A stretch of DNA of 64,000 nt from Streptococcus iniae (GTDB taxonomy: Bacteria > Bacillota > Bacilli > Lactobacillales > Streptococcaceae), in NCBI RefSeq assembly GCF_030732225.1, contig NZ_CP132230.1, forward strand, positions 338,001-402,000. The letters are read 5' to 3'. Made by a program: the position numbers and the translations under genes. Shown in pieces: positions 1 to 64,000 of the stretch. The stretch's first letter is position 1. Each line of letters opens with the position of its first letter. A model generated the notes under the pieces. The model was not told the DNA's origin and did not search any database. It saw only the letters and a list, made by a program, of their open reading frames with translations.

Positions 1-960
1 GAAAAGGCAATTGTTATAATAGGTCTAAGTTTGCTAGCTTTTGGTGGCAGTAGTCCCTTTTTATTTCAAGCCTACCCTCTTGTTTTTTTATCCCGTATTT
101 TACTTGGAGTTGGTATTGGTTTAATTAATGCTAAAGCTATCAATATTATTAGTGAGCGTTTTTCGGGTAAGGCAAGGGTTAAGCTTTTAGGCTATAGAGC
201 TTCTTTTGAAGTGGTCGGCTCTTCTATTCTTACTTTTGTATCGGGCTATCTAATTGCCTTTGGTTGGTCTAAAGCTTTTTTGATTTATGCTTTGGCAATT
301 CCAATCTTGATCTTATACCTTGTTTTTGTTCCTCAAGTTGAAGCTCCAAAAGCAAAGGTAAGCCATCACCACAAGGTTGAAAAATTAAAGCCATCACAAG
401 TGAAACTGATTTTTGGTTTAGCCTTATATGCCGGCTTTGTGATTTTAGTGAACACTTCAATTACCCTTCGGGTGCCACTTGTAGTGGATCAGATGCAACT
501 TGGCAGTCCAAAAGAAGCTAGTCTTATTTTAAGTTTAATGATGTTGATGGGGATTATTTCTGGCCTGAGTTTCAGTCATTTCCTTGTTCACCTGAAGTCT
601 TACTTTATGGGGATTGTAGCTATATCACTTGGCCTTGGCACATTAGTGCTTTGGTCGGCTAGTAGTTTGCTTTTAGTGGCAATAGGTGCCCTTCTAACAG
701 GATTGGTCTATAGTTTGGGAGTGACTCTTGCCTTTCATACCGTTTCTGAAGCTTTCCCACCTTCTCAATTAACTGCTGCAACAACTTTTGTTTTAATTGG
801 ATGTAATATTGGGGGTGGGGCAGCTGCCTTGGTTTTACAGATGTTTTCTACCTGGTCACCTTCGGTTATTTTGCCCTATCTTATTTATGCCATCATTAGC
901 TTGATTATGGGAAGTCTTTTGATTGCTGCTCAGCTATTTAAGCAAAAAAAGAGCAAGTAA
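1..960 (+). CDS. Major facilitator superfamily transporter, 5' end outside window
   Basis: The reading frame is open from base 1, so the start lies upstream; about 319 residues are visible. The protein is almost entirely hydrophobic helices with short polar loops, and a longer basic/histidine-rich loop (near AKVSHHHKVEKLK) after about residue 115 looks like the central cytoplasmic loop that divides 6+6 helix MFS carriers. It ends in the basic tail KQKKSK. A conserved loop motif for a specific subfamily is not visible, so the substrate cannot be named. It would act in the cytoplasmic membrane as a secondary carrier. It is followed by the separately promoted rpsO. Confidence 0.75.
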   Translation, partial: EKAIVIIGLSLLAFGGSSPFLFQAYPLVFLSRILLGVGIGLINAKAINIISERFSGKARVKLLGYRASFEVVGSSILTFVSGYLIAFGWSKAFLIYALAIPILILYLVFVPQVEAPKAKVSHHHKVEKLKPSQVKLIFGLALYAGFVILVNTSITLRVPLVVDQMQLGSPKEASLILSLMMLMGIISGLSFSHFLVHLKSYFMGIVAISLGLGTLVLWSASSLLLVAIGALLTGLVYSLGVTLAFHTVSEAFPPSQLTAATTFVLIGCNIGGGAAALVLQMFSTWSPSVILPYLIYAIISLIMGSLLIAAQLFKQKKSK

Positions 961-972
961 CCATCATCAATC

Positions 973-1001
973 TTGACCAAAAGAAGTCTTTCTGCTAGAA
1001 T
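973..1001 (+). promoter_or_regulatory. rpsO promoter
   Basis: TTGACC, a 17-base spacer and TAGAAT preceded by TG (extended -10). This gives an untranslated leader of roughly 80 bases before rpsO. Confidence 0.7.
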
Positions 1002-1007
1002 AGAATG

Positions 1008-1089
1008 GTCGTAAGACACACCAACTTTTTCTTGGTTTTAGGAGTGCCAACCCTAGGACTCGGATTAAGCAATAAAAGGAGAAATTATT
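1008..1089 (+). promoter_or_regulatory. rpsO 5' leader with small hairpins
   Basis: The leader has CCAA/TTGG and GAGT/ACTC complementary blocks before the SD AAGGAG. S15 autoregulates through its leader in many bacteria, so this is a candidate S15-responsive structure; the fold was not computed. Confidence 0.35.
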
Positions 1090-1359
1090 ATGGCAATCTC
1101 AAAAGAGAAAAAAAATGAAATCATCGCTCAATATGCACGTCATGAAGGCGATACTGGTTCAGTTGAAGTTCAAGTAGCAGTTCTTACATGGGAAATCAAC
1201 CACTTGAACGGTCACATTAAGGACCACAAAAAAGACCACGCTACATACCGTGGATTGATGAAAAAAATCGGTCACCGTCGTAACTTATTAGCTTACTTAC
1301 GTCGTACAGATGTTAACCGTTACCGTGATTTAATTCAATCTTTAGGTCTTCGTCGTTAA
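1090..1359 (+). CDS. rpsO: 30S ribosomal protein S15
   Basis: The 89-residue product has the normal S15 length and the conserved features [14 protein letters not shown] and [11 protein letters not shown], including the [10 protein letters not shown] segment. S15 is a primary 16S rRNA-binding protein of the small subunit platform, organising the helix 20-22 junction. It has a clear SD (AAGGAG) and its own promoter and terminator, so it is a monocistronic unit. The order rpsO then pnp is widely conserved in bacteria. Nothing is unusual in the protein. Confidence 0.97.
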
Positions 1360-1375
1360 TGTTAAGTTTAAAATG

Positions 1376-1407
1376 CCCTTTGTCTTCTGGACAGAGGGTG
1401 TTTTTTT
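1376..1407 (+). terminator. rpsO Rho-independent terminator
   Basis: Stem CCCTTTGTC / GACAGAGGG (one G-T pair), five-base loop, then a run of seven T. Confidence 0.85.
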
Positions 1408-1502
1408 GTAGAGCATATCGTTTATTTTTGCTTGACAGATGGTTAGTTATGCCGGTTTGTTTCTCATTCCATAAAATGGTCATAAAGGGTTAAAAAAGAC
1501 TT

Positions 1503-1543
1503 AAGGTGTTTAAGCAGTTTTATTTTAAAACACCTTTGTTTTT
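1503..1543 (+). terminator. Second terminator-like hairpin in rpsO-pnp gap
   Basis: AAGGTGTTT pairs with AAACACCTT, followed by TGTTTTT. It lies about 100 bases beyond the rpsO terminator. It may be a backup terminator or the end of a short unrecognised RNA; I see no coding frame between the two hairpins. Confidence 0.5.
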
Positions 1544-1610
1544 CTGCCTTCTGACAAAATCTCTTTTTCTTGTTAAAAACTCTAGTAATCTTTTCTTTTG
1601 CTTTAAAAAT

Positions 1611-1620
1611 GTGATAAAAT
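1611..1620 (+). promoter_or_regulatory. Candidate pnp -10 element
   Basis: GTGATAAAAT, a -10-like sequence placed just before the long pnp leader hairpin; no good -35 is seen. Confidence 0.4.
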
Positions 1621-1627
1621 AATGAGG

Positions 1628-1698
1628 ATACGTCGTTTGATACAAAGAGGAATTTAGCAGTTTTATGCTAGCTTGCTCTTTGTAGCAAAACAGCGTAT
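1628..1698 (+). promoter_or_regulatory. Long hairpin in pnp 5' leader
   Basis: ATACG...TACAAAGAG on the left arm pairs with CTCTTTGTA...CGTAT on the right arm with small internal mismatches, and an inner perfect hairpin TAGCA/TGCTA caps it. In enteric bacteria a comparable pnp leader duplex is cut by RNase III and then used by PNPase to autoregulate. The same role here is inference from position and shape. Confidence 0.6.
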
Positions 1699-1771
1699 AT
1701 CAGATTACAAAAAACTTATTTTTGAAAGGAATTGAAAAGTGGATTTTCTGCTTTTTAAAGGAATTTATTTT

Positions 1772-3934
1772 ATGTCAAAACAAACATTTACAACAACTTT
1801 TGCGGGGAAACCCTTGGTTGTTGAAATTGGTCAGGTGGCAAAACAAGCAAATGGAGCAACTGTGGTTCGTTATGGCGAGTCAACAGTCTTAACAGCAGCT
1901 GTTATGTCTAAAAAGATGGCAACGGGCGATTTCTTCCCATTGCAAGTCAACTATGAAGAAAAAATGTATGCAGCAGGCAAATTCCCTGGAGGTTTCATGA
2001 AACGTGAGGGGCGTCCATCAACAGATGCAACCCTAACTGCCCGTTTAATTGACCGTCCAATTCGCCCAATGTTTGCAGAAGGATTTCGTAATGAGATTCA
2101 AGTCATTAACACCGTTCTTTCTTATGATGAAAATGCTAGCGCCCCAATGGCAGCTATGTTTGGCTCATCATTAGCCCTCTCTATTTCAGACATTCCATTT
2201 AATGGACCAATTGCTGGGGTACAAGTAGGTTACATTGATGGTCAATTTATCATCAACCCAGATAAAGAACAATTAGAAGCTTCGCTATTAGAATTAACAG
2301 TCGCTGGTAGCAAAGAAGCCATTAACATGGTTGAATCAGGAGCAAAAGAACTCTCTGAAGACATTATGCTTGAAGCCCTTCTTAAAGGACACCAAGCTAT
2401 TCAAGAATTAATTGCTTTCCAAGAAGAAATTGTAGCAGCAGTTGGAAAAGAAAAAGCAGAAGTGGAATTGCTTCAAGTTAATGCTGACTTACAGGCTGAA
2501 ATTGTAGCAAAATACAATGCGGATTTGCAAAAAGCTGTTCAAGTTGAAGAGAAAAAAGCACGTGAAGCAGCTACTGAAGACGTTAAAGAAGCTGTTAAAG
2601 CTGAATATGAAGAAAGATTTGCTGAGGATGAGAACCTAGCAACCATTATGCGTGATGTTGCTGAAATTCTCGAGCAAATGGAACATGCTGAGGTACGCCG
2701 TCTCATTACTGAAGACAAAGTTCGCCCAGACGGTCGTAAAATTGATGAAATTCGTCCATTGGATGCACAAATTGATTTCTTACCAAAAGTTCATGGTTCA
2801 GGACTCTTTACACGTGGTCAAACACAAGCCTTGTCAGTCTTGACCTTGGCCCCAATGGGAGAAACTCAAATCATTGATGGTTTAGATGAAGAATACAAAA
2901 AACGCTTCTTGCATCATTACAACTTCCCACAATACTCTGTTGGGGAAACAGGACGTTATGGTGCTGCTGGTCGTCGTGAAATTGGACATGGTGCACTTGG
3001 TGAACGTGCCCTTGAACAAGTTTTACCAAGCCTTGAAGACTTCCCCTATGCTATCCGTTTGGTAGCGGAAGTTTTGGAATCAAATGGTTCATCATCGCAA
3101 GCTTCAATCTGTGCAGGAACTCTGGCCTTGATGGCTGGTGGTGTGCCAATTAAAGCACCGGTAGCAGGTATTGCCATGGGACTTATTTCAGATGGGACTA
3201 ATTACACTGTTTTAACAGATATTCAAGGTCTTGAAGACCACTTTGGTGACATGGACTTTAAAGTGGCTGGAACACGTGAGGGGATTACAGCACTTCAAAT
3301 GGATATTAAGATTGCAGGAATCACGCCTCAAATTTTAGAAGAAGCTCTAGCTCAAGCTAAAAAAGCCCGCTTTGAAATCCTTGATGTTATTGAAGAAACA
3401 ATTGCTGAACCACGCCCAGAATTAGCACCAACGGCACCGAAAATTGATACCATCAAAATTGATGTGGACAAAATTAAGATTGTCATTGGTAAAGGTGGCG
3501 AAACCATTGATAAAATTATTGCTGAAACAGGTGTTAAAATTGACATCGATGACGAAGGAACTGTTCAAATCTTCTCAAGTGATCAAGCTGCCATTAACCG
3601 TACCAAAGAAATTATTGCTAGTCTTGTTCGTGAAGCAAAAGTTGGTGAAGTTTACCATGCTAAAGTTGTTCGTATTGAAAAATTTGGAGCCTTTGTTAAC
3701 CTCTTTGACAAAACAGATGCCCTTGTTCATATTTCTGAAATTGCATGGAGCCGCACTGCAAATGTGTCAGATGTTCTAGAATTAGGCGAAGAAGTTGATG
3801 TTAAAGTCATTAAAATTGATGACAAAGGCCGTGTTGATGCCTCAATGAAAGCCTTGTTGCCACGCCCACCAAAACCTGAGAAAAAAGCTCCAGAAGTGGA
3901 AGCTAAGTCAGAAGATAAACTAAAAGAAGACTAA
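1772..3934 (+). CDS. pnp: Polyribonucleotide nucleotidyltransferase (PNPase)
   Basis: PNPase degrades RNA 3'-5' by phosphorolysis and is part of the degradosome-like network. From the ATG at 1772 the product has 720 residues: two RNase PH domains (the second contains FTRGQTQAL and the [15 protein letters not shown] phosphate-binding segment), a KH domain with [10 protein letters not shown], and a C-terminal S1 domain ([20 protein letters not shown]). An in-frame GTG lies 11 codons earlier, but AAAGGA about nine bases before 1772 and the family-typical start [14 protein letters not shown] favour the ATG. The tail is acidic and lysine-rich. The SseB-like gene follows after 2 bases, so they are probably cotranscribed. 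Confidence 0.97.
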
Positions 3935-3936
3935 AA

Positions 3937-4689
3937 ATGACACTAGAAACAAATGAATTAGACACACGCCTTCGTGCATTTATTAATGCACCAGATAATT
4001 TTTTAGATAGCCTTGCTTTGGTTGACGCCCTTCACCACTTTCCGGTATGGGCAACCAAAGAACCCTATGCTATCGAGATTGAAGGGGTTACGGTTACCCC
4101 TGTATTTACAGATAAGGATGATATGGCCCTCTTTAAAGAGGCGCAAAAAAGTGCTCAAAGTCATTACTGGTTGGAACGCTCAGCTATTGCTGTTCTAGAA
4201 GAAATTATTACTTCAGGCGTTTCAGGTATGGTTTTCAACCTTAAGACAAAAGGTGATTTTGGCAACTCGACCATCTTCAAAAGCAGTGAAATGATTCAAT
4301 TTTTGAATAACTGTACTACTGTTTTAAACACACTAATGAGTGATGAGAATCAGGCTGCTGATACTATGGATAAAATCTATCTGGTTCCAGCTTTCATTCA
4401 TGAAAAAGAAGAAGGCTATTACGACCGCTTTTTCCCAACCATGTCAACACCAGAAGGGAAGTCTTATATCCCGGCCTTTTCAAATTTGCAAAGTTTTGCA
4501 AAATGGTACAATCAAAAAGATTTTGGCGGTGCTTTCCGTAAAGGTCACGGCCTGGTTTTGACTTGGACAATTAATGATATTTATCAGCCACGAAATGGTG
4601 ATAATGATATTGAAGACAGTCTTGGTGTAGCCATCAATCCCTTCGATGAGCAACAAATTCTATTGGATTGGACAGAAATTGAAAAATAA
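3937..4689 (+). CDS. SseB N-terminal-domain-like protein
   Basis: A soluble 250-residue protein with no signal peptide or membrane segment. The segments PVFTDKDDMALFKEAQKSA and GLVLTWTINDIYQP, and the general alpha/beta composition, recall the SseB N-terminal domain found in many streptococcal proteins of unknown role. It lies 2 bases after pnp and 10 bases before cysE, so it is inside the pnp-cysE-cysS operon; this position is conserved in streptococci to my knowledge. The family has no settled biochemical function, so none is assigned. Confidence 0.6.
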   Translation: MTLETNELDTRLRAFINAPDNFLDSLALVDALHHFPVWATKEPYAIEIEGVTVTPVFTDKDDMALFKEAQKSAQSHYWLERSAIAVLEEIITSGVSGMVFNLKTKGDFGNSTIFKSSEMIQFLNNCTTVLNTLMSDENQAADTMDKIYLVPAFIHEKEEGYYDRFFPTMSTPEGKSYIPAFSNLQSFAKWYNQKDFGGAFRKGHGLVLTWTINDIYQPRNGDNDIEDSLGVAINPFDEQQILLDWTEIEK

Positions 4690-4699
4690 AGGAGAGGCT

Positions 4700-5284
4700 A
4701 TGGGCTGGTGGAAAAAAAGCATTAACATCATCAAAGAATTGGATCCAGCAGCTCGTTGTACCAGTGAAATTCTCCTGACCTACCCAGGCTTAAAAGCCTT
4801 AGCTGCTCATCGTATTTCGCATTATCTCTGGAAACGACACTTTTATTTGCTAGCACGTATGCATAGCCAATTTTGGCGTTTTTGGACAGGTATTGAAATT
4901 CATCCAGGGGCAACAATTGCGGCGGGAGTTTTTATTGACCATGGAGCTGGTTTGGTTATTGGAGAAACAGCTATTGTTGAAGAAGGAGTCATGCTTTATC
5001 ATGGGGTTACCCTAGGGGGTACAGGTAAGGACAAGGGGAAACGCCATCCAACAATCCGAAAAGGCGCTCTGATTTCAGCGCATGCGCAAGTCATTGGACC
5101 AATTGAAGTTGGTGCTAATGCCAAAGTTGGTGCTTCAGCTGTTGTTTTATCAGATGTTCCCGAAGACGTGACTGTTGTAGGTGTTCCTGCCAAAGTAGTG
5201 CGTGTTCATGGGCAAAAAGACACAATCCAAATTAAAACACTCGAGCACATTAGAGAAGAATCCTATTATTCTTCAAAATTGTGA
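4700..5284 (+). CDS. cysE: Serine O-acetyltransferase
   Basis: Transfers acetyl from acetyl-CoA to L-serine, giving O-acetylserine for cysteine synthesis. The 194-residue product has an N-terminal helical part and a left-handed beta-helix of hexapeptide repeats (GIEIHPGATIAAGVFIDHG, GVMLYHGVTLGGTGKDKGKRHP) with the catalytic histidines in IDHG and LYHG. The ATG at 4700 follows GGAGAGG and gives the normal N-terminus MGWWKKSINIIKELDPAARC; an upstream in-frame ATG would overlap the previous gene and lacks an SD. cysS follows after 20 bases, linking cysteine supply with cysteine charging. Confidence 0.95.
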   Translation: MGWWKKSINIIKELDPAARCTSEILLTYPGLKALAAHRISHYLWKRHFYLLARMHSQFWRFWTGIEIHPGATIAAGVFIDHGAGLVIGETAIVEEGVMLYHGVTLGGTGKDKGKRHPTIRKGALISAHAQVIGPIEVGANAKVGASAVVLSDVPEDVTVVGVPAKVVRVHGQKDTIQIKTLEHIREESYYSSKL

Positions 5285-5304
5285 CATCATAAAGGAAGTA
5301 ATGA

Positions 5305-6648
5305 ATGATTAAAATTTACGACACCATGTCACGGTCTTTGCGTGACTTCGTTCCCTTAGTTGACAATACTGTGAGCATGTATGTCTGCGGTCCAACCGTC
5401 TATAATTATATTCACATTGGGAATGCACGTTCATCAGTAGCCTTTGACACTATCAGACGCTATTTTGAATACCGAGGCTACAAGGTCAATTACATTTCAA
5501 ACTTCACAGACGTTGACGATAAAATAATCACTGCCGCCAAAGCTGCAAATCTAACCCCGAAGGCTTTAGCAGATCAGTTTATAGAAGCCTTTAAAGAAGA
5601 CACGGGAAAATTAGCTGTTCTTCCGGCCAATCAGCATCCGCGGGTCATGGATTATATGGATGACATCATCTCTTTTGTGTCTATCTTGATTGACAAGGGC
5701 TACGCTTATGAATCAGCGGGAGATGTTTACTTCAGAGTTGAAAAGGCTGAGGATTATGGCAAATTAGCTAATAAAACGTTAGCAGATCTTGAGGTGGGAG
5801 CTTCTGGACGGACAGACCAAGAACAAGACTTAAAAGAAAATCCCTTGGACTTTGCCCTTTGGAAATCGGCGAAGGCTGATGAGATTTCATGGGAAAGCCC
5901 GTGGAGCAATGGTCGCCCGGGGTGGCACATTGAATGTTCTGTTATGGCAACTGAGATTTTGGGAGATACGATTGATATTCATGGGGGCGGAGCTGACTTA
6001 GAGTTTCCACACCATACTAATGAAATTGCCCAGTCAGAAGCTAAAACAGGAAAAACGTTTGCCAACTACTGGATGCATAATGGCTTTGTCAATATTGACA
6101 ATGAAAAAATGTCTAAATCTCTTGGTAATTTTATCACTGTTCACGATATGCTTGAAAAAGTGGATCCACAGGTCTTGCGTTTCTTTCTTGCAACGCAACA
6201 ATATCGTAAACCAATCAATTTTACTGAAAAAGCTATCCATGACGCTGAAGTTAACCTTAAATACCTCAAAAATACCTCTAGTCAACCTCTTTTGGACCTT
6301 AACAATGCCCAAGAAGTTCAAGGTTTTATTGACCAGTTTACAGATGCAATGGACAGTGACTTTAATGCTGCCAATGGGATTACAGTTGTTTATGACTTTG
6401 CCAAATGGTTAAACTCAGGAAATTATAGTAAAGAGGCGAAAAAGGCTTTTGAGGACATGTTAGCTGTTTTTGGAATTTATTTTGAAGAGGAAGTGCTTGA
6501 TCACGATATTGAAAATCTGATTGCAGAACGTCAAGTTGCCCGTGCGAACCGAGATTTTGCCCGTGCGGATGCCATTCGTGACCAGTTGGCTGCTCAAGGC
6601 ATCAAATTGCTTGATACCAAAGAGGGCGTGAGGTGGACACGTGACTAA
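5305..6648 (+). CDS. cysS: Cysteinyl-tRNA synthetase
   Basis: Class I aminoacyl-tRNA synthetase charging tRNA-Cys. Signatures are visible in order: zinc/substrate cysteine in [19 protein letters not shown] (HIGH-like HIGN), WHIECSVMA with the second zinc cysteine, [21 protein letters not shown], and the KMSKS loop in [11 protein letters not shown]. The 447 residues match the family length. It overlaps mrnC by 8 bases, so translation is probably coupled. Confidence 0.97.
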
Positions 6649-7036
6649 TCTTGATGTCAACTTGATTAATGGCATTGCCTTAGCTTTTGAAGGAGATGCT
6701 GTTTATTCTTACTATATTCGTCGCCACTTGATTTATAGTGGGCAAACTAAACCAAGCAAGTTGCACCACATGGCAACTAAATATGTCTCAGCAAAAGCAC
6801 AAGCTAACCTCATTGAAAAACTCTTAGAAGATCAGCTATTAACTGAAAAAGAAATTGATATTTATAAACGAGGACGTAACACTAAAAGCCATACCAAGGC
6901 TAAAAATACTGATGTTGTAACTTATCGTATGTCTACAGGATTTGAAGCTATCATGGGTTATCTAGACATGACAGGAGAGCAAGAACGCCTAGAAGAATTA
7001 ATCAACTGGTGTATCAAAACTGTAGAAAACACTTAA
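6641..7036 (+). CDS. mrnC: Mini-ribonuclease III
   Basis: A 131-residue protein carrying only the RNase III catalytic domain and no dsRNA-binding domain, as in Bacillus MrnC, which matures 23S rRNA 3' and 5' ends. Visible signatures are [21 protein letters not shown] at the start (the EGDA catalytic acidic stretch) and [34 protein letters not shown] (the second catalytic segment). It starts at GTG within the end of cysS, an arrangement common in Firmicutes. Confidence 0.93.
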
Positions 7037-7148
7037 CAATCATTGAACAGATGGTTTTTAAGTAGGAATGCTAATAAATCAGGATAAGAATCATTTTGTA
7101 AAAATCTTGCTTTACTGTAAAAATAGGACACTTTAAAGGGGGTAGCAT

Positions 7149-7439
7149 TTGAAAAAGATAAAAAATAGTATTAATCATTACGCTGAATATTATATTATTG
7201 CAGTAATGATGCTTTGGTTTGGGATGCTATTTGTCTCTTGGGACCAGATGCTGTTTGGGGTATCTATCTACTTTTTTGTGATGCAAAAAATATTTGTTAT
7301 TTTGGGATTGGTAACTCTTTTAATGTCTATGATAGCAAAACGAAAGTTGCTCTTCCTCTTCGGTGTTCTTTTCCTCTTTGCTTTCTGGGTTAATATGTTT
7401 TTACTTTTTTTCGTCTTGCCTCCTATTTTTGGAAATTAA
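7149..7439 (+). CDS. Small membrane protein of unknown function
   Basis: A 96-residue protein starting at TTG with a good SD (AAAGGGGG, 7 bases upstream). About three hydrophobic helices (AVMMLWFGMLFVSW; KIFVILGLVTLLMSMI; LLFLFGVLFLFAFWVNMFLLFFV) after a basic N-terminus. I do not recognise the family. It ends about 40 bases before the IS1182-type element, so anything that once lay downstream has been displaced. Confidence 0.55.
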   Translation: MKKIKNSINHYAEYYIIAVMMLWFGMLFVSWDQMLFGVSIYFFVMQKIFVILGLVTLLMSMIAKRKLLFLFGVLFLFAFWVNMFLLFFVLPPIFGN

Positions 7440-7481
7440 AGACTTACTGAATGACTTATTTATACTGCTATATTATAGCAA

Positions 7482-9340
7482 AAGAAGAGGCTGGGCAAAA
7501 AGTAGCTTCAGAATAGAAAAAAACGAGCATTTCCGCAGTTGGAGATGCTCGTTTTCCTATGTCATGGTTTATAATTATAATAACCACAAAACAACTAGAA
7601 AGCCATGACTATGTATAAAGAGTATAACACAAATCAATTGAGTTTGGAACTAAACCTTGCCTACGATATTCCTATGAATCATGAAGTTAGATTGATCAGT
7701 CTTTTTGTGGATAGTATTCCTAGCCAAGTTTTATTAGAAGATAAGTCACACACTGGTCGTCCTGCCTTTCATCCTGCTATGCTTTTGAAGATGACGCTCT
7801 TCGCCTATGCCCGTCAAGTCTTTTCTGGTCGCAAAATGGTGCAGATGAATGAGGAAGTGATTCCCATGAAATGGTTGAGTCAGGATACTTATGTCAGCTA
7901 TAAGACCATCAATAATTTTCGCTCAAGCAAGCATGCCAACAACCTGATTAAGACTGCCTTTATTTACTTCACCCTCCTTATGCGTGAGAATGGCATGATT
8001 GAAGATGAGGCACTCTTCATTGATGGCACCAAGCTAGAAGCTGATGTCAATCTCTACTCTTTCACTTGGAAAAGAGCTGTTGATAAATACGAATATGCCT
8101 TAAATGGGAAAATCTCAGAACTCTATGACCAGCTGGTTCAAGAGGGGGTAAACCTAGCTCTGTCCAAAGAAGAATGCGAAACCAGCGAGGGGTTAGTGCG
8201 CCTTTTAGAAGACACTGAACAGGCCTTGGCTGAAGTTGAGAAAGCAATTTCTGAAGAACCAAAGGTTATCAAGGGAGGTTCTGCCAATAAGCAGAAGCGA
8301 CGTCGTATTAAGAAACTGCGCAACCAGTTGAGAAAGGATTATCTCCCTCGTAAGCAACGCTATGAGGAGGCTAGAGAGATTCTAGAAGAGCGTAACTCTT
8401 TCTCCAAAACGGACCACGATGCCACTTTTATGCGAATGAAAGAGGAAAGAAATAGTCTGGGGAGAGACTATTTCTTCACGAGCTTTAAAATAAAAGAGCG
8501 AGTATGATGAATGGCCAGCTTAAGCCAGGCTACAATATCCAAGCTGCCACTAATGGCCAATATGTTCTTGCTTACGATATATTTTCAAATCCAACAGACA
8601 CCCGAACTCTGAAACCATTTCTCCAATCCATTCAAACTCTGGACCTCTTTCAAAATATTGTCGCCGATGCCGGTTATGGCAGTGAGGAGAATTATAGTTT
8701 TATCATTGATGAGTTGGAGAAATCTCCTCTTATTCCCTATGGTATGTACCAGAAGGAATTGACTAAGAAATATAAAAACAGTCCTACTAATCCAAATAAT
8801 TGGGACTACCTTGAAGAAACAGACCAATTCATTAAACCAGATGGTGTTGTTTATTCCTTTAAATATTACTCTCGTAGAAAAGATAAGTATGGCTTTGAAC
8901 GGGATTTCAAGATTTATGAGGCAGAAAAAATACAAAGCACGGAAGAGTTGGAAAAACTTTCCAAAACAGAAAATGGTCGCCAGAAACAGATCCATTACAA
9001 TCCAACTTGGAATTACTTTAAAGAACTCATAAAGGAAGAATTACATAGCGAAGATGGCTCTCGAATCTATGCCAAACGGAAAATCGATGTCGAACCCGTT
9101 TTTGGCCGATTGAAGAGTGTTTTTGGCGTGCGTAGAGTCCATGTCAGAGGCAATCAAGCCGTCCAAACGGAGGTTGGATTCCTCTTCATGAGTATGAATC
9201 TAATAAAATTGGCCAAGAATCTCGACCCTAAAACTTCAAATACTCAAAAACCACACAGTAATTTTGTCATCTTGAATATTTTCAAGACTGAAATCACTGT
9301 GTGGTTTTATTTGAAGCTACTTTTTGCCCAGCCTCTTCTT
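7482..9340 (+). mobile_element. IS1182-family insertion sequence
   Basis: The ends are perfect 28-bp inverted repeats at 7482-7509 and 9313-9340 (outer bases AAGAAGAGGCTGGGCA). The element is about 1.86 kb and encodes one broken transposase. The left end abuts a perfect 15-bp palindrome TGCTATATTATAGCA (7466-7480), consistent with IS1182-type preference for palindromic or terminator-like targets. The right end stops 14 bases from the GH92 stop codon, so the insertion probably replaced or separated that gene's terminator. No target duplication is obvious. Confidence 0.9.
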
Positions 9341-9409
9341 TATTTACAAGTGTATCAGGCTAACAAACTTAGGCGAAAGACTAATGATTTAGCTCTTATC
9401 AATTCTTGA
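7605..9409 (+). pseudogene. IS1182-family transposase, disrupted
   Basis: Two consecutive frames (7605-8507 and 8504-9409) together make one DDE transposase. The first holds the N-terminal domain (VRLISLFVDSIPSQ, FIDGTKLEADVN with a catalytic Asp); the second begins MMNGQLKPGYNIQAATNGQY and ends with the region DVEPVFGRLKSVFG. In intact relatives the sequence runs from MRMKED directly into HMMNGQLKPGYN. Here about 60 extra bases with a perfect hairpin interrupt at that point and bring a stop. The second frame runs past the element's right end to 9409, overlapping the antisense of the GH92 gene. Probably inactive unless recoded. Confidence 0.85.
8447..8476 (+). repeat. Perfect hairpin inside the transposase gene
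   Basis: AAGAAATAGTCT (8447-8458) and AGACTATTTCTT (8465-8476) form a 12-bp perfect stem with a GGGGAG loop. It lies exactly where the conserved transposase sequence is interrupted. Confidence 0.8.
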
Positions 9410-11481
9410 TGCTTGAGTTCTGTTATGGGATGGCTATCTAAAGTTACAGTGCCAACAAATTGGAAATGGTCGTAATTATTTTGGGTGACAATAGTAAGTG
9501 CTTGATTTTCAGGAAGATTTAATCTGACCTTTGAAAAGAGAGGGATACCAAATTGGTATGTGGCTTTACCAGGACAAACAGGGTAAAAACCTAAGCAAGA
9601 AAAAAGATACCAAGCTGACATGCTGCCATTATCCTCATCACCAGGAAAGGCTGTAAAAGTATTGGTGAAGAGTTTAGAGCGTAATTGTTTTATTAAGAGA
9701 CTGGTGTATTCTGGTTTTTGGCTCCAATGAAATAAATAAGGAATGTGAAAACTTGGTTGATTTGATAGGGCGAGTTGACCAAAGTGGCCTTCGGCCATTT
9801 CACTCATTTCATGGATTTCGTAACCATAGTTATCGGCTGTAAAAAGAGGCTTACTTTGACAGAGTTTTAGGAGGTACTGCGTGAAAGCAACTTTTCCTCC
9901 CAACAAAGAAATTGTCCCTTCAATATCATGATAAGCGCCTAGTGTTGACTGAATAGCAGAGCATTCGGCATAATCTTTCCCCCAAGCATAGGGATTAAAG
10001 GGCTCTCTAAAGTTACCATCACTATCTTTTGCCCGTAAAAATCCAGAATGAGCATCAAATAATCTTTTGTAATTCAGGCTCTTGTCAAAGAATTCCTTAG
10101 CTAAATCTTCATGTCCTAGCTTTTTAGCAACAGTCCCAATACACCAGTCGCTATAGGCATAATCAAGGCTATGGCTAACACTTTCGGTATACTTGCTTGG
10201 TAAATAGCCAAGTGCTTGATAATCCTCATTACCAGTGCGACCAAATCGGTGATTAGGATCGGATTTTTGACGATTAGTTAACATGGCTTCAAAGAGTTGA
10301 GGGGTGATATCACCTGCAAGTCCCTTAGTTACCGCGTCAGCAATTACCCCATCAACTAAAGTTCCCGGCATGATAGCTCTCTCATTGGGTGATAGCCATT
10401 TTGGTAAAAAACCAGTATCTTGATAATGCTGTAAAATCCCTTCTAAAAAGTCAGCCAAGTAATCTGGATATAGGATTGATAGCAGTGGATAATTACTACG
10501 AAATGTATCCCAATAGCCATTGTTGGTGTAGAATTTCCCTACTTTGACACTGTTACTATGGGGGTCAAAATGAATAGCTTGATTCTTGTCATCTTTTTCA
10601 AAAAACGTTTGAGGAAAGAGTAAACACCTGTAGAGACAATGGTAAAAAAGAGCTTTTTCATCTGCCTTATCAAGGTCCTCAATAAGGACACGACTCAGCA
10701 GGCTAGTCCATTTTTGAGTCGCCTTTTGATGGGCTAGTTCAAACGGTTCTTGCTCCAGTAAATTTTTCTTGGCTTGTTTGGGACTGATAAAAGAGGTTGC
10801 TAACTGGCACTGCAAGTGACTAGTCTTAAAAGTCACTTGTAGATGTAAATCTTTTCCTTCAATAAGAGTATCAACAGTTCTTGCGCCGTCTTCAATCACT
10901 TCCTGACAGGACAAAATCGCATCATCGAACTTAAGTAGTGCATACATAGCAAAGTCTTCAGATGGCGTTTGACTAGCATTTTTAAGGGTAATAAGTAGCT
11001 GATTAGGGCTTAGTAGTTGATAGCAAGCCCAACCTGGAGCATGAAACACCAAACTAAGAGGAGCTGCGCTAGCAGAATTCACGTCCAAAGTGGCTCCGTA
11101 AAGACTGGGAGTTAGCTGACTTGTGACTTGAAACCGATGGGAATAGAGTTTAAGTAGGTCTGGTCTAAAAACAGCAGAATCCATGTCATAACTAGACTGC
11201 CTATGAAACAGACTGTGTCCATATAAGGTGCCAGTGACAGGTGTAATAAGTAATTGTGAGAAATCACCTACCCAAGGACTGGGCTGATGGGTAAGGCGTA
11301 TCCCTTGGTAAACAGGTTCGTAAGGATTAAACCACCAATTCCCGTGTTGGTCAGTAGTTTGAGGTGCAAAATAAGTCATCCCAAAGGGATACCCTGTTAA
11401 AGGAAGAGTATTTCCATTTGAAAAAGCATGAGAATTATAAGTCCCTAAGCGTGTATCAATTGTTTCTAAAATCGTTGACAT
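9355..11481 (-). CDS. GH92 alpha-mannosidase
   Basis: Predicted exo-alpha-mannosidase of glycoside hydrolase family 92, a calcium-dependent inverting family acting on alpha-1,2-type mannose of high-mannose N-glycans. The 708-residue product has no signal peptide, so it works in the cytoplasm after uptake. Typical GH92 segments are visible: IDTRLGTYNSHAFSNGNTLP, GYWDTFRSNYPLL, MPGTLVDGVIADAVTKG and AFPGDEDNGSMSAWYLFSCLGFYPVCPG. Start chosen at the ATG at 11481, preceded by GGAGG; the longer upstream frame lacks an SD. It diverges from the GH125-GH38-ROK-GH20 operon; these families stand together in pneumococcus too. Confidence 0.9.
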   Translation of the reverse strand: MSTILETIDTRLGTYNSHAFSNGNTLPLTGYPFGMTYFAPQTTDQHGNWWFNPYEPVYQGIRLTHQPSPWVGDFSQLLITPVTGTLYGHSLFHRQSSYDMDSAVFRPDLLKLYSHRFQVTSQLTPSLYGATLDVNSASAAPLSLVFHAPGWACYQLLSPNQLLITLKNASQTPSEDFAMYALLKFDDAILSCQEVIEDGARTVDTLIEGKDLHLQVTFKTSHLQCQLATSFISPKQAKKNLLEQEPFELAHQKATQKWTSLLSRVLIEDLDKADEKALFYHCLYRCLLFPQTFFEKDDKNQAIHFDPHSNSVKVGKFYTNNGYWDTFRSNYPLLSILYPDYLADFLEGILQHYQDTGFLPKWLSPNERAIMPGTLVDGVIADAVTKGLAGDITPQLFEAMLTNRQKSDPNHRFGRTGNEDYQALGYLPSKYTESVSHSLDYAYSDWCIGTVAKKLGHEDLAKEFFDKSLNYKRLFDAHSGFLRAKDSDGNFREPFNPYAWGKDYAECSAIQSTLGAYHDIEGTISLLGGKVAFTQYLLKLCQSKPLFTADNYGYEIHEMSEMAEGHFGQLALSNQPSFHIPYLFHWSQKPEYTSLLIKQLRSKLFTNTFTAFPGDEDNGSMSAWYLFSCLGFYPVCPGKATYQFGIPLFSKVRLNLPENQALTIVTQNNYDHFQFVGTVTLDSHPITELKHQELIRAKSLVFRLSLLA

Positions 11482-11520
11482 TGCCGGTTCCTCCAAAAAG
11501 CAAATGTAAGGCCTATTTTT

Positions 11521-11526
11521 ATTATA
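11521..11526 (-). promoter_or_regulatory. Candidate -10 of the GH92 gene
   Basis: On the minus strand this reads TATAAT, 40 bases before the ATG. The direct-repeat element at 11571-11600 lies a little upstream of where a -35 would be. Confidence 0.45.
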
Positions 11527-11559
11527 AGCTAAAAAAAAGATAAGCATAGAGGCTTTGTG

Positions 11560-11619
11560 AGAGAAGCTTGATTTGTGTAAAAAGGGGTTTAATTTGTGTA
11601 TAGGATTTGCTAAAGAACT
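11560..11619. repeat. 60-bp direct repeat, left copy
   Basis: Identical over 60 bases to 13066-13125. It contains two copies of ATTTGTGTA (11571-11579 and 11592-11600) 21 bases apart, i.e. two helical turns, a spacing used by AraC-type regulators. The two 60-bp copies bracket the bacteriocin cassette, leaving one copy in front of GH92 and the other in front of GH125. Confidence 0.95.
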
Positions 11620-11830
11620 ATAAAAAAATAAAAATAAACCACCTAAAAAACCAATCAAATTATTTATAAATTATATTATTATTTGATTTTAACTAAAAAA
11701 GTGGTAAAATAAAAATAGAAAAAGAATTTCAGATTAGAAAGGATAAAAATCGGAAAACAATATTATTTGAAATTCCTATTAACAACATTTAAAACATAGT
11801 ATTCTAGTTAATAAGTCAAGGAGACTATTT

Positions 11831-12570
11831 ATGAAAGCAAAAAAACAATAACTTCATTAATCTTTTTAACTACGTTATTATTCAGTCTTATTATTTCTCC
11901 GATTACATATGCAATGACGCAAAACGATAGTACAACAAAGGTATCTATTTCGAGAGAAGAAGCAGACCTGTTAAAAACATATCACCAAAATATAAATTTT
12001 ATAACTGACCAAGAATCACTGAATTTAAAAAAAATTGTTTTAAACTCAATTAACGAAAAGATTCCAGTACATTCATCTTTAAAAGAGTATGATTTTGAAA
12101 ATATTAGAACATTTAAGTATGATACAATGACACTAGTTAGTGTATCAAAGTATAACAGTTTACTTAGCACATTGACATTCACTATTGATTCAGGGGAAAT
12201 AACCAGTTATATTGAAAATGATGTAATTAACGACAACGGATACTTTAGAAGTAACGTATACGAAAACGGTGCGTTAGTATCAAGTAATTTAACAACAGCT
12301 AAATATCTTTCAAATGATGAAGTTCTTGAAAGCATAAAATCACTTGAAAATGCTACACTAGACAATGTTTTAGTAGGTAAAACAAGAGGTTTAGACGCAA
12401 AATGTTTTGCAATTTTTACAGGAGCAGGAGCAGCAATTATCGGAGCTATTCTTAAACTTTGCGGAACACCATGTGCTTTAACTCCTCCTGTCTGTGTCGC
12501 ATGTTTAGGAGGTATTGTAGCAGTTGGAGCTGGCTCAATAGCTGCAGGTGTTGCTTTTTGTTGGAAATGA
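11831..12570 (+). pseudogene. Secreted cysteine-rich bacteriocin precursor, frameshifted in signal peptide
   Basis: The best start is ATG 11831, 7 bases after AAGGAG, but the frame stops at codon 7 in an A-run (11839-11845, seven A). One extra A would join MKAKKTITSLIFLTT... (a clear signal peptide ending SPITYA) to the long frame open from 11914, giving 246 residues. The mature-like C-terminal end is strongly hydrophobic and glycine-rich with six cysteines (CX3C, CX6C, CX2C spacing), resembling halocin C8-like bacteriocin domains after a long hydrophilic propeptide. The A-run may be a slippage switch, a fixed mutation or a read error. Neighbour: a 36-residue membrane peptide gene. Function is inferred from architecture. 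Confidence 0.65.
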
Positions 12571-12579
12571 TGTAACAAT

Positions 12580-12690
12580 ATGGTATTAGAATATATATTA
12601 GTGTTTATTGCCACATTTGGCTTCGTATATTTTTGTGTTAATTTACCCGATATTATAACTCGTATTTACAAAAAGTTCAAAAAGCACTAA
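12580..12690 (+). CDS. 36-residue membrane peptide, candidate bacteriocin immunity protein
   Basis: The peptide starts MVLEYILVFIATFGFVYF, one membrane helix, and ends with the basic tail TRIYKKFKKH. A short membrane peptide with a cationic tail directly after a bacteriocin gene (9 bases downstream) is the usual layout for self-protection. The SD is weak (TGATGTAAC), suggesting translational coupling to the upstream gene. No family is recognised; immunity is inferred from size, topology and position only. Confidence 0.5.
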   Translation: MVLEYILVFIATFGFVYFCVNLPDIITRIYKKFKKH

Positions 12691-12738
12691 GGTTTTAAGT
12701 TTTGAATTGCACATCGTCTATAACTCTCTTGATAAAAC

Positions 12739-12774
12739 AAAAGAACTGAGTTGATTATTCAACTCAGTTCTTTT
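12739..12774 (+). terminator. Terminator of the bacteriocin cassette
   Basis: A 16-bp perfect stem beginning AAAAGAACTGAG, loop TTAT, ending in TTTT. It is nearly symmetric, so it can serve both strands. Confidence 0.85.
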
Positions 12775-13012
12775 CATCTTTAAGTTTTTGAAAAGCACCA
12801 ACAAATACTTGACTTACTTTCAATGGTTGTCAAAAATAAATTCGATCTATCAGATAGCTCGACTGATTCATTTCAATGAAATCATGTAAATCTAAAATGT
12901 TTGGTATTGAGAATGCTCTGATAATCTGAAGTAAATCTTTAAAGTTTGATTTTTTGTCTCAATATCAAAGTTCCTGATCTGCCTAATACCCGTCTTATCA
13001 TAGTGATATTTA
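12764..13012 (-). pseudogene. Decayed reading frame of unknown family
   Basis: On the minus strand a protein-like frame can be followed (segments FKDLLQIIRAFSIPNILDL, SYLIDRIYF, then a stop, then QPLKVSQVFVGAFQKLKDEKN) with one frameshift upstream (YHYDKTGIRQIRNFDIETK). It ends inside the terminator hairpin. It looks like the C-terminal end of a lost gene that came with the cassette. I do not recognise it. Confidence 0.4.
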
Positions 13013-13065
13013 TTTTTTTTTAAAATAGTCTCCTTATTCTCATATGTTAGAGATAGAGGGCATCT

Positions 13066-13125
13066 AGAGAAGCTTGATTTGTGTAAAAAGGGGTTTAATT
13101 TGTGTATAGGATTTGCTAAAGAACT
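13066..13125. repeat. 60-bp direct repeat, right copy
   Basis: Identical to 11560-11619; ATTTGTGTA occurs at 13077-13085 and 13098-13106. It lies 45 bases before the GH125 start codon. The inserted stretch between the two copies is about 1.45 kb. Confidence 0.95.
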
Positions 13126-13169
13126 TTTTTAAACTAAGAATAGGATAAACTAGCTTCAAGGAGACTAAT

Positions 13170-14453
13170 ATGTTATATACCAAGGAAAAGACACAAGCAT
13201 GGCTTGAAATGATTGCTAATAAAACAAAGGATCACCCAAGTTGGGCAAAGGTTTTTGAAAAATGTTTTACCAATACTTTAGATGAAACCATGACAAAACT
13301 GGATGATGGGACTACCTTTATTTTGACAGGTGATATTCCAGCTATGTGGCTAAGAGACTCAGCTGCCCAAGTTAGACCATATTTAGCCTTAGCTAAAGAG
13401 GATTTACTACTTAGGCAGACTATTTTAGGTTTAATTGAGCGTCAGCTGACCTTTATTTGCCATGACCCTTATGCAAATTCTTTTAACATGTCAGAAAATT
13501 GGAATGGTCATCATGAAACTGATAAAACACATCTAACGGGTTGGATTTGGGAGCGCAAATATGAGGTGGATTCCTTATGTTACCCGTTGCAATTGGCCTA
13601 TTTACTCTGGCAAAAAACAGGAGAAAGCAGTCAATTTAATACTACTTTTTTTAAGGCCCTTAAAACCATTGTTGAGCTTTGGACGGTAGAGCAAAATCAT
13701 GACAATTCTCCTTATCGTTTTGAGAGAGAAACAAACCGACAAGAAGATACCTTAGTTAATGATGGTTGTGGTCCTGCTTGTGCCTATACAGGGATGACCT
13801 GGTCTGCTTTTCGTCCCAGTGATGATGCTTGTCAGTATTCTTATTTAGTGCCTTCAAACATGTTTGCTGTTGTTGTGTTAGACTATGCATTAGAGATTAT
13901 TGACAGTTTATTCAATGATACTTATAAGGATCTAGCCCAGAATATCCTGACCCTGAAAGAAGCCATTGATTCCGGTATTAAAGCCTATGGGGTAACACAG
14001 AACCAAAAAGGAGAGAAGGTATTTGCCTATGAAGTAGATGGTTTGGGCAATGCTTCCATTATGGATGACCCCAATGTGCCTAGCTTATTAGCTGCACCTT
14101 ATTTAGGCTATTGTCAAATTGATGACCCTATTTATCAGGCGACTAGACGAACAATCTTAAGTCCTGAAAATCCTTATTACTATCAAGGAGAATACGCCAA
14201 AGGCTTGGGCAGTAGCCATACCTTTTACCGCTATATTTGGCCAATTGCCCTTGCAATTCAAGGTTTAACCACAAAGGATAAGAAAGAAAAAGAAGAACTG
14301 CTTGACATTATGGTTGCCTGTGATGGTGAAACGGGTGTTATGCATGAAAGTTTTCATGTTGATGATCCTAAGAAATTTTCACGGGAATGGTTTTCATGGG
14401 CAAATATGATGTTTTGTGAATTAGTTCTAGATTACTTAGAATTGGAGCAGTAG
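13170..14453 (+). CDS. GH125 exo-alpha-1,6-mannosidase
   Basis: Removes alpha-1,6-linked mannose from the N-glycan core region; GH125 enzymes are metal-independent and inverting. The 427 residues match the family. Visible family segments: TGDIPAMWLRDSAAQVRPY near residue 53, FNMSENWNGHHETDKTHLTGWIWERKYEVDSLCYPLQLA, NDGCGPACAYTGMTWSAFRPSDDACQYSYLVPSNMFA, and GLGSSHTFYRYIWPIALAIQ. No signal peptide, so it is cytoplasmic. ATG follows AAGGAG by 6 bases. First gene of a tightly packed operon with GH38 (3-base gap), ROK and GH20. Confidence 0.93.
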   Translation: MLYTKEKTQAWLEMIANKTKDHPSWAKVFEKCFTNTLDETMTKLDDGTTFILTGDIPAMWLRDSAAQVRPYLALAKEDLLLRQTILGLIERQLTFICHDPYANSFNMSENWNGHHETDKTHLTGWIWERKYEVDSLCYPLQLAYLLWQKTGESSQFNTTFFKALKTIVELWTVEQNHDNSPYRFERETNRQEDTLVNDGCGPACAYTGMTWSAFRPSDDACQYSYLVPSNMFAVVVLDYALEIIDSLFNDTYKDLAQNILTLKEAIDSGIKAYGVTQNQKGEKVFAYEVDGLGNASIMDDPNVPSLLAAPYLGYCQIDDPIYQATRRTILSPENPYYYQGEYAKGLGSSHTFYRYIWPIALAIQGLTTKDKKEKEELLDIMVACDGETGVMHESFHVDDPKKFSREWFSWANMMFCELVLDYLELEQ

Positions 14454-14456
14454 GAT

Positions 14457-17105
14457 ATGGTAAAAGAAACCGTACATATTATTTCTCACAGCCATTGGGA
14501 TAGGGAGTGGTATCTTCCTTTAGAAGAACACAGGATGCGTTTGGTTGAATTGTTTGATGATCTTTTTGACTTGTTTGACCGAGACCCGGATTTTAAGAGT
14601 TTTCACTTAGATGGGCAAACCATTGTTCTTGAAGATTATCTGGAAATGAGACCACAAAACAAAGACCGTCTGCAAAAATACATCGACCAAGGCAAACTCA
14701 TTATTGGTCCCTTTTATATTCTTCAAGATGATTACCTCATCAGTTCAGAGTCTCATGTTAGAAATCATTTAATTGGTCATCTAGATAGTCAGAAATGGGG
14801 GAAAGCTCCAAAGATTGGTTATTATCCAGATACTTTTGGCAATGCTGGCCAGATTCCACAATTGTTAAAACAATCAGGTGTTGATGTGGCTCTTTTTGGC
14901 CGTGGTGTTAAACCTGTTGGCTTTGATAACCAGGTTTTATCTGATGATCATTTCCAGTCCAATTTTTCTGAAATGATTTGGCAAGGAGCAGACGGTAGTC
15001 AAGTCTTAGGCATCTTATTTGCCAACTGGTATAGTAACGGCAATGAAATTCCAGCTGAAAAAGAAGCAGCTAAAGAATTTTGGGATATCAAGTTGAGAGA
15101 TGTCAGGAAGTATGCCTCCACATCACATTATTTACTGATGAATGGTTGTGACCATCAGCCTGTTCAAAAAAATCTCAGCCAAGCCATAGCCTTAGCTCAG
15201 GAACTTTATCCTGATATTGACTTTAAACACAGCTCTTTTGAAGACTATATTAGTGCCGTAAAAGAGGATATCACAACAGAGTTATCTAAAGTCAAAGGAG
15301 AATTAATTAGTCAGGAAACTGACGGATGGTACACACTAGCTAACACGGCTTCAACCCGAATTTATTTGAAACAAGCCCACAACACATCAGAAAATCTGCT
15401 AGAGAAAATTGTAGAGCCCCTTGTTGTGATGACAAAACAATCTTACCCTAAAGATGAGTTGCGTTATGCTTGGAAGCTCCTCCTTCAAAATGCTCCTCAT
15501 GATAGTATTTGTGGTTGCAGTGTTGATCCTGTTCACCGTGAAATGGAAACACGTTATGAAAAGGTGCAACAAGTTGGAAACTTTCTTTGCCAAAGACTTT
15601 TGGAAAATTGGGAAAAAGATTTGGATTCCCAAAATCTCTCACCATTAGCCTTAACCGTTTTTAACACCAGTGCTCAAACAAAGACACAAGAAGTCAGCCT
15701 GGAATTGGTTGTTGAACAAGAAGATTTCCGTGATGGGCAACTGGAAAAACACTATCAAGCGATGGCACAAGTGGATGTGTCAGACTTAGCACTTTATAGC
15801 TCAGACAACAAACGACTTGCCGCAAAAATTGAGGATTTAGGGGTGAATTTTAACTATTACCTGCCCAAAGATGCTTTTCGCTCTGCCAATTTCGCCCGTA
15901 AACTCAAGGTTACTTTTGTCGTTGAAGACCTAGCGGCCTTCTCATGGCGCAGCTATCAATTAAAAAAAGACAAGGAAAACCCTAAAGAAAGCCCTAAAGC
16001 AAGTCAAGTGCTAGAGAATGCTCTGCTTAGAATATACCCTAATGAAAAAGGGGAATTAGTCTGGGAGAATAAATCTACCGGGCAAAGCTACCCGAACTTT
16101 TTACAGTTTGAAGATTGCGGCGATCTGGGTAATGAATATGTCTTTAAAGCACCAGAAAATGAGAAGCCCATTTTCTCTGAGCTGGTGAACTTTGAGATGC
16201 TTGAATCATATGGAAAACTAGCCAAGGCAAGAGTTTGTCATCGCTTAATGATTCCAAGTCAAATGCAAGACCGTTTACGAGATGAACAAAAAAGGTTAAT
16301 TGAATTTCGACACCGGAAATCACAACGTCAAAGGGATCTTAAAGAATGGTTTATTGAAACAGAATTGATCCTTTATGAAGGGCAAGAAAGACTAGAGTGT
16401 CGTTGTCATTTTGATAATCAGATGAAAGACCATCGCTTACGTGCTATTTTTGATTTTGCTATTAGTAGTGACAAGCACTATGCGGATTCAATTTTTGAGC
16501 GTGTAGAAAGGCCTAATCATACACATTCCAACTGGGAAAATCCAAGTAATCCACAGCGGCATCGCAGTTTTATTCAATTGCAAAATGACAAACACGCCAT
16601 GACCCTGTCAAGCAAAGGTTTATTTGAGTATGAAATTCTTCATAACCGTCAGATTGCTTTAACCCTTCTTCGTGCAGTAGGAGAACTGGGGGATTGGGGT
16701 TATTTTCCAACACCAGATGCTCAGTGTTTAAGAGACTTCACTCTGGAGTTTGCAATTGACTTGCATGCACCAAATGATACTTATCAAGCTATTCAAAAAG
16801 CACAGGCCTTTCAGACAGATTTGATTTTGAAACAGGTCTCACAACATCAGGGAACTGTACCAGCTGATGCAACTTGCATAGAACACCCAGTGCTTGCTGA
16901 TGACAGATTATGTGTCACATCCTTGAAAGTATCAGAAGATGGCAAAGACAGTTTGCTTCGTTATTTCAATCTGTCACAAGAAAAAATCGCCTTGTCGCAT
17001 AAGGCCAGAGGAGTAGATTTGTTAGAAAATGGCATTGGTCAATTAGGAAAAGTCATGGCTGGTCAAGAAATCAGAACAGAAATCATTGAAGGGGATAGTC
17101 TATGA
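14457..17105 (+). CDS. GH38 alpha-mannosidase
   Basis: Zinc-dependent retaining alpha-mannosidase; the S. pyogenes and pneumococcal orthologues cleave alpha-1,3-mannose of N-glycans. The 882-residue product shows the zinc ligands in SHSHWDREWYLP (His13, Asp15), the nucleophile in GYYPDTFGNAGQIPQL (Asp125), and the later HDSICGCSVDPVH zinc/active-site segment, followed by the long C-terminal beta-sandwich domains. It is cytoplasmic. Its stop overlaps the ATG of the ROK kinase by 4 bases (ATGA), which implies coupled translation. Confidence 0.95.
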   Translation: MVKETVHIISHSHWDREWYLPLEEHRMRLVELFDDLFDLFDRDPDFKSFHLDGQTIVLEDYLEMRPQNKDRLQKYIDQGKLIIGPFYILQDDYLISSESHVRNHLIGHLDSQKWGKAPKIGYYPDTFGNAGQIPQLLKQSGVDVALFGRGVKPVGFDNQVLSDDHFQSNFSEMIWQGADGSQVLGILFANWYSNGNEIPAEKEAAKEFWDIKLRDVRKYASTSHYLLMNGCDHQPVQKNLSQAIALAQELYPDIDFKHSSFEDYISAVKEDITTELSKVKGELISQETDGWYTLANTASTRIYLKQAHNTSENLLEKIVEPLVVMTKQSYPKDELRYAWKLLLQNAPHDSICGCSVDPVHREMETRYEKVQQVGNFLCQRLLENWEKDLDSQNLSPLALTVFNTSAQTKTQEVSLELVVEQEDFRDGQLEKHYQAMAQVDVSDLALYSSDNKRLAAKIEDLGVNFNYYLPKDAFRSANFARKLKVTFVVEDLAAFSWRSYQLKKDKENPKESPKASQVLENALLRIYPNEKGELVWENKSTGQSYPNFLQFEDCGDLGNEYVFKAPENEKPIFSELVNFEMLESYGKLAKARVCHRLMIPSQMQDRLRDEQKRLIEFRHRKSQRQRDLKEWFIETELILYEGQERLECRCHFDNQMKDHRLRAIFDFAISSDKHYADSIFERVERPNHTHSNWENPSNPQRHRSFIQLQNDKHAMTLSSKGLFEYEILHNRQIALTLLRAVGELGDWGYFPTPDAQCLRDFTLEFAIDLHAPNDTYQAIQKAQAFQTDLILKQVSQHQGTVPADATCIEHPVLADDRLCVTSLKVSEDGKDSLLRYFNLSQEKIALSHKARGVDLLENGIGQLGKVMAGQEIRTEIIEGDSL

Positions 17106-17959
17106 AGGTCGCATGTTTTGATATTGGTGGAACAGGTCTTAAATTTGCCTTAATTGGACAAGATTTGGTTCTTAAGGATAAAAAAGAAGTGCCAACTCCT
17201 AAGGAATTAGAAGGCCTGTTAGCATTTATAGCTGACTGTTTACAGGGAAAAAAGGTAGATGCACTTTCTTTTAGTTTCCCAGGAGCAATTGATAAAGATC
17301 GTGGGCAGATTATGGGGATTAGTGCAGTACCTTATATCCATGGGCCGTCTTGGTATGACTTATTAGCTGATTATCACTTGCCTATTTACCTTGAAAATGA
17401 TGCCAACTGTGTGGGTTTGAGTCAACTGGCTATCAGTAAAGAGATTAAGAACTTTATGTGTGTGGTATGTGGTACAGGAATAGGTGGAGCACTGGTGATT
17501 GACCGTAAATTAATTGCTGGACCAAAGGCTTTCGCAGGAGAATATGGCTGTATGATTGTGGATTCTAGTCAAAAGCCCATTCAAAACTGGTCACAATTAG
17601 CCTCTACAGGAAGTCTTGTCAGACAAGTAACCAAGGAGTCTCATAAGGATTTGGGATGGACTGGCCGTAAGATTTTTGAAGCCGCTGCTAATGGCGATCA
17701 GACGTGTCAGAATGCCATTAATCGCATGATAAGATACCTTGCTATTGGCATGATGAATCTCTACTATTGTTGCGACCCAGAAATGATTTTTATTGGTGGT
17801 GGCATCAGTCAAAACCCTGACTTTATTAACCAACTAAAAGAAGAGCTGCAACAATTGACAGCTAACTATGAAGGTTTTCCGGTGGCTCCAGAAATTGCAG
17901 CTTGTCATTATCATCAGGATGCCAATTTAATTGGAGCCTATATGAACACATTCCAGTAG
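17102..17959 (+). CDS. ROK-family sugar kinase
   Basis: A 285-residue kinase with the ATP phosphate motif CFDIGGTGLKFAL, substrate segment LENDANCVGL and CGTGIGGALVIDRKLIAG. ROK kinases usually carry an ExGH segment and a zinc cluster CxCGxxGCxE; here the first reads GEYGC and no cysteine cluster follows, so the zinc site is absent. No N-terminal helix-turn-helix, so it is an enzyme and not a repressor. It probably phosphorylates mannose or N-acetylhexosamine released by the neighbouring hydrolases, allowing entry into glycolysis; the exact sugar is inference. Confidence 0.85.
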   Translation: MKVACFDIGGTGLKFALIGQDLVLKDKKEVPTPKELEGLLAFIADCLQGKKVDALSFSFPGAIDKDRGQIMGISAVPYIHGPSWYDLLADYHLPIYLENDANCVGLSQLAISKEIKNFMCVVCGTGIGGALVIDRKLIAGPKAFAGEYGCMIVDSSQKPIQNWSQLASTGSLVRQVTKESHKDLGWTGRKIFEAAANGDQTCQNAINRMIRYLAIGMMNLYYCCDPEMIFIGGGISQNPDFINQLKEELQQLTANYEGFPVAPEIAACHYHQDANLIGAYMNTFQ

Positions 17960-17968
17960 GAGGATTTT

Positions 17969-19861
17969 ATGACACTTAAACTAAAGTTAGCAGCTGATAT
18001 GTCAAAAGAGAAAATTTTACAGACGGCAGCTCACCTAGGCATAGAAGAAGGGCATTTACAGGTTAGTGTTGACCCGGAAGTCAACAGTTTACAGGTGAGT
18101 AAAAATCAAGGCAATTATCGGATTCTTGCTCCCAAGGCCCACATGGTTTTTAGAGGCTTACTCTTGTTGGCTCGGGAATTAAAAAACACTACTGAAGACC
18201 TTACGATTTCCGAAAGTTTTGCTTATAGGGATTTGGGCTTCATGGCGGATGTATCACGCAATGCCGTCTTAACAGTTGAAGCCGCAAAACAAATGATAGC
18301 CCTCTTAGCTCAAATGGGTTACTCCTCTTTCCAACTTTACATGGAAGATACCTATCAGATTAAAGACCAACCTTATTTTGGCTATTTTAGAGGGGCCTAT
18401 AGTAGCAAAGAACTTCAAACAATTGAAAAAGAGTGTCAGGCCTATGGCATGACCTTTATCCCTTGTATCCAGACTCTCGCCCACCTGCATTCATTTGTGA
18501 GATGGGAACAAGAAGCCATCCGACAAATACATGATATTGATAATATTCTCTTGTGTGGTAAAGACGAAACCTATGCCTTGATTGATCAGATGTTTGAAGC
18601 CATGTCTCAGCTTGAAACACGAAAAATCAATATTGGTATGGATGAAGCGTTTCAAATTGGATTAGGCAGCTATTTGAGGCAAAATGGCTTTCAAAATAGG
18701 AGCCTGATCATGTGTCAACATTTGGAGCGCGTGCTTGATATTGCTGATAAATATGGCTTTACTTGTAGCATGTGGAGTGATATGTTTTTCCAATTGATTT
18801 CAGCAAGTGAAGATGGCTTGCTTATCGATGAAGAGTTATCAGCTTATTTGACCAAAGTCATGAAACGGGTGACCGTAATCAACTGGGATTACTACCAGAC
18901 AAAAGAAGAAAACTATGACAGGAGCTTCCAGCGGCACAAGTCTTTAGGTCAAGATATTGCCTTTGCAGGTGGGGCTTGGAAGTGGATTGGTTACACTCCT
19001 GACAATGATTTCAGCCTTTATATTGCCCCTAAAGCGCATGCCTCTTGCCAGAAAAATCAGATTCAAGAAGTAACGATCACAGCTTGGGGAGATAATGGGG
19101 CAGAAGCGTCAGCTTTTTCAGTGCTGCCAAGTCTCTTAGCTTGGGCTGAGTTAGCTTACACCGATAGCTATGATTTTATGGATAAGCATTGTCACCTCTT
19201 GTTTAATCTTTCCTTGAGTGATTTTATGGCAATTGATTTAGCTAATTTAACGCCTAGCAATCCCCATAGCCATGGCATTCGAGAGCAAAGTGGCATAAAC
19301 CCTAACCGTTACCTTTTATACCAAGACATTTTGTGTCCACTTTTACAGAATCACTTAGACAGTAGCCTTGATAGCAAGCATTATCTTGATGCTGCGCAAA
19401 AACTAGCCTATATTCAAGAAAAGGACTCTCCATATGCTTATCTCTTTGAGACTCAAGAAAAACTCTGTCACTTGCTTGCGCTGAAGATCACGGTCACACA
19501 AAACATTAGAAGTGCCTACAAGGAGAATCAGCAGGAGCAGTTGGCAAGAGCCTGCTTGCAGTTATCAGACCTAAAAATCTTATTAGAAGATTTTAGAGAA
19601 GCTCATAGTCATCAGTGGTTGCTTGAGAATAAAATTTTTGGCTTAGATACCATTGACATCAGATTAGGGGGGCTTGGAGCAAGAATTGACCGAGCCATTA
19701 GTCGGATTGAAGATTATTTACTTGGAGTGATTCCTGCAATTGAAGAGCTAGAAGTGCCCATTCTTCAGTACAGTGATCAGTGTCTTCCGAGTGAGTATAA
19801 GGCAATCCCAGCCAATCAGTGGCAATTACTGGTGACAGGATCAACCCTCTACACCACCTGA
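17969..19861 (+). CDS. GH20 beta-N-acetylhexosaminidase (GH20C type)
   Basis: Cytoplasmic exo-beta-hexosaminidase, 630 residues, no signal peptide. It has an N-terminal alpha/beta domain, then the TIM barrel with FRDLG-like AYRDLGFMADVSRN and the catalytic Asp-Glu pair in INIGMDEAFQIG (Asp225-Glu226), the substrate-assisted mechanism signature of GH20. A C-terminal helical region follows. The pneumococcal homologue in the same neighbourhood (GH20C) trims terminal GlcNAc/GalNAc from oligosaccharides. It is the last gene of the GH125-GH38-ROK-GH20 operon and is followed by a terminator. Confidence 0.9.
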   Translation: MTLKLKLAADMSKEKILQTAAHLGIEEGHLQVSVDPEVNSLQVSKNQGNYRILAPKAHMVFRGLLLLARELKNTTEDLTISESFAYRDLGFMADVSRNAVLTVEAAKQMIALLAQMGYSSFQLYMEDTYQIKDQPYFGYFRGAYSSKELQTIEKECQAYGMTFIPCIQTLAHLHSFVRWEQEAIRQIHDIDNILLCGKDETYALIDQMFEAMSQLETRKINIGMDEAFQIGLGSYLRQNGFQNRSLIMCQHLERVLDIADKYGFTCSMWSDMFFQLISASEDGLLIDEELSAYLTKVMKRVTVINWDYYQTKEENYDRSFQRHKSLGQDIAFAGGAWKWIGYTPDNDFSLYIAPKAHASCQKNQIQEVTITAWGDNGAEASAFSVLPSLLAWAELAYTDSYDFMDKHCHLLFNLSLSDFMAIDLANLTPSNPHSHGIREQSGINPNRYLLYQDILCPLLQNHLDSSLDSKHYLDAAQKLAYIQEKDSPYAYLFETQEKLCHLLALKITVTQNIRSAYKENQQEQLARACLQLSDLKILLEDFREAHSHQWLLENKIFGLDTIDIRLGGLGARIDRAISRIEDYLLGVIPAIEELEVPILQYSDQCLPSEYKAIPANQWQLLVTGSTLYTT

Positions 19862-19907
19862 TAAAAGAATTAAAAACAAAGACAAAGTGATTTTATCAAT
19901 AATCTAG

Positions 19908-19933
19908 GACTTCTGGCGACAGAAGTCTTTTTT
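19908..19933 (+). terminator. Terminator after the GH20 gene
   Basis: GACTTCTG, loop GCGA, CAGAAGTC, then six T. Confidence 0.9.
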
Positions 19934-19959
19934 GAAACTATAATTTGTAGAATTTTGCC

Positions 19960-19965
19960 TATAAT
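19960..19965 (+). promoter_or_regulatory. Candidate -10 of the ABC importer operon
   Basis: TATAAT 70 bases before the first permease gene. No strong -35 at the right distance, which suits an activator-dependent promoter. Confidence 0.45.
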
Positions 19966-20035
19966 GTGGCTATTAACAGATAATATAAAGATAAGTATAC
20001 TAGTATTGTAAAGGTTTACATAGAAAGAGAAGACT

Positions 20036-20965
20036 ATGAACAAAAGAATACAAGTATTGAAACAAAATGCCATATTTTTCCTCATGGTTTTACCAGGTGT
20101 CTTATGGTTTATTACTTTCTTCTTTATTCCAGTATTTGGAAATGTTGTGGCATTCCAAGACTTTAGGATTACAGGAGAAGGCTTTGTCGACAGTGTCATG
20201 CATAGCAAATGGGTTGGTTTTGAAAACTTCAAATTTCTCTTCCAATCAAAAGATGCCTACATTATCACACGTAATACCTTGCTCTATAACATTGGCTTCA
20301 TTTTATTAGGTTTGTTTTTTGCAGTAGGAATAGCCATTGTTTTTAGCCAACTGCGTTCTAAGAAGATGGTTAAAATTTTTCAAACAACAACCCTCTTCCC
20401 CTATTTTCTATCATGGGTTATTATTAGTTTCTTTGTTTATGCCTTTTTAAGTCCTGATAAAGGTTTATTCAACAATATATTACGTTCTTTCCACATGAAC
20501 CCAATCAACTGGTATAATGAAGCGAGTTTTTGGCCCTTCATTCTTATCTTTCTAGGAGTTTGGAAGGGGCTTGGCTACAATAGTATCATTTATTACGCAA
20601 GTATCATGGGGATTGACCCCACTTATCACGAAGCAGCTATCATTGATGGGGCTAGCAAATGGCAACAAATCAGATATGTAACCTTACCACAATTGGCTCC
20701 ATTAATAACCATCTTGACCATTTTAGCCGTTGGTAACATCTTCCGTGCCGACTTTGGTCTCTTTTACCAGATCCCTAAAAATTCTGGAACACTTTATAAT
20801 GTGACGCAAGTACTAGACACCTATGTTTATAACGGGATTTCAGGAACAGGTGATATAGGGATGGCAGCCGCAGCGGGGCTTTATCAGTCCGTCGTTGGGT
20901 GTTTGCTTCTAACAACAACCAATCTCATTGTCCGCCGACTTGATCCAGAATCAGCACTATTTTAG
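20036..20965 (+). CDS. ngtP1: N-glycan ABC importer permease 1 (NgtP1-like, LplB type)
   Basis: Integral membrane subunit, 309 residues, about six helices, with the binding-protein-dependent transport loop EAAIIDGASKWQQIRYVTLPQLAP (EAA motif that docks on the ATPase). The arrangement permease-permease-binding protein without a local ATPase is that of pneumococcal NgtS-P1-P2 and other CUT1 systems, which share the multitask ATPase MsmK encoded elsewhere. It imports glycans in one piece for the cytoplasmic hydrolases next door. The gene symbol is by analogy. Confidence 0.88.
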   Translation: MNKRIQVLKQNAIFFLMVLPGVLWFITFFFIPVFGNVVAFQDFRITGEGFVDSVMHSKWVGFENFKFLFQSKDAYIITRNTLLYNIGFILLGLFFAVGIAIVFSQLRSKKMVKIFQTTTLFPYFLSWVIISFFVYAFLSPDKGLFNNILRSFHMNPINWYNEASFWPFILIFLGVWKGLGYNSIIYYASIMGIDPTYHEAAIIDGASKWQQIRYVTLPQLAPLITILTILAVGNIFRADFGLFYQIPKNSGTLYNVTQVLDTYVYNGISGTGDIGMAAAAGLYQSVVGCLLLTTTNLIVRRLDPESALF

Positions 20966-20973
20966 GAGTCGCC

Positions 20974-21891
20974 ATGAAAAAGAAGAAAATTAAGTCAGTT
21001 GAATTACATGTTTTTGATAAAAAAACAAATGTGATTTTCAATGTTCTCTTAGCATTGTTTGCATTATCATGTATCCTTCCTTTTATCTTTGTTATCATTA
21101 TTTCCATTACCGATGAATCCAGTTTGATGACAAAAGGTTATTCCTTCTGGCCATCGCTACTAAGTTTTTCGGGATATGAATACTTATACGAACTCCGCGG
21201 GCAAATTTTACAGGCCTTGTTTATTACAGTTTTCATTACTATCGTTGGAACAAGTTTGAATGTGTTTTTTACAACCCTCTATGCCTATGCCATTTCGAGA
21301 CGAAGTTTTAAGTACCGTCGTTTTTTCACCATGATGGCCTTGGTAACCATGCTCTTTAGTGCAGGGGTCATTCCTACATATATCATCATGACCACCTTCT
21401 TACACTTGAAAGATACAGTGGCTGCTTTGATTCTACCAATGCTTTTGAGCCCTTTTAACATCATGGTTATGCGTTCCTTTTTCAAAAAAACCATCTCAGA
21501 ATCAATTATTGAATCTGCTCGCATGGACGGTGCAGGTGAATTGCGTATCTTCTTCCAGATTTGTTTACCAATGACCCTACCTGGGATTGCGACTATTTCC
21601 TTGTTTACAGCCTTAGCATTTTGGAATGATTGGTACAATGCCTTACTTTACATCCAAAGTGATAACTTAGTTCCCTTGCAGTACTTATTAATGAAGATTC
21701 AATCCAACATGGAATACCTCTCAGAAAATATATCAGCAGGGGCTCAAATTTCTAGTATTTCAGGGTCTTTACCAAAAGAGGCAACCCGAATGGCTATTGT
21801 TGTTGTATCAACCTTACCAATAGCTTGTCTATACCCATTCTTCCAGCGTTATTTTGTAAAAGGATTAACGATTGGAGGTGTCAAAGAGTAG
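20974..21891 (+). CDS. ngtP2: N-glycan ABC importer permease 2 (NgtP2-like, YtcP type)
   Basis: 305-residue partner permease starting 8 bases after the first, with six predicted helices and the EAA loop ESARMDGAGELRIFFQICLPMTLPGIATIS. The conserved end YPFFQRYFVKGLTIGGVKE is typical of the CUT1 second permease. It acts as a heterodimer with the preceding gene product. Confidence 0.88.
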   Translation: MKKKKIKSVELHVFDKKTNVIFNVLLALFALSCILPFIFVIIISITDESSLMTKGYSFWPSLLSFSGYEYLYELRGQILQALFITVFITIVGTSLNVFFTTLYAYAISRRSFKYRRFFTMMALVTMLFSAGVIPTYIIMTTFLHLKDTVAALILPMLLSPFNIMVMRSFFKKTISESIIESARMDGAGELRIFFQICLPMTLPGIATISLFTALAFWNDWYNALLYIQSDNLVPLQYLLMKIQSNMEYLSENISAGAQISSISGSLPKEATRMAIVVVSTLPIACLYPFFQRYFVKGLTIGGVKE

Positions 21892-21944
21892 AAAGTTACT
21901 AACCATCCTAGGGAGGGAGGCATGAAGAACTTATCATAAATCCT

Positions 21945-21959
21945 ATATAACCGTTTGCA
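21945..21959 (+). promoter_or_regulatory. cre-like site before the binding-protein gene
   Basis: ATATAACCGTTTGCA matches the CcpA consensus WTGNAANCGNWNNCW with one mismatch. It is 35 bases upstream of the lipoprotein gene, inside the importer operon, so it could adjust binding-protein expression in response to preferred sugars. Confidence 0.45.
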
Positions 21960-21993
21960 ATGCTCTTATAACTAAACATAGAAAGGTAACACA

Positions 21994-23463
21994 ATGAAAA
22001 CTTGCAAAAAAGTATTAATGTCAACGATGGCGCTATCATCAATTCTTGCACTATCAGCTTGTTCAGGATTAAAAGGAGGGCAAAAAAATAGCCAAACCAA
22101 AGATGGTAAAACCAATATTGTAATGTATCAAATTGGAGAACCAGCTAAAAACTTTGATACCTTGATGAAAAATGCCAATAAAATCATTGAAAAAGAAACT
22201 GGAGCTCATCTGGACATTAAGTTTATTAACTGGGGTGACTATAATGATAAAATGGCCATTATGACATCATCTGGAGAACAGTATGACATTGCCTTTTCTT
22301 ACAATTATGCCATTAACGCACAAAAAGGTGCCTATGCTGATTTGACTGATCTTTACAAAAAAGAAGGTAAGGCCCTTTATGACATCCTTGACCCAGCCTA
22401 TATCAAAGGAAACAAAGTAAACGGAAAAATCTATGCTGTTCCAGTTATCGGAAATATCGCTAACCAACAGATGTTCTCCTTCAATAAAGAACTCGTTGAC
22501 AAGTATCATTTTGACATCTCATCTGTTAAAACCTATGAAGATCTAGAACCAATGTTAGCTGTTATTAAAGAAAAAGAACCTAAAGTTACGCCTATGGCCT
22601 ATACCAAAGGAACAAAAGTATCAGATAACTTTGATTATATTCTAGGTGATATCATGCCATTTGCAGTTGACTTAGAAGGGGACCCAACTAAGATTGTGAA
22701 CCAGTATGAAGTGCCTCATTTCCAAAAACACCTTAAAACAGTTCATAATTATTATAAAGCAGGCTATATTCCTTCAGATGTTGCTACAAGTGATGCTGAA
22801 TTTAAACTCTCAGTACCAAACTGGTTTGTTCGTAAAGAAACTCAAGGTCCAGCTGACTTAGGTGATAGCCTCTTAACAACTGTTGCAGGTTTCCCAATTG
22901 TGTCACGCCCACTAACAAATGCTTATAAAACAAGTGGCTCAGTACAAGCAGCTAACTTCGTTATTTCAAGCACTTCAAAAAATAAAGCAAAAGCAATGGA
23001 AGTGTTAACACTTTTGAACACAAACAAAGAACTTCTTAATGGTCTTGTATTTGGTCCAGAAGGAACAAACTGGGAAAAAGTACCAGGTAAAAAAGATACC
23101 ATTAAATTGCTCAAAGGCTATTCAAATGACACACGCATGCCAGCTTGGAATACTGGTAACAGCCAACTTCTTTACCGTACAGAAAATGTAACAGATGCAG
23201 ACGTTGCACAATCTGAAAAAGTCTTAAAAGAAGCTGTTGAATCTCCAGCTTTAGGATTCAGTTTCAATACAGATCCTGTTAAAACTGAAATTACACGTCT
23301 TCAAAATATTATGAATCAATACAATGCAAGCATTCATACAGGAACAGTAGACCCTGACAAATCAATCCCTGAATTGATGGATTTATTGAACAAAGAAGAA
23401 GCTTATACCAAAGTCATGAAAGAAATGCAAAAACAATACGATGCATTCCTAGCTAAAAAATAA
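21994..23463 (+). CDS. ngtS: N-glycan solute-binding lipoprotein (NgtS-like)
   Basis: Extracellular lipid-anchored receptor of the importer. A lipobox LSAC puts the anchor at Cys23 after a typical lipoprotein signal sequence; the remaining 466 residues have the CUT1 substrate-binding pattern (FINWGDYNDKMAIMTSSGEQYDIAFSYNY, NIANQQMFSFNKELVDKY). Length 489 is usual for oligosaccharide binders. In pneumococcus the homologue captures complex N-glycans already trimmed by surface enzymes. A strong terminator follows. Confidence 0.88.
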   Translation: MKTCKKVLMSTMALSSILALSACSGLKGGQKNSQTKDGKTNIVMYQIGEPAKNFDTLMKNANKIIEKETGAHLDIKFINWGDYNDKMAIMTSSGEQYDIAFSYNYAINAQKGAYADLTDLYKKEGKALYDILDPAYIKGNKVNGKIYAVPVIGNIANQQMFSFNKELVDKYHFDISSVKTYEDLEPMLAVIKEKEPKVTPMAYTKGTKVSDNFDYILGDIMPFAVDLEGDPTKIVNQYEVPHFQKHLKTVHNYYKAGYIPSDVATSDAEFKLSVPNWFVRKETQGPADLGDSLLTTVAGFPIVSRPLTNAYKTSGSVQAANFVISSTSKNKAKAMEVLTLLNTNKELLNGLVFGPEGTNWEKVPGKKDTIKLLKGYSNDTRMPAWNTGNSQLLYRTENVTDADVAQSEKVLKEAVESPALGFSFNTDPVKTEITRLQNIMNQYNASIHTGTVDPDKSIPELMDLLNKEEAYTKVMKEMQKQYDAFLAKK

Positions 23464-23474
23464 GTTGATTAAAG

Positions 23475-23523
23475 GTGCCCGGTACTTTCCTCTTGATAGA
23501 ATAGGAAGCCGGGCTTCTTTTTT
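23475..23523 (+). terminator. Terminator after the binding-protein gene
   Basis: GCCCGG.../...CCGGGC stem with inner TTTCCT/AGGAA pairing, ending in a T run. Confidence 0.85.
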
Positions 23524-23550
23524 GGAAACGTGTTCAAGAATGGTTCTTTT

Positions 23551-23559
23551 TGATATAAT
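23551..23559 (+). promoter_or_regulatory. Extended -10 promoter of the DUF624-HK-RR-GH1 operon
   Basis: TGATATAAT (TGnTATAAT), 32 bases before the start codon. Confidence 0.6.
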
Positions 23560-23590
23560 GGTGGGACATAAAAGAATAGGAAAAAAAGAA

Positions 23591-24193
23591 ATGACAGTAA
23601 TTGATAAACTATTTCATTGGGTCTATTATGTAATGAAACTCAGCATGATTTATGTGGTCTTGCTTATAAGTGGTTTCTTTCTTTTGGGCTTTAGTCCAGC
23701 CAATGCAAGCCTAATGACCTTGTATAATAAGCATAGAACAGCTGCTGAAAAATACACCTTTTCAGAAGCCTTTGCAGAATTTAAATCGACTTTTAAACTC
23801 AGCAACAGCGTGTTTTTGATTGTTGCGATGATTGCACTTGGGCTTTTATATACCCTGTGGGGGCTTAGCCATATGACTCCCAGCCTTGTGGTCTACTTTT
23901 TTTTAATCATGACTCTGTTAGCCAGTCTTTTTTTAGCCAGTTTTTATGCTGTCTATTTGAAATTACAAGTCTATTATGATTTTAAATTGAAAGATGCCCT
24001 TAGTTTGTCATTTATAGCCATTTTCTTTCACTGGCTGTCTATTTGCAAATGCTTACTAGGAACAGTTGTTTTGCTAGTTATTGGAAGGCACTTACCTTTA
24101 GTTTTAGTGGTCTTTCTTCCTGTTTTTTGGCTGATATTTACCTTTGATATTTTGGAGCCGATTTACAAACAAGTCTCAAAGCAAGGATTGTGA
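23591..24193 (+). CDS. DUF624-type (YesL-like) membrane protein
   Basis: 200-residue membrane protein with about five helices; start taken at ATG 23591 (MTVIDKLFHWVYYVMKLSMIYVV) because the longer frame upstream would begin inside the terminator and before the promoter. DUF624/YesL proteins are typically encoded with CUT1 importers and YesM-type sensor kinases, as here; their biochemical role is unknown. The kinase ATG follows the stop codon by 1 base, so the genes are coupled. Confidence 0.75.
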   Translation: MTVIDKLFHWVYYVMKLSMIYVVLLISGFFLLGFSPANASLMTLYNKHRTAAEKYTFSEAFAEFKSTFKLSNSVFLIVAMIALGLLYTLWGLSHMTPSLVVYFFLIMTLLASLFLASFYAVYLKLQVYYDFKLKDALSLSFIAIFFHWLSICKCLLGTVVLLVIGRHLPLVLVVFLPVFWLIFTFDILEPIYKQVSKQGL

Positions 24194-24194
24194 T

Positions 24195-25832
24195 ATGAAG
24201 AAGATACTCATTCATACCCTCTTAAAAAGTTACTCTTATTTGGTTATTACCATTATTATCTTTTTTGCAAGTGTTTTATCCTATATCAACTGGGAGCATT
24301 ATAATCAAAGTATTGAAAGTAGTCAGCAGTTGGTTTTGGAAAATGTCAAAAATGAGTTGGACGGCTATTCTGAACAAGTTAAGGGCCAGATTTTTGATAT
24401 CTCACAAGACAAGGACAAAATTGAAGGCATCAACAGGTATTTCCAAATGAGTCCTTCAGAGTACGAGGCTTGGCTCTTGCACCATCCCTTGTTTTTGGTC
24501 AAAAATGTCTCTTTTCATAACACTATCAGATCTCTTTACCGTAACCTGCCCTTTGTAACGGGTGTTGACTTGGCCATGGCAAATGAAAAGCGCGTCCTTG
24601 TGTCAACAGATGAATTCAAGTCAGGCTATTTGATTTCTTCTAAGGACTATAAAGCACCAGTCAATAGTTTTCCAATTAATCTTTATGATGCTTCAAGTCT
24701 GACACTGCTTGGGACCTTTTATATTAGGGTGGACGATGGTATTCTTGAAAAAATAATTGATCAGAGCACGCGATTGCCGGTTGCAGTAAGCATCAAAGAT
24801 ACCTTAAACCGACAATTTTATAAACGCAAATCAATTGGTCAAAAAGACCGTTTGGCTTATCAATACAGTGGTGATTTGCTGATAGAAGTTGGTTTGTCTA
24901 AGAATTACATCTTAAAAGAAGTTGGCCGACTAACAGCTCTGATTTACTTAGTTAGTGCCATTCTTATTGGTATTTTATTGCTAGTTTTACGTAGGGTTTT
25001 TCACCATTATCAAGTGCAAGTTACAGACCTTGTTGATACCATGCAATTAATCACAGACCAAGATAATAGTATTCGAATCAATACTGACAACAAACAACAA
25101 GAAATGTATTTGATTTCCAGTCAGATTAATGACATGTTGGACTCTTTAGACCATTCAATTCGTGATATTTATCGACTTGAATTAGCCCAGCAAGATGCTA
25201 ATATGAGAGCCTTGCAGTCGCAGATTAACCCACACTTTCTCTACAATACTCTTGAATTCTTTAGAATGTATTCTGTCACTAAAGAAATGGATGACTTGGC
25301 AGATATGCTCTATGAGTTTAGCAGCCTGCTACGAGGGAGTATTTCTCAGAAAAAAGAGACTACCTTGCAAGAGGAATTGGCTTTTTGTGAGAAGCATAGT
25401 TACATTTGCCAAATCAGATACCCACGCTCAATTGCTTATTCCTATCAGATTGAAAAAGGGTGTGAAGATATCAAGATTCCACGCTTTAGCATACAGCCTT
25501 TGGTTGAAAATTACTTTATTCACGGTGTGGACTTAAAACGCATGGATAATGCCATCAGTGTTAAGGTATCACGTCAAGGAAATGCTGTTGAGATTTTAAT
25601 CAGAGATAATGGAAAAGGAATGACCAAAGACACCCTATCAGCTTGTGAGGAGTTGCTTGGACAAAGACAGGTACTCAATCAAGAGCAATTAAAATCAATT
25701 GGAATAGTGAATGTTCATGAACGACTACTCCTTTATTTTGGGGACAGGTATCAGATTAGCTTGCACTCAACAGAAGCTATCGGAGTTACCTATTCCATTT
25801 CTATAACAGGTGTTTTTAGTGAGGAGGATTAA
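24195..25832 (+). CDS. YesM-type sensor histidine kinase
   Basis: 545 residues from ATG 24195: N-terminal helix (about 10-30), an extracellular sensor region of about 215 residues, a second helix (LIYLVSAILIGILLLVL), HAMP, then the HisKA-like box ALQSQINPHFLYNTLEFF with the phospho-accepting His, and the ATPase N and G boxes IQPLVENYFIHG and IRDNGKGM. This is the LytS/YesM class that pairs with AraC-type regulators. It probably reports glycan availability, perhaps through the NgtS-like protein. It shares a translational unit with the response regulator (stop and ATG adjacent). Confidence 0.92.
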   Translation: MKKILIHTLLKSYSYLVITIIIFFASVLSYINWEHYNQSIESSQQLVLENVKNELDGYSEQVKGQIFDISQDKDKIEGINRYFQMSPSEYEAWLLHHPLFLVKNVSFHNTIRSLYRNLPFVTGVDLAMANEKRVLVSTDEFKSGYLISSKDYKAPVNSFPINLYDASSLTLLGTFYIRVDDGILEKIIDQSTRLPVAVSIKDTLNRQFYKRKSIGQKDRLAYQYSGDLLIEVGLSKNYILKEVGRLTALIYLVSAILIGILLLVLRRVFHHYQVQVTDLVDTMQLITDQDNSIRINTDNKQQEMYLISSQINDMLDSLDHSIRDIYRLELAQQDANMRALQSQINPHFLYNTLEFFRMYSVTKEMDDLADMLYEFSSLLRGSISQKKETTLQEELAFCEKHSYICQIRYPRSIAYSYQIEKGCEDIKIPRFSIQPLVENYFIHGVDLKRMDNAISVKVSRQGNAVEILIRDNGKGMTKDTLSACEELLGQRQVLNQEQLKSIGIVNVHERLLLYFGDRYQISLHSTEAIGVTYSISITGVFSEED

Positions 25833-27164
25833 ATGAATCAGATTAGCATGCTTGTTGTTGACGATGAGTACATGATTTTAGAGGGCATGAAAAAGCTCCT
25901 ACCTTATGAAGAATTTGGCATCACTCATATTGAAACGGCAGAAAATGCAGAAATTGCTTTGGCCTATTTTGCTAATCATGCTGTTGATATCGTCTTGACA
26001 GATGTTTGTATGCCAGAGATGACAGGTCTTGAAATGATTACAAAAATGAAGCAACTGTCTAGCAAGACGTCCTATGTTATGATGTCAGGGTTTCAAGAGT
26101 TTGATTATGTCAAACAAGCAATCTCATTGGGAGTCAAAGATTATTTGGTTAAACCTATTAATAAAAAAGAATTAGCACAGCTTTTACAGGCACTAGTTAA
26201 GGAAAAAACCAACGAAAATGCCCTATGGCAAAAGGTTTTAAAGGGTCAAGAGCCTGTTCAAAGCCTCTTGTCGGAAGGTCAAAAGACCTATTTTCTTGCT
26301 TCCTTGCAAAAACAAGAAGGTTTTGAAAGCTTAGACATGTTAATTAATCATCAGCCTGTTTATGTGGCTTTTACAAGCAAAGATTGCCACCAAGAAAGTG
26401 ACTATCAGGAAGTGTTGGATGCTCAAAGTCAATTGCCAGAGATCTTAGAACGTTTGGAACGTTATCTTTTTTATGGGCAGTTATCAGAAAGCAAAGACGT
26501 TAGGACGCATTCATTTTATGAACAACTCCTACCGCTTTTAGAGTCGGGGCAAGTTCACAAGCTTGAAAGTGAACTCTTAACAATTGTTGATGACTTAAAA
26601 GAGTTAACTCCGGCAGTTTACCTAAGTAAACAGTTTTTTAATCATGTCATGGCAGCGGTCTACCATCATTTTCAACAGCTAGATCAACTGCAACTAGAAG
26701 ATTATCATCTTAAAGTAGAAGCAACTACAAGGCTAACGGATTTACTAAGCATCACACTAAACCATCTCAAAACAATAGGAGACAGTAGGAGCTTTAATAA
26801 ACATGTTGAGGAAATTTTAACTATTATAGACCGAGATTACCATCTTGAACTGACCTTAAAAGAAGTCAGTGAACGGCTTTTTCTCAATACGGTTTATTTA
26901 GGACAAATTATCAAAAAAGAGACAGGCGCAACCTTTGCAGAATTGCTCAATCGAAAACGTATTAAGATGGCCCAACAGCACTTAATGACCGGGGACCAAA
27001 GTATTGAAGAGATATGTTTTCAAGTTGGCTACACCAATTTAGGTTATTTTTACAAAATATTTAAAAGGATTTGCGGAGAATCCCCTAAATCATACCGACA
27101 AAAATTAACTCATCGTCATCACAAAACACTTGAAGATGAACAGTCATTAGAAGACACTAAATAA
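25833..27164 (+). CDS. AraC-type response regulator
   Basis: 443 residues: receiver domain with VVDDEYMILEG, phospho-acceptor Asp in IVLTDVCMPEMTGLEM and KPINKKE; a long variable middle; and two helix-turn-helix repeats of the AraC type at the C-terminus (LTLKEVSERLFLNTVYLGQIIKKETG and SIEEICFQVGYTNLGYFYKIFKRICGESPKSYR). It should activate the glycan genes; the 21-base-spaced ATTTGTGTA repeats in front of GH92 and GH125 are a candidate operator. GH1 follows after 9 bases. Confidence 0.92.
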   Translation: MNQISMLVVDDEYMILEGMKKLLPYEEFGITHIETAENAEIALAYFANHAVDIVLTDVCMPEMTGLEMITKMKQLSSKTSYVMMSGFQEFDYVKQAISLGVKDYLVKPINKKELAQLLQALVKEKTNENALWQKVLKGQEPVQSLLSEGQKTYFLASLQKQEGFESLDMLINHQPVYVAFTSKDCHQESDYQEVLDAQSQLPEILERLERYLFYGQLSESKDVRTHSFYEQLLPLLESGQVHKLESELLTIVDDLKELTPAVYLSKQFFNHVMAAVYHHFQQLDQLQLEDYHLKVEATTRLTDLLSITLNHLKTIGDSRSFNKHVEEILTIIDRDYHLELTLKEVSERLFLNTVYLGQIIKKETGATFAELLNRKRIKMAQQHLMTGDQSIEEICFQVGYTNLGYFYKIFKRICGESPKSYRQKLTHRHHKTLEDEQSLEDTK

Positions 27165-27173
27165 GGAGATTCT

Positions 27174-28556
27174 ATGTATCACTTTCCAAAACATTTTTAT
27201 TGGGGGACATCAACCTCAGGCCCTCAGACAGAAGGCCGTATAGCAGGAGACCAAAAAGGGGATAATAATTGGGATTATTGGTACTCACTTGAACCTGAAA
27301 AATTCCATAACAAGATTGGTCCAGAAAGAACCTCTACTTTTTATGAGCACTTTGAAGAAGACATTGATTTATTAGTGGCTACAGGACACACCATGTTTAG
27401 AACCTCTATTCAGTGGTCGCGTTTAATTCCAAATGGTGTTGGTGACCTTAATCAGGAAGCACTTATCTTTTACCGTCAGGTCTTTCAAAAAATTCGTGCC
27501 AAAGGGATTCGCCTGATGGTTAACCTCTATCATTTTGACATGCCTTATGCTCTAGAAGCAAAAGGAGGTTGGGAAAACAGAGAGACAGTTTATGCTTTTA
27601 GAGATTACGCCAAAGCTTGTTTTGAGAATTTTGGAGACCTTGTAGATGATTGGATTACCTTTAATGAACCGATTGTTCATGTGGAATGTGGCTACATTTA
27701 CCAATACCACTACCCAAATAAAGTAGATGCTAAATTAGCTGTTCAGGTTGCCTATCATACCCAATTGGCAAGTTCCTTAGCTGTTGAAGCTTGTCATGAA
27801 ATGTTGCCTCAGCATAAAATCGGCATTATCCTTAACCTAACCCCAGCCTATCCTAGAAGCCAAGAAACTGAAGACTTGGAAGCGGCAAAAGTTGCGGAAC
27901 TCTTTCAGGCCAAATCCTTCCTAGACCCATCTGTCAAAGGGCATTATCCTGAAGCATTACTGGAAATAGTAAGAAAACACCACTTAATGCCAAATTATGA
28001 CCCAGGTGATTGTGACCTTATTTCCCAAAATACGGTTGATTTTTTAGGAGTCAATTATTACCAACCCTTACGGGTCAAGGCACCAAACCAAAAACCAGAT
28101 CAAGGCCAAGCCTTTATGCCCAACTGGTATTTTGAACCCTATGATATGCCAGGGCGCAAAATAAACCCGCATCGGGGTTGGGAAATTTATGAAGAAGGCC
28201 TCTATGACATTGCCCAAAACATCAAAGACAATTATGGAAATATTGAATGGATCCTAACCGAAAATGGAATGGGTGTTGAAGGTGAAGAAGCTTTCCAAGA
28301 AGATGGAATGATTGCAGATGATTATAGAATCGACTTTGTTAAAAATCATCTCAAAGTCCTCCACCGGGCAATTTCAGACGGGGCTAACTGTAAAGGCTAC
28401 CTCATGTGGACCTTTATTGATTGCTGGTCCTGGTTAAATGCCTATAAAAACCGATATGGCTTGGTTGCTTTAGACCTTGAAACACAAGAGCGCCGCATCA
28501 AAAAATCAGGATACTGGCTAAAAGAAGTCAGTGACAAAAACGGTTTTGACGACTAA
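27174..28556 (+). CDS. GH1 beta-glycosidase
   Basis: 460-residue cytoplasmic GH1 enzyme. The acid/base Glu is in WITFNEPIVH (Glu165) and the nucleophile in WILTENGMG (about residue 360); GWGAA-type N-terminal segment reads YWGTSTSGPQTEG. The C-terminal GYLMWTFIDCWSWLNAYKNRYGLVALD is classical. Key phosphate-binding residues of 6-phospho-glycosidases are not evident to me, and with an ABC importer and no PTS nearby the substrate is probably an unphosphorylated beta-glucoside or galactoside. Last gene of the regulator operon. Confidence 0.9.
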   Translation: MYHFPKHFYWGTSTSGPQTEGRIAGDQKGDNNWDYWYSLEPEKFHNKIGPERTSTFYEHFEEDIDLLVATGHTMFRTSIQWSRLIPNGVGDLNQEALIFYRQVFQKIRAKGIRLMVNLYHFDMPYALEAKGGWENRETVYAFRDYAKACFENFGDLVDDWITFNEPIVHVECGYIYQYHYPNKVDAKLAVQVAYHTQLASSLAVEACHEMLPQHKIGIILNLTPAYPRSQETEDLEAAKVAELFQAKSFLDPSVKGHYPEALLEIVRKHHLMPNYDPGDCDLISQNTVDFLGVNYYQPLRVKAPNQKPDQGQAFMPNWYFEPYDMPGRKINPHRGWEIYEEGLYDIAQNIKDNYGNIEWILTENGMGVEGEEAFQEDGMIADDYRIDFVKNHLKVLHRAISDGANCKGYLMWTFIDCWSWLNAYKNRYGLVALDLETQERRIKKSGYWLKEVSDKNGFDD

Positions 28557-28584
28557 GTGAGCTTTAAGGCAAAACAGTAAATCC

Positions 28585-28612
28585 TTGCTATTTGTCATTA
28601 CTCCTTTATAAT
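28585..28612 (+). promoter_or_regulatory. Promoter of the small secreted protein gene
   Basis: TTGCTA, 16-base spacer, TATAAT. Confidence 0.6.
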
Positions 28613-28645
28613 AAGAAGTAGATTAAGGCAAGAGGAGGACTGACT

Positions 28646-29068
28646 ATGACACCCAAAAAACCAAAGATGCTTTTCACTCTAGTAGCATTATCCATTTTAG
28701 GAATGATAGGGACAAGCCCTGTCAAGGCTGAAAGCCCACAAGGACCAAGTATTAAAGCAGAAGCACAAGAAAGCAAAGCTGTCGCTGTTTCAAGCCAATT
28801 CCGCAAAGACCAACCAATTGTAGATGTTAGCATTAACATCGGAGATAAATACACCCAAGCTGGTAAAGTCACCATTAATTTGCAAGACAAAGAGGGAAAA
28901 ACACTTGTGACCATCCCCTTTGACTTACCAGAAGGTGCCAAAAGCATGACTGCTTGGTTTGACATGACCGGTATGGCAAGTGGTGATTACACGATTTCAG
29001 TTGGCTTCCAAAACCCTACAGGAAGTTACCAAGCTCAAACAGAAGCCTTCACCTATACCGCAAAGTAA
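28646..29068 (+). CDS. Small secreted protein of unknown function
   Basis: 140 residues with a typical signal peptide (basic MTPKKPKM, hydrophobic core, cleavage probably after VKA at 28). The mature part is about 112 residues, with a charged/alanine-rich start and then a beta-rich fold (VDVSINIGDKYTQAGKVTINLQ, TISVGFQNPTGSYQAQTEAFTYTAK) that suggests an immunoglobulin-like domain. No sortase motif or lipobox, so it is released. Own promoter and terminator. Family not recognised. Confidence 0.6.
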   Translation: MTPKKPKMLFTLVALSILGMIGTSPVKAESPQGPSIKAEAQESKAVAVSSQFRKDQPIVDVSINIGDKYTQAGKVTINLQDKEGKTLVTIPFDLPEGAKSMTAWFDMTGMASGDYTISVGFQNPTGSYQAQTEAFTYTAK

Positions 29069-29079
29069 ACAAAGAGAAG

Positions 29080-29114
29080 AAAGAGCAGATGAGTGATTCA
29101 TCTGCTCTTTGTAT
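29080..29114 (+). terminator. Terminator of the secreted protein gene
   Basis: AAAGAGCAGATGA, loop GTGAT, TCATCTGCTCTTT. Confidence 0.85.
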
Positions 29115-29235
29115 TAGTGGTGAACTATTTTTGAAAGTCAATAATCTGAAGACAAGCAGGCATAGAGCTTTCAGTAAAACGGCTTGTGTCGTCCAAGATT
29201 GACTGGTGATGTTTACTATCTTTTAAAGCATTATG

Positions 29236-29244
29236 TGCTATAAT
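29236..29244 (+). promoter_or_regulatory. Extended -10 element
   Basis: TGCTATAAT. The same core recurs at 29531-29539 and at the rlmB promoter (31036-31044), i.e. on both sides of the two-gene insertion at 29.5-31 kb. Confidence 0.45.
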
Positions 29245-29307
29245 ATCCACGTCTCTTTGAGCAGTCTATCTATTATTATTTTACGAGCGAGTTTGTTCTT
29301 GCTCTTT

Positions 29308-29439
29308 TTATAGTTCTCTGATGAAACGGTAATGAAGTTCAATGGTGACTGGGTGGTTTTTGCCACTTCCAATTGGCGGTAAATGAAGTCGTTTGGTACT
29401 TTTTAGTCCTACGAACGGTAGTTTCTTTAACTTTTTCAT
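29308..29439 (-). CDS. 43-residue basic protein of unknown function
   Basis: A short frame preceded on the minus strand by AAAGGAG with 7 bases to the ATG, better than most SD sites here. The peptide begins MKKLKKLPFVGLKSTKRL, continues HLPPIGSGKNHPVTIELHY and ends RFIREL; it is strongly basic with no membrane helix. The SD quality and non-random composition support expression. Function unknown. Confidence 0.45.
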   Translation of the reverse strand: MKKLKKLPFVGLKSTKRLHLPPIGSGKNHPVTIELHYRFIREL

Positions 29440-29530
29440 AAAAAATCTCCTTTCGAGAAAAGGACAGTGTTTTTTGAGGGAAATGGAACTCAATAAGCGA
29501 TGGGAAGATTATGAAAACGGTCTCGAGATA

Positions 29531-29539
29531 TGCTATAAT
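29531..29539 (+). promoter_or_regulatory. Candidate extended -10 promoter of the zinc-ribbon gene
   Basis: TGCTATAAT about 130 bases before the ATG at 29670. Confidence 0.5.
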
Positions 29540-29669
29540 AGAAGCAGAAAATAAAATAAATTCGATTTCTGAGCGAGATGAAGCAAGAAGCTTGGTTGAT
29601 GATGACTGTTATCGCATTGTCGGATTGCCGTTCTTTGTTAAGAAAACTTTGAGAGGTTTATAAATCATA

Positions 29670-30110
29670 ATGGAAAGTTTTACAATTGAATTTGAAGCTG
29701 ATTCGGAAGGCTACTTTACTTATGAGTGCCCATTTTGCGAAGAACAGTTTAAACTATTAGCTTCCGAAGTGCAAGATGAAGATTTTGAACTCGAGGAATT
29801 ATTTTGTCCGTATTGCGGATTAGTTGATGGTTCTGATAAGTTTTATTCAAAAGAAGTATTAGCCTATATTCAAAATTTTGTTGAAGAATGGATGATTAGC
29901 GCTGTAAATAAGAGTTTTGGTTCAATAAAAAGTTCAAAAAATTTTAAGGTTGATTTCAAGAAGATAAAACATAACTCCATTGCTAAACCATCTGAAATAG
30001 ATTCCGTTGAGGAAGAATTTACTTGTGAGGTGTGCGAAAAACATGAAAAAGTTTTATTTAGTGCAGGTGCTTCAAAAGTTTTCTGTGCTTACTGTGGAGG
30101 TGATTTATGA
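29670..30110 (+). CDS. Protein with two zinc-ribbon halves
   Basis: 146 residues. Two cysteine sets are visible: CPFCEEQF ... LFCPYCG in the first third, and CEVCEKHEKVLF ... VFCAYCG at the C-terminus; each gives four cysteines as in zinc ribbons, with an acidic helix between. No membrane segment. It overlaps the next gene by 4 bases. The pair sits between a secreted-protein gene and rlmB and its AT-rich codon use differs from the neighbours, pointing to acquisition. The arrangement recalls small conflict/defence operons with a zinc-ribbon partner; no family name is asserted. Confidence 0.6.
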   Translation: MESFTIEFEADSEGYFTYECPFCEEQFKLLASEVQDEDFELEELFCPYCGLVDGSDKFYSKEVLAYIQNFVEEWMISAVNKSFGSIKSSKNFKVDFKKIKHNSIAKPSEIDSVEEEFTCEVCEKHEKVLFSAGASKVFCAYCGGDL

Positions 30111-30934
30111 TGGAAGAATTACAAAAATATAGGAAAATCAGTTTAGATTTCAGAAGAAATTCATCAAATATGTTGAATACAAAGTATAGCGACGGTCTAC
30201 TATATCTCATTAGATTTAAAGAATTTATTGACAAGAACGATATTATACGTCAAATTTTAGAAGACATATGGACTGATTTACCGAAAGATTTTAATGAAGA
30301 GCTCGTATCGGAAGATAATAATTCAGGGTGGAGAAATTTCAATATTCCCATAGATGAATCGAAACATTTAAAACTCTGCTACGATTATTTGAATAAAATT
30401 ATAGAAAATAATGATGATCTAGCTGGATTATCTTCTACATTTTTCTTAACTTCTTCTAAAAAGTTTAATGATAAAATACGGGAGTTTTTGAAGAAAGCAT
30501 TCAAGCCATTAGTTGACTATATAAATGACCAACTTTCTCAAAAAATAATGGAACTAACTGGAGTAAATCAAGCCATGTCTCAAATTACACAAAATATTGA
30601 AAATAATTATGGAACAGCTTCTGCGGTTGGGGCTGGAACTATATCATCGGTAAATAATGTGTCTGTGACGGATGTTGAAACAGTAAAAAAACTCTGCTCA
30701 GATATTTTGATAGACTTAGCTGGATTAAATATGTTTTCAGAGGATGATAAGGAAATTATTATTGATGATATTGAGACGATTCAATCGGAAGTGTCTGCCG
30801 ATAGTCCCAAGAAGATAAAGCTCAAGAAAGCTTGGAATTCAATTCATGGATTTATTCCTAAGATCCCAGCGGGGCTAGGTATTACATTACAATTCATGGA
30901 ACTGGGTGAGAAATTATCTACATTCTTCTTTTAG
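30107..30934 (+). CDS. Helical protein with glycine/asparagine linker, candidate defence effector
   Basis: 275 residues, translationally coupled to the zinc-ribbon gene. An N-terminal helical region of about 150 residues rich in charged residues is followed by a low-complexity turn NIENNYGTASAVGAGTISSVNN (about 160-185), then another helical region and a mildly hydrophobic C-terminus (HGFIPKIPAGLGITLQFMELGEK). Asn/Gly-rich NYG linkers of this type separate sensor and effector halves in several abortive-infection style proteins. The function is unproven and no catalytic motif was found. Confidence 0.5.
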   Translation: MMEELQKYRKISLDFRRNSSNMLNTKYSDGLLYLIRFKEFIDKNDIIRQILEDIWTDLPKDFNEELVSEDNNSGWRNFNIPIDESKHLKLCYDYLNKIIENNDDLAGLSSTFFLTSSKKFNDKIREFLKKAFKPLVDYINDQLSQKIMELTGVNQAMSQITQNIENNYGTASAVGAGTISSVNNVSVTDVETVKKLCSDILIDLAGLNMFSEDDKEIIIDDIETIQSEVSADSPKKIKLKKAWNSIHGFIPKIPAGLGITLQFMELGEKLSTFFF

Positions 30935-30965
30935 TGCTACTATTGTCTCTCAGTATGAGAGATAT

Positions 30966-30992
30966 AAAAATCACGGGGATATCGTGATTTTT
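30966..30992 (+). terminator. Terminator of the two-gene insertion
   Basis: AAAAATCACG, loop GGGATAT, CGTGATTTTT; symmetric. Confidence 0.8.
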
Positions 30993-31015
30993 ATGGTTAT
31001 AGGATTTGCATTGAT

Positions 31016-31044
31016 TTGGACTGCTGTTTGATCTGTGCTATAAT
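31016..31044 (+). promoter_or_regulatory. rlmB promoter
   Basis: TTGGAC, 17-base spacer, TATAAT with TG one base upstream (extended -10). The -10 ends only 6 bases before the rlmB ATG. Confidence 0.75.
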
Positions 31045-31050
31045 AGTCCT

Positions 31051-31797
31051 ATGAAAACAAATGAAACGATTGAAACAAACGACATGGTCTATGGTGTTCA
31101 TGCTGTCACAGAAAGTTTGATAGCAAACACCGGTAATAAACTCTACATTCAAGAAGACTTACGTGGCAAAAATGTTGATAAAATCAAAGATTTAGCTGCA
31201 GAAAAAAAAGTCTCTATTTCTTGGACCCCTAAAAAAACCTTATCAGAAATGACTGATGGCGCAGTACATCAAGGCTTCGTTTTGCGTGTGTCTGAATTTG
31301 CCTATACAGAACTTTCTGATATCATTACAAAAGCAGAGAGCCAAGAAAATCCTTTACTTCTAATTCTTGATGGCCTCACAGATCCTCATAATTTTGGATC
31401 TATCCTGAGAACTGCTGATGCTACTCAAGTTACGGGTGTCATTATTCCTAAACACCGCGCTGTCGGCGTCACACCAGTTGTTGCTAAAACTTCAACTGGT
31501 GCAGTTGAATATGTTCCCATTGCACGTGTGACAAACCTCAGTCAGACACTTGATATCTTAAAAGATAAGGGCTTCTGGGTTTTTGGGACAGATATGGATG
31601 GCACGCCGTCCCACCGCTGGAATACTGCTGGCAAACTTGCCTTAATTATTGGCAGTGAAGGTAAGGGGATTTCACCCAATATTAAGAAACAGGTAGATGA
31701 GATGATTACCATTCCAATGGCTGGTCATGTACAAAGTTTAAATGCAGGTGTTGCGGCAGCTGTGTTGATGTACGAAGTTTTCCGTAATAAACAATAA
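31051..31797 (+). CDS. rlmB: 23S rRNA 2'-O-methyltransferase, RlmB/TrmH family
   Basis: SPOUT-class methyltransferase modifying a guanosine 2'-OH in 23S rRNA. The substrate-binding N-terminal domain begins MVYGVHAVTESL; the SPOUT motifs LDGLTDPHNFGSILRTADA, IIGSEGKGI and IPMAGHVQSLNAGVAAAVLMYE are all present. 248 residues, normal. The first ATG (31051) falls where transcription should start and has no SD, so translation may be leaderless; a downstream ATG at 31084 also lacks an SD. It is followed by the NYN gene after 2 bases. Confidence 0.93.
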   Translation: MKTNETIETNDMVYGVHAVTESLIANTGNKLYIQEDLRGKNVDKIKDLAAEKKVSISWTPKKTLSEMTDGAVHQGFVLRVSEFAYTELSDIITKAESQENPLLLILDGLTDPHNFGSILRTADATQVTGVIIPKHRAVGVTPVVAKTSTGAVEYVPIARVTNLSQTLDILKDKGFWVFGTDMDGTPSHRWNTAGKLALIIGSEGKGISPNIKKQVDEMITIPMAGHVQSLNAGVAAAVLMYEVFRNKQ

Positions 31798-31799
31798 GT

Positions 31800-32312
31800 A
31801 TGAAAAAAAGAATTCTATTGGTTGATGGCTACAATATGATAGCCTTTTGGCAGGAAACTAGACAACTCTTTAAAAGCAATCAATTAGATCAAGCAAGAGA
31901 AGTCTTATTGACGAAGCTCAACAATTACGCCCATTTTGCTAAGACGGAAATTACCTGTGTCTTTGATGCTCAATTTGTACCAGGGGTTAGACAACGCTAT
32001 GATCACTATATGGTAACCGTCATCTTTACGGAAGAAGAAGAAACAGCCGATGCTTATATTGAACGCATGGCCACAGAGCTTAATACTACTTTGAATCTCG
32101 TTGAGGTAGCCACAAGTGACCTAAATGAGCAGTGGACTATTTTCGCTCAAGGTGCTCTTAGAGTGCCTGCTAGAGAGCTTGAAAGACGGGTCAATACAGT
32201 CAAATCCGATTTGGATAAAATGTCACAAGACATTGAATGGCAAAAACCTAAAATTAGGCCATTTGAAGGTAGTCAGATGGAAAAACTGCAAGATTTTTTA
32301 AAAGATTTATAA
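31800..32312 (+). CDS. NYN-domain (YacP/Rae1-like) endoribonuclease
   Basis: 170 residues with the PIN-like NYN core: ILLVDGYNMIAFWQ at the start, ITCVFDAQFVPG, and EEETADAYIERMA with conserved acidic residues. The Bacillus orthologue Rae1 cleaves mRNA in the ribosomal A site. The order rlmB-yacP is conserved in Firmicutes. It starts 2 bases after rlmB ends. Confidence 0.88.
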   Translation: MKKRILLVDGYNMIAFWQETRQLFKSNQLDQAREVLLTKLNNYAHFAKTEITCVFDAQFVPGVRQRYDHYMVTVIFTEEEETADAYIERMATELNTTLNLVEVATSDLNEQWTIFAQGALRVPARELERRVNTVKSDLDKMSQDIEWQKPKIRPFEGSQMEKLQDFLKDL

Positions 32313-32395
32313 AAGGAACTCGCTTTTTGCGCGTTTTTTTGTTAAAATAAAAAAACTTTGACAATCAAACAAAAATCACACATAAGGAACTACAA

Positions 32396-33259
32396 ATGAC
32401 TTTTAAATTAATGACGGATTCAGCCGCAGATCTTAATGAGGACTGGATCAATGCTTACGCTATTTTCCGCTTAGGGCTTACTGTTGAAATGGATGGAAAC
32501 GTATATGAAACCTTTGGTGAAGATGCGCTGACAACCGATTTTCTTTTGAATCAAATGAAAACTGGTAGCCAACCTAAGACAAGTCAAGTCAATGTCGGGC
32601 AATTTGAAGAGGCTTTTCGAACATTTGCAAAAGAACAAAAAGAAGTGCTTTACATTTCCCTTTCGTCAGCTCTTTCAGGGACATATAATAGTGCTCTTAT
32701 GGCGCGAGACATGGTTTTAGAAGACTATCCAGATGCCAAAATCACTATTATTGATAGCCTTCTTGCAGCTGGAGGCCAAGGCTTATTGGTATTGATGGCA
32801 GCAGAAGCGCGTGCTAAAGGCTTTAGCCTAGACCAGACAGAAACCCTAATCAGAGACAGTCAATCACGCCTGCGTGCTTATTTCTTAGTAGATGATCTCT
32901 TCCATCTGATGCGTGGTGGCCGTGTCTCTAAAGGAGCTGCTATTTTGGGAAGCCTAGCTTCCATAAAACCTCTGTTAAAAATTGCAGGAGATGGCCAATT
33001 AACACCAATCGCTAAAATCAAGGGCCGTAAAAAGGCTAAAAAAGAATTAATGCAGTTGGCTCTATCTGATTTGTCTGACAAACGACTTGTCGTTGCTTAT
33101 AATGGCACAGCCGACAGAGCAAATGAACTCAAAGAAGAACTTCTAGCAGAAACAGAAGTGAGCCAAGTCTTACTCTTACCAATTGGTCCAGTAATCTCAG
33201 CACACTTAGGAACAGATGCCTTAGCAGTCTTTGTCATCGGAAAAGAACCAAGACAATAA
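32396..33259 (+). CDS. DegV-family fatty-acid-binding protein
   Basis: 287 residues. DegV/FakB proteins hold a fatty acid for phosphorylation by FakA. Visible: LMTDSAADLNEDW at the N-terminus, SQVNVGQFEEAF (the conserved T/S-S-Q-P/V motif), LSSALSGTYNSALMA, and MRGGRVSKGAAILGSLASIKPLL. It has its own weak upstream terminator-promoter region and a terminator after it. Role as FakB-type carrier is from the family. Confidence 0.88.
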   Translation: MTFKLMTDSAADLNEDWINAYAIFRLGLTVEMDGNVYETFGEDALTTDFLLNQMKTGSQPKTSQVNVGQFEEAFRTFAKEQKEVLYISLSSALSGTYNSALMARDMVLEDYPDAKITIIDSLLAAGGQGLLVLMAAEARAKGFSLDQTETLIRDSQSRLRAYFLVDDLFHLMRGGRVSKGAAILGSLASIKPLLKIAGDGQLTPIAKIKGRKKAKKELMQLALSDLSDKRLVVAYNGTADRANELKEELLAETEVSQVLLLPIGPVISAHLGTDALAVFVIGKEPRQ

Positions 33260-33264
33260 TAACA

Positions 33265-33292
33265 AAAAGGATTGCAAAATAATCCTCTTTGT
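33265..33292 (+). terminator. degV terminator
   Basis: AAAGGATT / AATCCTCTTT stem followed by a T-rich stretch. Confidence 0.65.
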
Positions 33293-33400
33293 ATTTGTAA
33301 GGCACTTGATAAGAGTTTAGACGCCCTTTTTTGGGAATCAAAATAAGCTCTGTGCTTTTGTTACAGCTCTGCTATTTTAAAAAAGAAAAGTAAAAAAAAG

Positions 33401-33597
33401 AGCTAAATTTTCAAAGTAAGTTCCAGCTCCTGTAGGAGCGGAATTTAGCCTGATAAAAATTGATAAAACCAGTGGAAATCCGTCTCAAAGTAAGTTCCAC
33501 TGGTTTTTATCATGACCGATTTTATAAGCTTTTAAACCATCTTTTCTCAGAAAAAAGTGTACACAAAATCCCTTAATCTGAAAGCGTTTCAGATTAA
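33401..33597. repeat. Cluster of three hairpins next to the IS nest
   Basis: Hairpin 1 (about 33404-33450) has arms CTAAATT/AATTTAG and an inner GCTCCTGTAGGAGC. Hairpin 2 (about 33466-33508) has a 13-bp stem AAAACCAGTGGAA/TTCCACTGGTTTT. Hairpin 3 (33573-33597) is TTAATCTGAAA-GCG-TTTCAGATTAA. CAAAGTAAGTTCC occurs in hairpins 1 and 2, and its inverse complement recurs at 35551-35564 beyond the IS. I see no gene in 33260-33657. Confidence 0.8.
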
Positions 33598-33989
33598 GTT
33601 CCGCTATGGTGGAAGTTAGTGTGAGACGTTTGAGGGAATTAGATTTATATTTTTATATTAGATTTTGTCTTTCAAGAGTATCGGAGATTGGCAGACTTTC
33701 GCTGCCGGAATTTTAGTAATGCCAAGTAGACTGGCGACATTTTCTCCATATGTAAAGCAGAATAGTTCATAAGCAGACTTTCCGTTTAGAGACTGCCTTT
33801 TCACGCTGTTGATATGCGATAGGGTTAGATTGATATCTTCTTGAGTTAGCGTATCAAATGATGTTCCTTTGGGAAGTATATCTCTGATGAGGGTATGATT
33901 CTTCTCGATTCTAGCTTTTTGGTCAGAACGGTTTGGGTCACAGAATGAAAAGGCAACACTTTTCTGTACAACATTTATAAAGTGTTTTT

Positions 33990-34769
33990 CTAGGCAATTA
34001 ATCTTTTAGTCATTGGTGTTTGGTAGTTGAGACTACCATGAATGCGGTGGTAATTCCACCAATGAACATAGTCTTTAGTCTTAAGAACTAGTTCTTCCAG
34101 CGATTGAAAGGTTTCTTGATAAACAAATTCAATTTTGAAAGCACGATACGTACTTTCAGCTACGGCATTGTCATAAGGACAACCAGCCTGACTAAGCGAA
34201 CGTGTGATTCCAAAGGCTTCCAATATTTCATCAATTAACTGATTATCAAACTCTTTGCCACGATCTGAATGGAACATCTTGACTTTGGTCAGGGCGTAAG
34301 GGATGCTTTGTATGGCTTGCTTAACGAGTTCAGCGGTCTTGTGCCAACCAAGAGACAGGCCGATGATTTCACGGTTGTATAGGTCAATGATGAGGCAAAC
34401 ATAAGCCCAACGATTGCCTACACGAACATAGGTTAAGTCAGTGACTAAGGCTTGTAGTGGTCTTTCTTGCTTAAACTGCCTGTCTAAGTGGTTGGGAATA
34501 GGGGCTTCATTCTTGCCTCTAGAATGTGGTTTGAAGGTGGCTTTCTGATAAACAGAAACCAAATTGAGTCGCTTCATAATGCGTCGAATCCGACGCCGTG
34601 AAAGTGTGATACCTTCGTTATTCAAGCATATTTTGATTTTTCTGGATCCGTATCTGGACTCGCTCTCGAGGAAAATTCTTTTAATAGTTTCTTCAAACTC
34701 CGTTTCAGATACTGACTCCACGGCTTGATAGTAATAACTTGAGCGTGGCATATTCAGCCAGCGACACAT
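33990..34769 (-). CDS. IS3-family transposase OrfB (DDE integrase)
   Basis: 259 residues from the first ATG. HTH_21 region (YGSRKIKICLNNEGITLSRRRIRRIMKRL) and the retroviral-type catalytic core: VTDLTYVRVGNRWAYVCLIIDLYNREIIG (first Asp), FHSDRGKEFDN (second Asp) and CPYDNAVAESTYRAFKIEF (Glu). It is normally made as an OrfAB fusion by -1 frameshifting. The core is complete, so it may be functional. Confidence 0.9.
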   Translation of the reverse strand: MCRWLNMPRSSYYYQAVESVSETEFEETIKRIFLESESRYGSRKIKICLNNEGITLSRRRIRRIMKRLNLVSVYQKATFKPHSRGKNEAPIPNHLDRQFKQERPLQALVTDLTYVRVGNRWAYVCLIIDLYNREIIGLSLGWHKTAELVKQAIQSIPYALTKVKMFHSDRGKEFDNQLIDEILEAFGITRSLSQAGCPYDNAVAESTYRAFKIEFVYQETFQSLEELVLKTKDYVHWWNYHRIHGSLNYQTPMTKRLIA

Positions 34770-34804
34770 CTTTGAAATGCTGTATTTAGCCTTATTAGCA
34801 GTGA

Positions 34805-35095
34805 TTATTTCCCTTTTTGTGCCATAATCACTGCCGCTTGCTTTAGGATATCTAATTGCATTTCGAGTTCTTTATTGTGTTTCCTGAGTTCAATTAGCTC
34901 CCGCTGTTCATCTGTCAGATTATCAACAGACTTGAATGAACCAGTTGTTTTGGCTTGTCTAACCCACTTATCGAAGGTGGAAGGGGTTAGCTCGTATTCC
35001 TTGATGAGGCTGCTACGCTTTCTACCAGCATTGTAAAGGTCCACAATTTGTTGCTTAAAATCATCGGTGAAGTGACGACGTACTTTTCTAGACAT
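34805..35095 (-). CDS. IS3-family transposase OrfA
   Basis: 96 residues with a helix-turn-helix (FTDDFKQQIVDLYNAGRKRSSLIKEYELTPSTFDKWVRQ) and a C-terminal leucine-zipper-like stretch (LRKHNKELEMQLDILKQAAVI), as usual for DNA-binding OrfA subunits. It lies 35 bases upstream of the OrfB start on the same strand. Confidence 0.9.
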   Translation of the reverse strand: MSRKVRRHFTDDFKQQIVDLYNAGRKRSSLIKEYELTPSTFDKWVRQAKTTGSFKSVDNLTDEQRELIELRKHNKELEMQLDILKQAAVIMAQKGK

Positions 35096-35639
35096 GGTTT
35101 TTCTCCCGTTTTTCTTAAGTGTAGAACACTTTATAATTTCTGTCTAGTTTAGTGTAACCTATTCAAGTTGTTCGTAGTTTTTCTGAGCTTGCTTAGCATA
35201 ATAGAAGATTTTCTTGTAACCGCAGTTGATTCTCCTTTTTGGGCACCCATTACAAACATAGGGAGCTTTTTTCAAGAGGGGACAATCTAGACAGTTCTTA
35301 GAACCATCTCTGAATTGCTTATTTCGTTTGACTTCCTTAGCGATTGTAGTAGGGTCTTTCTGGAGTTTTAGTCCAATGGATTTAAAGGTTTCTCCTCTAT
35401 CCAAACCTGATTGAACGTCGTTACGGTCTGAGAGGGTTAAGTGTTTATGTTTTGTCAAGATAGATATTCTCATTTCTAACTCAAACGTCTCAGACTTAAT
35501 TCCACCATAAAAATCCTTCTCACACTAACTTCCGGTTTTGGAGGGCAGACGGAACTTACTTTGAGAAATTACAAGTAAAAAAAAGATAAGTAAAGAAGTT
35601 TAAATGACTTGACGTAAGGGCTAGTAATTTGATATTATA

Positions 35640-35735
35640 GTAGGCGGTATTGTTTACCCCATTTGAAAGGCCCCGGAACCTTCCAAATACCTTCGGTGGG
35701 ACGGAACACCCACCACACTGTAAACAAATATTACG
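35640..35735 (+). promoter_or_regulatory. L13 ribosomal protein leader
   Basis: The structured leader directly before rplM contains CCCCGGAACC, GGTGGGACGGAACACCCACC and flanking TTGTTTAC/GTAAACAA arms, the pattern of the Firmicutes L13 leader motif thought to bind L13 and regulate rplM-rpsI. Confidence 0.75.
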
Positions 35736-35754
35736 AATTCGTATAGGAGAAATC

Positions 35755-36201
35755 ATGAACAAAACAACTTTCATGGCTAAAACAGGCCAAGTTGAACGCA
35801 AATGGTACGTTGTTGACGCAACTGATGTGCCACTTGGACGTCTTTCTGCAGTAGTTGCTAGCGTACTTCGCGGAAAAAACAAACCAACTTTCACACCACA
35901 CACTGATACAGGTGACTTTGTGATTGTTATCAATGCTGAAAAAGTTAAATTAACTGGTAAAAAAGCAACTGATAAAATCTACTACACTCACTCAATGTAC
36001 CCAGGTGGATTGAAACAAATCTCAGCAGGTGAACTACGTTCTAAAAATGCTGTTCGTTTGATTGAAAAATCTGTTAAAGGCATGCTTCCACATAACACTC
36101 TTGGACGTGCACAAGGTATGAAATTGAAAGTCTTCGTTGGAGCTGAGCACACACATGCTGCACAACAACCAGAAGTACTTGACATCTCAGGACTTATCTA
36201 A
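35755..36201 (+). CDS. rplM: 50S ribosomal protein L13
   Basis: 148 residues from ATG 35755 (SD AGGAG). Family segments [65 protein letters not shown] and [11 protein letters not shown]. An early 50S assembly protein. The frame can be extended to 35650 only through the structured leader, so that is not the start. Co-transcribed with rpsI, 20 bases downstream. Confidence 0.97.
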
Positions 36202-36221
36202 GAGGAAAGGAGCATTATATA

Positions 36222-36614
36222 ATGGCACAAGCACAATATGCAGGTACTGGCCGTCGTAAAAACGCTGTTGCACGCGTTCGTTTGGTTCCAGGTACTGGTA
36301 AAATCACAGTTAACAAAAAAGATGTTGAAGAATACATCCCACACGCAGACTTACGTCTTGTTATCAACCAACCATTCGCAGTGACTTCAACTGAAGGTTC
36401 ATACGACGTTTTCGTTAACGTAAATGGTGGTGGATACGGTGGTCAATCAGGTGCGATCCGTCATGGTATCGCTCGCGCATTGCTACAAGTAGACCCAGAC
36501 TTCCGCGATTCATTGAAACGCGCTGGACTTCTTACACGTGACGCACGTATGGTTGAACGTAAAAAACCAGGTCTTAAAAAAGCCCGCAAGGCATCACAAT
36601 TCTCAAAACGTTAA
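36222..36614 (+). CDS. rpsI: 30S ribosomal protein S9
   Basis: 130 residues, ending with the conserved basic tail [17 protein letters not shown] that reaches the P-site tRNA. Other segments: [39 protein letters not shown]. The 3' end of this gene is a known landing site for integrative elements in streptococci. A diverged second copy of its last codons lies at 39396-39448. Confidence 0.97.
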
Positions 36615-36640
36615 TATTCAGTTATATCAACGTTTCAAGG

Positions 36641-36672
36641 CACTTTGCAAGTCATTGCAAGGTGTTTTTTTT
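36641..36672 (+). terminator. rpsI terminator
   Basis: CACTTTGCAA, loop GTCA, TTGCAAGGTG, then eight T. Confidence 0.9.
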
Positions 36673-37013
36673 ATTTTAAAGAAGTTCAGCATCACAGACT
36701 ATGGGCTGTAGATTTAATATTATTTGTAGGATAAAATGAAGGAAATACTAAGTTGAGTTGATAATAAAAAATAATGCTTTAATGGTGGTGATATTATGGG
36801 GGTGTTTGTAATATATAGCTATTAAATAATTGTTTTCTAATGGTAAAGTGTTATAATTAAAAAAATGGAAAATGAGATAGTTATGGTAACTGCACCACTT
36901 GTAAACAGAAAACCTTATACAAGTCAAATTGTTACAGTAATTAATAATGTCGAATAAATTTAGGTAAATAAATTATTTGGATAAATTGATGATATATTTG
37001 AGGAGATGGTAAA
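36665..37013 (+). repeat. Leader repeat of the lipase island, copy 1
   Basis: After the T-run the sequence TATTTTAAAGAAGTTCAGCA and most of the next 340 bases recur with scattered changes at 39500-39822, up to the start codon of each putative immunity gene. It includes TTATAATT promoter-like DNA and a short lipase relic. I see no other gene here. Confidence 0.85.
36883..36957 (+). pseudogene. Relic of a lipase gene in the module leader
   Basis: A 24-codon frame reading MVTAPLVNRKPYTSQIV... matches residues 61-77 of the lipase encoded at 37452 (MAVAPLVNGKPDTSQIV). The homology is too good for chance, so this is a fragment of a former lipase copy. Confidence 0.65.
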
Positions 37014-37448
37014 ATGAATAAAAGGTTACTAGGTATTGTTGCAATACTAGTTATTTTAATAGGAGGTGGAGTTGCGATGAAAAGTATATTTACTGGAGAA
37101 GAGATTCCAAAAGATAATTCATCAATAAGTTCAAAAGACAGAGATAATGAATTGAAGATTGAAACAGAACTCGCAAAAAAAATAATTAGTGAGTACGATG
37201 GTGTAAAAAAAATTGAGTTTTCTAATTGGGGGCATTCAGAAAAGACTGGAATTTACTCGAAAATGGCTACAATAAATAATGAAGATCAGATTTCATACTC
37301 ATTTGATGATAATAAGTCTATAAATTCTCTAAGAGGATATGTAACAGATGATGATATGTATGTTATAAAAAGAAAAGAATTATTGAATATAGGGAAAATT
37401 GATTTAAGCAAGTGTTCAATTACATACTCATTTAGAATGAAAGAGTGA
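37014..37448 (+). CDS. Membrane-anchored putative immunity protein, module 1
   Basis: 144 residues: one N-terminal helix (LLGIVAILVILIGGGVAM), then a polar extracellular domain of about 115 residues starting KSIFTGEEIPKD. No lipobox. It stands just before a lipase gene (3-base gap) in the same place as the TilA lipoprotein that protects against the T7SS lipase TslA in Staphylococcus aureus. The N-terminal 30 residues are close to the IS256-split gene at 39823 (KSIFTG shared), but the rest of the domain differs, as expected for toxin-specific immunity. Role inferred from context. Confidence 0.6.
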   Translation: MNKRLLGIVAILVILIGGGVAMKSIFTGEEIPKDNSSISSKDRDNELKIETELAKKIISEYDGVKKIEFSNWGHSEKTGIYSKMATINNEDQISYSFDDNKSINSLRGYVTDDDMYVIKRKELLNIGKIDLSKCSITYSFRMKE

Positions 37449-37451
37449 AAT

Positions 37452-38708
37452 ATGGTATCAGACGGATTAAATAATTTTTTTGCAGGACAGCTTTATAATA
37501 TTGATCCATCTGTAGCAAAATCAAATAATGAAAAAGTTGTCACCGAAAAATCAAAACTTACTGATAGTACTACGGGTAAAGAGTATAAAGTCATTGAAAC
37601 AAGAAATAATCCTTTAAACGGCATGCAAGCTATGGCAGTTGCACCACTTGTAAATGGAAAACCAGATACAAGTCAAATTGTTATAGCATACGCTGGTACT
37701 AATTCTTCTGATAGAAATGATATAAATACCGATTACCAGTCGGTAGTTGTTGGTAATAAAAAACTACAAAAGCCTCGTAATGAGATTGTTGATGGACAAG
37801 TTGAATCTGCTTTAGCATTTGCAAAAGATATCAAAGATACTTATAAAGAAGCTTCGATTTCTACAACAGGTCATTCCTTGGGAGAATATCTTGCAATGAT
37901 TATTGCTGCTGAGAACCACTGGTCGAATACAGGTTTCAATGGACCTGATGGATGGAATAACCTATCACCTCAAGCAAAGGAATGGGTGCTTGCGAACTCT
38001 GAAAAGTTTAAAAATTTTAGAAATAGTGAAGATATTATTGGCCTAGTTAACGGTAATCAAATGAGAGCTGGAATTTCAATTGATATGGGGATTGATGGTG
38101 ATTATAGTAAGATAACTGAGATATTTGGCGAATACTTAAAACACCATGAGATTACACAGTGGAAGTTTGATGAAGATGGTAACATCATCATTCCTAAAAA
38201 TGGGAAAAATGCAGAAGCGGTTTTAGTTTACGAACAAAAAATAAAACAGCTTAAATATGAAGAAACAAACAAGGAAATCAGTCAGTTACGAACAAAGTTC
38301 AGAAAATCTGGTGGAGGGCTTTCATCTCAGGAGAAAATTTATTTGAATGATGTACTAGCTCTAAATGTTGTTTCAACAGTATCGTCTGAGTTTCATTCAC
38401 TATTAGCTAGTTTAGGGCAAATTTATAAAGATGGAATAACAGAAGCTGAGGAACTTTGGGATAGTACACTTGAACAGTCAAAATCAATAGGAACGCACTT
38501 AAATGAAACTGAGATTAAAGAAGCTTTGTCTCATGTTGGATTCACTGAACAAAGAGTAGTTACTAGTCAGAAAGAGAAGTTCGCCGAGAAATTATCTAAA
38601 GTAAATGGGATGACTCACAAATTTGATGACCTTCAATCATCAATTAAAGCAAGTATCAATAAGTTAGTAGCTGCAGATGACGCTTTGGCTAAGGAAATTT
38701 CTGCTTAG
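37452..38708 (+). CDS. TslA-like T7SS lipase toxin, module 1
   Basis: 418 residues, no signal peptide. The N-terminal half is a class 3-type lipase: IVIAYAGTNSSD (oxyanion region) and nucleophile elbow TGHSLGEYLAM with Ser142; an acidic residue in RNSEDIIGLVNG and a His in KHHEITQWKFD complete a plausible triad. From about residue 250 the protein is helical and charged (KIKQLKYEETNKEISQLRTKF, then a long helical tail), like the LXG-like targeting half of TslA, which is C-terminal and so reversed relative to LXG toxins. The two small genes after it match TlaA/TlaB in position. Probably a phospholipase acting on rival membranes; secretion by T7SS is inferred. Confidence 0.72.
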   Translation: MVSDGLNNFFAGQLYNIDPSVAKSNNEKVVTEKSKLTDSTTGKEYKVIETRNNPLNGMQAMAVAPLVNGKPDTSQIVIAYAGTNSSDRNDINTDYQSVVVGNKKLQKPRNEIVDGQVESALAFAKDIKDTYKEASISTTGHSLGEYLAMIIAAENHWSNTGFNGPDGWNNLSPQAKEWVLANSEKFKNFRNSEDIIGLVNGNQMRAGISIDMGIDGDYSKITEIFGEYLKHHEITQWKFDEDGNIIIPKNGKNAEAVLVYEQKIKQLKYEETNKEISQLRTKFRKSGGGLSSQEKIYLNDVLALNVVSTVSSEFHSLLASLGQIYKDGITEAEELWDSTLEQSKSIGTHLNETEIKEALSHVGFTEQRVVTSQKEKFAEKLSKVNGMTHKFDDLQSSIKASINKLVAADDALAKEISA

Positions 38709-38720
38709 GAGGTATCGCTT

Positions 38721-39044
38721 TTGACAAAAGTGGATGATATTTTTTTACATTACCAAAAAGAACGATTGAAATTAGAAGAGCAAGAAGATGAATTGCATTT
38801 GAATTCCAAAAAAGGGGAGCAACTTATCGATGATTATTTTGCAAAACTTAACTATGTTTTTAAAAGTGATACGGAGGCTGATTTTGAAGGTAGAGAGTAT
38901 GCCCTAAGAAAAGGACAAATGCTCTTTGCCAAATTTGAAGAGTTGGTTGAAAATGAACGATTGAGATTGGCTAAGTCTTACGATGCATTAGAAAAAGCCT
39001 ATCAAAAAGAAATGCTTTCGATTTCTGAAGATGAGAGGAAATAA
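38721..39044 (+). CDS. TlaA-like small helical partner, module 1
   Basis: 107 residues, TTG start 8 bases after GGAGG. Almost wholly helical and charged (LKLEEQEDELHLNSKKGEQLIDDYF ... FEELVENERLRLAKSYDALEKAYQKE), consistent with a helical hairpin of the DUF3958 type. In S. aureus the corresponding TlaA binds the C-terminal half of TslA to form the export-competent complex. No catalytic residues. Confidence 0.55.
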   Translation: MTKVDDIFLHYQKERLKLEEQEDELHLNSKKGEQLIDDYFAKLNYVFKSDTEADFEGREYALRKGQMLFAKFEELVENERLRLAKSYDALEKAYQKEMLSISEDERK

Positions 39045-39048
39045 TTGA

Positions 39049-39309
39049 ATGGGATTATTGGATAAACAATTAGAGGAACTTCGTAAGGAACTTGAAAAAG
39101 CAATGATTGAAGGTATTGGGGTAAAAGCAATAGCTACCAGCTATTATAATAAAGCAAAAATTAAAGTAAAAGAATCCGAAATTGTTGAAGAAGCAAAAAA
39201 TTTTATGACAAATAATGCAACTTCTATGGAAGAAGCAGTAAAAGGAAAGTTTGGGACTAAAATAAAAGAATCTCTTGAATCTCAGAAGAATCTTTTAAAT
39301 GATTTGTAA
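39049..39309 (+). CDS. TlaB-like small helical partner, module 1
   Basis: 86 residues starting 4 bases after the previous gene. Helical, opening MGLLDKQLEELRKELEKAM, with a glycine near the middle of the first helix and an alanine/lysine-rich second half, WXG100-like in size and shape. It resembles the second chaperone-like protein (TlaB/SACOL2603 type) of TslA modules. Confidence 0.5.
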   Translation: MGLLDKQLEELRKELEKAMIEGIGVKAIATSYYNKAKIKVKESEIVEEAKNFMTNNATSMEEAVKGKFGTKIKESLESQKNLLNDL

Positions 39310-39395
39310 GGCCATAAATGCTAGAAATAATAATTACTTTTCCTCCACTTTAAAAGCTCCGAAAACTAAATTCTTGATAACACCTCCACTATTAG

Positions 39396-39448
39396 AGGAA
39401 ACCAGGTCTAAGAAAGCCCGTAAAGCAAGTCAGTTCTCAAAACGTTAA
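39396..39448 (+). repeat. Diverged second copy of the rpsI 3' end
   Basis: This reads [12 protein letters not shown] followed by TAA in the same frame as the rpsI tail, but with synonymous changes (AGT CAG for TCA CAA, CGT AAA for CGC AAG) and one base lost upstream. The changes show that it came with foreign DNA and is not a fresh local duplication. It fits an attachment-site copy left by integration at rpsI. It is followed by its own hairpin terminator (39473-39502). Confidence 0.8.
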
Positions 39449-39472
39449 TTGGAAAGAATTGGAGATTATATG

Positions 39473-39502
39473 GAACATTCCTCTTTGGGATGTTCTTTTT
39501 TT
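39473..39502 (+). terminator. Terminator after the rpsI tail copy
   Basis: GAACATTCC / GGGATGTTC stem with a T-run. It differs from the terminator of the true rpsI. Confidence 0.75.
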
Positions 39503-39822
39503 ATTTTAAAGAAGTTCAGCATCGCAGACTATGGGTCGTAGCTTCAACATTGTTTGTAAGAAAAAAATGAAGGAACATTAAATTGAGTTAATAATTAAAA
39601 AAATAATGCTTTAATGATGGTGATGTTTGTAATCAATAACTATTAACTATTTTTTTCTAATGGTAACGTGTTATAATTAAAAAAAAATAGAAAATGATAT
39701 AGTTATGATAGCTACACCACTTGTAAATGGAAAACCTGATGCAAGTTAAAATGTACAGTAATTAATAAATTTAGGTAATGAATTATTTGGATAAATTGAT
39801 GATATATTTAGGAGATAGTAAA
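39500..39822 (+). repeat. Leader repeat of the lipase island, copy 2
   Basis: Diverged duplicate of 36665-37013, beginning TATTTTAAAGAAGTTCAGCA and running to the start codon of the split putative immunity gene. Confidence 0.85.
39705..39749 (+). pseudogene. Second relic of a lipase gene
   Basis: A 14-codon frame MIATPLVNGKPDAS then stop matches lipase residues 61-74 (MAVAPLVNGKPDTS). It lies in the leader of the third module, in the equivalent position to 36883-36957. Confidence 0.6.
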
Positions 39823-39970
39823 ATGAATAAAAAGATGATAACTTTTATAGCAATTATTATCGTGATTTTAGGAAGTGGGTTTGCAATGAAGAGTATATTT
39901 ACAGGTAAGGAAATTAAAAAAAATAATGAGATTAATATTATTCATAAAGAAGAACAAGATAGACTTAAGA

Positions 39971-41284
39971 GGTAGTGTAAAATATCTTGTGTAAACACAA
40001 AAAAGGAATAAATCCTGTATAGTAGAGTTACGACACTTCACTAGAAAGAGATTTATTCCCATGACTCAGTTTACCACAGAATTACTTAACTTCCTAGCGC
40101 AAAAACAAGATATTGATGAATTCTTTCGATCCTCTTTAGAAATAGCTATGAATGATCTCTTGCAGGTTGAACTATCAGCTTTCCTTGGATATGAGCCATA
40201 TAAAAAAGAAGGTTACAATACAGGTAATAGCCGTAATGGGACCTACTCTCGACAGTTTGAAACGAAGTATGGCTTAGTCAATTTAATCATTCCAAGAGAT
40301 CGAAACGGCGAGTTTTCACCAGTTTTATTACCATCTTATGCTAGACGAGATGACCACTTGGAAGAGATGGTGATTAAACTCTATCAAACTGGCGTTACGA
40401 CACGCGAAATCAGTGACATTATTGAGCGCATGTATGGTCACCACTACAGTCCAGCAACGGTGTCAAATATCACAAAAGTGACTCAAGAAAGTGTCACTGC
40501 CTTTCATGAGCGTTCCTTTCAAACTAACTACTCAGTCTTGTATCTAGACGGAACTTACTTACCCTTGCGACGAGGTACGGTCAGTAAAGAATGTATTCAC
40601 ATTGCACTTGGTATCACGCCTGAAGGGTATAAATCAGTTCTTGGCTATGAGATTGCCCCTAATGAAAATAATGTCTCTTGGTCAGATCTTCTTAAGAGGC
40701 TACAAAATCAAGGACTTAAGCAAGTTTCTCTAGTTGTTACAGACGGGCTTAACGGTGTGGATCAAATCATCCAACAAGCCTATCCAATGGCTAAACAGCA
40801 ACGGTGTCTGGTTCACATTGGTCGCAATATCTCCAGTAAGGTCAAACGAGTAGATAGGGCACCTATTCTAAATCAGTTCAAGCAGATTTATCGTGCCACA
40901 AATTTACAGGAGGCTATTAAATTATTGGAACAATTTGTTTCTGAGTGGAAACCTCGTTACAAAAAGGTTATGACATCACTTGAAACAACTGAAAATCTCC
41001 TAACTTTCTATCAATTTCCACATCACATTTGGTCTAGTATTTACTCTACAAACTTGATTGAATCACTCAATAAAGAAATCAAGCGACAAAGCAAGAAGAG
41101 GGTGGTTTTTCCAAATGAAGAAGCCTTAGAACGATGCCTTGTAAGTATTTTCGAAGACTATAACATTAAGTTCGGAGCTCGTATTCATAAAGGATTCGGA
41201 GTATGTTTTGACACACTTGATAGCTTATTTGACTAATATTCAAAAACTCTACTCTTGTGTTTACACAAAATTATTGACAGTATC
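39971..41284 (+). mobile_element. IS256-family insertion sequence
   Basis: 1314 bp, flanked by perfect 8-bp direct repeats ACTTAAGA (39963-39970 and 41285-41292), the IS256-family signature duplication. Imperfect 30-bp terminal inverted repeats share TTGTGTAAACACAA. Encodes one complete transposase. Confidence 0.95.
40061..41236 (+). CDS. IS256-family mutator-type transposase
   Basis: 391 residues, full length. DDE residues in VLYLDGTYLPLRRG (first Asp), SLVVTDGLNGVDQIIQQAYP (second Asp) and SIYSTNLIESLNKEIKRQSKKRVVFPNEEAL (Glu in the mutator signature). N-terminal segment contains the family-typical LSAFLGYEPY and GYNTGNSRNGTYSRQF. No disruption is visible, so the element may still be mobile. 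Confidence 0.95.
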   Translation: MTQFTTELLNFLAQKQDIDEFFRSSLEIAMNDLLQVELSAFLGYEPYKKEGYNTGNSRNGTYSRQFETKYGLVNLIIPRDRNGEFSPVLLPSYARRDDHLEEMVIKLYQTGVTTREISDIIERMYGHHYSPATVSNITKVTQESVTAFHERSFQTNYSVLYLDGTYLPLRRGTVSKECIHIALGITPEGYKSVLGYEIAPNENNVSWSDLLKRLQNQGLKQVSLVVTDGLNGVDQIIQQAYPMAKQQRCLVHIGRNISSKVKRVDRAPILNQFKQIYRATNLQEAIKLLEQFVSEWKPRYKKVMTSLETTENLLTFYQFPHHIWSSIYSTNLIESLNKEIKRQSKKRVVFPNEEALERCLVSIFEDYNIKFGARIHKGFGVCFDTLDSLFD

Positions 41285-41599
41285 ACTTAAGAATTATATA
41301 TTAAAAAATATTATACTTACTAAGAATGAAAAAATTAAAAAAATAACATTTATTCAGTTTGAAAAAGACGATATAGCTGGCAACTGGCTTATAACTGTAA
41401 AAATTAATAATAAATATCTCATGTCATTAAGTGAGGATAAATTAGGGGGACAGATACGAACTTCTGGGTATTCGTCAAATGAGTTAAAAGAGAAGAAGCT
41501 ATCTAGCTCTGAAATAAACAACGAAAATATAGAAGTTGACTATTTTGAAGGAGAGTATATTCGGTTTTAGAAATTTTCCATGGCCTATCATTTGTACTA

Positions 41600-43234
41600 T
41601 TGGTATTTGTAACACAGGAACTTTTTGACTCTTTAAATCAGTCAGTAAATCAAAAAGATGTCAAAACTAGTTTACTTGCTATATTGATTTTATTTACTTG
41701 CGGTTTGCTTAGTCAATTATTGAACGGCATAACCAATTTTTTAGCCAATTATATAAAAAATAGTGTTATTGGTAAAATAGCTGGTTTAACTCAGAAAAAA
41801 GCAAGTAGAATAAAACCTATTGAGTATGAGCGTTCTCAATACTTAGATGATATTGAAAAAGCAGTTGAAGGGATTAAAAGTTCCTGTGATCTAGCTCAAA
41901 TAATATTATCGGTGTTCTTTTTCTACATTCCTTATTTTACATTTATGAGTATATATTTATTCCAACAATCTAACATACTTGTTTTTAGTGTTTTATTAGT
42001 TTTTATTCCAGTAGTCCTTGGACAATTCGTTAAATCCAAATACTCTTATGAGTTAAATGAAAATATATCAAATGATAAAAGAGCATCAAGAGAATTCGAG
42101 AAAAGCTTGGTCGATTTAAAAAATGTTAAAGAAGTTCGTTTGTTTGGTGCGAGTCAATTTTTTTTCGCTAAACTAAAAGAGACAATTTTACGGATTAATG
42201 CAGGGATTCTAGACAACAGTAAAAAAAATCTTCGGTTATCAATTTATTTGAATCTAATTAGTATACTTGGCTATGTCATATTGCTATCAATGTTATTTCT
42301 TTTAACGATTAGAGGGGAAATTTCAATTGGAGCATTTGGAGCCATTTTTGCCTCAATTGAAACAATGTTTATTATAATGGATGAAATTATCAATGACAGT
42401 TTAGGGGAAATTAGTGAGAAATCAGGTTTAATTGTACACTTGGTTAATTTTATGGCCATACCTGAGAAAAGCACACAAGAAGGAAGCCCATTAAATAAAA
42501 ACATAGCATTAAAAAATGTTTCATTTCATTATCCTGATACAGATAGAAATGTAATTGAAAATATCAATTTACTTATCACTGAGGGGGAAAAACTTGCGGT
42601 TGTAGGTATAAATGGCTCGGGAAAAACAACTTTAGTAAAATTATTAACAGCCATTTTTGAACCCACTGAAGGAACAATTTTGATTCACGGTATGGATACA
42701 AGCAAGATAAATCCCAATAGAATCTATAACCGGTATGCAATTGTTTGTCAAAAATTTAACCGTTACAAACTGTCTTTAGAAGATAATGTTCGAATTGCAA
42801 ATTTTGAAGATAAGAAGAAAGACTATAAAGCAGCACTCCGTAAAGCATCATTTAAGGTCAATGATAAGAATATTGATGGAGATACCATTTTATCTAGAGA
42901 ATTTGATGGAATTGATTTGTCTGGAGGACAGTGGCAAAGGATAGCCTTATCTCGAGCATATTTTAGAGACCGGGAAATAATTATTTTAGATGAACCAACC
43001 TCTGCTATTGATCCAATTGAGGAAACGCAGTTGTATCATCAATTTTTCTCCCTTTCTGAAAATAAAACTTCTATTATCATCACTCACAGATTAGGCTCTG
43101 CCAAACTAGCAGATAGGGTTATCCTGATGGATAAAGGAAGAATCATTGGTGACGGAACTCATGAAGCGTTACTGATGACTAATCATCACTATAAGAAAAT
43201 GTGGGACGCACAAGCCCGTTGGTATGTCAGGTAG
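41600..43234 (+). CDS. ABC exporter with fused membrane and ATPase domains, 5' end doubtful
   Basis: 544 residues from TTG 41600: membrane domain with about five or six helices, then an ATPase with Walker A GINGSGKTT, signature LSGGQWQRIALSRA, Walker B IIILDEPTSAID and the His switch IIITHRLGS. The frame is open upstream only to 41549, there is no ATG or SD, and it overlaps the end of the split putative immunity gene. Full-length half-exporters have an extra N-terminal segment, so the gene looks 5'-truncated where the third module breaks off. Substrate unknown; peptide or drug export possible. Confidence 0.7.
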   Translation: MVFVTQELFDSLNQSVNQKDVKTSLLAILILFTCGLLSQLLNGITNFLANYIKNSVIGKIAGLTQKKASRIKPIEYERSQYLDDIEKAVEGIKSSCDLAQIILSVFFFYIPYFTFMSIYLFQQSNILVFSVLLVFIPVVLGQFVKSKYSYELNENISNDKRASREFEKSLVDLKNVKEVRLFGASQFFFAKLKETILRINAGILDNSKKNLRLSIYLNLISILGYVILLSMLFLLTIRGEISIGAFGAIFASIETMFIIMDEIINDSLGEISEKSGLIVHLVNFMAIPEKSTQEGSPLNKNIALKNVSFHYPDTDRNVIENINLLITEGEKLAVVGINGSGKTTLVKLLTAIFEPTEGTILIHGMDTSKINPNRIYNRYAIVCQKFNRYKLSLEDNVRIANFEDKKKDYKAALRKASFKVNDKNIDGDTILSREFDGIDLSGGQWQRIALSRAYFRDREIIILDEPTSAIDPIEETQLYHQFFSLSENKTSIIITHRLGSAKLADRVILMDKGRIIGDGTHEALLMTNHHYKKMWDAQARWYVR

Positions 43235-43367
43235 TCTTGTCGGAAAGTTTATTAACAAGATTTGCTTTTGTTTTGGCTCTGTTTTGGTATAATGTTTTTT
43301 AATAGATAAGCCGTGGCATTTTAGTGCTTCTGGTTTGTGTTCATTTCAGCTAAAGGAGTTTGTGGCG

Positions 43368-43922
43368 ATGTTTGTTTATGATGAGAAGACGAATACTATT
43401 GAAACAGAAGCATTGTTGTTAAGGCAGTTTGTTTTGGAGGACAGTCAGTCTGTTGCTATAATTTGCAATAGTGATCAGGTTCAAAAAGGGACCCTTTCCT
43501 TGCCGAAACCTTATACTCCAGATTCAGCAATAGCTTGGATTGGTAGTCATAAGTCACGTTGTGAGCAGGACAGTGCCTATAACTATGCCATTACGGATAA
43601 GAAGACTGGCCAACTGTACGGTTCTGTAAGTTTAGTGAGATATCCTAAGACAGACTTGGCTGAACTGGGTTACTGGATAGATCCAGAAGTTTGGAACAAA
43701 GGTATCGCTACCGAGGCAGCTAAAGCAATGATTAATTATGGATTTCAGATAAAAAACTTGCATAAAATTACGGCAAAACATTTTCTTTATAATATGGCAT
43801 CAGGTAAGGTTATGGTGAAAGCTGGCATGTCAAAAGAAGGGGATCAAAAGCAACAAGTCTTAAAAGATGGTAACTATGAAGATGTAGTCCATTATGGAGT
43901 GCTTAACTCCGAAGTCTTATAG
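43368..43922 (+). CDS. GNAT-family N-acetyltransferase (RimJ/RimL type)
   Basis: 184 residues from ATG 43368, preceded by AAAGGAG; the frame upstream has no better start. Pattern of the RimL subgroup: TEALLLRQFVLEDSQSVAIICNS at the start, LAELGYWIDPEVWNKGIATEAAKAMINYGF (acetyl-CoA loop) and NLHKITAKHFLYNMASGKVMVKAGMSKEG. It probably acetylates a protein N-terminus or small amine; substrate unknown. It lies between the third and second lipase modules without clear link. Confidence 0.85.
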   Translation: MFVYDEKTNTIETEALLLRQFVLEDSQSVAIICNSDQVQKGTLSLPKPYTPDSAIAWIGSHKSRCEQDSAYNYAITDKKTGQLYGSVSLVRYPKTDLAELGYWIDPEVWNKGIATEAAKAMINYGFQIKNLHKITAKHFLYNMASGKVMVKAGMSKEGDQKQQVLKDGNYEDVVHYGVLNSEVL

Positions 43923-44100
43923 AGAGAAATTAAAGTGTTCCTTGAGGAATGCTTTTCCTATTGCATTGTGTTGTGAGCGAGAATTGGTATTCCTTTAAGG
44001 GTCAGTAAAATTAAAAAGAGTCTAAAATTAGAAACGAAAAGCTGATTTGAAAACTATTAGGGCTGTTTTGCATTAATTTCTCTTATGATTTTTAAATATT

Positions 44101-44109
44101 TGTTATAAT
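44101..44109 (+). promoter_or_regulatory. Promoter of lipase module 2
   Basis: TGTTATAAT (extended -10), 50 bases before the module 2 putative immunity gene. Confidence 0.55.
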
Positions 44110-44158
44110 GTAATTGACATAATGTTTTTAAATTAAAAGAGGATAAAAGGGTTAGGTT

Positions 44159-44551
44159 GTGAGAAAAAGGAAAACTTATATCATTTTAGCGCTAATCGTT
44201 GTAATAGGGGGGATTGTCATGAAACAGTTATTTGCCAGTCATGCAGACTTGGATAAAAAAATAGAGCAAGATAGAATAGCGAAGTACATTAACGACTATG
44301 TTTATTTAGCTGATGGCGAAGTCATCACAGACATCGCTTTTACGGATTTTGAGAAAAATGAGATGACAGGCTCTTGGATGATTACAACAAAAATTAACGG
44401 CAAGTATGATATTAGTTTTTCAGAAACTACTATGGGAGGAAAATTGCGTGCCTTAGGTTATTTTCCAAATGAAATCGATGTAAGAACTGAAAAAGAAGTG
44501 GGGCGCAAGGATTTTGAGGCCTTAACAATTACCTATGTTGAGGTAAACTAA
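44159..44551 (+). CDS. Membrane-anchored putative immunity protein, module 2
   Basis: 130 residues, GTG start after an AAAAGGG-type SD. One N-terminal helix (TYIILALIVVIGGIVM) behind the basic MRKRK, then a polar domain of about 105 residues with FTDFEKNEMTGSWMITTKINGKYDISFSE. Homologous to the IS-split gene at 39823 and more distantly to 37014. The lipase gene starts one base after its stop. Probably protects the outer face of the cytoplasmic membrane against the cognate lipase; inferred from context. Confidence 0.6.
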   Translation: MRKRKTYIILALIVVIGGIVMKQLFASHADLDKKIEQDRIAKYINDYVYLADGEVITDIAFTDFEKNEMTGSWMITTKINGKYDISFSETTMGGKLRALGYFPNEIDVRTEKEVGRKDFEALTITYVEVN

Positions 44552-45760
44552 ATGCCTACAGATCAAGATTATAGATATTTAGCAGAAGATAGTTACAATA
44601 TTGACTCAAAATTACTTAAACAAACCCTACAAGAAGGTCAAATTGTCGGAAATGGCCGGTATATTATTGTCGATAAACCTGTTGATAACACTCGAAATGG
44701 TATGCAGGCCATGGCTGTTGCTCCTATTTTAGAAGGCACAAAAGATCGACCAGACCTTAGCCACATTATTATTGCCTTTGCTGGGACAAATTCTAGTGAT
44801 TTTCTAGACCTTCAAACAGATCTTCAAATGATAGGTGCAGGTGCAACAGAAACTTTAACAGATGTTAAAACAAGAACATTGCAAGATTCTCAAGGAAAAA
44901 CTGCATTAGAATATGCTAGGCAAATTGCTGCAAAATACCCGAAAGCTGCCATTTCAACAACGGGACATTCACTAGGACAATCTCAGGCCATGTATGTGGC
45001 CTTAAAAAACGGCTGGCTAAATGTCGGTTACAATGGACCAGATATCCATCACATGCTGACGCAAGATGGTATTAAATACATGATGGATCATCCAGAACAA
45101 TTTAGAAATTATCGCAATAAGTATGATCTGATTGGAAATATCACTGGAAATAAAACACAAACAGCTATTTATTACAATGGAATAGAAGGTTTGTATGGGC
45201 CATTAAAGGTGCACAGTTTAAACAATTGGAAGTTTGACCAGGATGGAAATGTCATTGACAGTAATGGTAAGCGGCTAACTCCAAAATTGACAATTGCCTT
45301 AGCACAGACAACAGTAGAAACCTTTCGTATAACGCAATTAAAGAAACGGTTAGCACAAGATGGTTTATCCGAAAATGAGACCATATTTTTAGATGCTGAA
45401 GAAGCTTTTTCAATCTCTAGGGGACTTGTTTCAACTGCAGAAACAGCTTTGGCAGAAATGACCACTTCGGTTAACGCAAGCATGCAAAAAGCAGAAGAGC
45501 TTTTTCGAACCACCAAGTCAATGCCAAAGGGAGTAACAGATTTAACGGAGGCTGAGTTATCAGAAGCCTATGCAGCAGGAGGAGTGACTTACGACAGTAT
45601 TGTAGCAAAAACAAGTGAGCATTTTGAGGCAAAAATAGCACAAGCACAAGCTATTGTGACGGCATATAATACCTTAAAAAATCAGATTGATACAGGTATT
45701 GATAGGATGCTTGCTCAAGATAGTGTTTTAGCTGGAGACTTTAAAAAATGGAAAGCTTAA
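44552..45760 (+). CDS. TslA-like T7SS lipase toxin, module 2
   Basis: 402 residues. Same plan as the module 1 lipase: GMQAMAVAP, IIIAFAGTNSSDF and nucleophile elbow TTGHSLGQSQAMYV (Ser140), then RNKYDLIGNITGNK and the HSLNNWKFDQDGNVID segment, followed by a helical C-terminal half from about 250 (LKKRLAQDGLSENETIFLDAEEAF; MTTSVNASMQKAEELF). No signal peptide. The two lipases are clearly homologous but well diverged along their length, so these are distinct toxins and not a recent duplication. Its end overlaps the next gene by 13 bases. Confidence 0.72.
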   Translation: MPTDQDYRYLAEDSYNIDSKLLKQTLQEGQIVGNGRYIIVDKPVDNTRNGMQAMAVAPILEGTKDRPDLSHIIIAFAGTNSSDFLDLQTDLQMIGAGATETLTDVKTRTLQDSQGKTALEYARQIAAKYPKAAISTTGHSLGQSQAMYVALKNGWLNVGYNGPDIHHMLTQDGIKYMMDHPEQFRNYRNKYDLIGNITGNKTQTAIYYNGIEGLYGPLKVHSLNNWKFDQDGNVIDSNGKRLTPKLTIALAQTTVETFRITQLKKRLAQDGLSENETIFLDAEEAFSISRGLVSTAETALAEMTTSVNASMQKAEELFRTTKSMPKGVTDLTEAELSEAYAAGGVTYDSIVAKTSEHFEAKIAQAQAIVTAYNTLKNQIDTGIDRMLAQDSVLAGDFKKWKA

Positions 45761-46143
45761 ATCAGATATCGGAAAAACTTTTAAACAAGCGTGTAGAATT
45801 GGAAACCTTAGAAGACAGTTATCACCGATCAAACAATAATCTGGCAGAACAAGTTTATGATTTGGAGCAAAAACGTTCTGATTTGGAAAATCTTCTTCAA
45901 GAAACCTATGAAACAACCAGCTATGACTTGAGGCAAGATGATTCTGTCAATGAAGAATCCTTTATGGCAATGAATCAGATTTTTACCTTTTTTCAAACGG
46001 AGTTGGATGAGGAATTTACTAAAGAATACAGGATTTTATTGGATCAAGAAGAAGAGCTGAGACAGGAATACCTGAAAAAACGGCAAATCCTTCAAGACTC
46101 AGTAGAGCAATTGCAACAAAAGAATACAGCATATAAACATTAA
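45748..46143 (+). CDS. TlaA-like small helical partner, module 2
   Basis: 131 residues, longer than its module 1 counterpart. Charged coiled-coil-like helices (LNKRVELETLEDSYHRSNNNLAEQVYDLEQKRSDLENLL; EEELRQEYLKKRQILQDSVEQLQQK). Start ATG lies inside the lipase gene end, so expression is coupled. DUF3958-like by general character. Confidence 0.5.
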   Translation: MESLNQISEKLLNKRVELETLEDSYHRSNNNLAEQVYDLEQKRSDLENLLQETYETTSYDLRQDDSVNEESFMAMNQIFTFFQTELDEEFTKEYRILLDQEEELRQEYLKKRQILQDSVEQLQQKNTAYKH

Positions 46144-46159
46144 AAGAAGGAGAGCGACA

Positions 46160-46441
46160 ATGAGTGTTGTTGGAGAATTTTTTCGAGGGAAAACGGAGTT
46201 GAATACTGTTAAAAAAGAACTTGATAAAGCACTAGTTACAGGTGTCCATGCCCCTCGCCTTAAAAAAGATATTGGAATACTGGTAAACTCAGGTGATGGT
46301 GATATTACAGCAATAGCAGGAAGTGCCAGAAGTAGTATTACAGCCCTAGCACTCCAACTGGACACTGCTCTAAAAGGACAATTCAAAAGAAAAGTAGATG
46401 CAGCAATTGAGACAACTATTAGCCACTATGACCAATTTTAA
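46160..46441 (+). CDS. TlaB-like small helical partner, module 2
   Basis: 93 residues, SD AAGGAGAG. Opens MSVVGEFFRGKTELNTVKKELDKAL, with a central SGDGDITAIAGSARSSITALALQL and a final amphipathic helix; alanine-rich, helical hairpin-like. Comparable in size and position to 39049-39309. Confidence 0.5.
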   Translation: MSVVGEFFRGKTELNTVKKELDKALVTGVHAPRLKKDIGILVNSGDGDITAIAGSARSSITALALQLDTALKGQFKRKVDAAIETTISHYDQF

Positions 46442-46636
46442 AAGGGTTACTGAGGTCTTTTTTTGGCAATTATGACAATGACTTGTTTTTTAGGTCTTTT
46501 GTTACTAATAATTAGTGATATGTTACAAAGCATGTGTTTTATGTCAGTCATAAGTCGGTTTCTTTAAATAACATTTGGAGTGCTTTTTTTCCTTTTTATT
46601 TATGGTAGTATGGTTTTATCATAAAATGAAAAGGTA

Positions 46637-47749
46637 ATGATTTTAAAGATGAATAAGAAATTGTTTTTAGCGTCAACATTTGCTTTAACGATGTTTGCAG
46701 CTGGAACTGTCCAAGCTGATGAAATGCCATGGACTGCCAGATCGGTTGAAGACATTCGTGCTGATTTAGTGGCAACAGCTGATGGGCAAACATACAGCAT
46801 TAAATATGGAGATACCCTTAGTTCAATTGCTGAAGCAATGTCTATTGATGTTAATGTATTAGCTCAAGTGAATCAAATCAGTAATATTGATTTGATTTTC
46901 CCAAATACAAAATTGGTAATGACTTACGATCAGAATAAGAATCTTGCAAGGATTGAAATTCAGCCAGCTGCACCAACAAGTACACAGGCACCACAATCAG
47001 CGACAGTGAACCTTGAAACTAATCAAGTGGTTGTTGATAACACTGCACATCCTTTAGAAGATGTGTCATCGCAAACACAAGTAGCACCAGAAACACCTCA
47101 AGCACAAGTAGCACCAGAAACAAGTGCAGTGGATGCGAGCGTTTCAGCACAACCATCTGTAACTGAACCGGTATCAGAAGTGTCAGTTGAGGAGACAAAA
47201 GCAGCTGAAGTAGCACCAGAAGCACCGGCAGAAGAATTACCGGCAGAACCAACGATTACAAGTGAAATGGTAGCTACAAAAGCATTAGGAAGTGTGTCTG
47301 ACTATGGTCAACCATCTGCTTACCAAGCCCCTGTTGATGTGCCAGAAATGACTCCTGTGACACCGGCACCTGCTGCTCAAGTAGCTCCAACACCATCGCT
47401 TAATACCACTGGTCTTCAACCTCAAGCAGCAGCTTACATGAATGAAGTTGCTGGAATTTATGGCATCACTCATTTCAGCACTTACCGCCCAGGTGATAGT
47501 CAAGATCATGGAAAAGGTTTAGCAGTTGACTTTATGGTGCCAGTAAGTTCTGTTCTTGGTGACCAAGTTGCAGATTATACCATTGCCAATATGGCATCAC
47601 GTAAGGTATCTTATATTATCTGGAAACAACGTTTCTACTCACCATATCCAAGCATTTACGGACCAGCTAACACGTGGAACCTAATGCCGGACCGGGGCAG
47701 TGTCACAGAAAATCACTATGATCACGTTCACGTGTCCTTCAACCCATAA
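46637..47749 (+). CDS. sip: Sip-like secreted LysM protein
   Basis: 370 residues: signal peptide (cleavage probably after VQA, residue 27), LysM domain (about 52-95, YSIKYGDTLSSIAEAMSIDVNVLAQVNQI), a Pro/Ala/Glu-rich linker with APETPQAQVAPE repeats (about 110-250), and a C-terminal domain beginning GLQPQAAAYMNEVAGIYGI with HGKGLAVDFMV and ending NHYDHVHVSF. The plan and the end sequences match the surface immunogenic protein Sip of S. agalactiae. LysM anchors it non-covalently to peptidoglycan. Start 46637 or 46649 (MNKKLF) is uncertain. No link to the lipase island apart from proximity. Confidence 0.85.
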   Translation: MILKMNKKLFLASTFALTMFAAGTVQADEMPWTARSVEDIRADLVATADGQTYSIKYGDTLSSIAEAMSIDVNVLAQVNQISNIDLIFPNTKLVMTYDQNKNLARIEIQPAAPTSTQAPQSATVNLETNQVVVDNTAHPLEDVSSQTQVAPETPQAQVAPETSAVDASVSAQPSVTEPVSEVSVEETKAAEVAPEAPAEELPAEPTITSEMVATKALGSVSDYGQPSAYQAPVDVPEMTPVTPAPAAQVAPTPSLNTTGLQPQAAAYMNEVAGIYGITHFSTYRPGDSQDHGKGLAVDFMVPVSSVLGDQVADYTIANMASRKVSYIIWKQRFYSPYPSIYGPANTWNLMPDRGSVTENHYDHVHVSFNP

Positions 47750-47779
47750 ATAAAAAAATCAGGTCTATTCTTGCTTTCA

Positions 47780-47825
47780 GATTGAAGTGCCAGTCCATTT
47801 TGGACACGTTCTTCAATCTTTTTTC
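47780..47825 (+). terminator. sip terminator
   Basis: GATTGAAG / CTTCAATC stem with an inner GTCC/GGAC hairpin, followed by a T-run. Confidence 0.75.
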
Positions 47826-48044
47826 TTGTCTTTTGTACTATCATGGGCAATATAGAATATATGGGAAATGGGTCTTCTTGCAACAAATGGCGGTCTTTCA
47901 TTAGAGAGTTCCTTTTTAATACTAGTCTTGCTTGGTTTTAGGATACAATCCTTATGATGTTTATTTCCTTCACAGGTCCAATACCTTAGTGTAGTGGACC
48001 TTTTGCCTATTCTTTTTTAGTTATAATCTTATCAGAAAAGTTGG

Positions 48045-48752
48045 TTAGAAGCCCTTGTTATATTTCTCATTCAAATACTTTTCCATGGCTTTGTAGCAGG
48101 CATATACGAAAGCAGTAAGCAGTATGTAAATCCAAAATGGTATCGTTATTTTTGGGAGTTGCATTACTATTCCAAGTAGAGGAGTAAAGGCAATAAGGAT
48201 ATAGGCAAAAATACCATAAAAAATGATGCTTTTCTTTTGCGTTTTTTTATTGTCTGTGTAGGTGCTGTTGATAATGAGAGAAACCAACTTGGTGGCTAAA
48301 AAAGCAATTAAGACAGCCATGACGAAATCGATGACTGTAAGTTGTACAGCAGCTATTACTTCTTTATGAATGATAAATTGACCTAATATATAGTTTAACA
48401 AATCGCGACCAAAATAAATTAGCATGAAAATTACCATTATCATAACTCCCAGCTGCAGATTATTCAGCTGTTTTTCTTTCTTAGTCATGTGAGGTGCTGC
48501 TGCCATGACTTGATCCATAAACAAATGCTTGTCCTCACCAAAAACGTCATCTAAAGTCGCTTGTCTTTCTTGCCCATCCAACAAAAGTGTCACCAAATCA
48601 TTACGAATCAATTCCTGATGATAGGGATTAATCTCAGCTCCTCTCAAGCAGATAATCATATTAGTGTAAGCCTCTTGATGTGTCGCATGAATTCCCTTCT
48701 CTAAAAGATTGTTTTCTTTTTGCAGTTTTTTCACCTTATGCATCTTTATCAC
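48045..48752 (-). CDS. PadR-linked membrane protein (DUF1129/DUF1048-like)
   Basis: 235 residues: a soluble helical N-terminal half of about 110 residues (INPYHQELIRNDLVTLLLDGQERQATLDDVFG) followed by four hydrophobic helices and a basic tail. This form, a short DUF1048-like region plus membrane part, is commonly coded after PadR regulators. It overlaps the padR gene end by 17 bases. Function unknown; perhaps a membrane stress sensor. Confidence 0.6.
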   Translation of the reverse strand: MIKMHKVKKLQKENNLLEKGIHATHQEAYTNMIICLRGAEINPYHQELIRNDLVTLLLDGQERQATLDDVFGEDKHLFMDQVMAAAPHMTKKEKQLNNLQLGVMIMVIFMLIYFGRDLLNYILGQFIIHKEVIAAVQLTVIDFVMAVLIAFLATKLVSLIINSTYTDNKKTQKKSIIFYGIFAYILIAFTPLLGIVMQLPKITIPFWIYILLTAFVYACYKAMEKYLNEKYNKGF

Positions 48753-49089
48753 CTGAACTTTCTTTCTGTAATAATTGGTCTAACGCATTGCTGAGCAGGG
48801 ACCAATTGTTTTTAAAGCCAGCTAGTTGTTTAATGCCAACAGCTGTTAATCTGTAATACTTCCTTTTAGGACCCTGTGGGGATGGTTTTTGCTCCCCTTG
48901 AATGCATTGACTGCTCTGCAATCTCAAAATAATGGGGTAAATTGTTCCTTCAGAAATCTCTCCGAAGCCGTAGGCTTCTAATTTTTTAGAAATTTCGTAG
49001 GCATAAGTTTCTTCCTGATGAATAATTTCAAGAATAGCCCCTTCAAGTAGGCCCTTTAACATTTGTGATGGAATCATTTCAAAAACCAC
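48736..49089 (-). CDS. PadR-family transcriptional regulator
   Basis: 117 residues, winged helix: MLKGLLEGAILEIIHQEETYAYEISKKLEAYGFGEISEGTIYPIILRLQ is the PadR signature, followed by a wing (YYRLTAVGIKQLAGF) and a short dimerisation helix. It probably represses its own operon with the membrane protein; the AT-rich region at 49095-49140 holds the promoter. Confidence 0.88.
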   Translation of the reverse strand: MVFEMIPSQMLKGLLEGAILEIIHQEETYAYEISKKLEAYGFGEISEGTIYPIILRLQSSQCIQGEQKPSPQGPKRKYYRLTAVGIKQLAGFKNNWSLLSNALDQLLQKESSGDKDA

Positions 49090-49189
49090 CTCCTGACTAC
49101 CTTGTTATACAAGTTACTGATTTGACTATATTGTAATGCAAGGTAGAAGACTTGTCAAGGATTTAGGTGTGATTTTTTGAAATCACATA

Positions 49190-49230
49190 AAAAAACTCTA
49201 TAACATTCCTTAACAAAGAAGTTATAGAGT
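49190..49230 (-). terminator. citC terminator
   Basis: ACTCTATAAC / GTTATAGAGT stem with a seven-T tail on the minus strand. A second small hairpin GTGATTT/AAATCAC lies at 49169-49186. Confidence 0.8.
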
Positions 49231-49262
49231 CTGGGTTGTTATAGGCAAGTCTATGTTATGCA

Positions 49263-50309
49263 CTAATAATGGATGACGGACTTGCTTTTTTGAATGCGGT
49301 TAATGATGTCTTTGGCTCGCTCAGAAGTGAAAAAGTCATAGGTTGTTTTAGGAACCAATGGTTTGATCTTGTTGACTTGCTTGTCTTTGAGGTATTGGCG
49401 GACGGTTGAAGCACTAATGATTTGGCCGTTAACTTCTTTTCTTGGGATAAGAACGCAGTCAATACCTTCTTGTGGTAGATACTCTTGCATGATGGCATTG
49501 TAAATACCAGTAACCTGACTATGAGGTTCTTGTCCTACGTATCGTTTATGAATGCCTAATTGGTTGGCAATAGCTGTGAAAATGGTAAGATCTAGCTTAG
49601 CTTGACTGACGATGACGCTTTGTTTGTCTTTTTGGAAATAACTCGGAAAAGTGGCTTGGCTGATAATATAAGGACCTGTTTCATGATAAATAATATTATC
49701 TAAATGGGCAGTTCCAGCTAAAATCAATTCTTTTCGGATATGAAAGGGGATTAAACTACTGTCATCACTGACCATAAATAGGTGTAACACCTCATTTTCT
49801 AAAGCTGCTTTTTCAATGAGGTGAAGATGTCCCAAGGTAAAGGGGTTGGCATTTAAGACAATAGCAGCCTGTGACTTGTTCTTAGAAGTTGCTAGGGCTA
49901 GCTTATCCAAGTAGTGCTTAAAGCCTTCTTTACGGTTTTCCATAAATGTCAAGAGTTCAGGAATGCTAACAATAGGATAAAAACCTAAGTCAGCAAAGAA
50001 ATGACTAGCATCTGGCTTGGTGTAGACAAAGACATGGGAATGCCCATCTTCAACAGCTTTTGTAAGAAGATGACTAACAATGAGGTTTAGCAGCCCCTCA
50101 CCCTTATATTTTTGGCAAATGGCAAAACAGCGCAAGCTATTTTTAAAGAGGCTACCAGTAGCAATTAATTGGTCTTTTTCGTTAAAGATACCGCAGGTAT
50201 AGTCTAAATTGAGGTCTCGTTGAATGCCTGCAGCTTCTAAAAGTTGAGTGACCTGTCTCTGGTTTTTGTGATCAGATGGGAAAATTTTGGATACGGAAAA
50301 TACAGACAT
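49263..50309 (-). CDS. citC: [Citrate (pro-3S)-lyase] ligase
   Basis: Acetylates the thiol of the prosthetic group of citrate lyase acyl carrier protein, activating the enzyme. 348 residues: an N-terminal GNAT-like part (AICQKYKGEGLLNLIVSHLLTKA) and the nucleotidyltransferase core with AAIVLNANPFTLGHLHLIEKAA (HIGH-type motif TLGHLH) and ISASTVRQYLK. Last gene of the leftward citM-GntR-citG-citC arm. Confidence 0.93.
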   Translation of the reverse strand: MSVFSVSKIFPSDHKNQRQVTQLLEAAGIQRDLNLDYTCGIFNEKDQLIATGSLFKNSLRCFAICQKYKGEGLLNLIVSHLLTKAVEDGHSHVFVYTKPDASHFFADLGFYPIVSIPELLTFMENRKEGFKHYLDKLALATSKNKSQAAIVLNANPFTLGHLHLIEKAALENEVLHLFMVSDDSSLIPFHIRKELILAGTAHLDNIIYHETGPYIISQATFPSYFQKDKQSVIVSQAKLDLTIFTAIANQLGIHKRYVGQEPHSQVTGIYNAIMQEYLPQEGIDCVLIPRKEVNGQIISASTVRQYLKDKQVNKIKPLVPKTTYDFFTSERAKDIINRIQKSKSVIHY

Positions 50310-50352
50310 GGCTAATCCTTTCTATCACAGATAAGAAGTGAGTGGTTGCTTC

Positions 50353-51240
50353 TTACAAGAGTTTTTCTAAAAAAGCAAAATAAAGGGATAAAATTAATAA
50401 GTCAGCAGAACCACCAGGGCTAAGATTGTGTTGAATGAGTTTTTCGTTATAGTTGCTTAAGGCTAATTCACAGTCTTTTTCGGATTGGACATTGGCAAGA
50501 AGTTTTAGGCAGTCCTCTTGTACCATTTGTAAGGCCTTGTGCCCTCCTCGGTGTAGCAGGTTTCCATCTTCAACAAATGTCATGAGATACAGTAGTAACT
50601 GTAATTGTAACTGACGATGGCTAAGGTTTTCTTGCGCTTTTTCTCTTAAAAATGGCATGGCTTTAGTGCTTAAGCTAGGGTAGCCTAAACTGGCCTCTCC
50701 TCTGGGCCCTTTGATGCCGTAGTTGAGGTAAAGTTTTTCCCCGTAGGTTAGTTCTTTCTTGTCTGTCAACTGTCCTAAATCATGTGCAATCAGGTGTTTT
50801 GTCATTGGAATAACAAGCTGGCAGATGGCTGTGCTATCTGTCTCTTTAAAGACATACTGCTCATCAATCTCTGGGTGTTGCGCCAGGTATTTTCCTGTTG
50901 CCCCTAAAATCAGTGCCAAAGAAAAATTAATGCCTTTATGGGTATTGACGCCTTTGGTGGCTTGAAACATGCTTGATTCTGCTTGAATACCTTCTTGACG
51001 TAAGTGGTTAAAGAGGGTTTCAGGGGTTTCCTGATAATGGTGATATCCAATTGCCAGGTAGCGTTCAAGGTGACTGGTAAGGGCGAGGGTTGAATCAATA
51101 AAGGTAGAGAGTGTCATGTCCTTGTGTGCCCCATTATCAGCGCAGTCTACTAGTCCTGCTTTAGGGGTCAATGTTACTTCATATAATAGCGCCTTGCACG
51201 CGCATTGACTGAAGTAGCGCAGTCTTTTGTTACTGTCCAT
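50353..51240 (-). CDS. citG: Triphosphoribosyl-dephospho-CoA synthase
   Basis: Makes the precursor of the citrate lyase prosthetic group from ATP and dephospho-CoA. 295 residues with TPKAGLVDCADNGAHKDMTLSTFIDS near the start, NTHKGINFSLALILGATG and GIKGPRGEASLGYPSL, all typical of the CitG/MdcB family. The start overlaps the end of the regulator gene by 11 bases; citC follows after 43 bases. Confidence 0.93.
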   Translation of the reverse strand: MDSNKRLRYFSQCACKALLYEVTLTPKAGLVDCADNGAHKDMTLSTFIDSTLALTSHLERYLAIGYHHYQETPETLFNHLRQEGIQAESSMFQATKGVNTHKGINFSLALILGATGKYLAQHPEIDEQYVFKETDSTAICQLVIPMTKHLIAHDLGQLTDKKELTYGEKLYLNYGIKGPRGEASLGYPSLSTKAMPFLREKAQENLSHRQLQLQLLLYLMTFVEDGNLLHRGGHKALQMVQEDCLKLLANVQSEKDCELALSNYNEKLIQHNLSPGGSADLLILSLYFAFLEKLL

Positions 51241-51925
51241 GTTTTTGTTCCAATTCCTGAACGACGAATTCTAAGGAGTGGTTCAGGTGTTCGTGAGTAA
51301 TTAGGGTAACTTGTTGGTAGTCTTTATTTTTCATTCCACGGTAGATTAACCAATGTTCATCTAAGGCTTTTCGACGTCTTTGGGGTGATGAAATGGATAT
51401 GCGACGGAAGTAGAGCAAATAAGCTTGGAGTTCGCCTAAAATTTCTTTAAGGCGAAGCATGTTACTTTTTTGATAAATAAGATTGTTAAAATCATTGAAA
51501 TTGCCTAAAACCTTGTCAATTTCATTATCAAGCAAGTAGCCTTCGCAGGTCTCTAAGAGTAGACGCATTTCTTCAAAATCAGCGTCTGACATCATGTTCA
51601 TCGCAGTTGTTGATGCCAAAGTGTCTAGGGCTTTTCGAATTTCAAAGATTTCATGGGCATCAGCTAAGGTCACTCCCCTAACAATAATACCACGATTTGG
51701 AATGTGTTCGACTAATTTTTCGCCCTCTAAGACACCTAGAGCATAGCGGATTGGTGTTCGGCTGATATTGAGTTCTCCAGAGAACTCTTTTTCATTGATT
51801 CTTGTTCCTGCTGGTATTTCTCGTAAAATAATCGATTTTTTAAAGGCCTCATAGAGTGCTATTTTTAAAGGGATATTTTTTGAAAGGTCTAGGTTATTTT
51901 TGATAACCTGTATGGTTGGATTCAT
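51230..51925 (-). CDS. citO: GntR-family (FCD) regulator of citrate genes
   Basis: 231 residues: winged HTH of the GntR type (LREIPAGTRINEKEFSGELNISRTPIRYALGVLEGEKLVEHIPNRG) and an all-helical FCD ligand domain (DAHEIFEIRKALDTLASTTAM ... TLITHEHLNHSLEFVV). In Enterococcus the equivalent CitO is a citrate-responsive activator of divergent cit/oad operons; the same role here is inferred from position. The symbol is by analogy. Confidence 0.8.
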   Translation of the reverse strand: MNPTIQVIKNNLDLSKNIPLKIALYEAFKKSIILREIPAGTRINEKEFSGELNISRTPIRYALGVLEGEKLVEHIPNRGIIVRGVTLADAHEIFEIRKALDTLASTTAMNMMSDADFEEMRLLLETCEGYLLDNEIDKVLGNFNDFNNLIYQKSNMLRLKEILGELQAYLLYFRRISISSPQRRRKALDEHWLIYRGMKNKDYQQVTLITHEHLNHSLEFVVQELEQKHGQ

Positions 51926-52007
51926 CTTTACTCCTTTATTGATAGGGCTAGCTAAAAATAGTGGGACTATTAAAGCAATGGGGTCTGTCTATTCAATGAT
52001 GACATAG

Positions 52008-52043
52008 AAAAAAAGGTTATGTAAATGAGTATAACCTTTTTTT
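52008..52043. terminator. Bidirectional terminator between citM and the GntR gene
   Basis: AAAAAAAGGTTAT, ten-base loop, ATAACCTTTTTTT. It can attenuate transcription from citM into the regulator-citG-citC genes. Confidence 0.85.
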
Positions 52044-52068
52044 AACAGGAGGTAAATAACAAATGGTC

Positions 52069-53472
52069 TTATTGAGGAATGTAGATTGGCATATGGCCTA
52101 ATAAGATAATAGTCACAATAAAGATGATGAAAATACCTAAAGCATATTTACCAGCAGTGCGTTGCCATTCACCCATATCAAGATCTGTTAAACGTAAGAG
52201 CAGATAGATGAAAGCAACAAGTGGACTTAGTAAGTGGAAGGCTTGACCCATTAATGATGCCAAAGCCATTGACATGTTATCAAACCCATATTGAGCACCT
52301 GTTTGAGCAAGTACTGGCATGATACCGTAGTAGAAACCATCATTTGATAAGAAGAATGTTCCTGGTGCAGAAAGTAAGGCGATGATTAATCCCCAAAAGC
52401 CGCCTAATTGTTTTGGAATAATAGTTGTAAAGCTTTGTGCTAAGGCATTTGCCATTCCTGAACCTTGGAAGAGTCCCATGAAAATACCAGCAGCAAAGAC
52501 AAGGATAACAACTTGAACAGCATCTCCAGAATTTTCTCCAATACGTTTTGATTGGTCTTTTAAGTTAGGGTAATTCACCATAAGGGCAATAATTGTTCCT
52601 ACTGCAAATAAGAGAAGAGATGGGATAGTAATAGCTTTGTGGAAAGAGCCTGCAACTAACCAAGTAATTAATAAAATGGTTAAAAGAGCATTGAAAGCAA
52701 AGAGATGTGGACGTCGGATTGATTCTTTATCAGGATTACTGATAGTTGTTAGTTTTTGCAATTCTTCTTCAGTTAAAGTAGTGATACCAAGGCGTTGACG
52801 TTCTTTTCTTCCCATACTAGGTGCAACAATGAAAATAACGTATAGAAGAGATAAAATCATTCCAGGTGCTAAGTAGCCTAGGATTTCAGGGCCGACATTA
52901 AGCACTGACATAGCGCGTGCTGTAGGACCACCCCATGGCAAGAGATTCATAATAGTGTTTTGTAAGATTAATAAAACACCAAGATTCATCACTTTCATGT
53001 TTAATTTTTGGTAAATTGGCAAGAAAGCTGACACCACAATTAAAGTTGTAGTGGTTCCATCACCATTTAGAGAAACAGCTCCTGAAACAATTGCAGTTGC
53101 CATCAAAACTTTCATTGGATCACCTTTGGCAAAACGAATCATTTTTGCAGTAATCGGATCAAACAACCCTGTGTCTAACATGATAGAAAAGTATAAGATG
53201 GCAAAGAGTAACATGATACCAGTTTTAGCAGTTTGGTTAACCCCATATAAAACCATAGGACCAATAGCTGTGATGTTATTAGGAAGCTTTGCATCACCTA
53301 AGGATTTAACAAAAGCAGGATCTGAAGCAAATTCAGCACTACCTGTTAAGATGGCGATAATGGTAAAGACCAAAGGTATCATGACCAAGGCTGACAATGG
53401 AGACATTTTCTTAGTCATAACGACATACATGAAAATGATAATCATTGCATAAGCTAATATTGTGAGTAACAT
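52069..53472 (-). CDS. citM: CitMHS-family citrate transporter
   Basis: 467 residues from ATG 53472 (SD GGAGAGG); the longer frame upstream is unlikely. About 11-12 membrane helices, with GAVSLNGDGTTTTLIVVSAFLPIYQKL and LPWGGPTARAMSVLNV typical of CitMHS symporters that take up metal-citrate complexes with protons. It diverges from the oad/cit operon over a 315-base control region, so import and breakdown are switched together. Confidence 0.9.
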   Translation of the reverse strand: MLLTILAYAMIIIFMYVVMTKKMSPLSALVMIPLVFTIIAILTGSAEFASDPAFVKSLGDAKLPNNITAIGPMVLYGVNQTAKTGIMLLFAILYFSIMLDTGLFDPITAKMIRFAKGDPMKVLMATAIVSGAVSLNGDGTTTTLIVVSAFLPIYQKLNMKVMNLGVLLILQNTIMNLLPWGGPTARAMSVLNVGPEILGYLAPGMILSLLYVIFIVAPSMGRKERQRLGITTLTEEELQKLTTISNPDKESIRRPHLFAFNALLTILLITWLVAGSFHKAITIPSLLLFAVGTIIALMVNYPNLKDQSKRIGENSGDAVQVVILVFAAGIFMGLFQGSGMANALAQSFTTIIPKQLGGFWGLIIALLSAPGTFFLSNDGFYYGIMPVLAQTGAQYGFDNMSMALASLMGQAFHLLSPLVAFIYLLLRLTDLDMGEWQRTAGKYALGIFIIFIVTIILLGHMPIYIPQ

Positions 53473-53578
53473 AAGTCCTCTCCTTTTAGAAAATGATGAG
53501 ATGTTAGTTGAAGCAAAACAGAAATTTGTTTCTAACATAACAATGAGATAGTAATAGTGTAAATGAAAATTTTTGAAA

Positions 53579-53593
53579 ATGGAAGCGCTTTTT
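53579..53593. promoter_or_regulatory. cre-like site in the citrate control region
   Basis: ATGGAAGCGCTTTTT matches the CcpA consensus with one mismatch and lies between the divergent citM and oad arms, predicting glucose repression of both. Confidence 0.65.
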
Positions 53594-53786
53594 TAAGAAA
53601 AAACATTAAAAAAACACCGCAGATCCTATCAGTTCAAGAATATTTATGTCAACTTGATTAGCCTTATATGAAGAAAAATGAAAGAACACAAAAAAGCCAA
53701 AAAAAAAGAACAATTCGTTATATAATAAGATTAGGCCATAAACGATTTGGACATTGCATCAAATGCATTCAGAAAGGAGGTCACTT

Positions 53787-54113
53787 ATGGGAATACTGAA
53801 CCGACTTTTTAGAAAACAAGAAAGTCTATTATCACCGCACCAATCTAGATCAGACAGGGAAAAAAAGGAAGCGCTGTCAGAATGGGAAAAGCTACCAGCT
53901 TACATCCCTGCTGATCCTAAGGATTATCCCTTGGTAAGTTTGATTGCGACAGCAATTGCAAGTGGAGACAAGCCAGATAGCCAATTTACAATTACTAATA
54001 TTTGGCAGCGCAATCCAGAGGTTATAGATCTTTCCTTGATTACTGCCAGCCTTGCTGCTGAAACGCTTAGTGATGGTCATTATACAATAAAAACAATTTA
54101 TCGGAAAAAATAA
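53787..54113 (+). CDS. oadH: OadH-like small subunit of the oxaloacetate decarboxylase system
   Basis: 108 residues from ATG 53787 (SD AAAGGAGG). N-terminal amphipathic basic segment MGILNRLFRKQ, a charged stretch, then LPAYIPADPKDYPLVSLIATAIASGDKPDSQF, a form seen in gamma-type/OadH proteins and in acyl-CoA carboxylase epsilon-like subunits. In Enterococcus faecalis the oad operon starts oadH-oadD-oadB, as here. Probably helps assemble the soluble part of the complex; assignment rests on position and size. Confidence 0.6.
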   Translation: MGILNRLFRKQESLLSPHQSRSDREKKEALSEWEKLPAYIPADPKDYPLVSLIATAIASGDKPDSQFTITNIWQRNPEVIDLSLITASLAAETLSDGHYTIKTIYRKK

Positions 54114-54128
54114 AAAGGGGATACCAGA

Positions 54129-54530
54129 ATGTTACGTAAATTTAAAATCTCAATTGATGGGAAAGAATACCTTGTTGAAATGGAAGAAATTGGGGCTGTT
54201 CAGCCAACTGTAGCCCAAACACAGCCACTTCCCGCAGAACAAATAGCGCCTCAAGCAGCACCAGAAGTTGCTAAAGAAGAAGTGGTTACAGCAGCACCAG
54301 TTGTGAGTCCTGCAGGAGCTGAAGCACTTCCAGCACCAATGCCAGGAACTATTTTAAAAGTTTTAGTCAATGTTGGTGATAGCGTTTCAGAAAATCAACC
54401 TCTTTTGATACTTGAAGCCATGAAGATGGAAAATGAGATTGTTGCCAGTCAAGCTGGAACAGTATCAGCGATTCATGTTACACCAGGACAAGTTGTCAAT
54501 GCTGGAGATGGCCTTATTTCAATTGGCTAA
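54129..54530 (+). CDS. oadD: Biotin carrier subunit of oxaloacetate decarboxylase
   Basis: 133 residues: N-terminal strand MLRKFKISIDGKEYLVEMEE, an Ala/Pro/Glu linker (about 24-66), and the biotinyl domain with EAMKMENEIV, biotin on Lys99. It carries CO2 from the OadA carboxyltransferase site to the OadB membrane subunit. Separate from OadA, as in the Gram-positive type; enteric enzymes have it fused to the alpha subunit. Confidence 0.93.
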   Translation: MLRKFKISIDGKEYLVEMEEIGAVQPTVAQTQPLPAEQIAPQAAPEVAKEEVVTAAPVVSPAGAEALPAPMPGTILKVLVNVGDSVSENQPLLILEAMKMENEIVASQAGTVSAIHVTPGQVVNAGDGLISIG

Positions 54531-54554
54531 TCGTAAAAGGAAAGGAAGTATCTA

Positions 54555-55676
54555 GTGGAAACTTTAGTACAAGGAATAATGTCAATTACCATTCCTCAAA
54601 TTGTGATGATGCTCATTGGAGCAACATTAATGTATTTAGGAATCAAAAAAGAGTATGAACCAACCTTATTAGTTCCAATGGGATTAGGGACCATTTTGGT
54701 CAATTTTCCAGGAACAGGTGTGCTGACACAAGTTGTTAATGGTGTTGAGCAAGAAGGTGTCTTTGATGTTTTGTTTAACATTGGGATTGGGACAGAATTA
54801 TTCCCACTGTTAATTTTTATTGGGATAGGAGCCATGATTGACTTTGGTCCTCTCTTACAAAACCCCTTCATGTTACTGTTTGGTGCAGCAGCTCAATTTG
54901 GGATTTTCTTTGTTGTCGTAGTTGCAGTAATGGCAGGTTTTGATATTAAAGAAGCTGCTTCAATTGGTATCATTGGCGCAGCTGATGGACCAACTTCAAT
55001 TTTTGTTGCCAATCAATTGGCGCCGAGTCTGCTTGGACCAATTACGGTAGCCGCCTATTCTTACATGGCACTTGTTCCAATTATTCAACCTTTTGCCATC
55101 AAATTGGTAACAACTAAAAAAGAACGCCGTATCCGTATGACTTATAAGGCAGAAGCAGTTTCAAAAACAACTAAAATTCTGTTTCCAATCGTCATTACCT
55201 TAGTTGCAGGTTTTATTGCTCCGATTTCATTACCATTGGTTGGGTTTTTGATGTTTGGAAATCTTCTTAGAGAATGTGGTGTTTTAGATCGTTTATCACA
55301 AACAGCACAGAATGAATTGGTTAACATTGTATCGATTCTTTTAGGGTTAACCATCTCTGTTAAAATGCAAGCAGATCTCTTTTTAAACTTCCAGACGTTA
55401 ATGATCATTCTTTTTGGTTTGGTAGCCTTTATTATGGATTCAATTGGCGGGGTAGTTTTTGCAAAAATTTTGAATCTTTTCCGCAAAAATAAAATTAACC
55501 CAATGATTGGTGCAGCAGGGATTTCAGCTTTTCCAATGTCAAGTCGTGTTATTCAAAAGATGGCAACTGATGAAGATCCGCAAAACTTTATTTTGATGTA
55601 TGCTGTAGGGGCTAATGTTTCAGGACAGATTGCATCAGTTATTGCAGGTGGTCTTTTGTTATCATTCTTTAACTAA
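54555..55676 (+). CDS. oadB: Oxaloacetate decarboxylase beta subunit, sodium pump
   Basis: 373 residues, about 10-11 membrane helices. Signatures: GAMIDFGPLLQNPFMLLFGAAAQFGIF, IIGAADGPTSIFVANQLAP with the essential Asp of the sodium channel, and GLTISVKMQADLFL and MIGAAGISAFPMSSRVIQ. Decarboxylates carboxybiotin and exports sodium ions, storing the energy of oxaloacetate decarboxylation. Confidence 0.95.
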   Translation: METLVQGIMSITIPQIVMMLIGATLMYLGIKKEYEPTLLVPMGLGTILVNFPGTGVLTQVVNGVEQEGVFDVLFNIGIGTELFPLLIFIGIGAMIDFGPLLQNPFMLLFGAAAQFGIFFVVVVAVMAGFDIKEAASIGIIGAADGPTSIFVANQLAPSLLGPITVAAYSYMALVPIIQPFAIKLVTTKKERRIRMTYKAEAVSKTTKILFPIVITLVAGFIAPISLPLVGFLMFGNLLRECGVLDRLSQTAQNELVNIVSILLGLTISVKMQADLFLNFQTLMIILFGLVAFIMDSIGGVVFAKILNLFRKNKINPMIGAAGISAFPMSSRVIQKMATDEDPQNFILMYAVGANVSGQIASVIAGGLLLSFFN

Positions 55677-55711
55677 TCAGATATATTGAATAAACAAGAA
55701 GAGAGAATATT

Positions 55712-55840
55712 ATGAATATGGAACATTTAACCATTGCTTTTCAGCTAATGGGTGTTGGTATGGCAGGAGTTTTTATTGTATTAGGTATTTTATATGCTGT
55801 AGCAGAACTCTTGATTAGATTTTTACCAGAAAAGAAATAA
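55712..55840 (+). CDS. oadG: OadG-like membrane peptide (gamma subunit)
   Basis: 42 residues, easily missed: MNMEHLTIAFQLMGVG, one membrane helix (GMAGVFIVLGILYAVAELL), tail IRFLPEKK. The pattern (amphipathic start, helix with GxG...VFxxLxxLY, charged tail) is that of OAD gamma/small membrane subunits but without the zinc-binding C-terminal region. SD AGAGAG; between oadB and citD in the same operon. Confidence 0.65.
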   Translation: MNMEHLTIAFQLMGVGMAGVFIVLGILYAVAELLIRFLPEKK

Positions 55841-55916
55841 GAACTTGCTGACAGAAATGGGAACATCCCTTTTCTTTAGGCACTAAGTAGATAAGTATAA
55901 TGAGTGAGGTGACATT

Positions 55917-56222
55917 ATGGATATTAAGCAGACTGCAGTAGCAGGAAGCCTAGAATCTAGTGATATCATGATAACAATAAGCCCGTCATCACATGGTATC
56001 CAGATTAATTTAGAAAGTAGCGTTGAAAAGCAATTCGGCAACCGCATCCGTCAGGTAATTGAGCAATCTTTGATTAACTTAGGTGTTGATAATGTTGAGG
56101 TTCAAGCTGTTGATAAAGGTGCCCTAGATTGCACTATTAAAGCTAGAACAATTGCAGCAGCTTACCGAGCTTCTGGTAATGACCATTATAACTGGAAGGA
56201 GATCGATACATGGAACGTTTAA
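55917..56222 (+). CDS. citD: Citrate lyase acyl carrier protein (gamma subunit)
   Basis: 101 residues with the prosthetic group attachment segment [13 protein letters not shown]; Ser14 is the site that receives the phosphoribosyl-dephospho-CoA group in this family. It carries the acetyl/citryl thioester between CitF and CitE. Overlaps citE by 13 bases. Confidence 0.95.
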
Positions 56223-57097
56223 GAAGAACGATGATGTTTGTGCCAGGTGCAAATGCTGCCATGTTGAGGGATGCTCCACTTTATGGTGCAGATTCTATCA
56301 TGTTTGATTTAGAAGATTCGGTGTCATTAAAAGAAAAAGACAGTGCTAGAGCTTTGGTTTATTTTGCTCTCAAGACCTTTGATTACAGTCAGGTTGAAAC
56401 AGTCGTTCGTGTTAATGGTTTAGATACTGTAGGTGCTTTAGATATTGAAGCAGTTGTATTAGCAGGAGTCAATGTTGTTCGCCTTCCTAAGACAGAAACT
56501 GCCCAAGATATTATTGATGTAGAGGCAGTTATTGCACAAGTTGAGCGAGACAATGGCATTGAAGTAGGACGCACTAAAATGATGGCAGCTATCGAATCTG
56601 CTGAGGGTGTCCTTAATGCTCGTGAGATCGCTAAAGCTTCAGAGAGATTAATTGGGATTGCTCTTGGGGCGGAAGACTATGTCACTAATATGAAAACAAG
56701 ACGCTATCCTGATGGGCAAGAGCTCTTTTTTGCCCGTAGTATGATATTACATGCGGCACGCGCAGCAGGAATTGCAGCAATTGATACGGTTTATTCTGAC
56801 GTTAACAATACAGAAGGTTTCCAAAACGAAGTTGCCTTGATTAAACAACTTGGCTTTGATGGTAAATCAGTGATTAATCCTCGTCAAATTCCTTTAGTTA
56901 ATGCGATTTATGCACCAAGTGATAAAGAAATTCAGCACGCTAAGGAAGTGATTTGGGCAATTCAAGAAGCAGAAAGCAAAGGCTCTGGTGTTATTTCCTT
57001 GAAAGGGAAAATGGTTGATAAGCCAATTGTTGAAAGAGCACAGCGTGTAATGATGTTAGCCAAAGCAGCAGGCTTGTTGACTGGGGAGGAATTATAA
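56210..57097 (+). CDS. citE: Citrate lyase beta subunit (citryl-ACP lyase)
   Basis: 295 residues. CitE/HpcH fold with [40 protein letters not shown] and [30 protein letters not shown]. Splits citryl-ACP to acetyl-ACP and oxaloacetate, with Mg bound by the conserved acidic residues. The stop overlaps the start of citF by one base. Confidence 0.95.
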
Positions 57098-58629
57098 TGG
57101 TTATCAACAAAGTAAATCGTGATATCCCTCAAGAATATGCCCAAAAATATGGTGTTTTTGAGGGTGAATTAGCACATATTAAAGCTTATAATGAGGCTAG
57201 CCGTCAGATTAAACCTGTTAAGCCTCAAGAATCTAAAATGCTGTCAAGTATTCGTGAAGCAATTGAAAAGACTGGCCTCAAGGATGGCATGACTATTTCT
57301 TTCCATCATCACTTCCGTGAGGGGGATTATATCATGAATATGGTCCTAAAAGAAATTGCTGACATGGGGTTTAAGAATCTTTCTATTGCACCAAGTTCCA
57401 TTGCTAACGTTCATGAACCACTCATTGAACACATTAAAAATGGTGTGGTGACTAACATTACATCGTCAGGTCTTAGAGATAAGGTGGGCGCAGCTATTTC
57501 CTCTGGTATTATGGAAAATCCTGTCCTTATTCGTTCTCATGGAGGTCGTGCGCGTGCAATTGCATCTGGCGATATCCATATTGATGTGGCATTTTTAGGT
57601 GCACCAAGTTCAGATGCATATGGCAATGCTAATGGCACAAAAGGCAAGGCAACCTGTGGTTCCTTAGGTTATGCTATGATTGATGCTAAATATGCAGATC
57701 AAGTTGTTATTATTACAGACAGTTTGATGCCTTACCCGAACACACCAATTTCAATTCCACAAACCGATGTTGATTATGTTGTTGTCGTAGATGAAATTGG
57801 AGATCCAAATGGCATCGCTAAAGGTGCAACGCGTTACACTAAAAATCCTAAGGAATTATTGATTGCAGAATATGCAGCTCAAGTTATCACGCAATCCCCT
57901 TATTACAAACAAGGTTTCTCATTCCAAACAGGAACAGGTGGTGCGTCTTTAGCAGTAACACGTTACATGCGTGAACAAATGTTAAAAGATGGCATCACAG
58001 CAAACTTTGCCCTTGGAGGAATTACCAATGCCATGGTTGAACTTTTAGAAGAGGGCTTAGTTGAAAAGATTATTGATGTTCAGGATTTTGATCATCCTTC
58101 AGCCCTTTCATTGGATAAAAATAGCCATCATTATGAGATTGATGCCAATATGTATGCCTCGCCTTTAAGTAAAGGTGCTGTCATTAATCAACTTGATACT
58201 TGTATCTTATCAGCATTAGAGGTTGATAGTGATTTCAATGTTAATGTTATGACTGGTTCAGATGGTGTGATTAGAGGAGCATCAGGGGGGCATTGTGATA
58301 CAGCTTTTGCATCTAAAATGAGTCTAGTCATTGCGCCACTTGTTCGTGGCCGCATTCCAACCATTGTTGATAAGGTTAACACAGTTATTACACCTGGAAG
58401 CAGTGTTGACATCGTGGTTACTGAAATTGGCATTGCTATTAATCCAAATAGGCAAGACCTAATAGAACATTTTAAAACACTTGCTATTCCTCAATACAGC
58501 ATTCAAGAACTCAAAGAAAAAGCCTACCAAGTTGTCGGTGAGCCTGAGGCCATTCAATATGGTGATAAAGTTGTTGCTTTAATTGAATACCGTGATGGTA
58601 GCTTGATAGATCTTGTCCGAAATGTTTAA
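57097..58629 (+). CDS. citF: Citrate lyase alpha subunit (citrate CoA/ACP-transferase)
   Basis: 510 residues. N-terminal [74 protein letters not shown] and C-terminal [30 protein letters not shown], all family typical. Exchanges acetyl for citryl on CitD. Overlaps citX. Confidence 0.95.
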
Positions 58630-59158
58630 TGGAGAACTCTTTGATGGAGAAGCTGTTACTTTAGCTGAGATGATGCGGGCACGTGAATTGAGGAGTGCTC
58701 GTCAACTGTCTTTTTTAAAGGCTATTCCTTATGCGAGTCTACTATCTGTCACAATGAATATTCCAGGAGACATCAAAAACTCACAAAGATTGGAAGCATT
58801 AGCTAAAGCTATGTGTGACCTTATTCAAGTAGAATTAAACAATGATAGCATTTACAAGGAAGAATACCTCAGTTTAAAGACGGGTATAGAGTATTATTGC
58901 CTTGTTGATTTGTCGGCTAAAAGCTTGAAAGAAAAAATGATAGCACTCGAACAAAAGACTGCTTTAGGTCGGTTGATGGATTTAGATGTCTTGTACTTAG
59001 AGTCCGATCACATAAAAGCAGTTAGTAGAGTAGAGTTAGGGTTTCAAACAAGGCGATGTTTCTTGTGTCAAGAAGATGCTAAGATTTGTGGGCGCTCACG
59101 TAACCATACTATTTCAGAAATGCGCGTGGCAATTAGTGAAATGCTTTCACATTTATAA
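58622..59158 (+). CDS. citX: Holo-ACP synthase of citrate lyase (phosphoribosyl-dephospho-CoA transferase)
   Basis: About 178 residues from ATG 58622, inside the end of citF; TTG 58613 is an alternative. Family segments [35 protein letters not shown] and [24 protein letters not shown] (Cys-rich end) identify CitX. It attaches the group made by CitG to CitD. Confidence 0.9.
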
Positions 59159-59176
59159 AGGTAAAGGAGGAAAGAG

Positions 59177-60565
59177 ATGGCAAAAATAAGGATAACCGAA
59201 ACCTCTCTTAGAGATGGACAACAAAGTCAAATTGCGACTCGAATGACAACCGAGCAAATGCTACCAATCCTTGAAGAACTTGATAATGCTGGTTACCATG
59301 CATTAGAAGTCTGGGGAGGAGCAACCTTTGATGCTTGCCTTCGTTTTTTAAATGAAGACCCATGGGAAAGGTTACGTACGATTCGTAAAGCTGTTAAAAA
59401 AACAAAATTGCAGATGCTTTTACGGGGCCAAAATATCCTGGGTTACCGTAATTATGCAGATGATGTTGTCAGAGAATTTGTCAAAAAATCGATTGAAAAT
59501 GGTATTGATATCATTCGTGTCTTTGATGCTTTGAATGATTCACGAAATTTACAAACAGCAGTTGCTGCTACAAAAGAATTCGGTGGACATGCCCAGGTAG
59601 CTATTTCTTACACCACAAGTCCAGTTCACACGGTAGATTATTTTATTAAACTGGCTCAAGAATATGCAGCACTTGGCGCAGATTCAATCTGCATTAAAGA
59701 TATGGCAGGTGTTTTAACACCTCAAACTGGCTATGATCTTGTTAAAGGGATTAAAGAGCTTGTTGACCTCCCTATTGAAGTTCACACGCATGCAACAAGT
59801 GGTATTTCAGAAATGACTTATCTTAAAGTTGCTGAAGCAGGTGCAGATATTATTGATACAGCTGTCTCATCTTTTGCGGGAGGAACTAGCCAACCTGCAA
59901 CAGAATCTGTTGTTATGGGCTTGGAAGACCTTGGTTTTGAAACAGGGATTGATTTAAAACGTGTTGAAAATGTGGCAACATATCTTAATGGGGTCAGAGA
60001 TCACTTTCGTAACGAGGGACTTCTCAATCCTAAAATTAAAGATGTTGACCCTAAAACCCTGATTTACCAGGTTCCAGGCGGTATGCTATCAAATCTATTA
60101 AGTCAATTAACAGAACAAGGCTTGGCTGATAAATATGAAGAAGTTCTTATTGAAGTGCCAAAAGTAAGAGCAGATTTAGGTTACCCACCTCTTGTTACCC
60201 CGCTATCTCAAATGGTGGGAACCCAGGCTTTAATGAATATTATTGCAGGTGAGCGGTATAAGGTTGTTCCAAATGAAATTAAAGATTATGTTCGAGGACT
60301 CTATGGACGCCCTCCCGCACCACTTGCTCCTGGCATGAAAGAAAAAATTATAGGGGATGAAGAGGTTATTACCATCAGACCGGCTGATTTACTTGCTCCG
60401 CAATTAAAGGCATTAGCTGAAGAAATTGCTTGTTATGCAAGAAGTGAAGAAGACGTCTTAAGTTATGCTTCTTTCCCTCAACAGGCAAAAGACTTTTTGG
60501 GACGACGCGAAGACCCATTTTACGACGTCCCTCTTCAAACAGTCACAGTTAGCATTGATATCTAA
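59177..60565 (+). CDS. oadA: Oxaloacetate decarboxylase alpha subunit (carboxyltransferase)
   Basis: 462 residues, carboxyltransferase domain and PYC-OADA domain only, lacking the C-terminal biotin domain, which is supplied by the separate OadD. Signatures: ITETSLRDGQQSQIATRM with the metal-binding Asp, LLRGQNILGYRNYADD, SICIKDMAGVLTP with the carboxylated-type Lys, and IEVHTHATSGISEM (metal His pair). Last gene of the rightward arm, followed by a terminator. Confidence 0.95.
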   Translation: MAKIRITETSLRDGQQSQIATRMTTEQMLPILEELDNAGYHALEVWGGATFDACLRFLNEDPWERLRTIRKAVKKTKLQMLLRGQNILGYRNYADDVVREFVKKSIENGIDIIRVFDALNDSRNLQTAVAATKEFGGHAQVAISYTTSPVHTVDYFIKLAQEYAALGADSICIKDMAGVLTPQTGYDLVKGIKELVDLPIEVHTHATSGISEMTYLKVAEAGADIIDTAVSSFAGGTSQPATESVVMGLEDLGFETGIDLKRVENVATYLNGVRDHFRNEGLLNPKIKDVDPKTLIYQVPGGMLSNLLSQLTEQGLADKYEEVLIEVPKVRADLGYPPLVTPLSQMVGTQALMNIIAGERYKVVPNEIKDYVRGLYGRPPAPLAPGMKEKIIGDEEVITIRPADLLAPQLKALAEEIACYARSEEDVLSYASFPQQAKDFLGRREDPFYDVPLQTVTVSIDI

Positions 60566-60600
60566 AATTGGGAGACTCGGTAAAAAGAGTCTCCTAATTT
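60564..60600 (+). terminator. oadA terminator
   Basis: AAAATTGGGAGACTC / GAGTCTCC-TAATTTT stem with a short A-rich loop and T-rich end. The following 200 bases hold no gene. Confidence 0.8.
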
Positions 60601-60810
60601 TAAAAATAGATAAACAGAAAATGCTCCTTTAATGGAAAAATGGACAAGTGCTTATGACATGTTTTGGCATATAGAAGTTAGTAAGTTATTTATTATAGTG
60701 ACGATTGTAGCTCATTTGTGATTAATCCTGATGAGATAGGTTTAAGACATCAGAAAAATAAAAAGAGAAAGGGAGGCAAAATGATATTGTCTCCGTTTTT
60801 CTTTGTTCAG

Positions 60811-62451
60811 TTAAAAGGTTAAAGTGTTAACGATTTCTTCTAGTCTTGAGATACTTGCCTTCATTAATTGATTGGAGGTGCCATCAGTTTGACAGTCTTG
60901 TAAATAGGACAGTCTCAAAGCCATGCGGTCTTTTAATAAGTTAAGGTAGGAGTGATTTTTTTCATCAACAGGGAAATCAGCTAAGTCCAAATAAGAAAAG
61001 TCTTTAAGGTGTTTAAAAGTGGTAAAACTTGCCTTGTCATCCACCACAGCCTCAATACAAGCAAGTGTTGTTTCTTTTGAAATATCATGGTCAAGGTATT
61101 TCCCAGTGTTGATAATATAGCAGTCAACACCTGATTCAAATAAATGGTAGAAATTAGTGAAGTCATCTTCTAGTGGATAAATTCGAAACGGATTAGCATA
61201 GGGAACGATAACTAAAGTGTCCAAATTGCCACTAACATTTTCAGCACTGGAGCGTTTGGTCATCAGTGTACATCCCAAAGCAGAAGCTAATAGGGAATCA
61301 GAGACTTTTACCAATGGTGGTAATGAATCATCTTTCATAATCCAAAAAATAGAGGAAATTCCCTTATCAATATAGTCAACTCTGTTTGGTGTTGCATAGC
61401 GTGATTTAACTGTCCGTCCGTTACCGTTTCGGATGTCCTCTGTAACAAGGACTCGTTTTCCCTTGTGGTCCCTTGTGACACCACAGTTTTGAACCGTTAA
61501 GAAATAGTCTTGCTCAGAATGACCAGCTGGATAGTCATTGGTCTTATCAAAGTAAGAGGGTTCTAAAGCAATGGATGATCCATCAGTCATTGAGATAACA
61601 AAAGCATCGTCATGAAGAACTCGGATGTCATATTTTCCATCGTGTTTTGCATGTGTTAGAGTTGATTTGCCAGAACCTGATAAGCCAAAGAAAGATGCGA
61701 CATAGGAAGTGTCTGCTTTATTGAACTCTTTTAAGCCGCCATGACAAGCTACAAATTGATGACGTGCAGCAGTTGCCCATGCTAAGGTAAGTGTGCCTTT
61801 TTTGATTTCACCAAAGTAGTTCATGCCTAAGATAGCTGTTACATTGTGTTCGGTATCAAAATATGCCAGACCATCGGGATAATCAGGATGAGACCAGCTT
61901 GGGTCAAAGAAGACAAAAATATCATTTTCATCGTAAGAAAGAGAAGTTTTGTATTTTTCCTCATAAGCCGCAGTGACAATTTGGAAATTTAAAAGCCAAG
62001 AATAGAGGTTGTTAATTTCCATTTCAGGCATCATAATATGAGCTTTAATCATAAAATGCTCATCCAAGCCCACCACAGCTTGTGAGGCAATGAAAGGTTT
62101 GAAACTTGCTTGGTAGATAGCCTCTCGAATAATAGCATCAATCTTTTTATCTTCTTTTGGATTATTTCCACGGATGCGCCTTGCCTTAGCAGTTCTTCCC
62201 ACAACAGCACCGCCATTAGCCACTAAAATACGAGAATCACTGTCTAATCCTAATGCTTCTGGATGAGAAATCCTTTGATCTAAAACAATAGTATTAGGAG
62301 CATCGTGAGCCATTTGATAGGCTTGTTGCAAATCATTGATATAGCGAACATTATTTCCATAAAAAGCTGTTTCAATAATTGTTTTTGTTGATGAGAAGTG
62401 AGCATTTGCTCGGACAATTTGTTCTGATGTGTAGTGACTGATTGATGCCAT
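60811..62451 (-). CDS. pckA: Phosphoenolpyruvate carboxykinase (ATP)
   Basis: 546 residues. PEPCK: the kinase-1a P-loop FGLSGSGKSTLTH (256-264), kinase-2 VLHDDAFVI, MNYFGEIKKGTLTL and oxaloacetate-binding RGNNPKEDKK. Converts oxaloacetate and ATP to PEP and CO2, or the reverse. Beside the citrate genes it gives an alternative fate for citrate-derived oxaloacetate: PEP for gluconeogenesis instead of pyruvate. It faces left from its own promoter with a cre-like palindrome. Confidence 0.93.
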   Translation of the reverse strand: MASISHYTSEQIVRANAHFSSTKTIIETAFYGNNVRYINDLQQAYQMAHDAPNTIVLDQRISHPEALGLDSDSRILVANGGAVVGRTAKARRIRGNNPKEDKKIDAIIREAIYQASFKPFIASQAVVGLDEHFMIKAHIMMPEMEINNLYSWLLNFQIVTAAYEEKYKTSLSYDENDIFVFFDPSWSHPDYPDGLAYFDTEHNVTAILGMNYFGEIKKGTLTLAWATAARHQFVACHGGLKEFNKADTSYVASFFGLSGSGKSTLTHAKHDGKYDIRVLHDDAFVISMTDGSSIALEPSYFDKTNDYPAGHSEQDYFLTVQNCGVTRDHKGKRVLVTEDIRNGNGRTVKSRYATPNRVDYIDKGISSIFWIMKDDSLPPLVKVSDSLLASALGCTLMTKRSSAENVSGNLDTLVIVPYANPFRIYPLEDDFTNFYHLFESGVDCYIINTGKYLDHDISKETTLACIEAVVDDKASFTTFKHLKDFSYLDLADFPVDEKNHSYLNLLKDRMALRLSYLQDCQTDGTSNQLMKASISRLEEIVNTLTF

Positions 62452-62491
62452 AGGCTTCCTCCTTTAATATGTTACTAACATTCTAACATAA

Positions 62492-62503
62492 GAAAGCGCT
62501 TTC
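62492..62503. promoter_or_regulatory. cre-like palindrome upstream of pckA
   Basis: GAAAGCGCTTTC, perfect 12-bp palindrome 41 bases before the pckA start; it fits CcpA repression by glucose, as for the citrate operon. Confidence 0.6.
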
Positions 62504-62662
62504 CTCAATAGAGGAACACCTTTAGAACAGTTTGACAGCACAGACTAAAACGGAAATTTTATGGATAAATTAAGAAAAGCTCATTAAGATGAGTTGAAGT
62601 CAACTTCTTTTAGTCATATTTGGATGAAATATAGTAAAATAGAGTCATGAGAAAGTCGGGTG

Positions 62663-63385
62663 ATGAGATTGTATTACACATGCCAAAATGGACAGAAACT
62701 CTATTACGAAATACATGGACAAGGAAGTCCCATTGTCTTTTTTCACGGCAATGGCTTATCAAGTCAGTATTTTAAACATCAAAAAGTATTAGCTAAAAAC
62801 TACCAATTAATTATGATTGACAGTCCTGGTCAGGGACAGTCAGATGCTCTTGAACACATGGTATCCTTTGCTGATATTGCAAAAGAGATAAGGAGCTTAT
62901 TACATCATTTGCACCTGTCTTCCTATGTTATTGTAGGCCATAGTGATGGTGCCAATTTGGCTATAGCTTATGCTCAGCTCTATCCAGATAATGTTGCAGC
63001 ATTACTCTTGAATGCTGGGAACATTCAGTTTAGAGGATTGACCTACATATCACGTTTACTGATTTCTTACAAAGTCTGTAAACTCTCCTTACTTTCAAAA
63101 ATTTTCCCTACTCTAAAGAATGCTTATTATGTTGCTCACCTTATGACAATTAACCAACACCTCAAAAGGTCTCCTTTCAAGCAGGCAAAGCCTGTCTATG
63201 TTTTGGTAGGTGAAAAAGATATGATCAAAGAAAAGCATTCTTTAAAAATAGCAAAGCTCTATCAAAAGAGCCGTTTGATTATCTTGCCCAAGTTTGGCCA
63301 CCATATTGCAACTAAGGACCCTGAGGTTTTTAATCAATTTATTAATGACTTAATGAATGAGTTAGAAAGAAAAAATACTGTATGA
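62663..63385 (+). CDS. Alpha/beta hydrolase
   Basis: About 240 residues. Typical fold: HGQGSPIVFFHGNGLSSQYF (oxyanion HGNG), MIDSPGQGQS, nucleophile elbow VIVGHSDGANLAIAYAQ with the catalytic Ser, later VYVLVGEKDMI (acid) and LPKFGHHIAT (His). No signal peptide. Its stop overlaps the start of mprF by 4 bases (ATGA), so it is coupled with lipid modification; the substrate is unknown. Confidence 0.88.
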   Translation: MRLYYTCQNGQKLYYEIHGQGSPIVFFHGNGLSSQYFKHQKVLAKNYQLIMIDSPGQGQSDALEHMVSFADIAKEIRSLLHHLHLSSYVIVGHSDGANLAIAYAQLYPDNVAALLLNAGNIQFRGLTYISRLLISYKVCKLSLLSKIFPTLKNAYYVAHLMTINQHLKRSPFKQAKPVYVLVGEKDMIKEKHSLKIAKLYQKSRLIILPKFGHHIATKDPEVFNQFINDLMNELERKNTV

Positions 63386-64000
63386 AGAAACTTATTACCA
63401 ACCTGAAAAACTACCAATCGAGTATAAAACTTGTTTTCTTTTTATCGGTGTCCATGATTGTTATTTTGGAACTGGGAAAACTCATTAAGACCATTTCCAT
63501 TGCTGATATTAAAAATGGCTTAAGTCAACTAACCCCTTTTTCAATTGTTATCATGTTTGTTTTGGGGATTTGCGCCCTCATTCCAATGCTCTTTTTTGAC
63601 ATTATTTTAAACCAGGAAATTAAAAGCAAGCATTCCTTGGTTTATATCTTAGAAACTAGCTGGATTATCAATTCTATCAATAATCTGGTTGGGTTTGCAG
63701 GCTTAGTGGATATTGGATTGCGCTATTCTTTTTATTCTGAAGATGACAAAGCAAGTGATAGTATGCAAGGTATTTCAAAAGTCATTCCCTTTTTTATTAC
63801 GGGGCTTTCTTTTTTGAGTCTTTTAACCTTCCTCTTGATATTTTGTTTTCCAACCAGCCCTTCCATTGAAAAGTTTTGGATTGTCTTGTTAGGCGCCTCA
63901 CTTTACCTTCCAGTTGTTTTGTATATTTCAGGCCACCCTAAATTAAAATTCTTTGGGCAATTGGCACGAAAACGGCAATTACAACTGATTATGGCATCGA
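63382..64000 (+). CDS. mprF: MprF-like phosphatidylglycerol lysyltransferase/flippase, 3' end outside window
   Basis: 206 residues are visible. Membrane helices SIKLVFFLSVSMIVILELGKLI, FSIVIMFVLGICALIPMLFFDIIL, FFITGLSFLSLLTFLLIF, and the loop LVGFAGLVDIGLRYSFYSE found in the flippase domain of MprF. MprF makes lysyl-phosphatidylglycerol and moves it to the outer leaflet, lowering sensitivity to cationic peptides. Only the N-terminal flippase part is in the window, so the synthase domain cannot be confirmed. Confidence 0.75.
   Translation, partial: MKKLITNLKNYQSSIKLVFFLSVSMIVILELGKLIKTISIADIKNGLSQLTPFSIVIMFVLGICALIPMLFFDIILNQEIKSKHSLVYILETSWIINSINNLVGFAGLVDIGLRYSFYSEDDKASDSMQGISKVIPFFITGLSFLSLLTFLLIFCFPTSPSIEKFWIVLLGASLYLPVVLYISGHPKLKFFGQLARKRQLQLIMAS

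What the first reader, a model, noticed from the sequence alone, without database searches (positions are those of the whole stretch)
37014..46441. Two reverse-arranged T7SS lipase modules (TslA-like) in a streptococcus
37014-39309 and 44159-46441 share the order putative membrane immunity gene, lipase with GHSLG elbow in the N-terminal half and helical C-terminal half, and two small helical proteins. This matches staphylococcal TilA-TslA-TlaA-TlaB, the T7SS toxin type with the targeting domain at the C-terminus. The guards here are single-helix membrane proteins, not lipoproteins.
Basis: partly seen in the sequence, partly recalled or inferred. Interest (0 to 1): 0.88.

Follow-up and report, generated by a model that had tools for sequence, protein, structure and literature searches.

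The report
Mirror-image cassettes feeding reverse lipase toxins
A streptococcus carries two compact gene sets for a phospholipase weapon of the known TslA type, and related sets elsewhere sit behind rows of spare "immunity gene plus toxin front end" cassettes that look built for swapping the toxin's variable front end.

Summary
Each module (37014-39309, 44159-46441) encodes a single-helix membrane guard, a lipase with a Ser-Asp-His triad and a helical C-terminal half, then two small helical proteins (Tla1/Tla2-like). The lipases are homologues, over core and tail, of lipases encoded next to DUF576 (TilA-family) genes (HHalign 99.8%, E 1.9e-29). The same genome has a T7SSb; in 197 streptococcal genomes lipases and EssC co-occur (49 of 57 against 17 of 140). 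The window guards are not DUF576.

New here, as far as I could search: in relatives the guard and the 5' end of the lipase gene repeat upstream as [guard + lipase stub]n (21 of 47 modules; 42 of 44 stubs directly follow a guard). In most stubs lipase homology stops soon after a conserved block (NGMQAMA...), often near-identical in DNA to the intact gene while the payload before it diverges. Guard ectodomain co-varies with the lipase N-terminal segment, not the core. Window module 1 differs from its S. didelphis relative in just that way and keeps two decayed stub tails.

Best reading: TslA-type T7SS toxins diversified by 5' cassette exchange, the mirror image of 3' cassettes in other polymorphic toxins.

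The parts
36579..36614 (+). 3' end of host rpsI ([12 protein letters not shown], stop), left copy of the repeat that flanks module 1
   Evidence: rpsI 3' end is a documented ICE integration site (PMC4701971, passages)
36879..36937 (+). decayed lipase stub tail (matches lipase-1 37628-37686, the conserved block), upstream of guard 1
   Evidence: local score 73, 0 of 300 shuffles reach it
37014..37448 (+). guard 1: putative immunity protein, one N-terminal transmembrane helix, no lipobox
   Evidence: (family HMM 1-129)
37452..38708 (+). lipase 1 (TslA-like): N-terminal lipase, Ser142/Asp194/His232; C-terminal helical targeting domain with GGL (288-290)
38721..39044 (+). Tla1-like small helical partner of module 1 (TTG start)
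39049..39309 (+). Tla2-like small helical partner of module 1
39413..39448 (+). duplicated rpsI 3' end, right flank of module 1
39701..39754 (+). decayed lipase stub tail upstream of guard 3
   Evidence: local score 63, 0 of 300 shuffles
39823..39969 (+). guard 3, N-terminal part, broken by an IS256-family element
40061..41236 (+). IS256-family transposase inside guard 3 (inverted repeats 39964-40000 / 41255-41291)
   Evidence: NF033543, 3.5e-112
41286..41567 (+). guard 3, C-terminal part
44159..44551 (+). guard 2: putative immunity protein, one N-terminal transmembrane helix, no lipobox (GTG start)
44552..45760 (+). lipase 2 (TslA-like): Ser140/Asp192/His221; helical C-terminal targeting domain
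45748..46143 (+). Tla1-like small helical partner of module 2
46160..46441 (+). Tla2-like small helical partner of module 2

Best explanation
Each module is a reverse-architecture T7SSb toxin system of the TslA kind. The lipase is made with its helical C-terminal half bound to the two small helical proteins, which together form the signal for EssC; it leaves through the T7SS encoded about 76 kb downstream of module 2 and degrades phospholipids of competing Gram-positive cells. The guard, held on the outer face of the membrane by one helix, blocks the kin's lipase. Diversity is generated at the 5' end: the exchange unit is guard ectodomain plus about the first 55 codons of the lipase gene, bounded by the guard's 5' end (in many but not all loci) and by the conserved lipase block NGMQAMA...AGTN. 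Spare units stand upstream as [guard + lipase stub], so one recombination at the block (a deletion, or a conversion with both ends) would give the lipase a new front end together with its matching guard; unused guards also serve as orphan immunity. Shown here: anatomy, homology to DUF576-linked lipases, T7SS in the genome and co-occurrence, cassette arrays, block-wise DNA identity, guard/N-segment covariation, mosaic modules. Inferred: secretion, phospholipase activity, immunity, complex formation, and live cassette switching.
For: Homology to DUF576-linked lipases. Triad invariant in 24 of 24 aligned lipases. Weak PDB profile hits that fit: feruloyl esterase 4.2e-4 and Yarrowia lipase 3o0d 0.026 on the N half, S. 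aureus EsxA 0.021 on the C half. T7SS in own genome. Co-occurrence 49 of 57 vs 17 of 140, Fisher 2.4e-23. Arrays: of 47 modules with at least 2.5 kb upstream (of 58), 21 have an upstream stub; 42 of 44 stubs follow a guard directly; none on the opposite strand; 32 of 47 have 2 or more guard ORFs (fragments counted); also in the lipoprotein-guard group. DNA identity along units in 10 chosen loci: 18 of 24 units that reach the block have 87-100% in a 60-base bin at or beside it, with the payload before it much lower. Third-position identity block vs N-segment in the same pairs 0.79 vs 0.55, 24 of 30, p 1.1e-4; block within vs between loci 0.78 vs 0.39, 29 of 30. Partial Mantel guard~N-segment given core 0.37 (p 0.001), guard~core given N-segment 0.05 (p 0.13); within-locus r 0.46, p 0.007. 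Window module 1 vs S. didelphis L003: DNA identity 38-61% across guard ectodomain and N-segment (37111-37590), 71-85% from the block on (37591-38250). Module 1 payload groups with a streptococcal set (100/98) that the core rejects (AU 1.1e-5). Module 2: C-terminus and partners group with L128/L054, the lipase core does not.
Against: Three Tsl genomes (G077, G098, G120) show no EssC beyond FtsK-level hits and five more only partial EssC; G098 has an intact-looking module. The tests of co-occurrence and covariation do not correct for phylogeny. Similar or better chance-like PDB hits exist for the C half (OmpH 0.018). Tla2 similarity to the DUF576-linked loci is not significant (prob 3.8%), and neither Tla2 has an F/YxxxD/E motif (the TslA paper reports none clear either). 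The payload tree does not reject module 1 with the Listeria/Enterococcus set (AU 0.16), and that set is not a clade with module 1 in the core tree either, though not rejected (AU 0.29). The C-terminal domain also co-varies with the guard given the N-segment (0.19, p 0.001). In the within-locus test L114 gives 0.0 and L025 0.11. 6 of 24 units lack a raised block and the guard-side block is not raised in L114 and parts of L023. In the window itself the stubs are decayed. Lipase 2 lacks a strict GxL at the expected place (DGL, sequence). 26 of 47 modules showed no stub. No structure, no functional data.
Confidence: 0.72

Rival explanations
1. Ordinary TslA modules with decaying duplicates: stubs are dead remnants of tandem duplication that accompany orphan immunity genes and play no part in switching.
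For: In the window the stub tails are degenerate; orphan immunity strings are known for T7SS (PMC9484751, passages; PMC10730906, sections); several stubs have low block identity; 26 of 47 modules have no stub.
Against: 42 of 44 stubs follow a guard directly, and in 37 of 44 lipase homology ends by profile position 111, the block starting near 57; 18 of 24 units keep 87-100% DNA identity at the block with a much more divergent payload; block third positions exceed the N-segment in 24 of 30 pairs; arrays occur with different guard families.
Confidence: 0.25
2. The lipases are secreted metabolic or host-directed lipases, not interbacterial toxins; upstream genes are chaperones or anchors rather than immunity proteins.
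For: No functional test; some genomes with modules lack EssC; T7SS substrates can act on hosts (recalled).
Against: Guard multiplicity and guard/N-segment covariation fit toxin-immunity; homology over core and tail to DUF576-linked, TslA-type lipases, the type for which antibacterial activity and TilA inhibition are published (PMC10730906, abstract and sections 6, 7, 9, 12).
Confidence: 0.08
3. Stub peptides are functional: translated short decoys or folding partners that occupy or prime the guard, rather than recombination substrates.
For: Many stub ORFs start at, overlap or lie within a few bases of the guard's stop and could be translationally coupled.
Against: Stub homology ends vary widely (profile position 60 to 163), and third-position conservation of the block is not expected from a peptide role alone.
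Confidence: 0.07

Closest known systems
TilA-TslA-TlaA1-TlaA2 of Staphylococcus aureus (Garrett et al. 2023, PMC10730906; abstract, sections 6, 7, 9, 12 and passages seen)
   Same: Gene order guard-lipase-Tla1-Tla2; Ser-Asp-His lipase at the N-terminus; helical LXG-like C-terminus; several guard copies upstream; polymorphic N-terminal region; cassette already reported from Listeria and Enterococcus. Lipase homology tested against DUF576-linked lipases.
   Different: Window guards are 130-144 aa, helix-anchored, with no DUF576 similarity; Tla2 similarity not significant. The parts read mention extra tilA genes but no tslA stubs.
Reverse lipases at other T7SS types (PMC11217815, passages)
   Same: Lipases with C-terminal helical domain at T7SSe and T7SSg loci.
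   Different: Neobacillus and Paenibacillus; not compared here.
Polymorphic toxins with downstream toxin-immunity cassettes (Zhang et al. 2012, PMC3482391)
   Same: Spare toxin fragments paired with immunity genes beside the full gene; one recombination would bring both.
   Different: [quoted passage not shown] here it is immunity-toxin at the 5' end.
T7SS immunity arrays esaG, tipC, tsaI (Garrett et al. 2022, PMC9484751)
   Same: Tandem immunity genes; conserved blocks recombine in esaG and tipC; a tspA fragment with 3' homology lies in a tsaI cluster.
   Different: Immunity genes, or one 3' toxin fragment (passages); not repeated [guard + 5' toxin stub] units.
TelC/TipC of Streptococcus intermedius
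   Same: Membrane-bound outward-facing immunity protein of a streptococcal T7SS toxin, in variable copy number (PMC9484751 passages).
   Different: Lipid II phosphatase of the forward LXG type (PMC10730906 section 7 and abstract of PMC6193138).

Membership tests
TslA-type reverse T7SS lipase | Lipase domain at the N-terminus with Ser-Asp-His triad | tested here: met
   Invariant S140, D192, H221 (lipase 2 numbering) in 24 of 24 aligned; TslA triad S164, D224, H251 (passage)
[quoted passage not shown]
   C-terminal HMM finds DUF576-linked lipases L144/L147 at 1.1e-24 and 3.7e-23; full profile comparison 99.8%. S. aureus TslA itself not compared
TslA-type reverse T7SS lipase | GxL motif in the C-terminal domain | tested here: inconclusive
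   Lipase 1 has GGL at 288; lipase 2 has DGL at the aligned place
TslA-type reverse T7SS lipase | Two small helical partners encoded directly downstream | tested here: met
   Position and family HMMs; Tla1 homology to L147/L144 1.2e-7, 9.4e-7; Tla2 homology not significant
TslA-type reverse T7SS lipase | Immunity gene directly upstream | tested here: met
   Position only: guard directly upstream in both modules and in 55 of 72 distinct relatives by the guard HMM
TilA (DUF576) immunity family | DUF576/PF04507 lipoprotein | tested here: not met
   No Pfam hit to window guards; profile vs DUF576-linked guards 0.3%; no lipobox
TslA-type reverse T7SS lipase | T7SSb in the same genome | tested here: met
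   EssC 1843.5 bits, TIGR04197, further components by size and order
TslA-type reverse T7SS lipase | EssC-dependent secretion with the partners; phospholipase A activity; inhibition by the guard | not testable with these tools
   needs experiments
DUF1310 (PF07006) | Pfam match | tested here: not met
   Window guards no match; 4 of 24 aligned guards match at E <= 0.01, best 7.2e-30
ICE/IME-type cargo at rpsI | att-like duplication of the rpsI 3' end on both sides | tested here: inconclusive
   Duplication present; I noticed no integrase in the ORF list but did not search for one

The most novel reading that the evidence does not exclude
Reverse T7SS toxins carry a true mirror-image polymorphism system: upstream [immunity gene + 5' toxin stub] cassettes, bounded by conserved DNA blocks, are exchanged into the expressed toxin, so that the guard and the roughly 55-residue N-terminal segment (probably the guard-contact surface) switch together while core and targeting domain stay. 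Blocks [guard + N-segment], [lipase core] and [targeting domain + Tla1 + Tla2] recombine independently across Bacillota.
Probability: 0.6. Interest if true: 0.78.

Novelty: new variant of a known kind. Interest (0 to 1): 0.62.

Why it matters
TslA was presented as the first reverse T7SS substrate, known from Staphylococcus, Enterococcus and Listeria. The window adds streptococcal members with a different guard family, and the relatives suggest how such toxins diversify: not by the 3' toxin-immunity cassettes that Zhang et al. (2012) tie to toxin-immunity gene order, but by the same trick run backwards at the 5' end. That is directly testable by long-read sequencing of ordinary cultures, and it points to a specific ~55-residue segment as a candidate immunity-recognition site. 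It also warns annotators that short 'lipase' ORFs behind small membrane or DUF1310 genes may be switch cassettes.

Tried and rejected
Tried without result: Pfam, NCBIfam and PADLOC gave no informative family for the window guards or small proteins (PADLOC run on guards and lipases only). The NCBIfam SA1320 hit to lipase 2 (7.5e-17, 61 bits against a cut-off of 230) I take to reflect a lipase domain shared with longer (about 780-800 aa) lipases seen in relatives; I did not pursue those. I first thought that ORFs matching only the C-terminal part might be non-lipase toxins on the same tail; of the 72 distinct full-length proteins with that tail that I collected, 67 contain GxSxG and 5 do not (L082, L111, L133 and two in L131), so 'other toxins on the same tail' is not supported, and those 5 are unresolved. 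In L015 the lipase lies next to EsxA- and EsaA-like ORFs but no Tla ORF was found there.

Rejected: that guard membrane anchoring is special to this genome. That modules 1 and 2 are simple duplicates: their C-termini and small proteins fall in different clades or have different nearest relatives. Statistical cautions: Mantel and Fisher tests do not correct for phylogeny; AU clades were named after seeing trees; stub counts are per module, so loci with two modules count stubs twice; strains of one species recur; the units were cut by hand in 10 loci; the printed table was cut in the middle and was recounted. Rows left out: lipases with under 2.5 kb upstream (11 of 58) from the stub count; stubs without the motif or without a full gene in their locus from the identity tests (30 pairs used).
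Full report
What is there. The window is positions 338001-402000 of a closed 2.18 Mb genome; the genus is Streptococcus, inferred because named streptococcal contigs (e.g. S. gordonii 668030, S. oralis 822929 bases) reappear by length under 'same genus' handles. The lipases share 35% identity and the stretches NGMQAMAVAP, AGTNSSD and STTGHSLG. Their profile finds feruloyl esterase (4.2e-4) and fungal lipases (3o0d 0.026) on its N half and S. aureus EsxA (0.021) on its C half in the PDB, all weak, with a chance-like OmpH hit (0.018) also on the C half.

Is it TslA-like? Yes, by comparison with DUF576-linked lipases. In a sample of 299 Bacilli genomes, 54 had a match. I looked at seven of the returned loci and aligned four lipases from them. 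In the two loci where I scanned the upstream gene it is DUF576, the TilA family (7e-64 and 1.1e-60). The window-family profile aligns with the four lipases over 341 columns, probability 99.8%, E 1.9e-29. Tla1 homologues are found in those two loci (1.2e-7, 9.4e-7); Tla2 similarity is not significant (prob 3.8%). The window guards are not DUF576 (0.3%) and match no Pfam family at its cut-off; 4 of 24 aligned guards of the family match DUF1310, best 7.2e-30. The longer lipoprotein guards of another streptococcal group do show a weak link to DUF576 (3.3e-4 to the L144 guard). Of 55 modules with a guard-family ORF directly upstream, 44 guards have a helix without lipobox, 10 a lipobox, 1 neither.

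Is there a T7SS? The genome has a 1469-residue EssC, a TIGR04197 Lap and, at about 460.8-473 kb, ORFs that by size, order and recall are EsxA, EsaA, EssA, EsaB, EssB, a second Lap and an LXG-position toxin of 547 residues (no NCBIfam hit to the last). In 197 streptococcal genomes, 57 have a lipase-family match (E <= 1e-10), 66 have EssC over the cut-off and 49 both; 17 of the other 140 have EssC (Fisher 2.4e-23, uncorrected for phylogeny). Of the 8 exceptions, G035, G062, G108 and G184 have partial EssC, G111 a fragment, and G077, G098 and G120 only FtsK-level matches. In one Enterococcus the lipase lies directly before EsxA- and EsaA-like ORFs, though without recognisable Tla genes (L015).

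The unexpected part. Scanning neighbourhoods with the lipase profile, I found short ORFs that match only the first part of the lipase, upstream of the full gene and preceded by a guard. The order is [guard + lipase stub]n - guard - lipase - tla1 - tla2; locus L114 has eight guards and six counted stubs, L118 eight guards and one stub. Of 58 distinct full lipases whose N-terminal part matches, 47 have at least 2.5 kb of upstream sequence; 21 of these have at least one upstream stub, 44 stubs in all (per module), 42 directly after a guard, none on the opposite strand; two further same-strand stubs lie downstream, by the map those of L023 and L131, which have two modules each. In 37 of 44 lipase homology ends by profile position 111; the block starts near 57. 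32 of 47 modules have two or more guard ORFs, fragments counted. Stub-like ORFs also occur in the separate group with lipoprotein guards (e.g. L094, L095, L105, L107).

Why this looks like a switch. In 10 loci whose units I cut by hand, 24 units reach the block; 18 of them have 87-100% identity in a 60-base bin at or beside the NGMQAMA codons, while the guard ectodomain and lipase N-segment before it are much lower, mostly about 40-75%; the guard's 5' end is high again in most loci but not in L114 or parts of L023 (counts read off its table). In the same stub/gene pairs third codon positions agree at 0.79 in the block and 0.55 in the N-segment (24 of 30 pairs, p 1.1e-4); block third-position identity is 0.78 within loci against 0.39 between loci (29 of 30; 30 of 44 stubs had a usable full gene in the same locus). 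Across 41 modules the guard ectodomain co-varies with the lipase N-segment when the core is held (0.37, p 0.001) but not with the core when the N-segment is held (0.05, p 0.13); it does co-vary with the C-terminal domain (0.19, p 0.001), which I read as shared ancestry. Within nine loci with three or more cassettes the pooled correlation is 0.46, p 0.007, though L114 gives 0.0 and L025 0.11. Physical linkage alone could give the covariation; its loss at the block is what suggests exchange there.

The window as a case. The nearest relative of module 1, in S. didelphis (lipase 76% identical over residues 38-418; there in two ORFs), shows the pattern in one comparison: DNA identity is 60-75% over the guard's start, 38-61% across the guard ectodomain and lipase N-segment (37111-37590), and 71-85% in every bin from 37591 to 38250; the guards are 38% identical over about their first 100 residues and do not align usefully beyond. 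Module 1 has guard and N-segment closest to S. marimammalium, S. suis, S. cuniculi and unnamed same-genus cassettes, but core, C-terminus and partners closest to Listeria, Enterococcus and other Bacilli (S. didelphis apart). In a tree of guard plus N-segment it sits with the streptococcal set at 100/98; the core tree rejects that set (AU 1.1e-5). The payload tree does not reject placing it with the Listeria/Enterococcus set (AU 0.16) and the core tree neither shows nor rejects that set as a clade (AU 0.29). Module 2 has a lipase core of the S. oralis/gordonii kind, while its C-terminus and both partners go with L128 and the truncated third copy L054 (AU 1.5e-4 and 2e-93, clades named after the trees were seen). 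Two decayed stub tails lie upstream of guard 1 (36879-36937) and of the split guard 3 (39701-39754), each with a score that 0 of 300 shuffles reach; none upstream of guard 2. The rpsI 3' end is repeated after module 1; that site is a documented ICE target (PMC4701971, passages), so module 1 may have come as element cargo. A third copy at 186 kb lacks the lipase front, next to transposase-like ORFs, but keeps the tail and both partners.

How it most likely works, and what is new. The toxin part is known: TslA is a T7SS-secreted phospholipase A neutralised by TilA and helped out by TlaA1 and TlaA2 (PMC10730906, abstract and sections 6, 7, 9, 12). That paper names Enterococcus and Listeria as carriers and reports extra tilA copies, a polymorphic N-terminal region and recombination among til genes; the parts I read and the terms I searched in it mention no tslA stubs; its supplement was not available. 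Other papers searched by term (PMC11217815, PMC10765036, PMC10941976, PMC9484751, PMC10327511; passages) describe reverse lipases at other T7SS types, orphan immunity genes, truncated Rhs genes and one 3' tspA fragment, not repeated 5' stub cassettes. The searches, of which I saw listings, showed nothing titled or abstracted on it, within an open-licence library only. Zhang et al. 2012 tie toxin polymorphism to toxin-immunity order with 3' cassettes (PMC3482391 section 41); the arrays here are that idea mirrored. I therefore rate the finding a new variant of a known kind: confirmed as TslA-type, with a different guard family and a 5' cassette organisation that, if it switches, is the interesting part. 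Structure prediction could not be run (21 attempts, server busy).

Noticed in passing
window 36579-36614 and 39413-39448: The 3' end of rpsI is duplicated on both sides of module 1, and several hundred bases after each copy are also repeated; it looks like an attachment-site or accretion scar of an element that targets rpsI.
   Followed up: partly
window 39964-41291: IS256-family element inserted in the third guard gene; a transposase that looks the same by eye lies near the T7SS locus (L055 17751-18926).
   Followed up: partly
L054 1-2627 (genome position about 186 kb): Third Tsl-type locus: lipase front missing next to transposase-like ORFs (IS3-type by recall, not scanned), targeting domain and both partner genes open.
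   Followed up: partly
window 11914-12570: 218-aa ORF with a Cys-containing hydrophobic C-terminus that looks like a bacteriocin precursor (impression only); no NCBIfam or PADLOC hit.
   Followed up: no
window 41600-43234: ABC exporter (MsbA-like, far under the families' cut-offs) right after the split guard; its 5' end may be missing (impression).
   Followed up: no
L055 13313-15660: 547-aa protein in the LXG position with a Gly/Ala-rich C-terminal part, followed by a 233-aa membrane-like protein: a candidate T7SS toxin and immunity pair; no NCBIfam hit.
   Followed up: no
L030, L031, L032, L034: Longer lipases of about 780-790 aa share the N-terminal lipase domain and the guards but have a longer C-terminal part; L032 has a counted stub, L030, L031 and L034 none.
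   Followed up: no
L082, L111, L131, L133: Members with the targeting domain but without a GxSxG elbow (5 of 72 distinct); possibly inactive or differently active toxins.
   Followed up: no
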